From the NCBI GenBank assembly GCA_008360975.2, contig CM039179.1, forward strand, positions 51,814,561 to 51,878,560: 64,000 nt of DNA. Direction: 5' to 3'. Below the pieces are notes generated by a model. The model was not told the origin of the DNA. It made no database searches and saw nothing but the letters and a program-made list of their open reading frames with translations. This document shows positions 1 to 64,000 of the stretch, one piece after another. This DNA comes from Lichenostomus cassidix (taxonomy: Eukaryota > Chordata > Aves > Passeriformes > Meliphagidae). A program made the position numbers and the translations under genes. Numbering within the stretch: position 1 is the stretch's first letter; every line of letters begins with the position of its first letter.

Positions 1-1437
1 TAGAGTTATCAAAGTTTAGAATCTTAATATATTTTCATATGGTGACTTAAAGAGCATATATCATACCATGTGTCTTCAACGGCATGAGGCAGGATCCTGA
101 CAAAGATTATTGTTCAATATTAACCTCTATACAACTTCAATGAGACAAAGGCTTTTAGTTTGTTCACTCAGCTACCAAATAACTGCAGTTACAATCCTAA
201 ATATTTCTTCAGCTTATAAAGAACAGCATGGGACCAAACCCAGCTAGCCAATATTAAATTTGAGAAAGACTATTCAGTGAGGCTTTTTTCCATTACATGA
301 TTGCTATCTGCTATATGTAATTTTGTGTCAGTAGCCAGTTTATTACATTTGTGTGTATGCAATTATTTTTAAGATATATATATTAATATTGACAAATATT
401 TAAATTTTGACAATCACATTACATGACTTTCCCCATGTTACACTCTATTAGAGAAAAAAAAATGAAACAAATCCTTAAATGATTTATGGTGTTTGGATTT
501 CATAGATTAAATTTCAGCCGGTCTCTTGCTGTTCATGTTATGTAAAATTGTATAAACTAAGGTAAATTTTATCATACATGCTTGCCAGAAATGTCAAGAA
601 GCCATGCTATTTTCATATAAGGGCCCATAATTTACTATTAACCTGCAACTTAACTGAACACTAAAAATAAAAAACCTGTAAAGAAACTAAACTCAGCATT
701 TTATAGAGTGCAGATAACACCTACACCAATATCTAATTCCCTGTCTACAATAAATATTGAATGGTTGCTTTGCTTTAATATTACTATGTTGGTTTGGAAA
801 AGGTAGAAGCTTAAGTAAGCCAGCTGTACATGCCAGTGCTAGAGTTATCACCTGCAGTACTGTGATACTTATTACAAATGAGCAGTATAGCATCATTTAT
901 GTGCTTAATTCTTTATCCATACTTTTGTTACTATGGGTCTTTCCACTTTCTTCATTAACCTGTGATAAAAGATTTTAGGTCAGTTTTGAAATATCGGTAG
1001 CACTTTGGTTCCAGTTGAATAAAACAAATCCATCCTGACACTTGTCTCTCTGACAACCTGCAATAAGGCACGCAGCCCAGTCTTTAGTCAGGAGCCTAAT
1101 GTTCATGTGTCTGAGCAACTGGTACAACTTCTGTCACAGAGGGAGAGAGAAAGAGAAAACATTTTACCCTGTTCATGCCACTATCCTACCTAAAAATAGT
1201 TTGGAAAATCATATTTGCAGTCATGCTTCTAAAGCTGTGAGAGGAAGGACATATTGATAATGCTACTACTTTGATTAAGCAAATATAATTAAGGCTGGGT
1301 AGAATGACATCCTTACTTTTTGCCTGAATGATGAAATAAACAAATGGACCACTGCACATATTGTGATGCAAAATGGTGAAATTATTACTTATAAAAATAG
1401 ACTTTATGTGTTGATTATAAGCAATACATAAGAAATT
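1..1437. other. AT-rich non-coding background
   Basis: No gene or recognisable repeat is seen. Open frames are under 100 codons, lack family motifs and overlap on both strands, as expected by chance in AT-rich DNA. Ordinary intergenic or intronic sequence is the best description. Confidence 0.6.
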
Positions 1438-1812
1438 GCCTCTGGCTCTGCTTCCTCCTGACACTTCTTCTTTGCTCTGCCATGATCTCCTCCAAGGGCT
1501 GCAGGGGAGCAGCCTGCCTCACCATCGTCTTTTCCATGGGAAATCTCTGCTCCAGTGCCTGGACCACCTCCTCTCCCTCCATCTTCACTGACCTTTCTGT
1601 CTGCAGGTTTATTTCTCATTTCTTTCTCTGTTGTGCCACATTTCTCCCTTTCTGAAGCATGTTTTCCCCAAGGTGTCAATGCTGTGGCTGTGGGGCTCAG
1701 CCATGCCCTGTGGTGGGTCTGTGACAGGACTGGTTGTGTCTGCACAGGGGCCTCTGCAGACCCCACTGCCACTGACTGGGCACCTGCACCCAATGCAGTA
1801 TGTTATAGAGCA
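1438..1812 (-). mobile_element. ERVL-type LTR fragment (family B), minus strand
   Basis: A GC-richer island in AT-rich DNA. Its reverse complement matches the plus-strand copy at 43.3-43.9 kb in order: an agaaa/acc block followed by CTGCAGA, AAGGTCAG, GGAGGTG, CCAGGCAC, GCAGAGATT, then a CTGCAGCCC block. The repeated Gly/Glu/Pro-like frames on both strands are by-products of this composition, not genes. The family resembles a widespread avian ERVL LTR; that name is from memory, while the match between the two copies is visible. Both ends are eroded and no target duplication could be found. Confidence 0.6.
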
Positions 1813-2723
1813 GAAGACATCATTTAAAGATGCAACTTACAATTTTAAGATTTACGACTTACAAATTCAAAATTCTAGCAAAGTAATTTTTCAGAAATGT
1901 TAAAGGAAAACTATGCATGCTTGAATATTATAACGAACAAACAAACAAAAAAGTGGGGGTTTTCTTTCCTTCTTTTTTTTTTTTTTCAATTTTCCTTGTT
2001 TGTTAGTCCAAATTGACTAATATCACCTTATCCTATTGGGTTAATTTTAATTAATAAGTTGAAGTAAAATACTTTTCCAGCATATGAAAAACACACCAGT
2101 GAAAAAATTTGGAAACTCCAGAATAGTAAAAAAACAAAATATTAAAATACCAACATCTCCATTCAAATAAACTGCTATATATCTTTGTGTTATATTTCTG
2201 CCTGTGTGTGTGTTTATAATTATTTGAAGCTATGTTATGAACAAGGAGGTGGTAAGCTTTATTGGTGAAAATCACTAGAGGACAAGAACTCTTAGTGGAA
2301 AACAAAAAGAGTGAAAAACAAACTGTAAAAATTGGATACCTGAAACATGCAGAGTTCAAGTAAGATTATGAGATGAGTAAAAAATTCTGTAACTCACAGA
2401 ATATTTGATTGCATGCTTTGATCTGGCCCACATACACTAGAGCTTAGCCAAGAGAGTTAATTTGCAACACCCTTTCACTTCTTGGGGTTCTTTGGGGAAA
2501 GCCAGACTCTTGGCACAGTTTAGGCTACCTTCTAAACTTTAGTAGTTATTTACTATTGAAAGAAACCATAGCAAACCACTAAAGTTACAGATCATCACAT
2601 GGTTCCAGCTGCATGTTCTTTATCCCAGGAGGGTACTAGGTGCCCGAAGTAACAAGAATTGCCATAATATACCCTAAGTTCCTTGTGAGGCTTTCCTCTA
2701 AGTGGTATATTATAAGGTACCAA

Positions 2724-2793
2724 GGAAGGGTTTTTTCCCCATTATTGGGGGAAATATGGGGCAAGACTGGAAGGGTTTTTTCCCCTTTATTGG
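2724..2793. repeat. 25-bp direct duplication, 45 bp apart
   Basis: Two units reading GGAAGGG, six T, CCCC, then (A/T)TTATTGG, at 2724-2748 and 2769-2793, differ at one base. A local tandem duplication is the simplest explanation. No coding sense. Confidence 0.75.
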
Positions 2794-4082
2794 CACAATA
2801 CAAAGCAGCTAGGAAGAGAAACCAGAATGTGTTTGTCACTGTTTTTGAAACTGAAAATCAGGCATTTGTGATAACCTCAAATCTGAGAAGATGCATCTTT
2901 GATGATAATTTTGTTTGCCATCTTCCTTTCATTTGTTGAGTATTCATTGTTATTTCCAAAAGTTGATCATACCTCTTGTTCTTCAGTTGCCTGGGTTTTT
3001 TTAAGCCTTTTACACATGGCAAATAGAATGCAGTGATAAAAAATTGTTGTGTATTTGAGAATGAATTGCATATTTAAGGTAAGGAAAAGGTATTCTTGGT
3101 GTGGACTGATGCAAGGAGGTAAATTATGGACATGTGTAACAGAAATTACATACTGAACTAGTTTTAACTCAGATTAAGGGGAAAAATACAGACCCAATGA
3201 TCAGGACTGTGGGTTAAAGGCACTCTCCATTACAAACATTCATACAAGTTCTTTTAGCAATGGGCAACTAAGTAAAATAAATTGTTTCTTCTTTTATTTG
3301 AGCAAATATTGGTTCACATCCAATATATTATAATTCAGAACTTGAACTATATATTTTTATTTTAGTCAATGCAGCTAATGAGAGATTTAATTAAAATGAT
3401 TGGATGATTTTTCTTTTCATAAACACATTTGGTATTTATATTGCTACAACTGGGATTTATACCTCAATTGTAAAAAAAGTCCCGGCAGACAGGAGACCTA
3501 ATTACCCTAAAGTTTCACACAACATTTTGAAAGAAACCCTTAGTTACAGTGAAATTATGCATTGTCCACATAGAGAAGGTATATAGATTGGTAATATATT
3601 TTATTATTAGAAATTATATATTTCCTCTCCAGATTTTACAAGCCTGCCTATGACCAACTAATTTGATTTAATACACCATAATCAGGGCCTATTTTGCATT
3701 TGGATAACCTAGTTTGTTATAAAGGAGATGCAAAAGAACTTTTAATAGATTCACCTGCAATTCTGGAAAATTATAAATAATTCATAACTGGTTCCATAAT
3801 GCAAAATTTTCAACTGAATTGAACAACATATTTTATGGCTTTAAAAGCATATTTACTTTGATACGTCAGTATTACAGTGTGCACAGGCAATGTCAAGAGA
3901 TTGTAAGGATAAAAGAATTCTATTTCTTGTGGGCTAGTAATAAGGGGGTTTATCTGAAAGATTATTTATGGGACTCCATCCAACACATAAGGATATAACT
4001 TGCAAGGAAGAAATTTGTTTTGTGCTTGCATGTACGCACCTGTATGTATATGTGCATTATATTTATGCATGTAGATATCCAT

Positions 4083-4120
4083 GTGGTAGTGTTTGGGGGT
4101 TTTGTTTGTTTGTTTTTTTA
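4083..4120 (+). repeat. T/G-only (keto-rich) tract
   Basis: A run composed almost entirely of T and G on the plus strand, with a G5 run and TTTG units. It is one of several such tracts in the window. Confidence 0.6.
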
Positions 4121-6994
4121 AATGTAGACATCTGACAATGTTAAAGACAATTATTTTAAGATAAAACCAATTTATTCTGTGGAAAACTAACATTATAAAT
4201 ATAAATATTACTGATTTATTTCTGTATCTGCTTTCCTTCTCCAAAAGAGTAATGAAGTAATGATCTTTGGAAGTAAAACAGCTGAAGAAAGCAGTTTGTT
4301 AAGTTTGATTTATTTATTTCTATTTTAAACAACACAGATACTGTGCATGGAGCATATTAAAACTATGATAAAATTTACAATAAAGATGATTTATCTTTCT
4401 AGATTTTGAAAGTTACAATTCACGGTTTTATGCTGCTTGATAAATGCTATGAAGAAGATGCTCAATATTTTTCTAAACTTAGTTGTCCCAATAGTGTTCG
4501 TTTTTGAAGAAATTTAGTCCAGGATTTGATTTGTTCCGTTTATTTTCTTTATGTGCAATTACATATTGATTCTTGCACCATTTCTTTTTCTTTTTTGAAA
4601 GAATGCACACTGTATTTCTTTAATAAACCTAGCAAAAATAAATACAGAGAGTCATTAACGGTTAACCTGGTCAGAGTTCAAGTAAATTATATCTGCACAA
4701 AAACAAATTGCCTTTTTTATTAGTTCACATTTACAGATCATAAAATGTAGCATCTGACTTGTCAGCATACACTCCCTAACATAACTGTTTCCTTTTAAAC
4801 TTATTTGTGCTTGCTTTCATTATTTTTCTGAAACTCGATTTTAGTAATGAAGTTTTCCACTATCATAGGCTCTTGCTCTTCTAGTTCTGCAGTGTCTGAG
4901 CTCCTCTGTCAAATATGTATTGAACAATAAACACCACTTTCACTACCATTCATCATCTCTAGATCTGTGAAGAAATATTAGCTGTGACAGAACCTTTCAG
5001 TCTGAGAACTCAGTTGAAGAGGAGATTTAGGGTAACTACAGACAACTGACATGTCTGAAAGACCACAGAAGGTAATAGCAATTGCATGTGGGGAGAACAA
5101 AATAAATTAGAATGTTGACACAAAGTAGAGTTGAGAAGCAAATTACTGGGAAAGAGAAGATTGACAGTGTAGGCATTGCTTGAAATGAGTGTAAGGAGTT
5201 TTCTAAGGTGGTGTTTTATGAGAACAGAAATGGACAGCCTGGAGAATTGAAAGTGAAAAAAGAATTATTACAACCTGAAAGGGCGAATAGATGAATAGAC
5301 AGAATTAGAAGGGTAGGACGGAAAGAAATATGGAAATCAGATGATGTTCTAAGTTCAAATATAAAAAGACCTGAAGGATGCAGAGGGACAATGTTTTGCA
5401 GATGGTTGCCAAGAAAAGCATTCTCAGAATTGATAAAAAAGAAATGAGAGAAGTGGTTGTACTATAGCATTACCATTGTGTCAGCTTGTTAGTAAAATAG
5501 TCAGAAAAAAATGGCTTCAACAAACGCAACCACTCATAAATAACATTATTTTTTTAAGCAATGTTACTTTGTCAGTAAAAATGTTATCTACTTGGATATT
5601 CCTGCTAAAATATAAAGGTACAGACTATCAATTAACTCTTTAAATAAATTAAATGAAAGTAATGCATGTGTGTATGGTATTTATTCATAGTGTTGCAATT
5701 CTTATCTGTCATACTTTATTTTAATTCAGTACCTATTGACAGAGGAGAGTTTCTGCACAGTATAAAATGAGATGTATTACTCACTTTCATTCTGAGAGGG
5801 TAATCCTGGTTCTAAAGTTGCCATGGGTGAAAATATAAACATTAGGCAAGAAGAATGACAAAACTATTATTAAAAAGTTGGCCTTTTTCTCCAAAAGAAA
5901 ATTATACAGATATTTTGATTTTATCCTCTGAGATTTTATAATGCCCATGGTACAGTTTTTCTTCAGCACTTCAGTTGTACTTGCTTTGATGCTGAATAAA
6001 CTGCAGCTCCTAACTACTAAATCCTATAAATCCACTTATAATTCATATAACCAGTAATGCACTGTTTTCTCAAAAGTGAAACAAAGAGTGGACCAGATAT
6101 GTGATTATTTGTCAGCTTGCCAGGATAACAATATCTTACATGCTTTGTGCATACCAATAATGTGAATGTGTTTCAAATAGTTAAATAAATGTATCTTAAT
6201 TCACAAGGATTTACTACTTTTTTTCAAGCCCATTTCTTATTCAGCTCTGGTTTATCAGGCATCTCAGAAATGCTTTCTGTGTGATTGCTTTGCAGTTATA
6301 TTTTCTTGTAACTATCTGCTTTCTTTTTTTTTTTTTGAGCTTTAATGAAAGTGCACATTATACTGAACAGTCTTACTTATAGACTTGTAATTTTGTCTTC
6401 AATTTTTTCATTTTTGTGCCTGTCAAAGTTTGCTTTTTCCTTTGAGATGAATACTTTGAAATACCATTCATGCTGATATTTTGCAGATTGTACTTGTGCA
6501 AAACAGCACCATATTCCTTAAGCAGTCTTACTATACTGAACAGTTTGGTAAGGTATTATTTTTTTCAGCATAAGCAGGAACAGCAGATTCTCAACTTAAA
6601 TTGAAAATACTAGGCAACGATGAAAAACACTGAGATTTTGAAACACTGAATTCTAATCCTCAGTGCTGAAGACCACCAGTTATCAACTCTTCTCATCATC
6701 TGTGCATTCTCTAACTTTTAGGGAATTTTTTAAATACATTCATGGGAGTGAAGTAAATAATGTTTTTAATGTATGTGAAACTTGGAGATGCTATACGCTT
6801 ATATATATTCTATATAATATGTGCTATATAGTAAAATACAAATACATTGTAATTTATAATATTTCTCATAATATACTAGTATATATAAGATCATATAATA
6901 ATACAGCATATTTAATATATTATACAGTAAACTTTATAAGTATATTTTTTTTAATTGTACAATATGTAAATTTGAAGCTAGACCAGAATATTAC

Positions 6995-7320
6995 ACCTGA
7001 CTTAAGTGACCATTTCAAACAGGGTAAATAAGAGGACTCTGGGAACTGCTGAGCAGTCAGTCTCACCTCCATGCCCAGAAAGATCATGGAAAAGATTGTC
7101 CTGGAAGATACATCAAGATGGAAGACAGGGAGATTCTTAGATACAGCCAACATGGCTGCACCAAGAGCAGATTCTGCCTGCTTAATCTAGTGGCAGTTTG
7201 TAGTGGAGTAACTGCATCAGTGGACAAGGGAAGAGCTACAGATGTTGTCCATTTGCACTTATGTAAGGACTGATAGGATCCCCCACAACATTGTTACTTC
7301 TACATTACCCATTGAGATAG
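6995..7320 (+). mobile_element. CR1 LINE, ORF2 reverse-transcriptase fragment
   Basis: The plus strand carries decayed CR1 ORF2 landmarks: the block before the RT core (a 'phenylalanine-lysine-lysine-glycine' like segment near 7010), then CAGTCAGTCTCACCTCC (near 7053), AACATGGCTGCACCAAGAGCAG (7149-7170 region, the 'QHGF' block) and CCCCCACAACAT (near 7279, the 'PHN' block). Frameshifts and stops make it a pseudogene remnant. Sequence of the same element resumes at 7941, so the copy is split by the LTR-like block between them. About 200 bp expected between the 'PHN' block and the resumption is missing. Confidence 0.75.
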
Positions 7321-7334
7321 GGGTTTGATTCCTG

Positions 7335-7935
7335 GACTCCTAGATGGATAAGGATTTGATGTATCACGTGCCGGGGGGGCTGCACGAGCCGGCTCCCTCC
7401 TGGTCCGGGGTCCCTGGTTCGTGTAATCGCACCGGATCTGGTGCGCCCGGCCCCCGAGGTTCCGCGGCATGGCGTCAGTCTTCAAACCACATCAATTCAA
7501 GCAGGAATATAGTGAGACTAGGAAAGAACTGGACTCCATCTCTTTTCTGCTAGGGAGGTTTATTTGGGGTAACGGGGAAAAGGGGTGCAGGGAAGGAGAA
7601 GGGGGAAGGGAGACAGGGCAGGTAGGAGATGCTAGCAGCCCAGAGATGGAAGACCTCGAGCTGATCTGGACATCAACTTATAAAGGGAAAGGAAGGGGAG
7701 GGACTGTCTCCCCTAGAGCCAGTCCCAGGGAGTCTGAAGGGAAGACAGGCATAGGGAACCCACCAATAGATTTCGGGGTACAGCAGAGCATATTTCAAAA
7801 TGAATCAATGGTATACAAAGCAGAGGGACAAAGGAACACATGGAATCCCAAAACCCCACATTGCTACAAGGATTTGCATGGACAGCCACACCCAAAGACT
7901 TGCAGTCAATGGCTCAATGTCTAAAGTAAACCACT
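7335..7935 (-). mobile_element. Probable LTR insertion within CR1 (minus strand)
   Basis: A GC-rich, purine-rich block lies between two halves of one CR1 copy. Read on the minus strand it has promoter-to-poly(A) order: a TATA-like CTTTATAAG (about 7679-7687), then AATAAA (complement of TTTATT near 7559), then a very GC-rich 3' part (7365-7470) with CGCACC/GGTGCG arms at 7428-7445. That is the architecture of an LTR. The ends and target duplication could not be fixed: several TG...CA pairings are possible and none gives matching flanks. The frames of 60-151 codons here are composition artefacts. Family unknown to me. Confidence 0.5.
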
Positions 7936-7940
7936 AATGA

Positions 7941-8830
7941 GAGCATTCTCTGCTGCCGGTACTGGGATCAGTATTTTTAATATCTTCATTAATGACATAG
8001 ATAATGGGACAGACTTCACCATCAGCAAGCCTGCAGATGACACCAAGATGAGTGGTGCATTTGCTTTGCTAGAAGGAAGTGATTCCACCCAGAGTGACCT
8101 GGATAAGCTCAAGGAGTGGGCCTGAGTGAAATTTATGAAGCTCAACAGGCCAAATACAAGGTCCTGCACAGGCATCAGGGCAATCGCCAGGATGAGCACA
8201 GGCTAGGGGATTAACTGATTCAAAGCAGCCCTGAAGAGAACAATCTGGGGGTAGATGAAATATTGAACATGAACCAGCAATGTGAGCATGGAGCCCAGAA
8301 ACCCAGTCATATCCTGAGTTGCATAAAAAGTAGCTCAGCCAGAAGATTGAGAGCAGTGATTCTCGGTGCTCTGTTCCACTCTTAATAGACTTTACCTGGA
8401 TTACTGCATCCATCTCTAGGGTCTTGAACACAGGAACATGTGTTGCTGTTAGAGTAGTTCCAGATGAGGGCCATAAAAATGATCAGAGGGCTGGAACACC
8501 TTTCCCAAAAAAGAAGGACTGAGAGAATTTCAGTATATATAGGCAGCCTACAGGAAAGATGGAGAAAAGCTTTTTACCAAGGGTATGTAGGGGTGGGACA
8601 TATGTCAATGGTTTCAAACTGAAAGAGGATAGGTTTACATTAAGCATAAGGAAAACAATTTTTATGATGAGGATGATGAGTCACTGGACCAGGTTGCCCA
8701 TAGAAATTGTCTACAGCCCATCAATGAAAATGTCAGGTTAGAGGGGGCTTTGAGCAACCTGTTCTATTGGAAATGCTCCTGCTCATGGTGGAGGGGTTGC
8801 AACAAGGCTTTCTAACCAAAACCATTCTAT
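7941..8830 (+). mobile_element. CR1 LINE, 3' half of ORF2 and tail
   Basis: It continues the CR1 begun at 6995: the block around GGTACTGGGATCAGT, AATATCTTCATTAATGAC, then a segment translating to a 'GADDTK-like' motif (8035-8050), GACCTGGATAAGCTCAAGGAG (8096-8116 region), the GGATTACTGCATCCATCTC block, and the terminal part with GTCACTGGACCAGGTTGCCCA (8682-8702 region) and ACCATTCTATAATT at the 3' end. All are characteristic of avian CR1 in plus orientation. The reading frame is broken many times. A microsatellite begins exactly at the CR1 3' terminus. Confidence 0.85.
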
Positions 8831-8960
8831 AATTTTATATTTATATTTATATTTATATTTATATTTATATTTATTATTTATATTTATATTTATATTTATA
8901 TTTATATTTATTTATATTTCATCTATATCTATCCTAATTCTATCTATATCTATATTCTAA
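8831..8960 (+). repeat. AT-rich microsatellite at CR1 3' end
   Basis: About 15 units of TTATAT/TATTTA-type repeat, changing to CTATAT and TCTAT units. It abuts the CR1 terminus, whose 3' end is itself a short direct repeat (ATTCTATG-like), so it probably grew by slippage from the CR1 tail. Confidence 0.85.
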
Positions 8961-9424
8961 CAAAATATTTTTTATAAATATATGGTATGTGGGCCTATAG
9001 ATCTATATCTATGAAGGCAATTGATATCTGAGTTTCACATTCCACTTTGGGTGTTTAGGTACAAGGGTCATAGTCACAAAAATGCGCTTCTAAGCAGCTA
9101 TCTAAAGCCAGAGGTATTTATCTTTTTATTTATGTTCCTTTTTAACCCTAGCCTTCCATGAGATATTATACTCTGTTTCTGCATATATCCAGTAGCAACC
9201 TTATATTGATTGGGTTGAATAGTCTTACCTTTCTTGTCAAAATTTGAAGATGATCTATAAACCAACCTTCCTCCTCATGTGAGTTCCCGGAAAGGTTTGA
9301 AAATGCAAATGAGTTTGACAGCCACCCAAAAATTAAAGGAAATATTACTCATGAAGCCAGTATAGATCCTCCACCCTGCACCAAATACACTAAGTAGTAG
9401 GAGATTTCCATAGACTAAACCATT
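8961..9424. other. Non-coding background
   Basis: No gene or clear repeat was recognised between the microsatellite and the next LTR fragment. Confidence 0.5.
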
Positions 9425-9808
9425 TCCAGGAAAGCAGGCTTCATCACATGTAATGGACTACTTGGGAAAACAAATGTCATCACTCTGAACACCCACCCCT
9501 CCTATTTCCTTCTTTAGATTTTACTGATGAGTAAGTACAACATGATGTGGTCTGGGATATGTTTGTTCGCTTGAGGGGGTCTGTCCAGGCTGTGTGCCCT
9601 CCCAGTTTCTTGTCCACCCTCAATCTACTCACTGGTGGGGGAGAGTGAGCAACAGGAAAGGCCTTGACACTGTGTAAATGCTGCTCAGCAATAGCAAAGT
9701 CTTGGTACGTTACAAACACTTTTTTTGGTCACAGATCCAAACTATAGGCCCACACAATCTTCTACAAAGAAAATTAACTGTATTCCATCCCAAACCAGTA
9801 TAAAAGCA
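9425..9808 (-). mobile_element. ERVL-type LTR fragment (family A), minus strand
   Basis: It shares ordered landmarks with the full minus-strand copies at 30.6 and 38.2 kb: CCAGGAAAG...CAG, TACTTGGGAAAACAAATG (compare GGGAAGACAAACACC), ATGATGTGGTCTGGGATA, CCAGGCTGTGTGCC, AGGAAAGGCCTTG, GCTCAGCAATAGCAAAG, and the terminal AAGAAAATTAACT...ATCCCAAACCAG. The LTR 3' part (left side on the plus strand) is missing. Confidence 0.75.
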
Positions 9809-11502
9809 CAAACCACAGAGATCAAGATCTGGATCCATCCCTTTTTTGAGTTTTGTAACTCTTAAAATACAGACGGATGTTCACTCTCCTACAGAAATGT
9901 TGATTGGAGATATTGTGTATATGCAAGTCAGTGGCTTCCATTTTGTGCTGTGTTGTGAACCCAGAAGGACATGGGAGACTGGGGTGGAGCTCCTGAAGAG
10001 ACAAGGGATTGGTGACCTGTGAGGGAAGCACCTTTGCATTTCCCAGCTCCTACTGAGCTTCTGTCAGATACTTAACTTTTGTTTTGGGGAGAAGGATAAA
10101 AAAAGCAAAACCAGAAACCAACAAAACAGAACATATTAAGTAACATCTTTATCATTTTAAAAAATGTTAAAGCCTTTTATGGCAATTTTGGAAAGCCCCA
10201 AGAGGTACAAGGAAGTAAAAAGAAACCTTGTGGTAAAAAGTAGGAAAATAGTACTTGATATTCTCAACCATAATATTATATTCATGTGTGTATATAGGTA
10301 GAATATCTTAAATATAAAGAATTTCACATTTAACAGTCAATGTCTCCACTTCTCCTTTTCTCTCCCCGCACCAAATACTAGTGAATGTCTTTGCAAGTGT
10401 ATTGAAGTCTTAATGTGTTGTTGTAGAAGTCCTTGTAGCAAAAGGCTGATACACTTCAAATCAAAACTAAATCACATAGAGAAGCTTCTTAGGACATGTA
10501 CAAGGTTGTTCACTATCAGAGACTAATGAGAAATGGAGTTACTGGAAGGAAGAAAAGCAAAACAAAAGAAGTCCTCGAAGAAACTGCTATAAGCTGACCT
10601 CTTTCCTCCATGGAGTACAAACTCATAGCACAGGTAATTCTCAGTTTTCAACAGCCTAAAGCACTGAAGAAGATCTCAAGTATCACTTAACACCATAAAC
10701 GAGAGGAAGAGTTCTATTCCCATTTCAATTGGAGCTGGATAGAGTACTTTGATTAACTTCAGTTGCCATCATGTTCTCATTAGAGACCTGTGACTCCCTT
10801 CTTGTGTATATTTATTCTGTAAGTTCAGTCATGTTGCTCTTTGACAATTTTCTTTCTAAAGTGCCTTATGTACTTAGAGTTACCAAAGCAGGGCATGCAC
10901 ATTCTTTCTCTGGAAAAGTGCAGGAACACTTTTTTGCCTTTCCTGTCTCTAAAGATCTAAAATGAAAGGCTAGAGTTCCCCCATTCATTGCACTGTACTT
11001 CAAATAGAGTGTAAAAGTATGGGACTATAGATAAAATAGCAACAGTCTTTCAATATTTTTGCAGGTGTTTCTTCTCATTTCTTGAAGTACAAATGAAGAA
11101 CACTGAGGACTAAAGTGTGTCTTTATTTTCCACTGTCAATAAAAGGCAGTCTATTACTATGGATGCAGAATGATGCAAATGCTTAACTACAAATGCTTTG
11201 TGTTTTCTGGCTATAAACTGACTCCAGCTCAAGGCTGAAGAGCAGCACAGTCATGGTCTGAACAGGGACATTTACCACACAGGTTGTCAGAGGTGATAAG
11301 ACTCCCCCAGCCACATAACTTCTTGTCTGCAGAAAATAATTATGAAGCTGCTATTCTTCAAAAAAAGAATTAAAAGAAAATTAGTGATGAGAAGAAGAAA
11401 AGTGCCCTGTAACTCTCCCTCTCTACATTTTTATTGCCCAATAATTCTATGGATTTTGAAGGGCTGTCTTGTACTTGTCCTCTTCAGGGCAATAATTATC
11501 CA
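9809..11502. other. Non-coding background
   Basis: No gene supported. An A/C-rich stretch lies near 10,100-10,130. The frames of 64-69 codons at 9.8-11.0 kb have no recognisable motif. Confidence 0.55.
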
Positions 11503-11722
11503 GTCATAGAATCATATAATAATAGAATAGCTTGGGTTTGAAGGGACCTTAAAGATCATCTAGTTCCAATGCACCTGCTGTGAGAAGGGACAATTTTCAC
11601 TAGACCAGGTTTCTTTCTCAGAGCCCCATCCAACCTGGCCTTGAACACTTCCAGGGATGGAACTGCCACCACCTCTCTGGACAACCTCTCTGGGAGATGA
11701 CTATCCTCATCCTGTAATAGGA
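11503..11722 (-). mobile_element. CR1 LINE 3' end, minus strand
   Basis: The plus strand begins with the complement of the CR1 tail (TCATAGAATCATATAATAATA), followed by TTGAAGGGACCTTAAAGATCATCTAGTTCCAA and CCCATCCAACCTGGCCTTGAACACTTCCAGGGATGG-type blocks (11,535-11,660), the standard antisense CR1 3' UTR. It may belong with the CR1 pieces at 11.86-12.96 kb, which have the same orientation. Confidence 0.9.
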
Positions 11723-11749
11723 CAATGTTATTTTTACATTGCCTATTGC

Positions 11750-11836
11750 TTTTATATATATATACACATATACATATATATATATATATGTGTATATATA
11801 TACACACACATTATTTATAATATATATATATTATTT
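11750..11836. repeat. (TA)n with AC/GT interruptions
   Basis: Alternating TATA with CACATA and GTGTATA interruptions. It gives spurious Tyr/Ile frames on both strands. Confidence 0.95.
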
Positions 11837-11861
11837 TAAAAAAACCTGCTTTTTTGTCCCC

Positions 11862-11975
11862 TGCATTTTTGACCAGGTTCAATTCCAGTTGAGCTTTGGC
11901 TGCACATATTTTCTCCCTACAGTGGCAAACAGCATCTCTGTATTTTTCCCATGTCACCTGACCTTGCTTCCACTG
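11862..11975 (-). mobile_element. CR1 ORF2 internal fragment, minus strand
   Basis: Minus-strand translation gives a short piece reading VTWEKYRDAV, then KAQLELNLVK. This resembles the segment of avian CR1 ORF2 between endonuclease and RT domains (a WEKYRD...KAQLELNL-type block). It lies next to ORF1-like sequence, so the ORF2 5' half is absent. Confidence 0.55.
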
Positions 11976-11977
11976 GA

Positions 11978-12026
11978 CATTTTTGCCTTATTTGCTTCCA
12001 TTGCTTCCATTTTTGCCTTATTTGCC
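11978..12026. repeat. 18-bp direct repeat at a CR1 junction
   Basis: CATTTTTGCCTTATTTGC occurs at 11,978-11,995 and again from 12,008, a 30-bp period. It sits where ORF2-like sequence meets ORF1-like sequence and may mark the deletion or template-switch junction. Confidence 0.8.
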
Positions 12027-12960
12027 AGAGAAGATCCCTGCTCAGAGCCATTGTCGCAGAAGGACCTTTGCCCACCTCTAATCTCTGTTGTCTGGCCTTC
12101 TAGTTTTGGAGCATCATACCTGTTGTAGAAGGTACTAGTCCAACTTGTCAAATTCTGAGAAGAAGGAGAAACCTTCCTCCTGGTGCATGCAGGGACCTGC
12201 TTCCAGTCTTCATCTGTAACAAATCCTTGGGTAACAGTCCTTTGGCTAATTACCCTGCAGGTTTCTGAGCCCATGCGCTTCTCCACTACAATGGAGGTTC
12301 GAGGTTCCCAAGAGTCTTGAGACTGTATCATCTCTGAAACTAATAATCTCCAGCTCATTCACTCCTCCTGTTTACTTCTTCTTGTACCTGTTTCACCTGG
12401 TGACACAGCTTCTGAGCCACAGCCCACCTTCTGCAAAAGAACTGTTTGCCAGCCCCAGCCTCAAGAGGAGGCATCAGGCTCTCTGTGACCTAGAGGGTTC
12501 CATCTCTCACCAGCAGGTCTATCTGGCTGGAGGCCTCTGACATGGCTGGTTCAGTGACCCTCACAGCTACATGGGATTGAGCTTTAGGGTGCGTCTACAC
12601 CATAACTGAGGAAGATTAATCTGGTATGCTAATAACACTGGGGCTAAAAGGATCTTTGGTCTTCCTTATCAGCTACTGAGCCTATTTGCTGCCTTTATTC
12701 ATTGTTTCACAATGGTCGGAGAGGAGCCCTTTGTGCTTGCCCTGCCTGCACAACCTGCTCTGCAAACTGCCCTGCCATGACCTCATTGCCGTGTCACAAC
12801 CCTGCCCACAGTTCAGGCTGCTCACAATCCCTGGACTCATTTAAATCTCCTTCAGTTGCTCCTGGCACTTCCCCTCCTCACCTGGTTGCCTGCCAAGGGC
12901 TTCCAGGTCGTGATGAGGCTCAGGGCTGCTGATCCCACTACTGAACCTGGTAACTGCCCT
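12010..12960 (-). mobile_element. Probable CR1 5' region with ORF1 remnant, minus strand
   Basis: The minus strand has a 134-codon open frame (12358-11954) with a segment reading VTDEDWKQVPACTRRK, followed by a Ser/Pro stretch and an Asn-Arg-Tyr block. This is reminiscent of avian CR1 ORF1 (an EEW..VP..RRK...NRF-type pattern). Upstream (12,370-12,560) broken frames give a coiled-coil-like VQEEVNRRSE and Leu/Glu-rich pieces. The part beyond 12,690 has 5'-UTR-like GC-rich composition. I infer 5' CR1 sequence; the match is from memory of the family pattern and should be tested by a repeat search. Confidence 0.45.
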
Positions 12961-13105
12961 TTTACAGCTCAGTCTCAGTCCTGATCCTTCAGTCATGTTC
13001 ACTTAAGCTTCACTGAGTTGTTGAACTCTATCTTTTAAACAGGAAACTAAATAAAATTTCCTTTCTACTCCTCTAAGACAGAAAGATTTTTACTACTATT
13101 TATAC

Positions 13106-13605
13106 NNNNNNNNNNNNNNNNNNNNNNNNNNNNNNNNNNNNNNNNNNNNNNNNNNNNNNNNNNNNNNNNNNNNNNNNNNNNNNNNNNNNNNNNNNNNNNN
13201 NNNNNNNNNNNNNNNNNNNNNNNNNNNNNNNNNNNNNNNNNNNNNNNNNNNNNNNNNNNNNNNNNNNNNNNNNNNNNNNNNNNNNNNNNNNNNNNNNNNN
13301 NNNNNNNNNNNNNNNNNNNNNNNNNNNNNNNNNNNNNNNNNNNNNNNNNNNNNNNNNNNNNNNNNNNNNNNNNNNNNNNNNNNNNNNNNNNNNNNNNNNN
13401 NNNNNNNNNNNNNNNNNNNNNNNNNNNNNNNNNNNNNNNNNNNNNNNNNNNNNNNNNNNNNNNNNNNNNNNNNNNNNNNNNNNNNNNNNNNNNNNNNNNN
13501 NNNNNNNNNNNNNNNNNNNNNNNNNNNNNNNNNNNNNNNNNNNNNNNNNNNNNNNNNNNNNNNNNNNNNNNNNNNNNNNNNNNNNNNNNNNNNNNNNNNN
13601 NNNNN
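13106..13605. other. Assembly gap of exactly 500 N
   Basis: A round-number run of N, the usual placeholder for a gap of unknown length. Any frame drawn through it is meaningless. The retroviral pol frame is still open at its right edge, so the missing DNA should include integrase, the 3' LTR and the left insertion boundary. Confidence 0.97.
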
Positions 13606-15944
13606 CGAGCTAGAAATAACTCTCCTTTGTGCTGCCAGTTCAGATCCACCTGTGACACTTCCACCTTGGCAGCTCGGTCCACCTGCTCGTTGTTACGATG
13701 CTCTTCATTAGCCCGACTCTTAGGTACATGTGCATCCACATGTCGAACTTTCACAGTCAGCTTTTCTGCCCGGGCGGCGATGTCCTGCCAAATCTCAGCG
13801 GCCCAGATGGGTTTTCCTCTGCGCTGCCAGTTAGCCTTTCTCCAGCGATCTAACCATCCCCATAGCGCGTTGGCTACCATCCAGGAGTCGGTGTAGAGAT
13901 AGAGCCTTGGCCATTTCTCTCGTTCGGCAATATCCAAAGCCAGTTGGATGGCTTTAAGCTCTGCGACCTGACTCGATCCACCTTGTCCCTCGGTAGCCTG
14001 TACAGCTTGCCGTGTGGGGCTCCATACTGCAGCTTTCCATTTCCGATCTGCGCCTACAATTCGGCAGGACCCATCGGTGAAGAGGGCATAGCGTCTTTCA
14101 CTCTCCGGCAGCTCGTTATACGGGGGTGCTTCCTTGGCACGTGCTACTTGCTCCTCTACTTCTTCTGAAGATAATTTAAAAGTCTCACCTTCAGGCCAGT
14201 TTGTTATGATTTCCAGAATCCCAGGGCGATTCGGATTTCCAATACGGGCGCGCTGTGTGATGAGGGCAATCCATTTGCTCCACGTGGCATCAGTGGCATG
14301 GTGGGTAGAGGGAACCCTTCCCTTGAACATCCACCCCAGCACTGGCAGTCGGGGTGCAAGGAGAAGTTGTGTTTCTGTGCCAATCACCTCTGAGGCGGCT
14401 TGGACTCCTTCGTAAGCTGCCAAGATTTCTTTCTCGGTGGGAGTGTAGTTGACTTCAGACCCTCTGTAACTTCGACTCCAGAATCCCAGTGGTCGACCTC
14501 GGGTCTCTCCAGGCACCTTCTGCCAAAGGCTCCAGGACAGACCATGGCTCCCGGCTGCAGAGTAAAGCACATTCTTTACCTCTGGTCCTGTCCTGACTGG
14601 TCCCAGGGCTACCGCATGAGCGATCTCCTGTTTGATCTGGGTGAAGGCTTGCTGCTGTTCAGGGCCCCAGTGGAAATCGTTCTTCTTGCGGGTTATGAGG
14701 TAGAGAGGACTCACAATCTGGCTGTACTCAGGGATGTGCATTCTCCAAAAGCCTCTGGCGCCTAGGAAAGCTTGCGTCTCCTTCTTGTTGGTTGGTGGAG
14801 ACATCGCGATGATCTTATTGATGACCTCAGAAGGAATCTGACGCCGTCCGTCTTGCCACTTTACTCCCAGAAACTGGATCTCTCGGGCAGGTCCCTTGAC
14901 TTTGCTCTTCTTGATGGCAAAACCGGCTTCCAGGAGAATTCTGATGATTTTCTCTCCTTTCCCAAACACTTCCGTTGCTGTGTCCCCCCACACAATGATG
15001 TCATCAATATACTGCAGATGTTCTGGAGCCTCACCCTTTTCCAGTGCAGCCTGGATCAGTCCATGGCAGATGGTGGGACTGTGCTTCCACCCCTGGGGCA
15101 GTCGGTTCCACGTGTACTGCACACCTCTCCAGGTGAAAGCACACTGAGGCCTGCACTCTGCTGCCAGAGGAATGGAGAAAAAGGCATTGGCAATATCAAT
15201 GGTCGCATACCACTTTGCTGCTTTGGATTCCAGCTCATAGTGAAGTTCCAACATGTCCGGTACAGCAGCACTCAGTGGTGGTGTGACTTCATTCAGGCCA
15301 CGGTAATCCACTGTCAGTCTCCATTCCTCACTGGACTTACGCACCGGCCATATAGGGCTGTTAAAGGGTGAGTGAGCCTTGCTGACCACCCCTTGGCTCT
15401 CCAGATCCCGAATCATCTTATGGATGGGGGCCACAGAGTCTCTGTCAGTGCGGTATTGCCGGCGATGCACTGTTGCTGTAGCAATTGGTACCCGCTGTTC
15501 TTCAATTCTCAGTAGTCCTACAGCAGACGGGTTATCTGAGAGACCAGGCAGGCTATTCAGTTGTCTTATGTCTTCTGTCTCTACGGCTGCTATCCCAAAA
15601 GCCCAGCGATGTCCCTTCGGGTCCTTGAAATATCCACTCCTGAGATAATCTATGCCGAGGATGCATGGGGCATCTGGACCAGTCACAATGGGGTGTTTCT
15701 GCCACTCATTCCCAGTTAAACTCACTTCAGCTTCCAGTACAGTCAGCTGCTGGGATCCTCCTGTCACCCCAGAAATAGAAATGGATTCGGTCCCCACATA
15801 CCTGGATGGCATCAGGGTGCACTGAGTGCCGGTGTCAACTAAAGCCGTGTATCTTTGTGGGTCAGACGTGCCAGGCCATCGGATCCACACAGTCCAATAG
15901 ATCCGATTATCCCTTTCCTCTACCTGGCTAGAGGCAGGGCTCCT
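13606..15944 (-). CDS. ERV-L pol: protease, reverse transcriptase, RNase H (partial)
   Basis: An open frame of 779 codons follows the gag amber stop in the same frame, and no independent ATG is needed. Numbering codons after the amber: a retropepsin-type aspartic protease with the DTG active site at about 37-39 (bases 15828-15836) and a hydrophobic ILGID flap/strand element near 95. Then the reverse transcriptase, about 170-365, with first catalytic Asp in TIDIANAF (about 250) and the YIDD box at bases 15000-15011. A connection region follows. RNase H, about 618-765, keeps its acidic residues in TDGS (about 624), AELKA (about 662), YTDSW (about 686) and QVDRAA (about 756). The frame stops at the gap just after RNase H, where integrase should begin. 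Host genomes usually silence such genes; whether it is expressed cannot be told here. Group assignment is by domain order and motif style. Confidence 0.93.
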
Positions 15945-15947
15945 CTA
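15945..15947 (-). promoter_or_regulatory. In-frame amber stop separating gag and pro-pol
   Basis: The gag frame ends in TAG, and reading continues open for 18 codons to the protease with no frameshift. The next codons are AGG AGC CCT. Termination with occasional readthrough would give Gag and Gag-Pol, as described for gammaretroviruses and for mouse ERV-L. No pseudoknot was worked out. Confidence 0.8.
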
Positions 15948-17627
15948 ATCCTGTTTTTGGTGCACGATGTTCTTCTCCTGTAAATGTGTTCCTGAGGTTC
16001 CTTCAAGAGGATCAGTCATATAATCACTTCCATTCTGTCTGGAGTTCTGGCCACAAGAGACTGGGGCAGTGTTGTACCTAGATGAGCTTCTTGAGGTGGA
16101 TGTTTCTGTTTTCAATTCACGTACCCGGGCTGCTAAGGTGGAGGTGGGTTTCCTATCCCACTTCCTCATGTCTTCCCCATGCTCTTGAAGGAAAAACCAG
16201 AGGTCACGTCGTGGAGTTTGTTTTCTTTCCCTGACTGGAGTACGTCTGCTCCTGATGGCAGAGACTATGGTTGGTTTCGGTGTGGCATGAAAAAATCCTT
16301 CTTTGAGCTCTTTCTTTAGTTTCTGGTGGCTCTCTTCAATTAAGCTCCGGACTTGCGCGGCCAGGTTTGTTTCCACCGATGAGACCTGGGTCCGTAGTGG
16401 AGCGGTGACAGTGTCCTCATAAATTCTCAGTTTGTTTGTTAACACGCCCACCTGGTCTTCGCCTTCCCTCCACTGCAGTGTTGCCAGGTAACGAGAGTAT
16501 ATCTCTGGTCCGAGCCGTGCGAATCTTAGCCACATTTGTGAAGTGCACTGGACATTATCTGGGTTCTTGGGGAATCTCTCGTTGTCCGAGAAAATGATCT
16601 CTAGCACGGCCAATTCCCTCAGGCATCGGATACCTTGTTCTATTGTGTTCCATTTTCTTTGGTGCATCTGGAGGTCTTCTTTGCAGAGGTATCTGTCCCG
16701 TACACTTGCCAGCAATCGCCGCCAGAGGCTGAGAGTTTCCTGGGTTTTCCCAATCCCCTGGTCAATGACCACATCCTGGGACAGGGATCCCAGTTGCCTG
16801 GCCTCACTTCCATCCAGAATGGTGTTGTTAGCTGCGGCGTCCCAGATGCGGAGCAGCCAGGTCAAGATGGACTCATTCGTCTGCCGGGTGAATTCCCTCC
16901 GTAGGTCACGCAGCTCCCCCAGGGATAGAGAGCGAGTGATGATCTCTGGCTCTGTCTCTTCTGCTTGGTGAGATGGTCCTGCCGCATCCTCATCAGTCAC
17001 TGTGCGGACTGACTTGCTCTTGGATTTCTTTTTCTGGACGGGGGCAACCGCTACTGGCTTTGGCTGCTCTGATTCAGCAATGGTCTGTGTTGAGACATTG
17101 ACTGCTTGTTTGGTTCCTTTCCTCTTGGTAGCAGTTTGCATGGACGTGGTGCCTGCTGACTTGTTTCTTTTCTCCTCCTCTTCGAGAAGACGCTGTACAA
17201 CACCAAGTATTGCTCTGTTTCTTAGCATGAGGTACACAGTGCTGGTCAAAGAGAATAGAACTGACAAAAACATTATGCCATCCCTAGCATCCAGAGAGAA
17301 CTCAATGTTGTCAAAGATGGCTGTGCCTGGCCTGAAATGCTGGAAGAAACCACTCTCTCCTCCTAGCCCCAGAGGGTGGGTGCGATTGCTGAGGAGGTCC
17401 CAGACGAAGCAGCTCAGGTTAGGCCAGGCAGACAAAGTCGAGTATATATTCCGAATGGTATTCATCGCCTCACAGGTCACCATGCAATAGGCATAATAAA
17501 CCAATACAGCAATTTTCATGCCATGCCCTGATCGTAACAAGAGCAATACGACGGGCAGATAGTTTCCCATTTGAGGAAAGATATAGAGAGCGAGATAAAG
17601 CACCCATACAGATAAGCTGAGCATCAT
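15945..17627 (-). CDS. ERV-L gag with N-terminal membrane segments
   Basis: Intact 560-codon frame. The frame is open back to 17,720 through the PBS, but the first ATG is at 17,625-17,627, so I chose that start, only about 32 nt after the PBS. Residues 1-140 are unusual for Gag: hydrophobic stretches at about 3-17, 23-31, 37-52 and 118-136, with an NRT sequon near 81. Then comes a Lys/Ser-rich linker (about 150-235), then about 232-435, the conserved ERV-L capsid-like region (starting at a SLGELRDLRREF block, with WLLRIWDAAAN, LDGSEARQLGSL and LWRRLLASV). The C-terminal third is basic and Arg/Ser/Thr-rich. No CCHC zinc knuckle and no N-terminal myristoylation Gly were seen. The family relation to mammalian ERV-L Gag and the Gag-derived restriction factor Fv1 is established; the membrane role is inference. 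Confidence 0.88.
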   Translation of the reverse strand: MMLSLSVWVLYLALYIFPQMGNYLPVVLLLLRSGHGMKIAVLVYYAYCMVTCEAMNTIRNIYSTLSAWPNLSCFVWDLLSNRTHPLGLGGESGFFQHFRPGTAIFDNIEFSLDARDGIMFLSVLFSLTSTVYLMLRNRAILGVVQRLLEEEEKRNKSAGTTSMQTATKRKGTKQAVNVSTQTIAESEQPKPVAVAPVQKKKSKSKSVRTVTDEDAAGPSHQAEETEPEIITRSLSLGELRDLRREFTRQTNESILTWLLRIWDAAANNTILDGSEARQLGSLSQDVVIDQGIGKTQETLSLWRRLLASVRDRYLCKEDLQMHQRKWNTIEQGIRCLRELAVLEIIFSDNERFPKNPDNVQCTSQMWLRFARLGPEIYSRYLATLQWREGEDQVGVLTNKLRIYEDTVTAPLRTQVSSVETNLAAQVRSLIEESHQKLKKELKEGFFHATPKPTIVSAIRSRRTPVRERKQTPRRDLWFFLQEHGEDMRKWDRKPTSTLAARVRELKTETSTSRSSSRYNTAPVSCGQNSRQNGSDYMTDPLEGTSGTHLQEKNIVHQKQD

Positions 17628-17659
17628 GGTGATAGGATTTCTGAGTTTCCCCAGGTCGA

Positions 17660-17677
17660 GCCCCACTTTGGGCGCCA
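17660..17677 (-). other. Retroviral primer-binding site, Lys type
   Basis: The minus strand reads TGGCGCCCAAAGTGGGGC, 5 nt after the LTR end. It differs by one base from the site complementary to tRNA-Lys(1,2) as used by several betaretroviruses and lentiviruses. ERV-L was named for a Leu primer, so the primer type is noteworthy. Confidence 0.85.
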
Positions 17678-17682
17678 AAATA

Positions 17683-18118
17683 TGTCTTGGTTTGAAAACA
17701 AACCAGTGGGAGATCACAAGTCAAGATTGAAATTAAAAATAAGTGAAATAATACAAGGAAAAGCACTGACAAAGTCAGATACAACCTAACACCCTGTTAG
17801 GGTGGTGGTAGCAGTCCGACTGAAGTAGTCCAGTTGAAGCGGTGATCCTGTGAAGGTCTAGTCTCCAGCTGAAGATCCAGTAGTAGCTCTGGTCCTCTGG
17901 GAACCCAGTAGACAGGGCTAGCTCAGGCAGTTCCAAGGCCAGGTTATATCCAGGTGGGAACACCTGGCTCCTCCCTCCTCGGCAGAGCATCTCACAATGG
18001 GCTGAGATAAGTCCATGAGTCACACGGTGGGTCCCTGATGGCCCATTGCCTGTCATGCGGGGTGGGTCATTAGCAGGTGATAATAGCTAACGGATGACTC
18101 AGTGCATAGTGGTCAACA
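17683..18118 (-). repeat. 5' LTR of the ERV-L element (436 bp)
   Basis: On the minus strand it begins TGTTGACCAC and ends CAAACCAAGACA, immediately before a 5-nt spacer and the PBS. U3 carries a TATA-like GGATATAACC. No canonical AATAAA was seen in sense. The second LTR needed for dating lies in or beyond the assembly gap. Confidence 0.85.
17942..17951 (-). promoter_or_regulatory. TATA-like element of the ERV-L LTR
   Basis: The minus strand reads GGATATAACC in mid-LTR, about 170 nt from the LTR start. It follows a short inverted repeat (CAGGTGTTCCCACCTG) that could bind E-box or other factors. Position is right for a U3 promoter; activity unknown. Confidence 0.55.
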
Positions 18119-19714
18119 TTTTGTTTGTTTGTTTGTTTGTTTGACAGCAGCAATGAGCTCAGAAAACGTTCAGGGAAAACACAGGGGTAAAATTGAGAAG
18201 CTGTTGGGCTATTAGACCTCTGTGAAATAGGACTCTGTGGAAACAGCATGATGCAGAAAGGCCTGAACAGCCCTTTCTACCAATTTAGAAACATTTCTGT
18301 TCTAAAGCATGCAAAGATTGTGATTATGCCTGGTCTACGTACCATTGTCATGTCTTTTGTGGCTACTTAACTACCTTTTTAGCTCTGAGATTTTAAAACC
18401 AATGTTTTGCAGTCTTTTTTTTTTAACATTTTCATTAAAATTGTGACAAAATGGTGATTTAATTCTAGGTTAAATACTGGTGTCAAGAAAGCAGGATTTC
18501 TTTCAGATGTGTGAAATCTACTTCAATCATCTTTTTCTATGAGAAAGTGAAACCTCCATGCTTCCAATAAGTCCAAAAAAGCAAACAAATACTTCTCTGT
18601 TGAGTCTAATCCAGTAAAATAAACACTTTTAGTGTTTATTTATGGTAATGTTTAAAAAATAAATTTCATGAATGGTAGTCACTTATTGAGTAGGTCTCCC
18701 TGACAATTCTCATTCTGGGTCATAATAATAAAGAAAGCTCTGAAATACATGAGATGCAAGCATTCCTGAATTAAAAAGAAACAAAAAACCAAACCAAAAA
18801 TAAACCAACAACTTCAAAATATAAAATATAATATACTTGAGTATTTATATTATCTATGAGGAAAAATCTCATTAAATTTCCAATTAGTTTTATTTTACAA
18901 AAGAATCCAATAAACCCACATTAAAAATCTACTTTAAAAGGATGAATAAGAACTAAAAAAAAGTGGATTTTTGCATGTATAAAATTATGAAAACAGCTAA
19001 CACACCTGTTTTTTCTCATCACCTATCACCTTTTACATGCTTTTGTTTTTTGACAGAATTCAAGACCTGATTTGTCTGGGGACTTCTCTTTGGTTGGTTT
19101 TATATCTAGTTTTGTTTTTCAGGGGGTTTTTTGTTGGTTGGGTTGGATTTTTTTGTTTGTGAGTTTTTTTATTTGTTTGTTTCTGTGGGGGTTTTGTTCA
19201 GTTTTTTGGAGGTTTTTTTGTTGTTGTGGATTCTTTTTTTAGCTTGAAGAAATGGTTCATTCAGCTTTAATTAGAACATTTTCTATTTGGTGGTTGATTT
19301 GTTCTTTTTTTTTTTTGCTTCTTTGTATTTGGGTTTTGTTTTTAACAGTTATCAATTTATTCTTACTCTTCTCAGACAGATGAAATAGCAGCTGCATGAG
19401 GTGAACTTTTTTTCCCCAATTTGACACACAAATGCAAATATAGTGAGTGGGCATATCTAATAAAGCTCTTAAAATATTTCCATCCCTTCTGATCAGCAAA
19501 AAGGTGCTAAGGGAACCAAGTAAGGAAATAATTTAATTCTTCACTGACATTTTTAAAGTTCACACAACTCAGGAGAGATTCCTAAGGATTGAAAAGCATC
19601 AAAGAGAACTTCATTATATACCTTTAAATGGTCATGAGGGAAAACAGTGAGTTTATAATTTGCTGGCAGAAAATACAGGAACTCTGATATGAAATGTCCA
19701 AAGTAAAGTAAACC
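18119..19714. other. Non-coding background with keto-rich tracts
   Basis: It starts with (TTTG)5 directly beside the LTR, then AT-rich DNA, an A/C-rich stretch at 18,776-18,812 and a long T/G tract at 19.1-19.24 kb. Sequence at 19,560-19,700 may be decayed CR1 leading into the next entry. No gene seen. Confidence 0.55.
19089..19240 (+). repeat. Long T/G-rich (keto) tract
   Basis: About 150 bp almost devoid of A and C on the plus strand, mixing T5-T7 runs, GG/GGG and TTTG or GTTG units without a fixed period. It is not a simple microsatellite. Confidence 0.7.
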
Positions 19715-19912
19715 CACGTAGCTTGATTAAGGATAGCCAACATGGATTCAGACAGGAGAGGTCATGCTTAACTAACCTGCTGGAGTTCTTTGAAGATATT
19801 ACTGTCAATACAGATAAGGAAAATTCAGTAGATGGTAGTATATTTAGATTTTCAAAAGCACTTAACAAGGTTCCACATCAGAGATTAATGACTAAAACTA
19901 AAGAGTCATAAA
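19715..19912 (+). mobile_element. CR1-like LINE ORF2 fragment
   Basis: A 62-codon frame reads SQHGFRQERSCLTNLLEFF, then DKENSVDG, then FSKALNKVPHQRL. This is the LINE RT region with the QHGF...SCLTNL and DFSKAFD.VPH motifs, the catalytic Asp side being degraded. It is old and truncated at both ends. Confidence 0.85.
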
Positions 19913-20557
19913 ATGGAAGGTAAAATGGATAAAACTGGTTTTCAGCTTGGGAGTAGCTTAGACTGGGGCAGGCCAATAGGTTATTTTTCAGTACTTCTGT
20001 TTATAGTTTCTATTGGTGTATTAGAAGCTGCCATTGGGAGCAAAATTCAAGAATGGAGGTGATGGTCTGACTGGAAACAGAAGAAATACATGAGAAAAAG
20101 TGAGATACAGTTAAGCCATACATATATAGTAAAAAAATTTAAATATTTCAAATAATTTAATTTAGGATGCTTCTGACCAGGCAACTATAATACAGTGAGC
20201 AGTGGAAAAGATACATAATTGTTCATTCATTTTTTTTCTTTTGGTGTCCCAGGAAATCATAATAAAAATGAAACATTTTTTTTTCTAGTTGCATGCCTCA
20301 GGTAAGAAAAATTATAGATTCTTCTCAAGTTGTTTGTCTTGAATAGAAAATTTAGGTGTAGTCTAGCTGCAGAAAGTTTGAGGGTCTCTATGAAATGTTA
20401 CCTGGTGAGTTAAAGACCAGCTGCTTTCTATTTTACATAGCTATTTAAATCAGTGTAGAGTAAGTAGTACTGCTGGCAATGAAGTCTAACAAAATTGGAA
20501 TCACAAATTGTCCCAGAAAAAGCTAGGGAGAGTTTAACTATATTTCAGATGTTTAAT
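19913..20557. other. Non-coding background
   Basis: AT-rich sequence with no gene or recognised repeat before the polypurine tract. Confidence 0.55.
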
Positions 20558-20714
20558 GGAAGAAAGAGAGAACGAGAGAAAGAAAGAGAGAGAGAGAGAG
20601 AAAGAAGGAAAGAAAGAGAAAGAGAGAAAGAAAGAAAGAGAGAGAGAGAGAGAAAGAAGGAAAGAAAGAGAGAAAGAGAGAAAGAGAGAAAGAGAGAAGG
20701 AGAGAAAGAAAGAA

Positions 20715-20786
<72 letters not shown>

Positions 20787-21051
20787 AAGGAAGAAAAAGA
20801 AAGAAAGAGAGAAAGAAAGAGAGAAAGAAAGAAAGCAAGCAAAAGAAAGAAAGAAAGAGAGAAAGAAAGAGAGAAAGAAAGAAAGCAAGCAAAAAGGAGG
20901 GAGGGAAGGAGGGAGGGAGGGAGGGAGGGAGGGAGGAAGGAAGGGAGGAAGGGAGGAAGGAAGGAAGGAAGGAAGGAAGGAAGGAAGGAAGGAAGGAAGG
21001 AAGGAAGGAAGGAAGGAAGGAAGGAAGGAAGGAAGGAAGGAAGGAAGGAAG
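20558..21051 (+). repeat. 494-bp polypurine tract (GAGA/GAAA then GGGA/GGAA)
   Basis: Nearly pure A/G on the plus strand, broken by only a few C (one near 20,573 and GCAAGCAAA motifs at about 20,834 and 20,884). Layout: GAGA/GAAA mix, (GAAA)n at 20.70-20.77 kb, a ~50-bp unit carrying GAAAGCAAGC duplicated at 20,831 and 20,881, (GGGA)n, then (GGAA)n to the end. Long Lys/Glu/Arg frames and Phe/Leu/Ser frames in all phases are artefacts of the repeat. Confidence 0.98.
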
Positions 21052-22975
21052 TCTACATATCTGAAAAAAAACAGATCAAACTAATCCTCATTTATCTTGA
21101 AATTGTCCAGTAGCTCTCAAAGCACTAAAAGATAAATTGAATGCCAGTTAAATGCTGATGGTTGTCAACAGCAAAATATCAACAAAACTTGAATACAGCA
21201 GTATGGAGTTCCCACATCAAACTAGCTAAGAAAGCAAGTCTATGTAATTAGAAATATGAAATTATTTTCTTTACTAGTTTCTAAATTATACCATTATGCA
21301 CCTTACCAAACTGCAATTATGACTTCTTTTTATTTTTTTTCCCTTTTACTTCTTTCACTTATAACTAATTGGGTAGTAGCTCAGTTCATAAAAAACATAC
21401 CCTAAGAACTCAAATTCATCTCCTATCCCTAACTGCATATTGTTTGCAATCAAAGAGGATATTAGAATTGTAATAATCTGTTTGCTATTGTGTTATTACA
21501 GAATATTATAAATGAAAAATATTTTCAGTTTTGCAGTTCTGCCAGTAGGTGGTACTAGCAGTTTCTAAATTTGATAATAAATGTCTTCAACTTGAGTATT
21601 ACACTTTTCTGTCACAGCAAATAATGTGTTTCTACTCTACTGAAAGCAACTTATTTATATTTGATGCACTTGCACTCAAGGGCAGATTTTAATTCAGTTA
21701 TTATTTCTTTCAGTGGTCAGGTCTGTAAAATATTCTTTAAAACACAGTTTAGAAATTATGTGACAAGTTATTACATCTATTAGTTAGATTTCAATTGAAA
21801 GATGATATTAAAATATATTTTATAAAAAGTTTCCCCAGTTTTACAGCATCTGAATCTTCAAGATACAGATCAGAATTCAGCTTTAAACTTTTTACCAATA
21901 TTTGCTGTCATGATTCAGAGGTGTCATTCGAGAAGTCCCACTGCTTCTTTTTAGTTCAATATACAGGCTGCTACATGTTTAAAAATTATGTGGTTTTTTG
22001 CTGTGTAGCTCTTTGAAGCATATGTGTTTACCCCACATGCTTACAAGTAGAATTCCTTTTTTTTTCCCTCTAGTTAGGTGATGGTGGGACCCAAATAGCT
22101 GCAGAGACACAACAATAATGCCTACAGACAATATTCACACAAGGCAAGGAAATTTCTATATAAGGCCAGAAGCCTTGAAGTGTGGCAATAGTAGCACTCT
22201 TGGCCTTCCTAGTAGGTGACAATAGATGCAAGAAAAAAGTTACTTTGTTGCAGGCTAGTTATCATTAATGAACTGAGATAAATACCTCTGTAAAACAAAA
22301 TAAATTTAACAGAATGTTAAGCTCCTTCTGAGACATTCTACAATTAAAAAAAAATGAGGGGACATTGCTAATTTGGGTGGGATTGAAACATATTTTCCCT
22401 TGGAAATATTAGAGATTTTTAAAAAAATCAACCCTTGGAATTACATTATGTAATGACATACTACAGTAACCTTCAAAGGTTTTATTTGACTCATAGAATT
22501 GTGACCACCATGTCAATTGTTCTGTCATTGTCACATTCATGTAAACAATAATAATTAAAATGACAGAAAGTGATGTTGTTAGCATGTACCCATTGTGTGA
22601 TCAGAGTTCACTCACTACCACAATGTGAAGAGGTTATGGATTCCTAAGCGGAAAGGCAAAGACAAGCTTATGTACTTCTTTTACAGTATCTGTAATGTCT
22701 TCATCAGGACATTTACTTCCAATATCAGACAGCTTTACTTAATAGTTGATATCAGTTCCTGCTTATATATTTTATGCGTTTTTATTGGTGAAACCAAACA
22801 GATTGTGTTCAAGCTGTCTGTTTCTACAGGTGTTTGACAATATCTGTAAAAGGATATGTACTAAATTTTGTATATTCTTTTGAATTCCATGAAAAATGAG
22901 TGATCTGTGATGGTTTACTCACTTGTCTGCAGACCATTGTCTGTCTGCAAACTAAGATTGTTCTTGTTAATTTTG
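21052..22975. other. Non-coding background
   Basis: AT-rich DNA, no gene supported. Frames of 70-73 codons at 21.8 and 22.6 kb have no recognisable features. Confidence 0.55.
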
Positions 22976-23248
22976 TTCTATTGTCGCTGTTGAGCTGCTA
23001 GCAGAGAAAAAGACCTGGATTCTCAGCGTGGCAAGAAAAGAGAGCTTTATTATTTTGATTCCAATTTATATAGACCTTCCAGAGGTCACCCAGATTGGTC
23101 AGTCAGAAACCTCCCCCTAGGCCTGATTGGCCAGGCCTGAACTGTCCAAATCTTGAGACACTGTTTTTATAACATCCAAACCTTATCTTTGTTTATAAAA
23201 CACAGGAGAAAATTCTCATGGGAAAGACCTATGCTAGCCACATTCCAT
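22976..23248 (-). mobile_element. Solo LTR (~261 bp, family C) with 6-bp target duplication
   Basis: The LTR at 22,982-23,242 reads, on the minus strand, TGTGGCTAGC... to ...CAACAGCGACA. Flanks are TTCTAT (22,976-22,981) and TTCCAT (23,243-23,248), a 6-bp duplication with one change. Sense features match the plus-strand copy at 49.7 kb: CCAATCTGGGTGA, TATATA region, and a poly(A)-like AATAAAG. A 6-bp duplication is typical of ERVK (class II) integrases. Confidence 0.85.
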
Positions 23249-25889
23249 TTTTCATCATTGCTGATTATTGAAGAAAAGGAATGTCTAGTTCTCTCAAGGA
23301 ACCTCATGGGACTTTATCTTCTTACTTATTTCACCATTCACCTGTAGGCATTTGACAGAGGTAACTGCTGTGGTTTACATTCGTATGTGGTAACCAGTCT
23401 TCTCATTTTGCTCATGAATATCTAATGGAATGAGTTACAAATTTTGGAGGCTCCTGAGTGATAAGTTTCACTGACAAACAAGGTAATGCATGTAAATGTT
23501 GAGATGAGCCTGGCTATTGCAGTCTTTCTTCTTGTCAGACTGAATATGTTGAAAAATTTCACAGTGCATGGGGATTCTTATGCTTACACTAAAAATATGT
23601 TTGGCTGTAGCAGATAGGGGAACGTTTCATTATAATGTGCACATGTGTTTTATGCATTTGGTTTTCAAGATTCTTGATTGATTGTCATCAAGTAGTATAA
23701 TGAGCAATAAGGCTGTTAAAGGCGGAAGTCTCTAATATTTAATTTCAGAGAAGTAATTAACTCAGAAGCTGAAAGGGCAGTGTTTGTGGTGTGATGCTAT
23801 AAGGATTTAAGTATGAGAGTCCCTCTAAATAGGGAATTTGGTCCTTTCTATGACAGGATTTGAAATAAGCAATATGATATGGAAACATGCAAAGTGGAAC
23901 ATCTGAAGGGGCATGGAGCAAGATCCTCAACTACATAAGTACCTCTCAAGGGTATTCAGGGACCAAGAATACCAAGCACAGGTCTCTGTGCTGCTCAGTC
24001 AGAAAAATAACAAGAATCTTGAATACTGTCAGGGCATTGAGGGCACCACCAGTCCCAACTGACCCTACTCAAAACCTTCAGAGCTTCCCATACCCTGTCC
24101 ATGGTCCAGGTCCCCACGTCAGCCTGCCACAGCCCAACCCAAACTTGTCTGTTCCCATCCCACATCCCCAGACCTCATGCCTGGGTCTGCCCTGCCCCTG
24201 TCTGGTGAGTGGGACAGGCACTGGCTGTCAGAAAGTGCCCTGACAGACCCTGAGGAACCCTCCCCAGTTCCTGAACCCTAGGGAGACCCTGGCCCCTGCA
24301 GAGCTACAGGAAACACTGACGGACAGCACCACTCTCCAGCCTGGGACTCGAGCAGAACTGTTCTGAAGTGAAACTTGACTTTCCAGCACATGATTTCACT
24401 CAAAGTTTTTAATATCCAGTAAAATATAATTTTAAACTGTAATTTGTCATGGAAAAACAAACTAATTCTTTTCTTTCATGGCTAAATTACTGAAGATCTT
24501 CATAATGTTTAGGGTTTTTTTGAGCATTGAGGTTGATGTGATATCTGGATCCTATTTCCAAGTCTCATGCTATTCCAAAGTCATGCCAAAGTTGACTAAA
24601 TGAATCACTGCTTAAAGATAGCTGGCAGCAACAGAAATTCAGGCAGCAAGATTCATTTAACACATTGATCCATAATAGCAATGCAGACTGAGTCATGCTG
24701 ACTATTATATTACAGCAGAAAATTCAATTATCCATTTGGTTCCTTGCTGTTTTTCCACCATAAATGGATATATCTGTATCTGTGTATCCATATGTACAAA
24801 TGTATATAATATCTGTATATAAACATATATTTTAATTTATACATGTCTATGAACTGATATACAGCAGCCTAATATATGTATTGATATATAGTAGCCTATA
24901 CCTCTAGATTATAGCTGTAACCTAAAAAGGTTTTCTTCCAAATATGCAGGAGATTGGCTCTGTGTTTGTACCTAGATATATTCATCTGCAAGCATAAGAG
25001 TCACTAAAAATATTGTGCATGGGCTGCTACTAATTTAAGAGTATACTCAGTGCACCTAAATCTGCTGCAAAAGAGCTGGTTTTCCAAGCAGACTTTAGGG
25101 GAGCTTCTAGCATCACTAAATATTGTCTGATTTAGAAGCAGGCATGGCTTGGACTTTATGTTATTTTTATGTGTTCTTTGGTTGAAAGGTAAAGACTTAA
25201 TTTCTAAATTGATTTGAATATTTCTTTTTTAAGATTCGACAGTGTACCAGAAAATCAGAACACTAGCAAATTTATGATAAATATGGATGCCTTGAAAATC
25301 TAAAAGTATAATTTTCTGGGGACTAGTCACAAGTACACATGTTGTAGCAAACACTTGTAGGAATACACACAAATAAATTTAAGATATCAAGGATGTCATT
25401 GAGAATAAGGTCCCACCCTGAATAGTAAGATTCATGTACTATTCTTTGCTTAATTTTTTAGAAATACTTCCACTGGCTCTAAAGCCTACATTTACTTAAA
25501 ATATTTGCAAAAATCCAGCCTTAGTATCTAAAAACCCTTTTACATTAAAAAAGAAAAAAGCCCTTAAAATATTTTAAGTAGAGTTTATTTGTCATTTTTA
25601 CTTTCTATACTTCTGCTCTATGAATTTGTTCTCTACAGATTGTTACCCTAAAATTTTATGTCCACTTATTTTCTTTTATCACTCTGTTTTCTCTTTCCAA
25701 TCCTCTCTAAAATAAGAGTATCAATCTCCTACCCTGTTTTCTGTTAATGTATTCCTTGTTTGTCCTTTTCACCTCAACACTAATATTGTTTCATTTTTTT
25801 AAGGTTACATTTTAGAAAGATATAGTATAAATGTGTTGAAATAAAATGTAAGCTTTAGAAAGATAGTCACCCCAGTTTTCAGAAGGAAA
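23249..25889. other. Non-coding background with a GC-rich patch
   Basis: It contains a GC-richer, Pro/Ser/Leu-frame patch at about 24,030-24,365 that is CpG-poor and matches no family I recognise. The 118-codon frame there has no domain. The rest is AT-rich, with TATATG-type stretches near 24.77-24.90 kb. Confidence 0.5.
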
Positions 25890-26303
25890 GCTCATCTTTT
25901 ATGAAGACAGGCTGAGGGAGTTGGATTTGTTCAGCCTGGAGAAGACTCCAGGGAGACCTTACAGCACTTTCCAGTACCTAAAAGAAGGCTACAAGAAAGC
26001 TGGAGAGGGACATTTATAGGGACATGTAGTGATAGGAGAAGGGGGAATGGCTTTAAAATGGAAGACAGTAGGTTTAGTTAAATATAAGGAATAAATTACT
26101 GTGAGGATGGTGAAGCACTGGAACAGGCTGCACAGAAAACTTGTGGATGCCCCACCCCTTGAAGTGTTCAAAGCCAGGTTGGATGGGGCTTTGAGCAGTG
26201 TGGTCAAGTTAGATGTGTCCCTATCCATGGCAGAGAGGTTGAAATAGATGACCCTTAATGTCCCTTCTAAGCCTAACCATTATATTATTATATGATTCTA
26301 TTA
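25890..26303 (+). mobile_element. CR1 LINE 3' end
   Basis: Plus-strand CR1 landmarks in order: GGCTGAGGGAGTTGGATTTGTTCAGCCTGGAGAAGA (end of ORF2, about 25,910-25,945), AAGCACTGGAACAGGCTGC (26,113), GCCAGGTTGGATGGGGCTTTGAGCA (26,171 region), CCCTTCTAAGCCTAACCATTATATT and TGATTCTAT at the tail. Confidence 0.92.
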
Positions 26304-28006
26304 TAAGAATATTAAATTGAAATCTACATAACTAATTTTTTATTCCTAAAAAAGAAAATAAGGGTAGAGTCGTGCAGTCCAGCTTTGCAGTAGTTGTTTA
26401 TATTTAAGATTTACTTATGTAAATAATATACTTAGTTAAAAGATATCTGATTATGAAAAACTGCATCCTGGAAAAGCTTTAAATTACTTTTTGTTTGGTT
26501 TGCCTTTTTTGTCAGTGTCAAATACAATACTTTTAATTTTTCTCAAAATATTATCTAGCATAATGTACTTTCACTTAAACTAGAAATGGTTTTCATATGC
26601 TGTAATATTATATTGTAGAGTACGTTTAAAGTCAGAAAAGTGTATAAGCATCTACTCAATTTTTAAGAATAGAAGAAGAATAGAAGTTTGGTTAGTGAAC
26701 TCAAGTGGTCTGGTAACGTTTAAATTTTTGAAGATGAGCTTAACAGTTGCTATTTATGGAATCTTTTCTGTAGTATACCTATTATGCAGACACCACATTA
26801 TGCTAGGATAATTTCTCCATAACATTTCTATATTATGTTTTAGTACATGCAAGTTTTTTCTTTGTTTTTTTCTTTTTTTTTTTCGTTGTTTGTTTTTTGG
26901 GTTTTCTTGGGGTTCTTTTGGGGAGTTTTACTGGGGTTTTTTGGTTGGGATTTTTTTTCTTTTTTTTTTTGATTATAGAATGGGGGTTTTTTGCTAGTAA
27001 TTTTAATTAAGAGGAAAACCATTATAAGAAAATTGGTATATTCGAGAATAACTTAATCATACAGCTTTTAAATTTCTTATGTAAATAAACTCTTTCAAAT
27101 CTTGGACATAGAACTAAATTATGAAAAATGGTTTTATTTCAATTTAAAGTTTATTTAAGTCACTCAATAATAAATTCCTTAAAGTGATTATTTTTGCTAT
27201 CTAACTATAAGGAGACCATGAATATATTAATGTGAATACCCAAGAGTCAATAGTGTGCATTCACTGCTGGTTACAATTTTAAAAAATTCCCTTTTGCAAT
27301 GAATTTTGGTCAATGACTAAAAAATCCTTGCTGACCAAAAAAACAAAAAAAAAAAAGAAGATTTTGTGTTCTGTCTGACAAACACCACTGGCAGAGATTA
27401 GGAATGCAGTTACATTTAAATCATCAGGATAAATATTTAAACAACATTAGAATCCCTTTGCCATTCCTAAAAAGTCACCCAAGATCAATGGATGGAAAGT
27501 GCAAAAACACTCATTAAAATAAGAGCATACTTTATTTTTGACCTGTACTATAGAAATTTTATGAGGTAAACATGTTGCATAATCTTGGCTCTGACAGCAG
27601 AGAGTCTATTGTGTTCAATAACTACTAACTTGAAGAGGATAGAATGAAAATCTAAGTATAGAACACAACATCTTTTGACTTTTGTTCTTTTTAAGGACAG
27701 AACTGCCAATTTGGATGTTTTCATCTTAACACTACTTAGATCCCAAAGCCAAAATCCACTTTTAAGTCAATACTTCTGCAAAAACCATGCATAATGCTTC
27801 TCTGCTTGGCCAAGCCAAAATAGGTGGTTTAGGGGAGTTGGTTTGGATTTCTGGGTTTTTTTCATGAGAAGAATCACATCCAAATCCAGATATTTTGACA
27901 TTTGTAATAATTGTTACATGTTTTTCCTGGAATAATTAATTGTCATAGGCTTTACTAGAATGCTCATGTGTAAATACAATTGTGATTTTAATTATTTCAG
28001 CAAGTA
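26304..28006. other. Non-coding background
   Basis: AT-rich with a T/G tract at 26.86-26.99 kb. No gene seen. Confidence 0.55.
26858..26985 (+). repeat. T/G-rich (keto) tract
   Basis: Runs of T with GGGG, GTTTG and TTGGTTGGG units, with few A or C. The antisense strand gives a spurious Lys/Asn/Pro frame. Confidence 0.7.
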
Positions 28007-28158
28007 AGATTATATCCGTGGACTTCAGGAGATCTAACTTTAGCCTCTTGAGGGATCTGCGCATGAGAAAAACCCCATGGGAACAGGCCCTGCAGGGAAG
28101 AGAGGTCCAAGAAAGCTAGTCCCTTCCAACCTGAACCATTCTGTGATTCTATGATTAT
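28007..28158 (+). mobile_element. Internally deleted CR1 (ORF2 piece joined to tail)
   Basis: The first part (GACTTCAGGAGATCTAACTTTAGCC, then GGGATCTGCGCATGAG, CCATGGGAACAGGCCCTGCAGGGA, GTCCAAGAAAGCT; 28,020-28,115) resembles the CR1 ORF2 segment between endonuclease and RT. It then switches at about 28,116 to the CR1 3' tail (CCCTTCCAACCTGAACCATT, ending GATTCTATGATT). More than 2 kb of normal CR1 is absent between the two. Confidence 0.75.
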
Positions 28159-28330
28159 TTGAGGACAATTTGTCTCTAATTGCAGGATCAACGTACAGTG
28201 TCTTCCCATAGACACCATAAATACTTAGACATTATTTGAAAGTCTGCAAGTGTAGTAATCCATACGTAGTAAAAGTATTGTTATTTTTAGGCAGTCAGAG
28301 ACCATTGTCTCAAAAACATGAGTGACAAGT

Positions 28331-28916
28331 TTTGATGGTTTTGGCTGGGATAGAATTAGTCTTCTTCACAGCAGCTGGTATAGGCTTTATGGTTTAGATT
28401 TGTGCTGAACATGGTGTTGAAAATTCAGGAATGTTTTAGCTATTGCTGAGCAAGGCTTACATAGAATCAAGGTATTTTCTGCCTCTCATGCGACCCCATC
28501 AGTGAGGTAGGCTGCAGGTGCATATGGAGTTGGGAGGGGATCCATCCAAGTCAGCTGACCACAACTGACCCAAGGGATATTCCAGACCATATGATGTCAT
28601 GTCAGCCCATAAAAGAGGGGAGAGAAGGAAGGAGGGGGCATTTGGAGTGATGGTGTTTGTCACCAAAGTCACCATTCCATATAATGGAACCCTTCTTTCC
28701 TGGAGATGGCTACATGGCTGCCTGACCATGGCAAGCAGTGAATTAATTCCTTGGTTTGCTTTGCTTGAATACACATGTTTTACTTTATCCCTTAAACTGC
28801 CTTAATCTCAATCCCAATTTTACTTTCCTGATTCTTTCCCCTATCCAACCAGGGCAGTGAGTAAATAAGTGAGTGTCTGTGTAAGGCTTTTTTCCAGCTG
28901 GGGTTAAACCACGATA
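28331..28916 (+). mobile_element. Solo LTR, ERVL-type family A, sense plus
   Basis: It begins at a GGTTTTGGCTGGGATAGAAT block and ends GGGGTTAAACCACGAT, the two ends of a well-known avian ERVL LTR family. In between: TATTCCAGACCATATGATGTCATG, a TATA-like CCATAAAAG (about 28,608), then a pyrimidine-rich R/U5-like part. Short frames on both strands are not genes. The terminal dinucleotides have decayed and no target duplication is clear. Confidence 0.8.
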
Positions 28917-30573
28917 GAAATTAAGCATAAATCACACATAAAAAAAGAAATCAATGAGAACAGGTAGCCCAATTATTATATATTAAATGTTCAACTTTTT
29001 ACAGTATGCCTACTTGTGCTGCTTATAGTAAAGGGGGAAGAAGAAAAAGTAAAGAAACCTGCATTTTTCTTCCTGGGAGGTATTACAGAAGAACAAGTGA
29101 AGCATAAAATATTCATGCTGTAGGAGCCACATACTGTGGCAAGGCACAGAGAATTCTTAATTGATTCAAGTAAGAAGCAGGCTAAAACAGTTAAAAAGCA
29201 CAGCTTTTTCCATTTAGCTGATTTTTTTTGCCTTTTTCAAGGCACCTGAATTTTGTTTAAGTACATAACAAAAAACTGCCAACACCTCATTTCACGCTGC
29301 ATTTGTAAATTACTTCTTTAAGGCCAGAAATAAGTAGCTACTTGTTAGCAGAAATCTCATTTAGCTGTCAGTAAAAACGTATCCTAAGAGCATCTAATAA
29401 AGTAATAATACTGAATACAGTGCTTAGAGCTTCTGCATGTAAAATAAGATTGAATCAGTCACGATGCTTAGAAATCACTCAGTACCTATTCAGAAGTTTA
29501 CAAATGGGTTTAGAAGAAAAATATCTAAGTACTTTACGAGCTAAAGAACAAAGACTATTATGAAATTTGTAGACTATTATGAAATTATAGAGAGTAAAGA
29601 TTTTCTCATCAGTTATTTGTGTTTTTTGCAAAGATTTCTTCATGCTACTTATCAAAAACATGTCCTTAAAGAGTGAAAATGTCTAATGTGATTAGTGTTG
29701 TAGGTTATTCCACAACATTCTATCATTTGTATTAATTATCACGTATGTATAATTATTTATTTATTTTAATTGTTTTTAATTTATCAAATCTTTTTTCTAG
29801 CACAAATATTTTGAATGAATTGATGTTACAACAGACAAAGCAGTAATAGAGTTGAAACTCTATGTTTTCATGGCACAAAAATATGATTTTAAATCCAGCT
29901 CTATCATATACCTGTGGAGTTAGTCACATCCAATTTCTGATATTGTGAAATAAAAATTTGCTTATTTATTCCTGTTTTTAATACAGGTGGATACTTTTCA
30001 TATATTTTTCCTAATATTTTTTCTTGAATATATTATTCCTCTCTGTACCATTTGCCCTGACCTTTTTTGTGATGTGTAAAAAAAGCATGCTTTCAGGTTC
30101 ACAGTTCTTCCAAATTATTCTTCTATCACACACTGTCTATTATTGACACTTCACATGTTCCCAGTTGAGTCATCATGGCCAGCATCAATCATCTACCAGT
30201 CAAATTATAAAATATCAATCTATTAAATTTCTCTTGTTATTTACTTAAACTTACAAGGACCTATCTCATTATCTTTCTTCCAACTTTGACCTAAAACTTT
30301 CTTTGTCTTGATACTTATAATAAACTTGTCAGCATTCAGATTTCTAATAAGCTGATGACATTGACTTTCATAATATCTTCTTTTAGTATTTACTCCCTCC
30401 TCTTTCTATCTCTTACATGGCCCCAGGTCAGGATGCTATCAGTTTTTGTTTTATACTTATAAAGGATTTTACATAAGAGGCAGTGTTTGGGTGGTTTTGG
30501 TTTTTTTGTTTGTTTTTTGGTTGGTTATTTTTTGCTTTTTTAGTAGAACGATATTTGTTGCAAGGAATGAAAG
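28917..30573. other. Non-coding background
   Basis: AT-rich. An 18-bp tandem duplication (GACTATTATGAAATT-type) lies at 29,552-29,587. A T/G tract precedes the next LTR. No gene. Confidence 0.55.
30485..30540 (+). repeat. T/G-rich (keto) tract beside an LTR
   Basis: Runs of TTTTTTTG, GTTTG and GGTTGG with almost no A or C, ending about 33 bp before the family A LTR. Confidence 0.65.
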
Positions 30574-31167
30574 TCTCGTGGTTTAACCTCACCCAGCAAC
30601 CAAGCCCCACACAGCCACTCCCTCACTCCCCCACCAGTGGATCTGGGGAAAGAATCAGAAGGGCAAAAGTGAGAAAACTCGTGGGTTAAGATACAGACAG
30701 TTTAATAGGGAAAGCAAATACCATGCACACAAGCAAAGCAAGGAATTAATTCTCTGCTTCCCATAGCAAGGCAGGGGTTCAGCCATCTCCAGGACAGCAG
30801 GGCCTCATCAACCAAAATGGTTACTTGGGAAGACAAACACCATCATTCCATATGTCGCCTCTTTCCTCCTTCTCCCTCCCACTTCATATACTGAGCATGA
30901 TGCCATATGGTCTGGAATACCCTTTGGCCAGTTTGGGTCACCTGTCCTGGCTGTGTCTCCTCCCATTCTCCCATGCATCCCCACTTTCCTTGCCAGTGTG
31001 GCAGCATGAAAAGCAGAAAAGGCCTTGGCTCTGTGTAAGCCCTGCTTAGCAATAGCAAAATAATCTCCATATTATTAACAGTGTGTTCAACACAAATCTG
31101 AAACACAGCCCCATACTAGCCGCTGTGAAGAAAATTAACTCTATCCCAGCCAAAACCAAAACCAGCA
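30574..31167 (-). mobile_element. Solo LTR, ERVL-type family A, minus strand
   Basis: On the plus strand it starts TCGTGGTTTAACC (complement of the LTR 3' end) and finishes at AACTCTATCCCAGCCAAAAC...CAGCA (complement of the 5' end). Shared blocks with the 38.2-kb copy include GTGGGTTAAGATA/GTGGGTTGAGATA, TGAGCATGATGCCAT, GGAATACCC/GGATACCCC and AAAAGGCCTTG. Sense TATA-like GTATATGAAG sits near 30,890. No target duplication is recognisable. Confidence 0.85.
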
Positions 31168-31978
31168 TGGTCCATAATAAATTTTCATTCTTTCTGCTTC
31201 TTCACTACCCTGTTAAATCATTATAATTTGAAGATAATTCATTAGCTATAAAAGTTTATCCACGTAGCAAGCCTGCATTGCCAAGAAAAACTTTTTGAAA
31301 AATATTACTTTTAACCTAGAAAAGTGTTGCATTATGTGCAATATGTGTGTCAATGACTCATTTTACATAAGAAAAAAGAAAACTAAAAAAGAAATATGTA
31401 CTGTAAGCAAAATGCCATTTATATGGTTTTCATTGTCATGTGACCATCTCAGCTTAAAGCTGAGCTGAAATATTAAACATGTTAATAGGCTGCTTGGAAA
31501 AATGTGGATGTGAGTGTTTTCACAATATTTTGAGACTCTTATCTTTCATTATCATAGGAATATCTTTGAACTTCAGTAACATTTTATCATCTCCTTTCCC
31601 AGAAAGGTTTGAAGCTGAAAAAGCTCCAACAAATATTTTATGTTGTTACAGCATGTAAGTATGGGTCTGTATTTCTTTAAAGTTCAGCTATGAGATGCAG
31701 GCTCCTAAGCCTGCTTTTTTTTTTTTTTTCCTTCTTCTTTGATAGTATTACACAAAAAAAGTCCAGGGGACATGGGAGGAGACAGTGGATCTTGTCTGAT
31801 TCTGTTAACAGACATAAATCCTTGTACAGAGAAAAACCTAAGAAATCCTGAGAAACAGGAAAGGAGGAAATTGCCTAGATTCTGTATGGGTAGCTGAACC
31901 TTCAAGTTGTTTGGCAGACCACAAAACATCTTGGAACATTAGCTGAGTTTCCTTGTTCAATCTAATGTGTTAACTAAA
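31168..31978. other. Non-coding background
   Basis: No gene or repeat recognised apart from a T12-14 run near 31,717. Confidence 0.5.
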
Positions 31979-32420
31979 CACAGAATCTTAGAATCAGAGA
32001 GCAGCTCAAGTTAGAACGGACCTTGAAAGATCATCTGGTCCAAACTTGTAAAAAAGGAATCTTAGTTGAGATTATCTACCACCCTCTCCAATGACATCTT
32101 GAAAACCTACAGTGATGGGGACCCTACCATGCCTATAGGGAGGTTTCTACCAGTGAATGGTTGTTCTCACTGAAAAAAGTCTATCTCATTTTAAGATAAA
32201 ACCTCTCATGATGAGGTTTGTACCAGTTGCCCCTTGAAGTCTCTGTGACTTTTTGTGAAGACAGAGCCTCCATTGTCTTTGTAGCTACCTTTTAAGTACT
32301 GGAATACCATGATGAGGTCCTCCCTAAACATTCTCTTCTCCACAAGAAAAGGGCTAACTCCTTCAGCCTTTACCCATATGGCAGAGTGTCTAGCCCTTTG
32401 ACTGTCTTGGTGGAAACATA
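31979..32420 (-). mobile_element. CR1 LINE 3' end, minus strand
   Basis: It starts with the complement of the CR1 tail (ACAGAATCTTAGAATCAGAGAG), then GGACCTTGAAAGATCATCTGGTCCAA, a run of decayed 3'-UTR sequence, and CCTCATGATGAGG/AACATTCTCTTCTCC-type blocks that are the antisense of the ORF2 end. Old and frame-broken. Confidence 0.88.
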
Positions 32421-35102
32421 TGGAACTATTCACCCTACTAAATTATTCACACCTATATACTTTCTGATCTCCATAGGATTCTTATTTAATCACCAAAATA
32501 AAAGAGATCAATATCAGTCCAGGATAATTTCAAAAGCTACAATGCTCATAAGCCTAATATGACTTTTGAAACCGCTTTCTTTCTGTAAGCAAAGGCAGCA
32601 GAAGTTACTGAGCAGAAAGTTTGTTGATAGATATCTATTTCTAGTCATATATACACAAATATTTATATATGTGCGCAAGAATACACATGCATACATGTAT
32701 ATATATACACAGAGTGAAGAGCTATGAGCTTATATTAAAAAAAAATTTGAAAAGATTATAATTGGAGAAGTAAATCCATTTCATATATGCATTTTTTATA
32801 AGAAGGAGAAAAATGACTGAAACATTAGAACAAATAAAGCTCAATCTGAGCAGACAATTTTGGAGAGCTTGTGGAATTCACAGATCCATTTACCTCAGCA
32901 GAACTATCCTGAGTGTCAAAATATTGATTGTCTAGTCTAAACGAGCTGCTTGGATATTCTTCTAGTAAATGGAGACAGGTACTTCAAGACAGATGACACA
33001 ACTCACATTTTGGAAATTTATATGAATGCCATCCTCACTTCAAACTTTTTTTTTGCAGAACACTGGGATTTTAAAAGCATTGCTTCAAGTCCAAGCTATT
33101 ATCTATGTCATTTAATAGCAAATACTAAACCTGTTAATTGAAGAGCCCAATTCAGAACTCAAATCAAATATTTAATACTACAAACTAGTAGAGTTTGATG
33201 TTAAAAAAAAATATAGGATATTGCAATAAATTCCATTTAAATTGCTACCAGTTGAAAGCCTGATCAACACCAAGTCTAGATACAGAAAAAATAAAATAAA
33301 ATATGATAACGATCAAAGTGGAACAATTTGTGAGTTCTGAAGAACAAAATGAAATAAAAATAAGAGCAGATTCTCCGGAGCACTTAAACTACTTTTGGGA
33401 TGATTAAAACAATTACAGTTTTTTGAGTAGAGTACCATTATTTAAGCATAATTGTGACATGTTATTGCAAAAAGCAGGAGACTTTAACAAAGTTATTCGT
33501 ACATATGTGGTGTTTATGGCTCTGAACAGATGTAGAAATTAAGGGACAAATATGTCTTCCAGCCATAAAAGGATAAAGAAAAATGGCATGGAAAATAATC
33601 TTCTAAATACTATAACAGAGAAGGCAATGAAAGTTCCAAATGACAAGAAAGTAGTCAGGAAAAGACTAAAACTGAGTTATTTGAAAGACCTGGAATATAA
33701 AAACTTAGTTGAGCTACTTCTAATTGCCGGGTAAGAAGGATTGACTGGTGTTATCAGCAGTTCTGCTGTCATGATTAGGAGACCTAGTTGAATATTATCT
33801 AATATTATCTAATTATCTAATCTAGTTGAATATTATTATTTACTTAATTTTCTCTCCTTTGTATCTGTATTTCAGTTTCTTTCCTGCCAGAGTACCAAGG
33901 CAAGGATGGACTGTAGACAACTAAGTTTTCCCTTGACAAGTAAAAAGGAATTAACAAACATGTTGTATGTCTTAAAACTTAGTTTGATTTTCTAGATGTT
34001 GATTGGCCTCTGTGGGCAATAAAACTTGTCACTGATACTTTTTGCCTGGTTTTTTTTTTAGGGTTTTCTTTCACAGACATTTGATTTGTGAAAACTTGAA
34101 TTGTTTTCCTAACTTTCAACCAAAAATTCAGAAAAATTTTCTAACTAAAATCAAGCTATTTCAATACTCCAAAGATACCTAAGTCTGGTTCTTAAGCGCC
34201 TTTCCCAGATGTGAGATACCTAACTTCGCTCTAATAACAAACTGCGGATATTGCAAATACTGAGGCATTCAATACTTAATCAGTTGTATATAATCTCAAA
34301 AAAATGCAGAAATTGATAAAGGTCTATTCCAGTTAAGTTACAGGGTAATTCTGCTTAACTCTGTATGAGAAAAGAAGATCTACTTTTTTATTAAAACGTG
34401 TAAGAGTATCCCATACAAAAATACTCACATGGATTGAATGATTAGTTTTATATTAACACTATGTTAAAAAAAAAAAAAAAAAAAAAGAGATAAAAATGAG
34501 GCCATAAAACACATCCTGGTGAGTACAGTAACAAAAATGTCCTGCAAATAAATTGGGGCACAGCAGGAAGGACTCTGTGCATAAGCAGCAGGCTCCTAAA
34601 ATTGATCATCTGTCTTGCTGATAGTTAATGGAGCTCTCTCAATATAGAAACAATATAGTCAATCATGCTTCGTAGTATAATTAACTACTGACTAAAGTTG
34701 GAATGAGTTGAAAATATTTCATGGGTATGGCAGAAAGACTAGTCGAGTTGATGATCTTCCTAGTTCTGTAATACCAGTGGGAGATGTTGAATGTCTGTAG
34801 TGAGATACTGTGTACCTATACCTGGTACAGTGTTATTTTTACATTGCTATGGAATCTAAAAATGTAACCCAGTCTCTTCATATACTGATTCTACTGGAGT
34901 TTCAAATCATGTATTATGACATAGATGTTTATAAAATCCACATCTGAATTTTGGTTGTGTTACTTAGTCATGATGAGAAAATATAATCTGTCAGGAGTGC
35001 CATTGAAATTACTGATAGTCTACCTCCTGATAATTTAGAGACACAGGTGTCAGTATGTCTGCAGAAAATCAAACAACAGATAATAATAGTGGGCTGTATT
35101 TG
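32421..35102. other. Non-coding background
   Basis: AT-rich. An A-run of about 22 lies at 34,465-34,486, and short ATTATCTAAT tandem units at about 33,790-33,835. The 60-codon Lys-rich frame at 33,552-33,734 is unrecognised and probably chance. Confidence 0.5.
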
Positions 35103-35241
35103 AATCACAGAGCATTCTGAGTTGGACAGGCCCCACAAGGCTCATCAAGTCCAACTCTTCAATGAATGGGCCCCTACAGGGATCAAACCCACAGCCTTGG
35201 CATTATTAGCACCATGCTCTAACAAAGTGAGCTAATCTCAG
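35103..35241 (-). mobile_element. TguSINE1-like SINE (tRNA-Ile head, CR1 tail)
   Basis: On the minus strand the head (35,241 to about 35,170) follows tRNA-Ile(AAT): a degenerate acceptor strand, box A TTAGCTCACTTTG, the anticodon loop CTAATAA with anticodon AAT at 35,205-35,207, and box B GGGTTTGATCCC. The tail (about 35,169 to 35,103) is GAGTTGGACTTGATGAGCC... ending CTCTGTGATTC, a CR1-type 3' end. This head-tail combination is the published passerine-specific TguSINE1 design. It is not a functional tRNA gene: the acceptor stem is broken and the tail is fused. Confidence 0.9.
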
Positions 35242-38167
35242 CATCATGAATAAAGCTAGAGGTAAATTTAAAAATAATCTAAGAAAGAGGATGTCAAGCT
35301 ACTATGATGACATATGCAAAGAAATGGGACTTCATCCTGAAGGCATCGAGTACCCCTGAAAGAAACATCAAGGCCAAAAGGAGTATAAAGTCACTACTTT
35401 CAACAGGCATGTGTAGAAAAGATGTCTCAGTGCTGTTAAGTGGATAAAAGCCAGGATGAAACGGATTGTATAAATTATACCTGTTTTTTTCTAACTAAGC
35501 TGTAGTTGAGTATTAACTGCTTTTGAGTCACCTTTGATAATAACTGTAGTTTTGGAAATTACATAGCAAGTTTTCAGGATCATCTGTTATTTTGCTTGGA
35601 TTAGTTGAACTGTGTTTCCCAAGGATCAGAAGTAAAGGTTAATTATTTTACTTTATTTTTATTTTCAGTAGCATGGGACAATGTCGTGAAGATTCAGAGT
35701 CTTCAAATGGTGGTAGGTTATTATCATTATTTTCATTATATTAAAATAGCACAGGACAGGGACAGCCAATAGACCAGAAAACAAAAGCCTGGATCAGTTT
35801 TCTCAGTTTCAGTGATTAACAGCAGGGGTGATAACACAAATATCAGTTAAAAATATCAAGCTTTAGGAAGAATTAGAAAGGCCAGCTCAGAGGCAATGCT
35901 GGTAATATCCAGGCAAAATGTTAAGCTTTATTCAGGAACCAGTACTGTGAGGACTTTGAGTGCTTTGGATTCCATGGCATTAAGGTCAGACTTACATTCT
36001 TCTGATAGGAAGATAAGAAAGACAGAATTAGAAAATTCTACTGTAGCATGATGCACATACCTTCCTTGTAGTGGCATTAAAATAAAAGTTATGTGTGAAT
36101 CACCAGCAGGGTATTGATTGATTAGCCATGAAAATGTGAGAGTGAAATTTACTGAAGTATATAAATGTAAGAGCTAAGATATTATTTCTTGCTATATATA
36201 TATATAAAATATATTTATTTTGTATTACCAACTAATTACAGATATGCATCACAGCTTTACAATAAGAAGAAAACAACCATGGGAGAAAAACCTTATCAAC
36301 TAGCAGACTGCACTGTGGAAGACTTGAAGAGCCCAAAAGCAAATATAAGCTAAATATGAATAAGATATGATACAGAAGTCTGGTTTTGACATATAAAGAT
36401 TATATAGGATGCAGTCAACTTCGTTTTCAGAACCAAATATCTGAGATGGAATATCTCAAAACACAGGTATCTGAAGATATAACAATATTCCAAAGTGGAA
36501 CAGAGCATTATAGGTTATGTCAACTATACTTTTTTTTTTCTAGAATAATATTATTTCAGCTGTTTAGATTGAGTCCTACAAAATTCCTAATGAAAAGGCA
36601 AATTTAAGCCACTTGAAAATAAAAATTATATATATATATATAAAATTTATAGACACTTAGAGATCCATAAGAGATGGTACAGACCCTGAAAAGGTCACAC
36701 TTCATACATTTCCACTTCATAAAGCATTCTATTTTGTATGACTTAAAAAAAAGAGAGAATTAGACAAAATCTTCCAGTATTCATCACTAAGGTTTGGACT
36801 AAGGTTTAGTTTAGAGACAGTTTATAGACAATGGAAATTTTATAATTGACAAGGAAAAAGTGCTTGATAATTTATGAAAGCTATTTATTCTGGAGACAGT
36901 ATAAGTTTTATTACATAGAGTTAAGCAGAAATAAATATGTTATAGTTTTTTGTCAGTTTCCATGTTTATTAATTCCTCCTGGTGACCTTGAAACACACAT
37001 TCTTCCAAGGACTTCTTGGATTTCTAATGATTCTACCAAATTGAAATTGTAAATAAAAGCCCTCAAAAGTTACCAAAGGACATAAGGAAGGCATAGGTCT
37101 CTGAGAAGATATGTGGGAGAGAATTCCTCACTTTTAAATTCCCTTTGTTTGATATCAAAAAGAAAAGGAGAAAAAAATTATGCATAATTGACATTAATAA
37201 ATGGTGTTTGACTATTTAAGACAATGACCAAATAAAAAATTAAGTTTCTGGCTTAAAAAGTGGGTCTGGAAACTATAATTTTTCAATTATATTATATTAT
37301 AGAAACAAATAGAAACATTGTAATTTTTCACCATATTTATTCATTTTTAAAGTAAAAATTGTAGGTCATGAACTTAAAGGTCAAAATTGGCAAAGTAAAA
37401 AGTTGTTGCTTTTTTATTTTTCTCATAATGACTCGTGTTTCCTGTTCAAATGGCCTTGTGTAGTACTTGCAGAAATCACAGAGGGTTTTTTCACTGACTT
37501 CGCTAAAGAATGTTTGGGCCTTGAATTAGAATAAGAAGTAAAAGTGACTATATTACAGGAAGAGCCATTATATGGGAAAAAAAAAAGAAAAGAAAAGCTT
37601 TTTCTGTCAAGGTAGAGCACAGAAAATTGTAAGAGTTCTTTTAGAAAAATGCAGTTTTAAATTTACTTCTCTTTAATTTTCTTCTGTTCATACAAGCGTA
37701 TTTTATATGCTCTCTAGATCTGCATAGGTGTACTACAAGACTAATTATGTCCTTGTATTAAATACCCTAAAAAAATGATGACCTTAAACATATAAATACC
37801 AATACATATCTTATTATGAATACTGTTTATGTGATAGCTTGCCCTGAAGTGTGGAACTTCAGTCATACAGCTTTCTAGGTCATTTAAATATGCCATTTAG
37901 ACAATAATTATAAGTTCAGTTTACTACCCTTGAGGCAGTGATTTCTTTCAATTCAACACCAGTTCTTTTTTGTGTTTTAAGGTACTGGATTTGCATTAGA
38001 ATTGTTAAAAGGGTTTAGAAAATTATTGAGAAGCATATTAGGGATAGTGATGTTTTTAAAACTTTCTATATAAAAGCCAACAAAAGTATGCAAACCTTTA
38101 GTTTGAGTGACAGTGCAGTAAAAAATGTGGAATAGGAAACAGAAAGTCTCTTTCACAGGGAAAGGAG
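35242..38167. other. Non-coding background
   Basis: AT-rich, with short (AT)n runs at 36.2 and 36.6 kb. No gene seen. Confidence 0.55.
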
Positions 38168-38745
38168 TGTTGTGGTTTAACCCCAACCAGAAATCAAACA
38201 CCACACAGCTATACCCTTATTCTTTGGAGGGATGGAGGAGACAATCAGAAGGATAAAAGTTAGAATACTAGTGGGTTGAGATAAAAACAATGTAATAAAT
38301 AAAGCAAAAGCCACCCACACAAGAAAAGCAAGACAAGGAAATTATTCACTACTTCCCACAGGCAGGCAGATCTTTAAACACCTCCAGGAAAGACAGGATC
38401 CATCAAAAGTAACAGTGACCTGGGAGGACAAACACCCTCACTCCTTCCTCCTTCTTCCCCCAGCTTTACATGCTGAGCATGATGCCATGTGCTGTGGGAT
38501 ACCCCTTGGGTCAGTTAGGGTCAGCTGTTCCTGCCATGTCCCCTCCCAAATAATTGTGAACCCCAGCCTCCTCACTGGTGGTGTGGGATGACAGGCAGAA
38601 AAGGCCTTGAGTCTTTGTAAACACTTCTCAGCAGCAGCTAAAGCATTCCTGAGTTATCAACACTGTTTACAACACGAATTCAAAACATAGCCCCACACCA
38701 GCTACTGTGAAGAAAATTAACTCCATACCAGTCAAAACTAGGACA
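38168..38745 (-). mobile_element. Solo LTR, ERVL-type family A, minus strand
   Basis: Plus-strand ends are TGTTGTGGTTTAACCCC at 38,168 and CAGTCAAAACTAGGACA ending at 38,745, i.e. TG...CA, both matching the family ends. Flanking 5-mers AGGAG and GGGTT do not match, so the target duplication has decayed or the copy is rearranged. Internal blocks are collinear with the 30.6-kb copy. Confidence 0.88.
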
Positions 38746-41700
38746 GGGTTTTCCTAGGGAACTACTTTTTTCATCTTACAGTAAAATGCCACTGGAGCAT
38801 GAACGAGCTACAGAAGCAGCTATGGATTCTTGAATGCACTTAAGTGCAAAACGAGCTCTACATGCTAACAGTGAATTTACATGATTCATTTGAGGTGTTC
38901 AGGTAGTATCTTTTAAAGATTAATATCACAAACAAATTAGATCTACTATAAACAGCTTTCATTGCACAGCAAATCCAGACACAATAGACTTAAAGTCAGA
39001 TGAATTGATTAATTACTGTTGATTTATAACGGCATGAATACAGTGTGCAAAGTGTGTGTTTACAGTACAGAATTTCTGTCAAATGCTGTTTTAAATGTAA
39101 CTGTCTTCTTAATCATAAGCACCTATTTATGGAATTATCATAAGCTTCCTCCAAAATGTAGGACTGGCTGTGCAATCTAGTCACACATCTTGGCAGGAAG
39201 AATGAAAATGGTCTTTGGCCTTCATATTTATTCCTCAAAGTACACCTATGACACCATAATGAATATATCCCTCACCATGCCCTGACTTCAAATGCAAAAA
39301 TAATTAATTTGGAAAAAAAAGTCAATTAAGACAAAGGAAATTCAGACAAAACAGACTGTAGCCTATAGGTGGCAAATCACTGCAACTGTGAAGGAAATGA
39401 GAAAAGAAAAGTGATATACAGCTGTTCAAGACAGGTCATTTTGTAAACAGATAAGGCCAGAACTCAGCATCTTCTCTCTATTGCAACAGATGTTCTACTG
39501 CTAGAAAAAGGAATTTAAGTGTAACAAGCTGTATGCACTCACAGTTGACTAGAAGCAGAGAGTTCTAAGGGTTTGAGTTTTCAGACATAAGCCTCTCATG
39601 ACAGCTGAGACACCATACAATATATGAGATTTCTGTATGACTAACTGTAATGACACAGGACTGGGGAAAATCTGAGACTTTGCAAATTGGCAGCTAGGGG
39701 ACACCCTGTAGCATCTACAGCTCATTAGATGTCTCAGCTTAAGTGACTGATTCACAGTGTGGTATCCAATCATCTCTGTGACAAGAGATGCTGCTTTTCC
39801 TAGGAGAGGATAGTATAAGAGAAGGTCTCTCCACATGGAGTAGAACAGGTTTCTTGACAGGAAAAGAAGAAACTGAATACAGTGTGTGATTATTCACTCT
39901 GTGAAACAACTCTCCCCACCTTATCTTGTGCTAAGAATTTGGAAAGCAATAGGTTTATTTCCCCAGGGTGTTACCAGGGTCTCTGGGGTGTTGTACATTG
40001 GGCTGAGGAAGAGAGAACAGGTACATAGGAACTTCACACAGAGAGACACCAGAACACTGCCATAATCCTTGTCATACGCAAATTATACTATTTACTTCAT
40101 CACTCACAATATTAGTTGAAAGCTCTTCCGTGGTACCTAATGATTCTATGCAACAATATTCTTATTTTTCTGTGGTCAAGAAATTAGTTAAACTAGCCTT
40201 GACAGCTAGCCATTCCACTTGAACATAAAACTAACATGGAAAAGAGTGAGATCATTTTCTTGTTCACATACATGTCTATGAGAATTTTAATTTGAAAGCT
40301 TTTTTTTTTCCCCCCGATTCTAACATAAAATGCAAATAATTCTAAAATATTGTCCATTGAAGCAAGAGTCTGATGTAGAATGGCTGGCAGTAAAATATTA
40401 TTAACATCCATAGAAAAGTGAAACACCCAAACCTTCTCTATTTAATATCATCAATATAATATATTCCTTTGCTTCTTCCTATCCTACTTCAAAATTATTT
40501 TGTTACTTTTTGCCATATTATTTTGTCTGTATTTGAAATGTCTTCATTCTTATTCTGTGCATTTACCTCATTCTCCTTTTGTCACCCATATACAGCTCTT
40601 CAATAGAGAACCAGGGTAATGTCATGCCCATACCATGTTGCTGCCAGCTGGCTCAGTAGGTTCAAAGGCCAGCTTCAAAGGAATTTTGGGAGAATTTTGT
40701 GTTTTGAAGCACTTCCAGATTCTTTCATTGGAACAGAAACACAGTAGGGTACCTCTACTTACAAAGCAGCCAGCTACTGAATATAAAGAGTTGTGTCTGC
40801 AGACACAGTGCACCTCAGACCATTTTTGTATGTATGTAACTGTTGACTTCAGCAGAATTTTTCCTGACTTTGCTAAGTGTCTGTGAAAATATATTCCAGT
40901 CCAGTAAGCTTATGAAGCGCTAAGGAAAGAAACGCAAGTGTCTAATATTCTTACACTTGATTTTTTCTTTATTTTTCTTCATTTTCTCTCTTTCCTCCTT
41001 TGTTATCTTCTCTCCCCTCTCCATGATCACTGTGGTTAAGCAAAATTTTATTTAGGTTTTTTATAATTACCAAGAGCTTCTCCTTCTAATATGAAGTTTT
41101 ATCTGGATTCACTCTGATATTACTGTCACAATAAGGATTAATTAACAACATTTCTTCAGAAAGCCTTGATCTGAGACTGGCATCTTGACCAATCAATCAC
41201 AAAAGATATATTTTAAGGGGAAGTAAGTTCTGAATTTACATTAATTTAGAATGACTGCTTTGATCAATACTCAATTCAGACATTTCACACTGAAATTATA
41301 TAATGGCAAAACAGATTTCAATATTTTTCTCCCAGAGAACTTGCATAGATCTGATTGTACAAAACCAAAAGACCAAATGACTTGAAATGCTCTCTGATCT
41401 CTGCTAATAGCTAGAAGTAGATGTTGAGAAGAGCTTTAGTAATAGCATGGATGAAGCCATTTTTTCCATCACCCATCACTAAGAGATGTTTTTCCAACTC
41501 TCCAGCTCCATTATGCCATCGTACTTAACTGCACTCAAGTTGTATTTTTTATATTAACTTACTAATTACTTCCTAAACCATCTTATACTTCTCAATAACC
41601 AAAACCATCTTGTGACTGTGCATTATGCAAATTAATTATCATTGTGAGAAAGAATTTTTTGTGTTTGTTCACTGTATTGTTTTAATATTTCCTGATTATT

Positions 41701-43317
41701 CTATTTGAATACATGTTCTTTTTGCACTGTCAAAAATAACAGATAGTTGTGCTTTATTCCCCTTTTCCATATAAGCCCATATCTGATAAATATGAATGCA
41801 GTACCTATGACTGCTCTCATCTTTTTTTCAGGTAAATATGTTCTAAAGTAACAAAAATTTGAGTCTTTGATCATTATCTTGAGAAGAAACACAAAAGCCT
41901 TTCCCTCTGTGATGGAAGAACTGTAATATCACTTCTGTGTTCAGGAGCAGATTCTGGTCATAAATATACCTCAATAATCTTTATGATAATACTTATGAAC
42001 CATGCACAACATTGTGTAGAAGAGATTATTGGGGTGTCAAATCAAACTTAAAATAGCATTAAATATAAGAATGGTGTAAGACAGGGTACAGACATGATCG
42101 CTTAGATGAGAAAATATCTTCATTTCATGGTAAATCTGAAAGGTAATATGAACACTTAATTTCAAATATCAGATATTTTTCTCATCTCTAATTTAGTAAA
42201 ATAAGCTTTTTGGGTATTTAATTAGTTTTTGTTTTGGAGACTAAGATCATCCAGCAAATTTCTTTAATACAGAGTCGTTGCTAGTCTTCTGGGCAGTCTG
42301 ATATGACACTACCATTACAGAGGCTCAGTGACTTCATTCCTGCAGTAAAGCATCAATGCTTTACTCCAGGACCATATTTCATATGTCTGGCTTTAGGTAA
42401 ATGTTGTTGTTGGGATTTGGATAGGCAATTTTTTTGTTAGATTTAAAGATTTGTGGTTTTTTTCCTTTAAAAATACAATTATTATGAAATGGGTAATGTA
42501 TAGCTCAACATGCCATTTCTCAGCAAAAATAGGTTTTGAAAAAGAAAACTAAGAAGAACTACTGCATTTTGATGCTATTTTATTCGTGCTGCATTTCTGT
42601 AGTAGTCATAGTGAAAAATAATGTACTAAGTTTTGAAGGAAAATACAGAGAACTAGAGAGCTGTTTTTTCATATATTTATTCCTATGTATTTTTATTCCT
42701 TCTGTAATGAGTTCTGGTTTCAATCATTTAAACTATATAACAACTCTACAAATCTGGACAACACTTCAGAACTGTTTTTCTCTGAATTAATTGATTACAG
42801 GCCCAGAAACCATATCATTAGCCAGGTATGGTTAATTATGGCTCCACATCACCTTTTCAGATACAAATGATGGATGAGTCACCCTAACGCATGTAACTGA
42901 GGACACATGCTCTCTTACAGACCCCTCTCCTGCGGAGCTCTACCAACCATGTGATCTGTTTTAAATACAACAAAGCAGTTCAGGACTCACACTGTGTCTT
43001 GAAGTGCTGTTACAGATTTATTGCTCTTCATCATTTACTTACACAGAGAAAAAATGTCTTCTAGTTATATATCATTCCTTCTCCTTGACCATGTAACTTG
43101 ACATTCAGACTACATTGGCAGATTCGTATATATGTCCATATTAAAAATTGGTGACAGTCAGCTTGGTGGAAGCAAACATACTCTGGCATCAGCTACAACA
43201 GTCATAATTCACAGCTCAGCTGCATTCCAGAAGCTATGAACAGATGATTTTTTAGTACACTTCACCTAAGCCAACCTGTTTCAGTGATTTTACTGTGATG
43301 CACACACACAGATACAC
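38746..43317. other. Non-coding background
   Basis: About 4.6 kb with no supportable gene or recognised repeat. Frames of 61-95 codons show no motifs. Confidence 0.55.
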
Positions 43318-43893
43318 ACAATTGGGTTTCCATGGCAAGATTTTTGCTGGCAGAGGGGCTTCAGGGGTGGCTTCTGTGAGAAGACACCAGAAGGTTCCCC
43401 CACATCAGGCAAAATCAGTTCCAGCTGCCTCCAGGACAGACCTGCTGCTGGTGAGAACTGAGATCAATAATGACCTTGGTAGCACCCAAGTGGCAACACA
43501 TTTAAGAAAATGTAAAAAATGTTGTGCAAGAGCAGCTGGAGAGAAGAGCAAGAATATGCAAGAGAAACAGCCCTGCAGATAAGAAGGTCAGCAAAGAAGG
43601 ACAGGGAGGAGGTGCTCCAGGCACCCGAGCAGAGATTCTCCTGCAGCCTGTGGTGAAGACCATGGCAAAGCAGGCTGTTCACCTGCAGCCCATGGAGTTT
43701 CATGATGGAGCAAATATCTGCCCTACAGCTCATGGATGATTCCACTCTAGAGCAGGTGGGTGTACCTGAAGAAGGCTGTGACACCATGGAGAGCTCAAAC
43801 GGGCTCCTGGAGAGGGGATCATGCGGCAGCAGGTCAGCACTTGTGATCCTTTTTGGAGGCCCATGCTGGATCAGAGAATTCCTAAAGGACCAG
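43318..43893 (+). mobile_element. ERVL-type LTR (family B), sense plus
   Basis: It starts around TTGGGTTTCCATGGCAAGATTTTTGC and contains GGGGTGGCTTCTGTGAGAAG, a promoter-like ACATTTAAGAAAATG (about 43,499), then GAGAAACAGCCCTGCAGA, GGTGAAGACCATGGC, and CTGCAGCCCATGGAG-type repeats. It is the counterpart of the minus-strand fragment at 1.4 kb and resembles a long-U5 avian ERVL LTR family. The frames on both strands (up to 107 codons) derive from this repeat. Confidence 0.72.
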
Positions 43894-45144
43894 TGTAGTA
43901 AAAATTCAACTTCTCTCTGGTCTTACGAAACAATAAAATTAATGGAATCTTGGCATCCAAGTTCAGATTTGGGAAAGACAAAGACTAGGAGAATTACTAA
44001 ATATAATTTTGTTACCTTCTAATGTCTTCTTCTTTTAGGCTCTGTACTTTCTGATGGAACCAACTCACTTTCAGTGTAATATCAATTTAAATTACAAGCT
44101 GAAACCCTAACAATCCACAAGAAATTGTTACCACTGATCTAAAGGAATTTCATTTGAGCTGGGCAGGAAGAGACAAAATGCTCTCACTTTGCTTCTCTAT
44201 GTTTTTGCCAGGGTTTATATACCTAAAAATATTGAATATTGGCTGAACAGCGTGGTTTCATTCCTCAGTAAGTCTCAAATTCAAACACCTTATTAGTTTT
44301 CAAAAACATAGGTTTTTCTCTCAAAAGTGTTTTATTAGTATTCCTCAAAGATGAAAATAGTAAACTAATCAATAAAATTGATTTCCTATAAATTGTCTAT
44401 AGGATTCATTATAGAAATATATTTTTTTCTCAATTGTTTGAAACTTAATTTACTTCAATTTCTTTTTTTTTTCTTGCATTTTACTCCTATTCTTTCTTTT
44501 TCTCTTCCTGCTTCAGAGTTTAATAGAAATCAGAATGAGTTGGATTTGTTTTTCTTTTGTTGTATTTACCGACAAATTTTCTTAAGCTTGTTCTACATAT
44601 TCTGTAAAACTTTAAAATAGCAAAAATACTGTTCCATTGTTGCTTTCTTTTGCTTCTTGTCTTAAACTGAAAAGTTTTGAAATGTCAGTAGTAAATGGTG
44701 GGGGGGAATAGAGTAAAAAGGACAATCAAAAGATGATCAATTTTAGTTTTTAATGATAACCTGTGAAGTTTAAAATATTTTGCATGAAGCGTTTTCATTA
44801 GGGAAAAAATCCTCAAACATATAAACCTGTCCACAGTATATTTGAATATATCATTAACTATGTTAGAGAAAGAGAAATGTATTGAATTTATTAATATCAA
44901 ACATTGATTTGGGAAGGCAAAGCATGAGAAAATGAAATATTTTAATTATAATTCAAATTAATAGTTTGCTTTTGAAGTCTCATTACATTTTCTTTCAATA
45001 TTGCCTGTTCTTATGGTTTCATCACCATGTAAATCCCCTTCCCAGTAGGCTCAGGGAGTGGTAAAGTGCACAGTGTCCATACTTGCTCAAGGCAAATCCA
45101 TCTAATTCAGCATTTAATCTCTGAAGGTGACAATACGCAGATGT
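43894..45144. other. Non-coding background
   Basis: AT-rich, no gene or recognised repeat. Confidence 0.55.
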
Positions 45145-45583
45145 CTGCAGTGGATATTTTGATGCTGAGAAACTGGGTTTGTACCTCCTTGACAAGAAAG
45201 CTAAGGGAGATCTTATTGATGTCTTCATGGCATGGCACAACGGGCACCTTTTCTGTAGGGCACAAAATAAGGGCAATAAGTAGCGAGCACAATTTGGAAC
45301 AAGGAAAATTTGGAAAAAGGAAAATTCCAATCAGATAGAAAGTAAAGGTTTCCTTGTTTCTTCACTGCTTTATAGAGGTTTTTTGTTTGGTTTTCTTTGT
45401 TTGGTTGGGTTTTTCATCATGAGGATGGTTAAACAGCAGGTGTGAGCTTGCCTACAAAGACTGTGACGATGTCTTGGGTTATCTGGTCTAATAGGAATGG
45501 CTTCAAATTGGGGAATTGGACTAGAGGATCTCTAGGGGTCCCTTTTGATGTAAATTATTCCATGATCTATGAATTTATGGTTA
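45145..45583 (+). mobile_element. CR1 LINE 3' part, interrupted by a T/G tract
   Basis: Decayed CR1 blocks on the plus strand: AAGCTAAGGGAGATCTTATTGATGTC (end of ORF2), then TTTCTTCAC, then after an extra ~50 bp CATCATGAGGATGGTTAAACAGCAG, and finally the tail GGACTAGAGGATCTCTAGGGGTCCC...CCATGATCTATGAATT. In intact CR1 the 'ttcttcac' and 'catgaggatgg' blocks are contiguous, so the T/G tract is an insertion. Confidence 0.7.
45374..45414 (+). repeat. T/G (keto) tract inserted in CR1
   Basis: GGTTTTTTGTTTGG and GGTTGGGTTTTT units interrupt a conserved CR1 block. Confidence 0.7.
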
Positions 45584-48500
45584 TTCCAGAAGCTGTAAAT
45601 GTCTACTGCTTAGTGATGAAGAACCACTTAATTTCATTTCAGCTTTTCCCCTAACAGTTTCATCTCAAGCCCCTAGAGTTTTTTGTTGTGATATTCAACC
45701 TGTATTAACATATTCTGTAATTTCTCATATATTTCTAAGCTAATATTTTCTGAATGTCGAAGCATCCTGAATTGCTCAATTGTTTATCATGTGGATGTTC
45801 TCTTCGATAACTTTTTGTCATTGACTTTTTTTTCCTTCTCATATGCCTTGATTTTGAGTGGAAGGTATTAGAGGCAGACACAATTTGTAAGGTGTAGCTA
45901 CTACTCTGAGTCCTCTCTTTGCAGTAAAGATATTTCTTCATTGTTCATTCTTGAAGGGAGAGATACCTCCGTTGATTTTTTCTTTCCCCTACTCTTTTCT
46001 TTATTTTTTATTTTCACTACTTAAAAATAATTTTGAATAGCATATATTTATGTGCAATTTCTTATTTTATTTCCATGCATCCTTAGTTTTAATTTTACAT
46101 GAAGATGGTTTAAGTTATTGATAATGTTGTTTCATCTATCAGATTTTTCTGATGTTAATGTACTTTTGTATCCTTTCTTTCTACAACTTTTAGAATGCAT
46201 TGTGTAAACTCATGTACCCAGAAAAATGTGAGTACTGCTCTTGGCATTCAACTCTGAAGGAAAAAAATTGCTTTCCATTCTTCTTTTACTTGTATGTTAA
46301 CACCCACACAACACTGTGGCAGCAAATGTTAGGTGTATCTTAAGTTCAACCTTTCTCTTTCTTTAACGTATATTCAAGTGTTTGTTTTCAGCAGACTTTT
46401 ATTATTCTGCCTTGACAGTTTCTTCTTGAACTTTTCACTGTTATTTTCATCAATGGAAATATTACTTTCGTCCTTTTGAAGTGTGTGTTACCTACTCACC
46501 TTTATACATAAAGTTTTTTTCCTTTCCTGAATGTTCTGTCTTTTGGTTCAAGTCAAACTCTTTTCCGGGTTAGTTAGGAGGTTGTTTAGATATCTATATT
46601 CTGTAGATTAATAAAAAAACAATAGAAAAGTATAAATCTGACAGAAAATGCCTACCTTCTCTTTTTTTTCAAGGTGAACCTGGCCTGAAGCTATATTCTT
46701 ATCTTTACTTTATGAACTATGAATATACTTGTGAAGTGTATTCGTAAATATTTTTTACTTAGAATTTATTAGTGACATAGATCTATGTCCAAAACTTTTT
46801 TTCTATTACAAGCAATTAGGAGCAGGTTCATTTTGCTTTCTGATTGGACCAAGAATCAATATTATGTGCAACTGTGTGCCAGATGCCAAAGGTACAGAAC
46901 CAGTAAGGTCTTTGTATCACACTAAACTTTTAAGAAGGAGTGTGCAGCAATGGAAACATGGGACTCTATCAGATACATTAGCCCCTTGGCAAAGGGAACT
47001 GTAGATCAATCAAATAAACCTGTCACTGATTATGTCAGTTGCTGTCTCTTTTTAATAGATTCTCCAAAGTACAACTATAGAGAAAAAGCAAATTCATAAA
47101 TACTTTTTCAGAAGGTTGTAAAATTACACCATTCTCAAGAATCAGTTGTTTCATTTATTCTAGAATGAAATTAAAAAAAAAAAAAAACAGCGAAGTTGTT
47201 GTCAATTTTAATGAAAATGACAGAATCATCTCTTGTTATGAAGAAAGAGCATCAAAGATCAGAGATACCAGGGATGATGGAAGCTGAACATGTTTAGAGG
47301 TGAAAATTTAGTTCCCTTTCATTGTAAAAATAGGTTTAACAGAAATGATTAATCAGATCTGATCTAAATGTTGGCACATTATAGACATCCAATGAGCTGG
47401 GGAAAGCTAACACTTCATAATGAGATGAAACCGAATGTTTTAGAATTTGACTCAGATGTCTATATGAACACAATAGACGTTTGCATCTGGTCAGATGAAT
47501 CCCACCTAAAATATTCATTATAATTTGACTGAATTTAGAGTTGAATGGAATAGGATTGGAATGTTTTACCTGAAGGAGATACCTAGTCCCAGACCAAGCT
47601 GTGAACTCTAGCTCATATTCTGCCAAATAACACCAGTAAGTGCAAGATAGTAGCCAGCAACACTTAAAACAATATTTTTTTCAACATATTAATTTTCCAG
47701 TTTAAGGTTTCTGAAAAGATCTGCAGTTCAACTGATGGTTTCTTGTTTTGTTTTGTTTTGTTTGGGGGGGGTGGGGGGGATTGTTCATTTGTTGGTTTGG
47801 GTGGGTTTTTGGTTGATGTTTGTTTCTATGAAAAATGTTATATAACCTGAATTTAAGTATATTTTCAAGTGGAAATAACACTGAAATACTGTTGGGGGAT
47901 GTTACACAGAACGTAGATATGTTCTTGGTTATACTGACAGTTAAAGACCATCCCTAGAGCATTCTCTTGGTTGAATTGAATCTAAGATATGCTTCAGGAG
48001 GAAAAGGCTGGCATCCTCTTCCAGAAATGTAGGTGTGTATTATAATTAATGAACTGTTCCTGAAGATGGATCTGAGATCCTAGACTGATTTAGAGAATTT
48101 AAATTATGAGAGTATAGAGATATACAAGGATAAAACATAAATTTATAACAAAAATGACAGATTTAGGATTTTTTTCCTTTACGACTTGAAGATAATTTAA
48201 AAAAAATCCAAAAAATCTCATACTGAAATTTTAACATATTCTTAAACATATATTAATATAAATTAATAATAATAATAATGGTTTTAATTTTCTCCAGTCT
48301 TTTGCATATGGAATTACTTGCTATTACTATATTTTTTATTTAAAATACACTATATGTTTACTCACTGATATTTCTTCTTCAATTGATGACTGTATTTTCA
48401 CAGTAGGCATTTTTATATTTGCTCTCATTTCCATATTTGTAATGGACTCCTGTTTTAAAACAGTTTATAATATTATTTAAGTTCTATAGCTTTTTTAATG

Positions 48501-49722
48501 TTCTGTTGTGTTTGAATGTAAATTTTGCATTTGCACAGGCCTAATTTTGTGCCTTGTCCCAGTTTAGCAAAAACCCTTTTTTAAAAAGCAAAATGGAAAA
48601 CTAAGACACTATTCCATTTAAGATTAACTTTCACACCAGGAATTAATTTTCAGATAAGTTAAAGAGAAGCTATATAATTTAATTGTGAGATACTAATTAA
48701 TGACATAAAACTTTGCTAGAATCATGACCTAAATACATATTTCCTAAAAAAAAAAAAAAAAAATACAATAGCCATTGATTTTTTACCTTTTAAACATTTA
48801 GTGTAGTATCTTCATTGTTAGGTAAATTGCAACAATTATTTTGGGTATTTTGAATTGAAGTAGTCTTTATTAAATTGTGAGATTGGTTGCTTGGTTGGTC
48901 AGTTGGTTGTTTTTTCTGGTTTCTGGAATATCATCAACACTTGCAGCTAGTAAAATCTAAATTTCACTTTATGGGAACATTAGGCCTAAGATATCCCCTG
49001 ACTTACATAGAAAAATAATTTAGTTTTATATGTTAATGTTCTGTATTTGAATCTCTTATTGGTAACTATATATTATCAACTTGCTTAGTTGCAGAAAAAA
49101 AACTGCAATAGTTTTTCCTCTAAGATTATAAGATCACTCTGCATTCTGTAGTCCCTGTACATCATCACCAATAAATAATGTTCCCACAGACAGGACTACA
49201 ATTGAATTTCTTCAAATTATCCCCTAAGGCTACAATCCTCAAAACTGACTTTGCTGTGGACTGAAGTAATCTTGCAGGAAGCACAGAGAAATACAGCAAG
49301 TTGACTCCAAATAAGAATCACAGAGTCTTAGAATGCTTTTTCCTTTTTGATTTTTGTTTGTAAATGAACTGATTTCTTTATGATTAAATATTCACTGAGT
49401 AATATCCCTGAGTGATTTTCCATAGGAGTATTGAAAAAAACTTAATTTACAAATCACAAGCCAGAGTTATATGTATGCTACCATTCCCCATGACTAAATT
49501 ACTGAAAATATTCAGAAAAGAAAAATGGATATTGAGTAGCATCAATTTTGTCATGATTGTCCTTAATCTCCAATATGTGTAAGATGAGTAACCACTCAGG
49601 CAAATATTAAAGAACATAATTATGGGCAAATTGATAAGGCAGCAGTAGTATTATAAATATAAATAAATAACATTTTGCAGGATCCAGTTAATACCATGTA
49701 AAAATATTTTTTATAAAAGGGG
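45584..49722. other. Non-coding background
   Basis: AT-rich with a T/G plus G-run tract at 47.74-47.82 kb, A-runs at 47.17 and 48.75 kb and a further T/G stretch near 48.88-48.92 kb. No gene supported. Confidence 0.55.
47741..47820 (+). repeat. TTTTG repeats followed by G8-T-G7 run
   Basis: (TTTTG)n then an uninterrupted G-rich segment at about 47,764-47,779, then T/G sequence. The G runs could form a G-quadruplex if enough are within reach. Confidence 0.75.
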
Positions 49723-49985
49723 TGTGGCTAGCACAGGTTTTTCCCATGAGAAGTTTTCTTGTGTTTTATAAATAAAGATAAAGTTTGGATGTTACTGGAA
49801 CAGTGTCCCAGAACTTGGGCAGTGCAGGCCTGGCCAATCAGGCCTGGGGGAAGGCTTCTGACTGACCAATCTGGGTGACTTTTGAGAACTCTATATATGT
49901 GATGAAATCAAAACAATAAAGGTCATTCCTTCTTGCCACTGAGAACTGATGCTTTCATTACTCTGCTAGCTGCTCAACAGCGACA
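49723..49985 (+). mobile_element. Solo LTR (263 bp, family C), sense plus
   Basis: It starts TGTGGCTAGCACAGG and ends CTCAACAGCGACA. It is the inverted counterpart of the LTR at 22,982-23,242, sharing TTTTCCCATGAGAA, TTGTGTTTTATAAA, GGCCTGGCCAATCAGGCCTG, CCAATCTGGGTGAC and the end. Promoter-like CTATATATG lies near 49,892 and the poly(A) signal AATAAAG at about 49,915. Flanks AAGGGG and TCGGGG agree in four of six bases, a possible decayed 6-bp duplication. Confidence 0.85.
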
Positions 49986-50534
49986 TCGGGGTTTTGTTAA
50001 ATTTGGACAAGCCTAAAAACTAGGCCTGTACAAATGTAAAATTTCTATTTTAATGCCACAGAACATAAAACTACAGATGTGAGTATTTGAAATAGTCTAA
50101 AATAGAATATTATATAGCTGTAATGAGAGGTAGTACCAGTCCACTAGTGCAGCACCTGATTGTGCACCCAGCTTAGATTGCATATATGTAAAACAAATTA
50201 CTCAAGAGAAATGGCCTTATACCAAAACTTTCTCAACAGGGCATGATTTACAGAATAATCATTCACACTAAAGACATCTAAACAGATGTGTAAAGTCACA
50301 AAACCTCAGTAAATCTTTGTTACAAAGTTCATCTACTGTTGAATGAAATACCCATGAGAACTATATTTTGTCTTTTTTTTTTAAATCTTTGGTTTTTGCT
50401 TGCAGGCATAAACTTAATTCCTTGCGGCTTAGTGTTCCTGTATTTGCAAAACTAAGCTAATACACCACCTGGAAAACTACTGTGAAGGTTGCTAGATAAT
50501 TTTCATACTTTGAAATTGCAATATGCTAATAAAA
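49986..50534. other. Non-coding background
   Basis: No gene or repeat recognised. Confidence 0.5.
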
Positions 50535-50915
50535 TATTACCCTAGCTGAAGAAAGGAATATTCTATAGCATATAACAAGCTCAGTAAAAAAAAAAAAACA
50601 AAATCAAAAACCCCCCAAAAACCATGAGGAAAGATGAAAGCTGGAATATTTGGAGTTATGGCCTTTGTCATCCCAAGTAACCATTGAACATGATGCATCC
50701 CTTCTTTCCTGGAAATAGCTGAACACTTGCCCACTGATGGGAAGTAGTGACTGAATTTGTTCATTTGCTTTGCTTACCTGTGAATGTTTTAGTTTGCCTA
50801 TTACATTGTCTTTACCTCAATCCATCAACTTTCTCACTTTTATCTTTGCATTTCCCACTGGAAGGGAGTGAACAAGTGCCTGTGTAGAGCTTACCTGTAG
50901 TTAAGTTCCAACTAA
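50535..50915 (+). mobile_element. ERVL-type LTR fragment (family A), 3' part, plus
   Basis: Collinear with the 28.3-kb copy: GGAATATTCTATAGCATATAAC (there GGGATATTCCAGACCATATGATG), then GGAATATTTGGAGTTATGGC (there GGCATTTGGAGTGATGG), CCCTTCTTTCCTGGA, GGGAAGTAGTGACTGAATT, TTGCTTTGCTT. The TATA position is occupied by an A/C-rich tract. The LTR 5' half is missing. Confidence 0.78.
50588..50622 (+). repeat. A/C-rich tract replacing the LTR TATA region
   Basis: A12, then CAAAATCAAAAACCCCCC-type sequence, lies exactly where the sister LTR at 28.3 kb has CCATAAAAGAGGGG. Confidence 0.65.
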
Positions 50916-53900
50916 AAATGCAAAGTTTTATTCTATTATTATTTTATTGGCAGATGTCTTACTGGCACTACAATAAGCAGATGACATCCAAAGCAAAACT
51001 TAAATGAAAACAAGTACTGTTCTTTTTAGGGCTCTAGCATAGTTTTCTTGGATAGGAAATAGCCAGAATAATTTGATCTAGTTTTCACTCAGGATTTCAG
51101 TATTTAGGACTTGTGATAAATGTAATTTTACCTTAAATGTAGCAAAATCCTTTTGTAAAATCAGTTGCAAACTCTCCAATTTGTAAATTGAACAAATTAA
51201 CACTTTCAGTTGTTCTGAGATAAAGCCTGGAAAATTTAGCTAGAGTAATTTTTCTCCGAATATCCTGGAAGTAGGTTTTGGAAGGGAATGGTTACAGAAA
51301 TTTAATTATTGATAGAGGAAGTTGTGGAGAGCTGTGAGAGCTGTGAGAGAGGAGCTGTGGCTTGTGAGGTCAGTGAACAATGAAGAACAGAAAGACAGAT
51401 GTCCTTTCAGTCCTCTCTTCTCTCCCTTTCTTCCTTGTCTCATTTCGCCCTCTCCTTCCCCAGCAATTTGCTTTTGTTCAGTGGTCTGCACTGACTGCAT
51501 TGAAAATAATTTGATCAAATTTGTGTTAAATCGAAGCACAACCCTCCAGACAATATTTTCATAAACCTATCACATTCTCCATTATTTGGGTGTTGAGATG
51601 GAATGCACTGATCTCAGTGAGAGCTGATGATAGGGTATAATCAAAGCAGCATAATGTCATCTCGTCTCCAAACAAAAAATGGCATCACTGTGAATTGAAG
51701 GATTGTGTATGCTCACTCCAATAACCACTATGCTCACTAAGTTTCTCAGAATCATAACAATCTCCTTGTGGCAGCAGAACTTGGATGAAGTGATGAAATT
51801 TTTATTACTGAAGGTGAGTTATGCAGTCTCTTCTCCTTATTCCTTTGGAGAATTTACCATTTGAGAAAATAATAGCTTACAGGCTGCCACACAATGAATT
51901 TCACAATATACAACTGTCTGCACTGCTGAGCTTATAATGCTTTGCATCCTATTTGCTTGAACTGCGAGTGTGATTCAGAGCTATTGAGGCATCTGTGTAC
52001 ATGTCAGCACCCACATATTTGTATTGTGTTCATTGCAAACCATTTCCACCCTGATGCTCACACAATGTTCAAATCAGATTGTCCTTTGCAGTCAGCTGAA
52101 CTTCAACACTTTTTTTTTTTTTTTTTTTGGGGAATCCTCAGGTTTAGAAGTCAGACATCACTATAGCTAAATTGATGGCATCTAAAATTATGGGATCACT
52201 TTAAAATGTCATATTCAACATGTATTTTGAATGAATTTATAATTTATTAAGATGATTCAAAAATTAAATTTTATTCTTCATAATAGGAAAGAAAAAATTT
52301 CAATGTATTTAAATTGGTTTATAAGAACAACATAAACTGTAGTGCAAGGGTTTGTGCCAATAATTGGAGATTGTGTGCTGGACATTTTAACAAAAGATGC
52401 CTTTTTGCTTCTAAAATCATATTGTAGATAATTTTTAGCTTTATGTAACATGAAAATTTGATTGTGCTATAATCTGCATTAAAAATAATTCTGAAGTGCT
52501 AAAATTAGAGAGAGATAATGTATGGAACCAAACAATGTATTATCCAGCAGATACATAAAATATAACAGCAACTTCAAATACAGCAAGGCGAACTGTTGAA
52601 AATGATTGCCAGTTTGGGGTTGGTAAAATGTTCCAGAAACATTCTTATTGCAACTCTTTAAGTCCTTCTAATACCAGATTCCTGTTCTTATTGGGCTTTC
52701 ATGCATAACTCCAAGTGCTGAAAAAATATGCCACAATTTTTTTACATTCAAAGGAAAATTTAGGATCTGAAGTATACATGATGAATTTTATACTAAAACA
52801 TCTATATGCATATCACACAGTTTGTCTGGCAAATTAATCTCTCTGGTACTTCAAAAACATTTTGGAAAGCCTTCAGGTGAGAACTGGTTTTGAATGGGAT
52901 AATTAACCTTGACAGTAATTTCTTCATATCAGAGCCAAATAGCGGTTGGAAAGATGTATTCACTTTTCACAGAGTGCCAGGTACTTATGGCCTGGAAAGA
53001 GGCTATAATGTGTTCAAAAAATGTGTATTTCAAGCAGACATGGAAAAGGATTCCAACAGAGACTCATCCATCAAATTCCTGGAGAAGGACATGATTTACA
53101 CAGGAGGTAATAGAGGCCCTGGCTGGGTGTTTATAGTAGGTTATTTTCAGTCCTAAACCAGTGTAAATGATTGTTTCCTTAACTAATGCAATCAAACAAT
53201 ATAATTAGATTATCCGAAACACTGCTTTATTTATTATTATAAATTTAATCTTCATTTCTTTCCTCCTGAATGAAAATATGAACAATAGTTTTATCAGCTC
53301 TGTATCGTAATTGTGTAGGTAAACCTGCTAGAAATGCAACCTGACAGATACATTTTTATGTTTTTAGAGAGACAAAAACAGGTCTAAAATGCTCTTTCCA
53401 TGTTGTCCATTGCTAATTTTTCACTAAGTAGTATTCACTGATTATATTAGTATTTCGCTGCTGTGCATATGGTTTAACTGCTTAAGGTTCCAAAATTCAA
53501 ATTCAAACTCTTTGTGTACTTTGAGCTGAAAAACAGCTGTCTCACATGAAGTGAACTGAGACTTTTTAAAATTACTAATAAAAATGCCAAAGGACACATT
53601 TCACGCTTTCCACAGGGTGCTCATGTTTAGAATTTTCTTTTTCTGAGGCAATATGCAAATCTGTATAACAGAATTTGAAAGGAGCAAAGCAAGACCCATG
53701 GCTAAGTGTTTTTGAAAATCTTACCATTTGAATTACCATTTTTCTAAAAGTTATTCACTTTTCTATAAGTTTTCCTACTAAGTGGCTTTTCAGGCAAAGA
53801 GTGGATGAGATTCCTGAAGAGTATTAGGAAAGGTTATATACATTAGTTTTTCATCTACTTGCAAATCCTGGCTAAGTAGAAAAAAAAAATGCATAGAAGG

Positions 53901-55589
53901 AGTAAATGTAAATTTCAAGTCTATTTTGAAAAAGATGTATCTTCAGGTTGACCTAAGCAGCTTTGTAGTTCATGTTTGCCTACTGAATCCCAGTCACTGA
54001 AGTCTTGAGAGCTACATTGCCAGGAAAAGTTTTTGCACTTCACATGCAGCAGACTAGTTCTCTAAATTCTGACAACTGCATTTGTTAGATCTTTATAAAA
54101 CCATTAAGAAGGTTTAGACACTGCTTAGACAACAGTGTTTTAGATTCCTGCTCTGTAGGAGCTGAATATCAGCCTAAAATTTTCAGTGAAATAGAGCAAT
54201 TATCAGTGGGTGAATTGTGCCAATGAACTACAGTAGTAATTTTTGTTGTGTCAATGGGAGAAAGAACAAGATCTGTTTTAATAAATTTTAATGGATAAAT
54301 GTGGTAGTCTTAAATAACTTCTACAGGTTGTAAGCTGTCCTACTGATTTATTGTAATGTAGGAATTGTCCTTGGAAGCTAATGGAAAATTCATGGCAGTC
54401 TGTTTCTTGCAGTATGACATTTAACAGAATACACTCTTCCATGGTTCTTTCAACAATTCAGGGACATATCTCACAACTGGACAATTCAGGCACTTGAAAG
54501 AACTTGTGTTTACAGATATGCTTTTGTTGCAGGGAAGGAAAGATACTATTGCTTCTCAACTGGTCTGTGATACACCCTTTTGCCTCTATGTTTCCTTATA
54601 TATGTCAATATCTAAGGAGATATGTTGTTGTAAAGTATGTTACTGTAAAGGAATCACCTAAACAGGCTTAATTTTCAACTTATTAAATTTATTAGATATT
54701 GAGATGGACAACTTTTTATACTGTGAAGAAGAAACGCAATACTAGGGAAAAAAAAGTAGTCAGTAATACATGAAAACTAAGTAACAAAATGAAGATTGTG
54801 ATTAGTATGCAAAACAGAGGATTCCCTCTTCTAGTGCTGGCAATTTCAGTGCTTTCAATTTCTTAGTAAGAATGCTAAGCACAGTCTCAAGACACTGCAG
54901 AACATCCTGTGTGTCCTAGAAAGAAAGAAGGACCTAGGGAGAAAGATAAAGCTTTCCTGGACTTCTTAAACAGTGCCCTCTTCCTCATAGGATTCACGTT
55001 TTCTGGTAGAATGCACATGCCCTTTGTTAAGAAAATAGCAAACGTCCTCAAGGACAGATGGCATTTAAACCAGAGGGGGAAGAGAAGACAAAGATTAAAA
55101 TAAAAATAAATAAGTAAATAAATTATGTGTTTAAAATTCCTCCTGCCTATGTGTAAGTACTCTATCTTGGAAATCACCTGTCACAGAAACTTATAAGCTT
55201 CTGCGGTTGACAAACAATAATTACAGCAGTAATCTCCAAAGGTGATTCCAGGAAGGTAAATAAAAATGTGGGAAAAAATGTGCCACACAGTTAAACATTT
55301 CATCTTCTTACCAAATTTTTAACTTTACCCTACAAATTTAGGATTATTTTCTCTGTATATTTAAGGTACATATTTAAATTTTTTTCCGCTCAATCAGCAA
55401 GTAAATCTAGTTTCACTTATCATTCTTTAGAAGACTACATAACTGTCTGAATACTGTAATTCTAAATCAAAACTCTGTTTTCTTTAATATAAAGAAATGA
55501 AGTAACCTGGAGGTAGCTGGGTAAATGACAATTTTACTGATGCTACATTTTCCACTCTCAAATAGGAGTAAATTTACTCTGCAGTTCAA
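50916..55589. other. Non-coding background
   Basis: No gene can be asserted. Noted: a T20 run at about 52,110 and one exon-like frame at 52,933-53,106 treated as a finding. No repeats recognised. Confidence 0.5.
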
Positions 55590-56123
55590 TCTGTCATGGC
55601 AGATCAAGGGAGGTGATCCTTCCCACTTCCTCAAACTCTGGTGATGTCACTGCTGGAATGCTGTGTCCAACTCTGGTCTCCTCAGCTCAAGGGAGACAGG
55701 CTCATCCTGGAGAGAGTCCACAGAAAAGCCACAAGGATGATGAAGGGACTCGAGTAGTCCTCATATGAGGAAAGGCTGAGAGAGCTGGGACTGTGCAGCC
55801 TAAATCCCCTCAGGGAGATCTCATCAATACATAAAAATACCCTCAGAGATGGTGCAGTGAGGATAGAGCCAGGCTGGTGAGAGGACCAGAGGCAATCAGC
55901 ACAAACTGAAACACAGCATCTGAACATCAGGAAACACATTTTTATTGTGAGGGTAACTGAGACCTAGTATAAGAGTCCCAGGGAGTTTTAAGACCTCCCT
56001 CCTTAGAGATATTCATGTTCCTGGACAACTCCCTCTAGGAAGCCCTTTTTGAGAAAGGGGTTTGGGCAGGTGACTTTCAGAGGTCTCTTCCAACCTCACT
56101 CATTCTGTAAATCTGTGATCTGC
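55590..56123 (+). mobile_element. CR1 LINE 3' part
   Basis: Plus-strand CR1: CTGGAATGCTGTGTCCAACTC (ORF2, 55,651), AGAAAAGCCACAAGGATGATGAAGGGACT, GGAAAGGCTGAGAGAGCTGGGACT (55,770), CCTCAGGGAGATCTCATCAATAC, then the 3' UTR with GGTCTCTTCCAACCTCACTCATTCTG and GTGATCTG at the tail. Many frame breaks. Confidence 0.92.
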
Positions 56124-58727
56124 CTTGATGTGGAGGATTCATATTCATACTTTAGAAACCTGAATGAAAATGCCTGCATACAGGACTTGATTTAATCATA
56201 TCACGATTTTGAGAAGATACCATCTTAATTTCCTAATACCATCTTAATTTCCTAAAGTCATATCCTATCTGCCAGGTCTGTGCAGATGGTTCAGATGCCA
56301 CAGAACATGGAAAATGGCATTATATGGGAACACCTAAATTGAGAAAGCACCTGCATCAGACTGAGACAAATACATACACATATGATGTCAATATATTTTT
56401 TTCTGAAAGTCACTAGAAGAAATACAAAATGATCTATTGAGCTTGACTTTGAAAAACCATTCTTCAATTCTTCAAGCTAGCTCAACCCCCTATTGAAGCT
56501 CAACCTGCGAGGGACATTCATTTCATAAAGCAATGTCAGGTGTCTGCACTTCAGAAGGTGTTATCTATTCTGTGTGCTCTTTCACAACTTTCACAAATAA
56601 ATTCAGAATTAGAGTGATGATGGTTTATGTGAAATTTAAAAGATCTATGTAGGCTTGTTAAACAGGGTGACCAGAATGGTGTTCAAATTAAACTTCACAT
56701 ATTTCTTAAGTTACTCTAAATTCTATTCTAGGCCTGAGTATATATTAGGACAAATATGATGTCTTAACAATTAAGCTAACAATACAGTCTTAACAATTAA
56801 GTTTTCTTACTGTTTTCAAAGTATTTATTCCCTGATTTTTCCCCTTCCTTCAGAATGGGGCATAGCCTCACGTAATCCCATTCCAAATTTCAACCTATTC
56901 TAATCACATCATTCTCATCTGGAGGTAGTCATATATATGTATGTATATGTATATGCATATGTATATGTAGTATATATTTCTGGATGATCAGAAAAATGAG
57001 ACATAAAATGCTCAGAACAATTTAATAGAAAACCCTCTTGCTTTTTTAATATTTATCATGACTATGCTGTTGGAAAACACAGTTATCTTTTAGAACAAGT
57101 AAACACAGCCAGTAAATTATTATGTCAAAACACAGAAATAGTTACAACAGAATCTAAACTGCCATCATATTTTCCCACATGATGATTTGAAACATAAGTA
57201 GGATGATCTGCTTTCTGGATGATGCTGGAACCAATCAAACACTTTGCACTCCAGAACACAGTATCACTTAAACAAAGTATCATTTTTCCTGAGAGGTCAA
57301 CTGGACACTTCAGAATGTAAATGGCCATGTAGTAACCTAAAGCAATGCTGGCCATTGCAATTTTTAATTTTGAAAGGCCATGGGAAAACTGAGCTACTTA
57401 CTTGAATCTATTGACTGAACTGAGTTGCTAATGGAAGAGAATAGAAACTCCACCCTGTGAAATGTCATTTCTAAGATATAATCACACTGTCTCTCTCTTG
57501 AAATTAACTGGCTTCAAAAAATCACAACTTTTGATCTATAGCAGCAAGGCAAGCACTTGAATTTTAATTCTTCTAAAAAATAATAGAAATGTCATGCTTA
57601 TTTTTTCAAGGACAAGAAAATATACCTAAAACTCGATGTCTCTTTTTTTTCCTCTCTTTAAATAACTTTAGGAATTACATTGCTCAGTGAAATCTTGGTT
57701 ATGAAAAGAGTAAATTTTCCCCATTATCTGACTACTTGAAGAAAGTCACAATAAAAAATGAAAAGTTAATATGCAGTTTATGTTAGATGTTGCTTCAGAA
57801 TTTTTTTTTTTTTTAAGAAAAGTAATCAAATGAATGTGTCAATTAATACACAGCAAGCAAGAGCCAATTATGGGAATTATGGCTGAAGGTTATCTTGCTG
57901 CAATATTTTTTAATCCAACAAATAGTGAAATCAACTTGTTGCTTCTGTAATAGATGGTTATGATATAGCTAAAAAGCTCAAAATGTTTTTGTATTCCCCT
58001 GTCTAATTATCATTTCTCTTGTATGACCTACATTTCCCAGAACTTTAACTGCAAAGACCCCCAAAAGCCTGGGTTTTGTTTGAAAAATCTTTTGTAATGT
58101 TTAAGAGATCAAAGGCAGAGCAATCAGCGTTTATACACCTTCAGTTTGAAGTAAGTGATAAAGTCATATTGCTGCAGCAATTGACAGAGGAAAACCTTTC
58201 CATATTAGTATATTTCACCTGACTCTAACAGAAGCCTACAGATGATGTTCTGTAATAATGGGTGAGTTACATTTATTTGACTTTTTTCCTGTCTTTTTCC
58301 TTTTATCTTTCTTTTTTTCTTTTAGAATTAAAGAAATATAGAAGGAAAACAGACTGAATGTTTTAATGCTAATGATGTTCAGCTATGTTTCAGTTACCAT
58401 CAGAATCTAATACACTGTAGGTATATTTACTGCCAGAATATGGTTACAGAAAATGCAGTATTGCAGTCAGAAACAATTTAAGTAGTTATTTTAAGGACAA
58501 ATACCGAAGTTCACTTCACTAAATCTTTTTAAATAACTCTTTGTTTTTCATCTATGTTTTAACATACATGAACTTTAAACTGTATACTGGATAAATTATA
58601 TCAAAATGTATCTTTTGGGTATTTTTCTCCAAGATGCTAATGGAGTGAACCCTGAAAACACTGACTCCAATGTCTAAGTCAGTCCAATCTTGTCACTTTC
58701 TGCTTAATATAGTAATTTGTACTGCAA
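56124..58727. other. Non-coding background
   Basis: Includes a 20-bp tandem duplication (ACCATCTTAATTTCCTAA) at 56,220-56,256 and TATATGTA repeats at 56.93-56.98 kb. The 57.8-58.3 kb part is low in repeats; conservation cannot be judged from one sequence. Confidence 0.5.
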
Positions 58728-58797
58728 AAATCACAGAATCACAGAACAGTCTGAATTGAAAGGACCCAGAAGGATCATCGAGTCCAACACTTAAATG
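58728..58797 (-). mobile_element. 5'-truncated TguSINE1-like SINE tail
   Basis: The minus strand reads CATTTAAGTGTTGGACTCG, ATGATCCTTCTGGGTCC and so on, ending CTGTGATTCTGTGATT. It matches the SINE tail at 35.1 kb including the stretch just inside the head junction (AATGAA/CTT-TCCAAC side), so it is better read as a truncated SINE than a CR1. The tRNA head is missing. Confidence 0.6.
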
Positions 58798-59011
58798 AAA
58801 AATGCTGCAAATGTACAAATTACAAGCCAGGGGAAAAATAAAGAAAAATGAAGGAGACCTAGTGTGGAGATATTTGAAATTTATACTTCATATAAATGTA
58901 TTGTTTCCCTATGTAGTCTGAAATTTTGTTGCTTCTAAGGAAGATGACCTTGCATTTGTATTCTGGCATTTATAAGAAAACCTAAATCCCATACAGAATT
59001 GAGAGGAGAAT

Positions 59012-59406
59012 TGTTGTAACGTGTGTCCTGCCTGTCCCTGACCCCGCCCCCCTGACCCCTTCTGACTGGATGTGAGTCAGGACCGCCCCCCATCCCTAGA
59101 GATAAAATCCCCAGCCAGATCCGGAACAGCCTCTTTGGTTCTGGACTCATATGGAACCTGTACCCTCCCTTGCCTTCCCTTCCCCCTCCCCAGTCTCCCC
59201 ATTCCTCCCCTGTTTTCCTCAATAAAAACACCATGCAGACCAGGAACCAAACAGCTGCCTTTCTAAACCTGCAACGCTTCTACAAGAACCGCGTCTGACC
59301 AGCCCCACAGCTCGTGGCCATGGAATGACCATCCTGCGTGTTCCGGTTCTAGGGCAGCCCTCCCCCGCAGCAGGGGAGAGCTGCCTTCAGGTTCTGCACT
59401 GCTGCA
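59012..59406 (+). repeat. 5' LTR (395 bp)
   Basis: TGTTGTAACG to GCACTGCTGCA. A TATA-like AGATAAAATCC lies near 59,100. The poly(A) signal AATAAA at about 59,221 follows a pyrimidine/CCCTCCCC-rich segment, giving a short U3-R and a ~180-bp downstream part. CpG is sparse in U3, denser in U5. Confidence 0.92.
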
Positions 59407-59408
59407 AA

Positions 59409-59426
59409 TGGTGGAGAATGCGGGCA
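59409..59426 (+). other. Primer-binding site (Ala-like)
   Basis: TGGTGGAGAATGCGGGCA starts 2 nt after the LTR CA. The first nine bases fit the 3' end of tRNA-Ala(TGC type); the rest needs a one-base shift. tRNA identity is therefore tentative. Confidence 0.6.
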
Positions 59427-59439
59427 GCAGTAAGAACTT

Positions 59440-59780
59440 GCCTACACGCCGGGGGGCAGCGGAGCCCGCGGGAGCTGGGGGGCGGCGGGAGCCGGCGGTG
59501 CTCGGGGAACGGCGGGGCCAGCGGTGCGGCCGCGCCGGGCCGGGCCGGCCCGACCAGAAGGCCGGGCTGGGCCGAGCTGGCCGCCGGCCCACGGGGCCCA
59601 CGCCTCCCCGCCGGCCCGCGCGGGGCTGCGGCAGAGCGGCGAACACACGGCAGGGAGCCGCCGACGCGGCGGGACGCTGCCTGCGCTGCAGACGGAGACC
59701 ACCCTGGCCGCGTGGCCCGCACATGGGCGCCGCCATCTTGTGAGCCGCCATTTTGTGTCGCGGGCGCCCCTCCCCGGCGA
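59440..59780 (+). promoter_or_regulatory. CpG-rich leader with twin YY1-like motifs
   Basis: The most GC- and CpG-dense stretch of the window, inside the element downstream of the PBS. Two YY1-type sites, GCCGCCATCTTG (59,729-59,740) and GCCGCCATTTTG (59,744-59,755), are 15 bp apart. Overlapping Arg/Ala/Gly/Pro-rich frames on both strands (up to 203 codons) are composition artefacts. Role as promoter, enhancer or silencer target is inference. Confidence 0.7.
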
Positions 59781-60012
59781 GACCAACTCTGCACAGCCAA
59801 ACACCATCTCTGCTGTGCAGCACACGCGGTGGCCGCGAGCTGTGAGACTCTCTAAAGACACAGGCGAGTCCCAAGAAGAGGACCCTGAAGGGACTTGTAG
59901 AAAACTTGTGAAGTCTGTATTGAGTTGCTGAGGATAAAACAGTGACGAAGAAGACTGTAAGGGACCGGAAAGCGGTGACCAGTCTTGTCAGTCGGCAAAA
60001 GTCTACCCAAGA

Positions 60013-60300
60013 GTAAGAGAGGCTCTGGGGGTGAGCCGATAGCGCCTACAGTGCCTATTCAGGGAAATTTTCCGACCCTGGACCTCTGCTAAAGGTGTAG
60101 TTTGCAGCAGAGGAGGAGTGAATGTTTGTATGAATGTGATTTGGAGGCACCCCCAGGGGAGGGGGTGGGAAACGTGTGAATGGCTGAAGGCACCCCCCAG
60201 GGGAGGGGGTGCAGAGGTGTGAATGGTTGAGTCATAGAACACGGCAGGGTGTGGGGCTCTGTTTTAAAACCCAGCTCATTCTTTTTTATTTTAACCTTAG
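60013..60300 (+). other. Candidate retroviral intron
   Basis: Donor-like CAAGA|GTAAGA at 60,013 and an acceptor with a good pyrimidine tract (CTTTTTTATTTTAACCTTAG) ending at 60,300. This gives a 288-nt intron. No transcript evidence available. Confidence 0.45.
60145..60230 (+). repeat. Tandem duplication carrying twin G-rich hairpins
   Basis: Two ~43-bp units. Unit 1 pairs CACCCCC (60,148-60,154) with GGGGGTG (60,161-60,167) around AGGGGA. Unit 2 pairs GCACCCCC (60,190-60,197) with GGGGGTGC (60,205-60,212) around CAGGGGA. Each unit continues with GTGTGAATGG(C/T)TGA. Confidence 0.88.
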
Positions 60301-60320
60301 ACAGATTAACAAGTGTTGCA

Positions 60321-60380
60321 TTTTGAGAATTGGGCTAGAGAGGGCTTCCGGAAAAGGCCCTCTCTGCCCAATCCTCAAAA
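60321..60380 (+). other. Long near-perfect stem-loop
   Basis: The left arm (TTTTGAGAATTGGGC, then TAGAGAGGGC) at 60,321-60,345 pairs with the right arm 60,356-60,380. The stem has one A-C mismatch and one bulged T. The loop region holds the palindrome TTCCGGAA, which can extend the helix. Begins 20 nt after the putative acceptor. Confidence 0.88.
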
Positions 60381-60894
60381 AAGAAAGGTATTTTCTTTAG
60401 TTAAAACCCTTTTTCGAGTTACAGTATGTTTTGTTTACCCCTATTAATACCTTTCCTCCTTCCCATGTCCCTTCTTCCCTCCCATTCTGATAAGGAGGTA
60501 ACTAACAAGGCTGCATCCCGTCAAAAAAGACGCTGAGTTGCTACTGATTCTCTCAGGCGCCTTGCCAGTTCCCCCCTTGTACCATCACCCTTAAAAAATC
60601 ACTCCTCACCCCCTTTTTTCCTACCCTCTTCTTCCCCAAATAGCTCCTCTACCATGCTCTCTAAAAATTTGCTTTTCCCAAAATCCCTGTGTCTTTCTGG
60701 CTGTGTGTAAGCTCTGCCCCTCTCCCTGCACGTCAAAGCTGGGGGGGGCACAGCAGACAGCACAGCCCCGTCGCGCAGCAGAGCAGCAAGATAACCTGAT
60801 CTCAGCCAAGCAGCTTCAACTCCAGCCCTACTGAAGAAATTTCTACCAGCTCCAAAAGACTCTGACCTAGAAAATTTTTTTTTTCCTTTTGTAT
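60381..60894 (+). other. 3' interior of the LTR element, non-coding
   Basis: Pyrimidine-rich, with stops in all frames; no remnant of env or pol was recognised. It includes a C-rich/T-rich stretch at 60.57-60.65 kb and a G8 run near 60,740. Confidence 0.6.
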
Positions 60895-60909
60895 AAGAGA
60901 AAAAGTGGA
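60895..60909 (+). other. Polypurine tract
   Basis: AAGAGAAAAAGTGGA immediately upstream of the 3' LTR, the plus-strand primer site for reverse transcription; one T interrupts it. Confidence 0.75.
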
Positions 60910-60911
60910 TT

Positions 60912-61305
60912 TGTTGTAACGTGTGTCCTGCCTGTCCCTGACCCCGCCCCCCTGACCCCTTCTGACTGGATGTGAGTCAGGACCGCCCCCCATCCCTAGA
61001 GATAAAATCCCCAGCAGATCCGGAACAGCCTCTTTGGTTCTGGACTCATATGGAACCTGTACCCTCCCTTGCCTTCCCTTCCCCCTCCCCAGTCTCCCCA
61101 TTCCTCCCCTGTTTTCCTCAATAAAAACACCATGCAGACCAGGAACCAAACAGCTGCCTTTCTAAACCTGCAACGCTTCTACAAGAACCGCGTCTCACCA
61201 GCCCCACAGCTCGTGGCCATGGAATGACCATCCTGCGTGTTCCGGTTCTAGGGCAGCTCTCCCCCGCAGCAGGGGGGGGCTGCCCTCAGGTTTTGCACTG
61301 CTGCA
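60912..61305 (+). repeat. 3' LTR (394 bp)
   Basis: Same ends as the 5' LTR. Visible differences: one C deleted near 61,015, G/C in GCGTCT(G/C)ACC, C/T in GCAG(C/T)TC, two A to G changes in the GGGGAGAG block, T/C and C/T near the end. Identity is about 98%. Confidence 0.92.
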
Positions 61306-61387
61306 GAGAATTGCATAAAAAAATTAATAATGCATAAAACTAAAGGGAGACAAGGTGGGGTGGGGTGGTGAGGGGAGGTGTGACTGT

Positions 61388-61712
61388 CTAAAATTTCCTC
61401 ATGAAGGGGAGCAGAAGGAGGTGCAGAACTCTTTTCTCTGGTGACCACTGACAGGATAAGCAGGATTGATTTGCAGCTGCAACAGGGGAAGTTCAGATTA
61501 GATATTAGAAAACAGTTTTTCAGTGAGGGGATTGTCAAGCACTGGGACCAGCTCTATGGGGAAGTGGTCGTGGCCCCAACACTGCTGGTGTTCATGAAAC
61601 ATTTTAGAAATATGGTTCAACTTTCATTTTGCTCTGTATGGAATCAGGAGTTAGACTCGAAGATCCTTCTGGATCCCTTCCTACTCAGGACATTCCATAA
61701 ATCTGTGATTTT
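61388..61712 (+). mobile_element. CR1-X-like LINE 3' end
   Basis: AATTTCCTCATGAAGGGGAGCAG, CTCTGGTGACCACTGACAGGAT, GTTCAGATTAGATATTAGAAAACAG, TCAAGCACTGGGACCAGC, GAAGTGGTCGTGGCCCCAA, then the tail GAGTTAGACTCGAAGATCCTTCTGGATCCC...CATTCC. The tail is the closest in the window to the SINE tails at 35.1 and 58.7 kb. Confidence 0.88.
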
Positions 61713-64000
61713 TAAATTCTGAGAAATGGATGTTTTGATTAGGTTCACAGAGCTTGCATATCATCAACACTTTAAGCTGGGTAAATGAACCCATTTTGTT
61801 TCTATGCCCTCTTTACTGAGTAGAACCACAAAAGGCACATTGCTTTTGCTTTCTTGATTGAGGTCGTGTCTGGAAAAGAAAAATGGGTTAGTGTCTAAAA
61901 TGTGTTAGCCAATTGTACTTATCTTTATCTGTGTAGAGGAAAAGGTGTTCATGTGTCTTTACAGACCCACACCACTCAGTTGATAGATGTTGGCAATCTC
62001 ATTTTAATGTAACTGGGAACAAGGATTATGTGCATCCCAGAATCTCTGGTTTTGAAATAGATGCTATAGTTTGAAAAATAAACTAAAGAAATAAAAAAAA
62101 ATTCAGATATTACCTTGAAAACCACCCATAACCAATTTACATTTGATTTTATATATCAGTAGGGGGAAACTGTTTACTAACATGCATAGGATACCTATAT
62201 ATTCTCCTTAACAGATATTTTCAGACTCTTTTTATTTAACATTTTAACTAGCACTCCACCATCCCTTCTGTTTCCATGAGGCAAATAGTATACTCCCATG
62301 AAAGTGATGTTGTTTATCCTTTTTAATTACTCCAGATGATTTATCTCATCATGTGCATTACAGAAAGAACTGTCTTACACTGCTAGTTAACTCATATCTA
62401 AATTCCTTCTTTCCCACATCTTTCTGGAAAAAAAAAAAATCGTGCATTCTTCCTATTTTCATTTAGTACTTCTTACAATAGAAAATATTTGGAAGGTTTA
62501 TTAATCTCCATGCTTCATTGGACCAACTGAACCAGAGCTAAAGACAAAAAGATTTTTGTGAAAATGGTCTGACATTAATTTCTGCTAAATTACTGTCTTT
62601 TATTTATTGATCCTGCTCTGAAACATGTGATAAAACACTTCAGGGAAATAAGATAACCATTGTAAGGTTCCTGAGTGATATTATTCTTTTCAAATTATAG
62701 AATAGGCTTCTAAATACAGATATATTGATTAATTTGTTATGCAAATTGAAGGCAAGGACTTTCTATATTTTATTATTTTAATGAGTGAAGTGTCAATTTT
62801 TTTATCTGCTTGCATTGCTTCCCAAGTTGGTGTAACCCAACTTCTGTTTTAATTAAGACAATAATGTTTAAGCAGAACACCTGGTCTGATGAGTCTAGCT
62901 AAGGCCGAAATTCAAGAAGTCTTTACACACTTACACACAAGAAGTCTTTACTTAGGTGACATAAATAGACTCTGATAATAGCTTTCTCTCAGTCCCTTTT
63001 AATCAAAATAGAAAATCATAATATTGAAGGGCTATTTATGGTTACATTAATACCATTTAAGTAAGATTTTTCTGGTGGTCTTTGACAGGCTTTGCAGAAT
63101 CTTCTAGGAATTCCTACTTAGTGGTATCTCCCTAAGAAGGGAACCTATATTAGGAGCTTTTCTTTCCTCTTATATCAAACCGTCTCCTCCAGGCATCAAG
63201 TGAAACCACTTAAATATAAAATGACCTTCCTGAGTAGCTACGTACAACTTCTAACTTTTATAAACTATTGGTTATTCTGTTTTTTCCTCTATAACTATTG
63301 CTTGGTATCTAAACAGTAAGCAAATATATATATACACATAATTTCTGTTTTTTTGAATATTTACTATTTTCAAAATGTATCCTTATGAATCCAAATTTTA
63401 TGTTCATACCTATTTGATCATGAAGCTTCCCTAGTTTAATGCAGACTTCTTGGTACTCAGTAGAGAATCTGGTATTAAAAAATAATCAGTTTGCAACTGA
63501 ATTCCAATGTACACTTTCTATCTTATCAGTCGCTGTGAGTGAGTTTTGTTTATTTGTCTGTTGGTAAATTTTTTCTTTAAAGTCCTATTTTTCATTAGTT
63601 AATATTAAAAAAATAAAAAGCTGTCTTCATATAAGTTAAAGAAAATCATTATTATTGATGGTATAGTTGCTCAAAAAACCAAAAAAATCTTAGGAATTTT
63701 TAGAGGATGAGTAGCTACCCTCCCCAGGAAGTAGATTATTTAGATTATACCTGTGTGGTCTGTCATCATACACATTAAAAAGTCATATTGTATTTTTCAG
63801 CAGGCGTTTTTTTTTTTTCCTGGCCACTGAAAATTATAGTCAGGTATTAAAATTGGTCAAGTGTGGAAAAGTGTCATTAAGTCAAAAAAGGTCAAATTCA
63901 GAAGTTTCTATTTTGGCAGCTTGATTAAAAATGAGTACATTTTAAAAATTGCCACGTTATAGTGAAGGAGTTGAGTTTTGTGATAAGACATTGCCTACCT
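61713..64000. other. AT-rich non-coding background
   Basis: No gene or recognised repeat. A small tandem duplication (AAGAAGTCTTTAC) lies at 62,915-62,951. Confidence 0.55.

What the first reader, a model, noticed from the sequence alone, without database searches (positions are those of the whole stretch)
59006..61311. Compact LTR parasite that keeps only cis-acting retroviral signals
Seen: two ~98% identical LTRs, a perfect 6-bp target duplication, PBS, PPT and a 1.5-kb interior with no gag/pol/env. Retained instead are a CpG-rich leader, a splice-site pair, G-rich hairpins and a long stem-loop. Inference: a non-autonomous (TRIM/LARD-like) element of a bird retrovirus, recently mobilised in trans.
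Basis: partly seen in the sequence, partly recalled or inferred. Interest (0 to 1): 0.8.

Follow-up and report, generated by a model that had tools for sequence, protein, structure and literature searches.

The report
Gene-less retrovirus-like parasite, mismatched end repeats
This is one copy of a family of short, gene-less retrovirus-like elements in a bird-like genome; in the copies compared, the two end repeats look as if they were partly copied from two different RNA molecules, which may be a trace of a helper virus that was not found.

Summary
The element is real and the coordinates are exact: LTRs of 395 and 394 bp, 98.2% identical, 6-bp duplication, PBS, PPT, 1,505-bp interior without recognisable genes. 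It is not a one-off deletion. In the window's own 1.10-Gb assembly, 27 two-LTR copies (window included) are 2,257-2,331 bp long with 27 different perfect 6-bp duplications. The exact 18-base PBS occurs 75 times: 73 have a PPT-LTR junction 1.24-1.63 kb downstream, one sits at a contig edge with family interior, one is unrelated. No coding copy with this PBS or PPT junction was found; the helper is missing. The PBS looks like tRNA-Ala (isotype recalled).

Unexpectedly, the two LTRs of single copies share U3-R but hardly U5: at three U5 sites the left/right differences run one way (13:0, 19:0, 20:0). Textbook reverse transcription makes both U5s from one template. I infer that the right U5 comes from another co-packaged RNA, perhaps the helper's. 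LTR dating would then overstate age about 2.6-fold. The 27 copies were ascertained by LTR similarity; an unbiased tally was not obtained.

The parts
59006..59011 (.). left target site duplication GAGAAT
59012..59406 (+). left LTR, 395 bp, TGTTGT...GCTGCA
59102..59108 (+). TATA-like ATAAAAT in U3
   Evidence: motif match; function not tested
59221..59226 (+). AATAAA poly(A) signal; R/U5 border inferred shortly downstream, near LTR position 230-240
   Evidence: border is inference
59287..59406 (+). LTR positions 276-395 (U5), where the left and right LTRs of a copy are nearly independent
59409..59426 (+). PBS, identical in 27 of 27 copies; exact reverse complement of an 18-nt CCA-ended fish small RNA; tRNA-Ala by recall
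59425..59850 (+). CpG-rich leader
59729..59751 (+). two YY1-like cores GCCGCCAT, 15 bp apart (YY1 name recalled)
60013..60300 (+). possible intron: donor GTAAG at 60013, acceptor AG at 60299-60300
   Evidence: splicing not tested
60145..60230 (+). 2 x 43-bp tandem repeat with C-rich/G-rich inverted arms
60322..60379 (+). long stem-loop
60895..60908 (+). polypurine tract AAGAGAAAAAGTGG
60912..61305 (+). right LTR, 394 bp
61306..61311 (.). right target site duplication GAGAAT

Best explanation
One copy of a young, multi-copy, non-autonomous LTR retroelement with class II-type (6-bp) target duplications, working like the mouse ETn. Its RNA would run from R in the left LTR to the poly(A) site in the right LTR; a helper retrovirus's Gag and reverse transcriptase would package and copy it from a tRNA-Ala-type primer, and the helper's integrase insert it. 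Shown: anatomy, copy number, shared boundaries, independent insertions, no recognisable genes, and discordant U5s within copies. Inferred: helper proteins in trans; packaging through leader or stem-loop. For the U5 pattern (my confidence about 0.45): first-strand DNA started on a different co-packaged RNA jumps to this element's 3' end, so the right U5 is the donor's, while the left U5 is copied from the element's own RNA past the PBS.
For: 27 of 27 two-LTR copies with perfect, mutually different 6-bp TSDs and the same ends and the same 18-base PBS. 200-bp flanks shared between copies: none; the one flank match was a copy's own two flanks. 73 of 75 exact PBS sites pair with a PPT-LTR junction at 1,243-1,631 bp, median 1,485; 68 of 75 shown by sequence to hold family interior. 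Of 11 unpaired PPT junctions, 9 lie in short family copies and 2 are truncated or rearranged. U5: discordance within copies is 0.08-0.24 of the random expectation for LTR bins 1-240 (12 informative sites) and 0.66-0.96 for bins 276-395 (8 sites); directions at 366, 368, 375 are 13:0, 19:0, 20:0, label-swap p <= 5e-5; the left 383 allele is linked to the spacer beside the PBS (Fisher 1.4e-5), the right one is not (0.37).
Against: No helper found. tRNA-Ala rests on recall plus one fish small RNA. R/U5 was placed from the poly(A) signal, not from transcripts. The 27 copies were collected by similarity to the window's left LTR, which favours copies with such a U5 in either LTR. Direction is not perfect at other sites: 340 9:1, 383 7:1, 276 8:2, 286 5:0. 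The one further copy with both tails seen (L092 left, L122 right) does not carry the common right type at 366, 368, 375. Seven requests for an unbiased tally did not complete. Stem-loop variants are mostly one-sided, so covariation does not support its pairing.
Confidence: 0.86

Rival explanations
1. The U5 differences arose after insertion, by gene conversion from other LTRs in the genome.
For: LTR-only loci of both U5 types exist, and gene conversion between ERV LTRs is known (recalled).
Against: It would have to act on the right U5 with one direction and leave U3-R of the same LTR untouched; the left U5 keeps its linkage to the PBS spacer.
Confidence: 0.25
2. Intermolecular second-strand transfer, as proposed for HIV-1 in PMC5651808 (abstract, introduction and first part of the discussion seen), so that the left LTR comes from the other RNA.
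For: It yields proviruses with two different LTRs.
Against: It would make the whole left LTR foreign; here positions 1-240 agree within copies.
Confidence: 0.1
3. The U5 pattern is largely a product of how the 27 copies were chosen or of site-specific mutation in the U5 hairpin.
For: Choice by similarity to one left LTR; sites 366, 368 and 375 lie in an inverted repeat.
Against: Choice by similarity has no left-right direction; two of the copies (L058, L059) were brought in by a right-LTR hit and show the same direction; mutation alone would not link the left allele to the spacer.
Confidence: 0.2
4. A simple internal deletion of an ordinary provirus at this locus.
For: No genes in the interior.
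Against: At least 68 other or same-form places in the assembly.
Confidence: 0.01

Closest known systems
ETn of mouse with its autonomous partner MusD
   Same: Class II-type LTR element with no coding capacity, amplified with proteins from another element (passages of PMC6466679 and PMC7472051).
   Different: ETn shares LTR and primer with coding MusD copies in the same genome; here no coding copy with this PBS or PPT junction was found, and the primer looks like tRNA-Ala instead of tRNA-Lys.
2.25-kb corCorLTRK1b (ERVK) insertion near NDP in crows
   Same: Songbird ERVK element of nearly the same total length and recent (passages of PMC7341801).
   Different: LTR 296 bp against 394-395 bp; sequences were not compared and the passages seen do not describe its interior.
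Songbird ERV2/ERVK families
   Same: 6-bp TSD and TG...CA ends, the criterion used in PMC6523648 (passages).
   Different: Repbase and Dfam could not be searched, so whether this family already has a name there is open.
TRIM and LARD elements
   Same: LTR elements with PBS and PPT and no genes (recalled).
   Different: 2.3 kb lies between the two size classes as I recall them; animal host.

Membership tests
class II / ERVK-type LTR element | 6-bp target duplication, TG...CA ends | tested here: met
   27 of 27 two-LTR copies; criterion from PMC6523648
class II / ERVK-type LTR element | class II gag/pol phylogeny | not testable with these tools
   no such gene in the element
non-autonomous LTR family | many independent copies, same boundaries, no genes | tested here: met
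ETn-like pair | coding relative in the same genome with shared LTR and PBS | tested here: inconclusive
   Of 75 exact PBS sites 68 hold family interior by sequence, 6 more have short PBS-PPT spacing, 1 unrelated; 20 of 20 stretches upstream of gag hits show no similarity. Not checked: 10 of 15 one-mismatch and nearly all 46 two-mismatch PBS sites, and most of the 716 gag candidates.
TRIM | total length well below 1 kb (recalled) | tested here: not met
   2,257-2,331 bp
LARD | total length above about 4 kb (recalled) | tested here: not met
   2,257-2,331 bp
corCorLTRK1b | LTR of 296 bp and its sequence | tested here: inconclusive

The most novel reading that the evidence does not exclude
New copies of this parasite are regularly born with two different U5s: the left from its own RNA, the right from first-strand DNA begun on a helper RNA in the same particle. 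The right U5 is then a fingerprint, renewed at each jump, of a helper that is not visible in the assembly, and the rule that a provirus is born with two identical LTRs fails for a whole family.
Probability: 0.35. Interest if true: 0.82.

Novelty: new variant of a known kind. Interest (0 to 1): 0.62.

Why it matters
LTR-LTR divergence is the usual clock for insertions, and it assumes two identical LTRs at birth. If one part of the LTR is regularly donated by another RNA, ages are inflated: here mean divergence is 1.44% over the whole LTR (153 differences in 27 pairs) against 0.55% over positions 1-275, and the window copy falls from six substitutions to none. It would also give a way to read, from parasite copies alone, which RNAs shared particles with them. 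Separately, a songbird-type genome would hold an ETn-like family whose helper is not recognisable by primer site, which makes the helper a concrete thing to look for.

Tried and rejected
A coding remnant was sought with Pfam (10 ORFs), a protein search of one 209-aa frame (7,998 candidates scored, none at E <= 0.1) and shuffles: nothing. An Rfam scan and a tRNA scan of the window gave 0 matches. One LTR pattern in IMG/VR gave 0.

A protected, unmethylated CpG island was considered and rejected: CpG in the leader decays to TG/CA in 101 of 1,620 cells against 19 transitions in 5,284 non-CpG cells. Covariation support for the stem-loop was looked for in 65 of 66 copies: changes are mostly one-sided, one compensating pair in 2 copies.

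A partner was sought four ways: exact PBS (75 sites), PPT-LTR junction with up to 2 mismatches (84 sites), stretches upstream of 20 of the 150 listed gag_p24 hits, LTR tail followed by NNTGG (103 sites, 100 listed, coordinates only; three exact ones, on C10 and C32, by eye match no known PBS and were not read). A gag domain 1.9 kb from a PBS proved to be a nested insertion. L163 and L164 proved truncated or rearranged, without retroviral genes seen in their ORFs (by eye).

Literature searches that did not show this family or a bird ERV with a tRNA-Ala primer; for LTR strand-transfer precedents. Most hits were seen as listings only.

Full report
What is there. The finding is correct to the base. 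GAGAAT flanks an element at 59012-61305 with LTRs of 395 and 394 bp that differ by six substitutions and one 1-bp indel. Two bases after the left LTR comes an 18-base PBS, and a purine tract precedes the right LTR. Neither Pfam (10 ORFs), nor a search of one frame against the protein collection, nor comparison with shuffles suggests coding.

It is a family. The window's own assembly (1.10 Gb, 514 contigs) could be searched. With the left LTR as query, 472 candidates came up and the best 40 were scored. Of 30 loci cut out, 28 carry the same interior. Thirty-two wider regions were read: with the window, 27 places have two LTRs and 6 one LTR. All 27 have perfect 6-bp duplications, all different, and lengths of 2,257-2,331 bp. 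Of the 6 LTR-only loci, 4 showed a 6-bp duplication and 2 were not resolved by the motif used. Interiors differ by 2.6% on average, 0.2-5.6%.

No coding relative was recognised. The 18-base PBS is unchanged in 27 of 27 copies and occurs 75 times in the genome, with 0 for the reversed control. Of these, 27 are the copies above, one is L005 at a contig edge, and 40 more were shown by short stretches 0.8-1.1 kb downstream, or at the 3' LTR in one case, to hold the same interior; that is 68. One is unrelated (L076) and 6 were not read. The PPT-LTR junction with up to 2 mismatches occurs 84 times, control 0. Pairing the two lists, 73 PBS sites have their PPT at 1,243-1,631 bp, median 1,485; the unpaired PBS sites are the unrelated one and L005. 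The 6 unread sites are among the 73. Of the 11 PPT junctions left over, 9 are short copies without an exact PBS (one with a 500-N gap) and 2 are truncated or rearranged. So at least 83 short copies are indicated and no long one. This does not exclude a helper with a changed PBS: 136 sites match with up to 2 mismatches (control 1), and most of the inexact ones were not read.

Primer. The PBS is the exact reverse complement of an 18-nt small RNA of grass carp ending in CCA, printed in a primer table of PMC4698583 (passage). From memory this is the 3' end of a tRNA-Ala. A search for this species' own tRNA-Ala genes did not complete. In 20 stretches upstream of gag_p24 hits, a table of recalled primer prefixes marks 11 as tRNA-Trp, 1 as tRNA-Lys and 2 as tRNA-Gly-like, 6 undecided; none resembles any part of the element.

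The two LTRs of a copy. In the window copy all six substitutions lie at LTR positions 286-383. Across the 27 pairs there are 153 differences, 82 of them in positions 335-395 where 23.6 would be expected by length. Positions 368 and 375 differ in 20 of 27 copies each. At 375 the left LTR has T and the right C in all 20; at 368 the left has A in all 20 (right G in 19, T in 1); at 366 left A and right G in 13 of 13 base differences. Swapping left and right at random does not reach this (p <= 5e-5). For positions 1-275 the two LTRs of a copy differ by 0.55% against 1.9-2.1% between copies; for positions 335-395 they differ by 5.0%, more than left LTRs among themselves (2.9%) or right LTRs among themselves (3.7%) and nearly as much as left and right of different copies (5.7%). 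Relative to chance the discordance is 0.08-0.24 up to position 240 and 0.66-0.96 from 276 on (12 and 8 informative sites). AATAAA lies at LTR position 210, so this change falls about where R should give way to U5.

Reading. In textbook reverse transcription both U5s derive from the 5' end of one RNA, so an inherited left-right difference cannot arise. A minus-strand start on RNA A that is transferred to RNA B gives a right LTR with the U3 and R of B and the U5 of A. If minus-strand synthesis on B continues past its PBS into its own U5, which has not been consumed, the left LTR can keep the U5 of B. This predicts what is seen: shared U3-R, discordant U5, and a left U5 linked to the spacer next to the PBS (Fisher 1.4e-5) but a right U5 that is not (0.37). 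Donor and acceptor seem to be different pools: C at 375 is seen in 2 of 27 left and 22 of 27 right LTRs. The simplest donor is a helper RNA, but a subfamily with spacer AG and the same U5 type exists (8 of 39 further left tails, all with spacer AG) and could be the donor instead. PMC5651808 (abstract, introduction, first part of discussion) reports that first transfer can be inter- or intramolecular and proposes intermolecular second transfer in HIV-1; the latter would change the whole left LTR and does not fit.

Against this reading: the copies were collected by similarity to one left LTR; other sites are less one-sided (340 9:1, 383 7:1, 276 8:2); 7 of 27 copies show no difference at 375; and the one further copy with both tails seen lacks the common right type (L092/L122). 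An unbiased tally was asked for seven times and not answered.

Age. Whole-LTR divergence is 0.25-2.8%, median 1.5%; positions 1-275 alone give 0.55% on average and 0 of 274 in the window copy. I give no years, since the host and its rate are unknown.

Other features. The leader's CpGs decay like methylated ones. The stem-loop is nearly unchanged in sequence over 65 copies, and the stretch with the two YY1-like cores has the lowest diversity of the interior windows (0.0045); in so young a family this is weak evidence of function. Contig C32 holds 17 of the 84 PPT junctions although it is 24.1 of 1,101.5 Mb, and about 120 of the 150 listed gag_p24 hits by eye. That resembles the W chromosome described in PMC8310711 (passages); its identity is inference.

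Noticed in passing
window 13065-17720, minus strand: Two long open stretches (959 aa, interrupted by 500 N at 13106-13605, and 591 aa); by eye the first reads like a retroviral pol.
   Followed up: no
window 20483-21113: Long purine-rich simple repeat that opens long frames on both strands.
   Followed up: no
L122 (G000:C32:10835400-10836700): A copy of the element inserted directly upstream of a gag_p24 match, a nested insertion that at first looked like a partner.
   Followed up: yes
L165, L166, L170: Three copies share the same single-base PBS variant (17 of 18 bases), perhaps a small subfamily.
   Followed up: no
L163 (G000:C1:9863000-9864800): The 3' end of a copy followed by about 0.7 kb of low-complexity sequence that may be an assembly error.
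   Followed up: partly
L040: The 5' and 3' flanks of this copy match each other over 141 bp at 96%, as if it had inserted into a tandem repeat.
   Followed up: no
G000 contig C32: Strong excess of this family and of gag domains; looks like the W chromosome.
   Followed up: partly
window 58729-58800 and 61640-61720: Short CR1-like 3' ends flank the element (recognised by eye from recalled motif; one search shows the motif at 58729).
   Followed up: no
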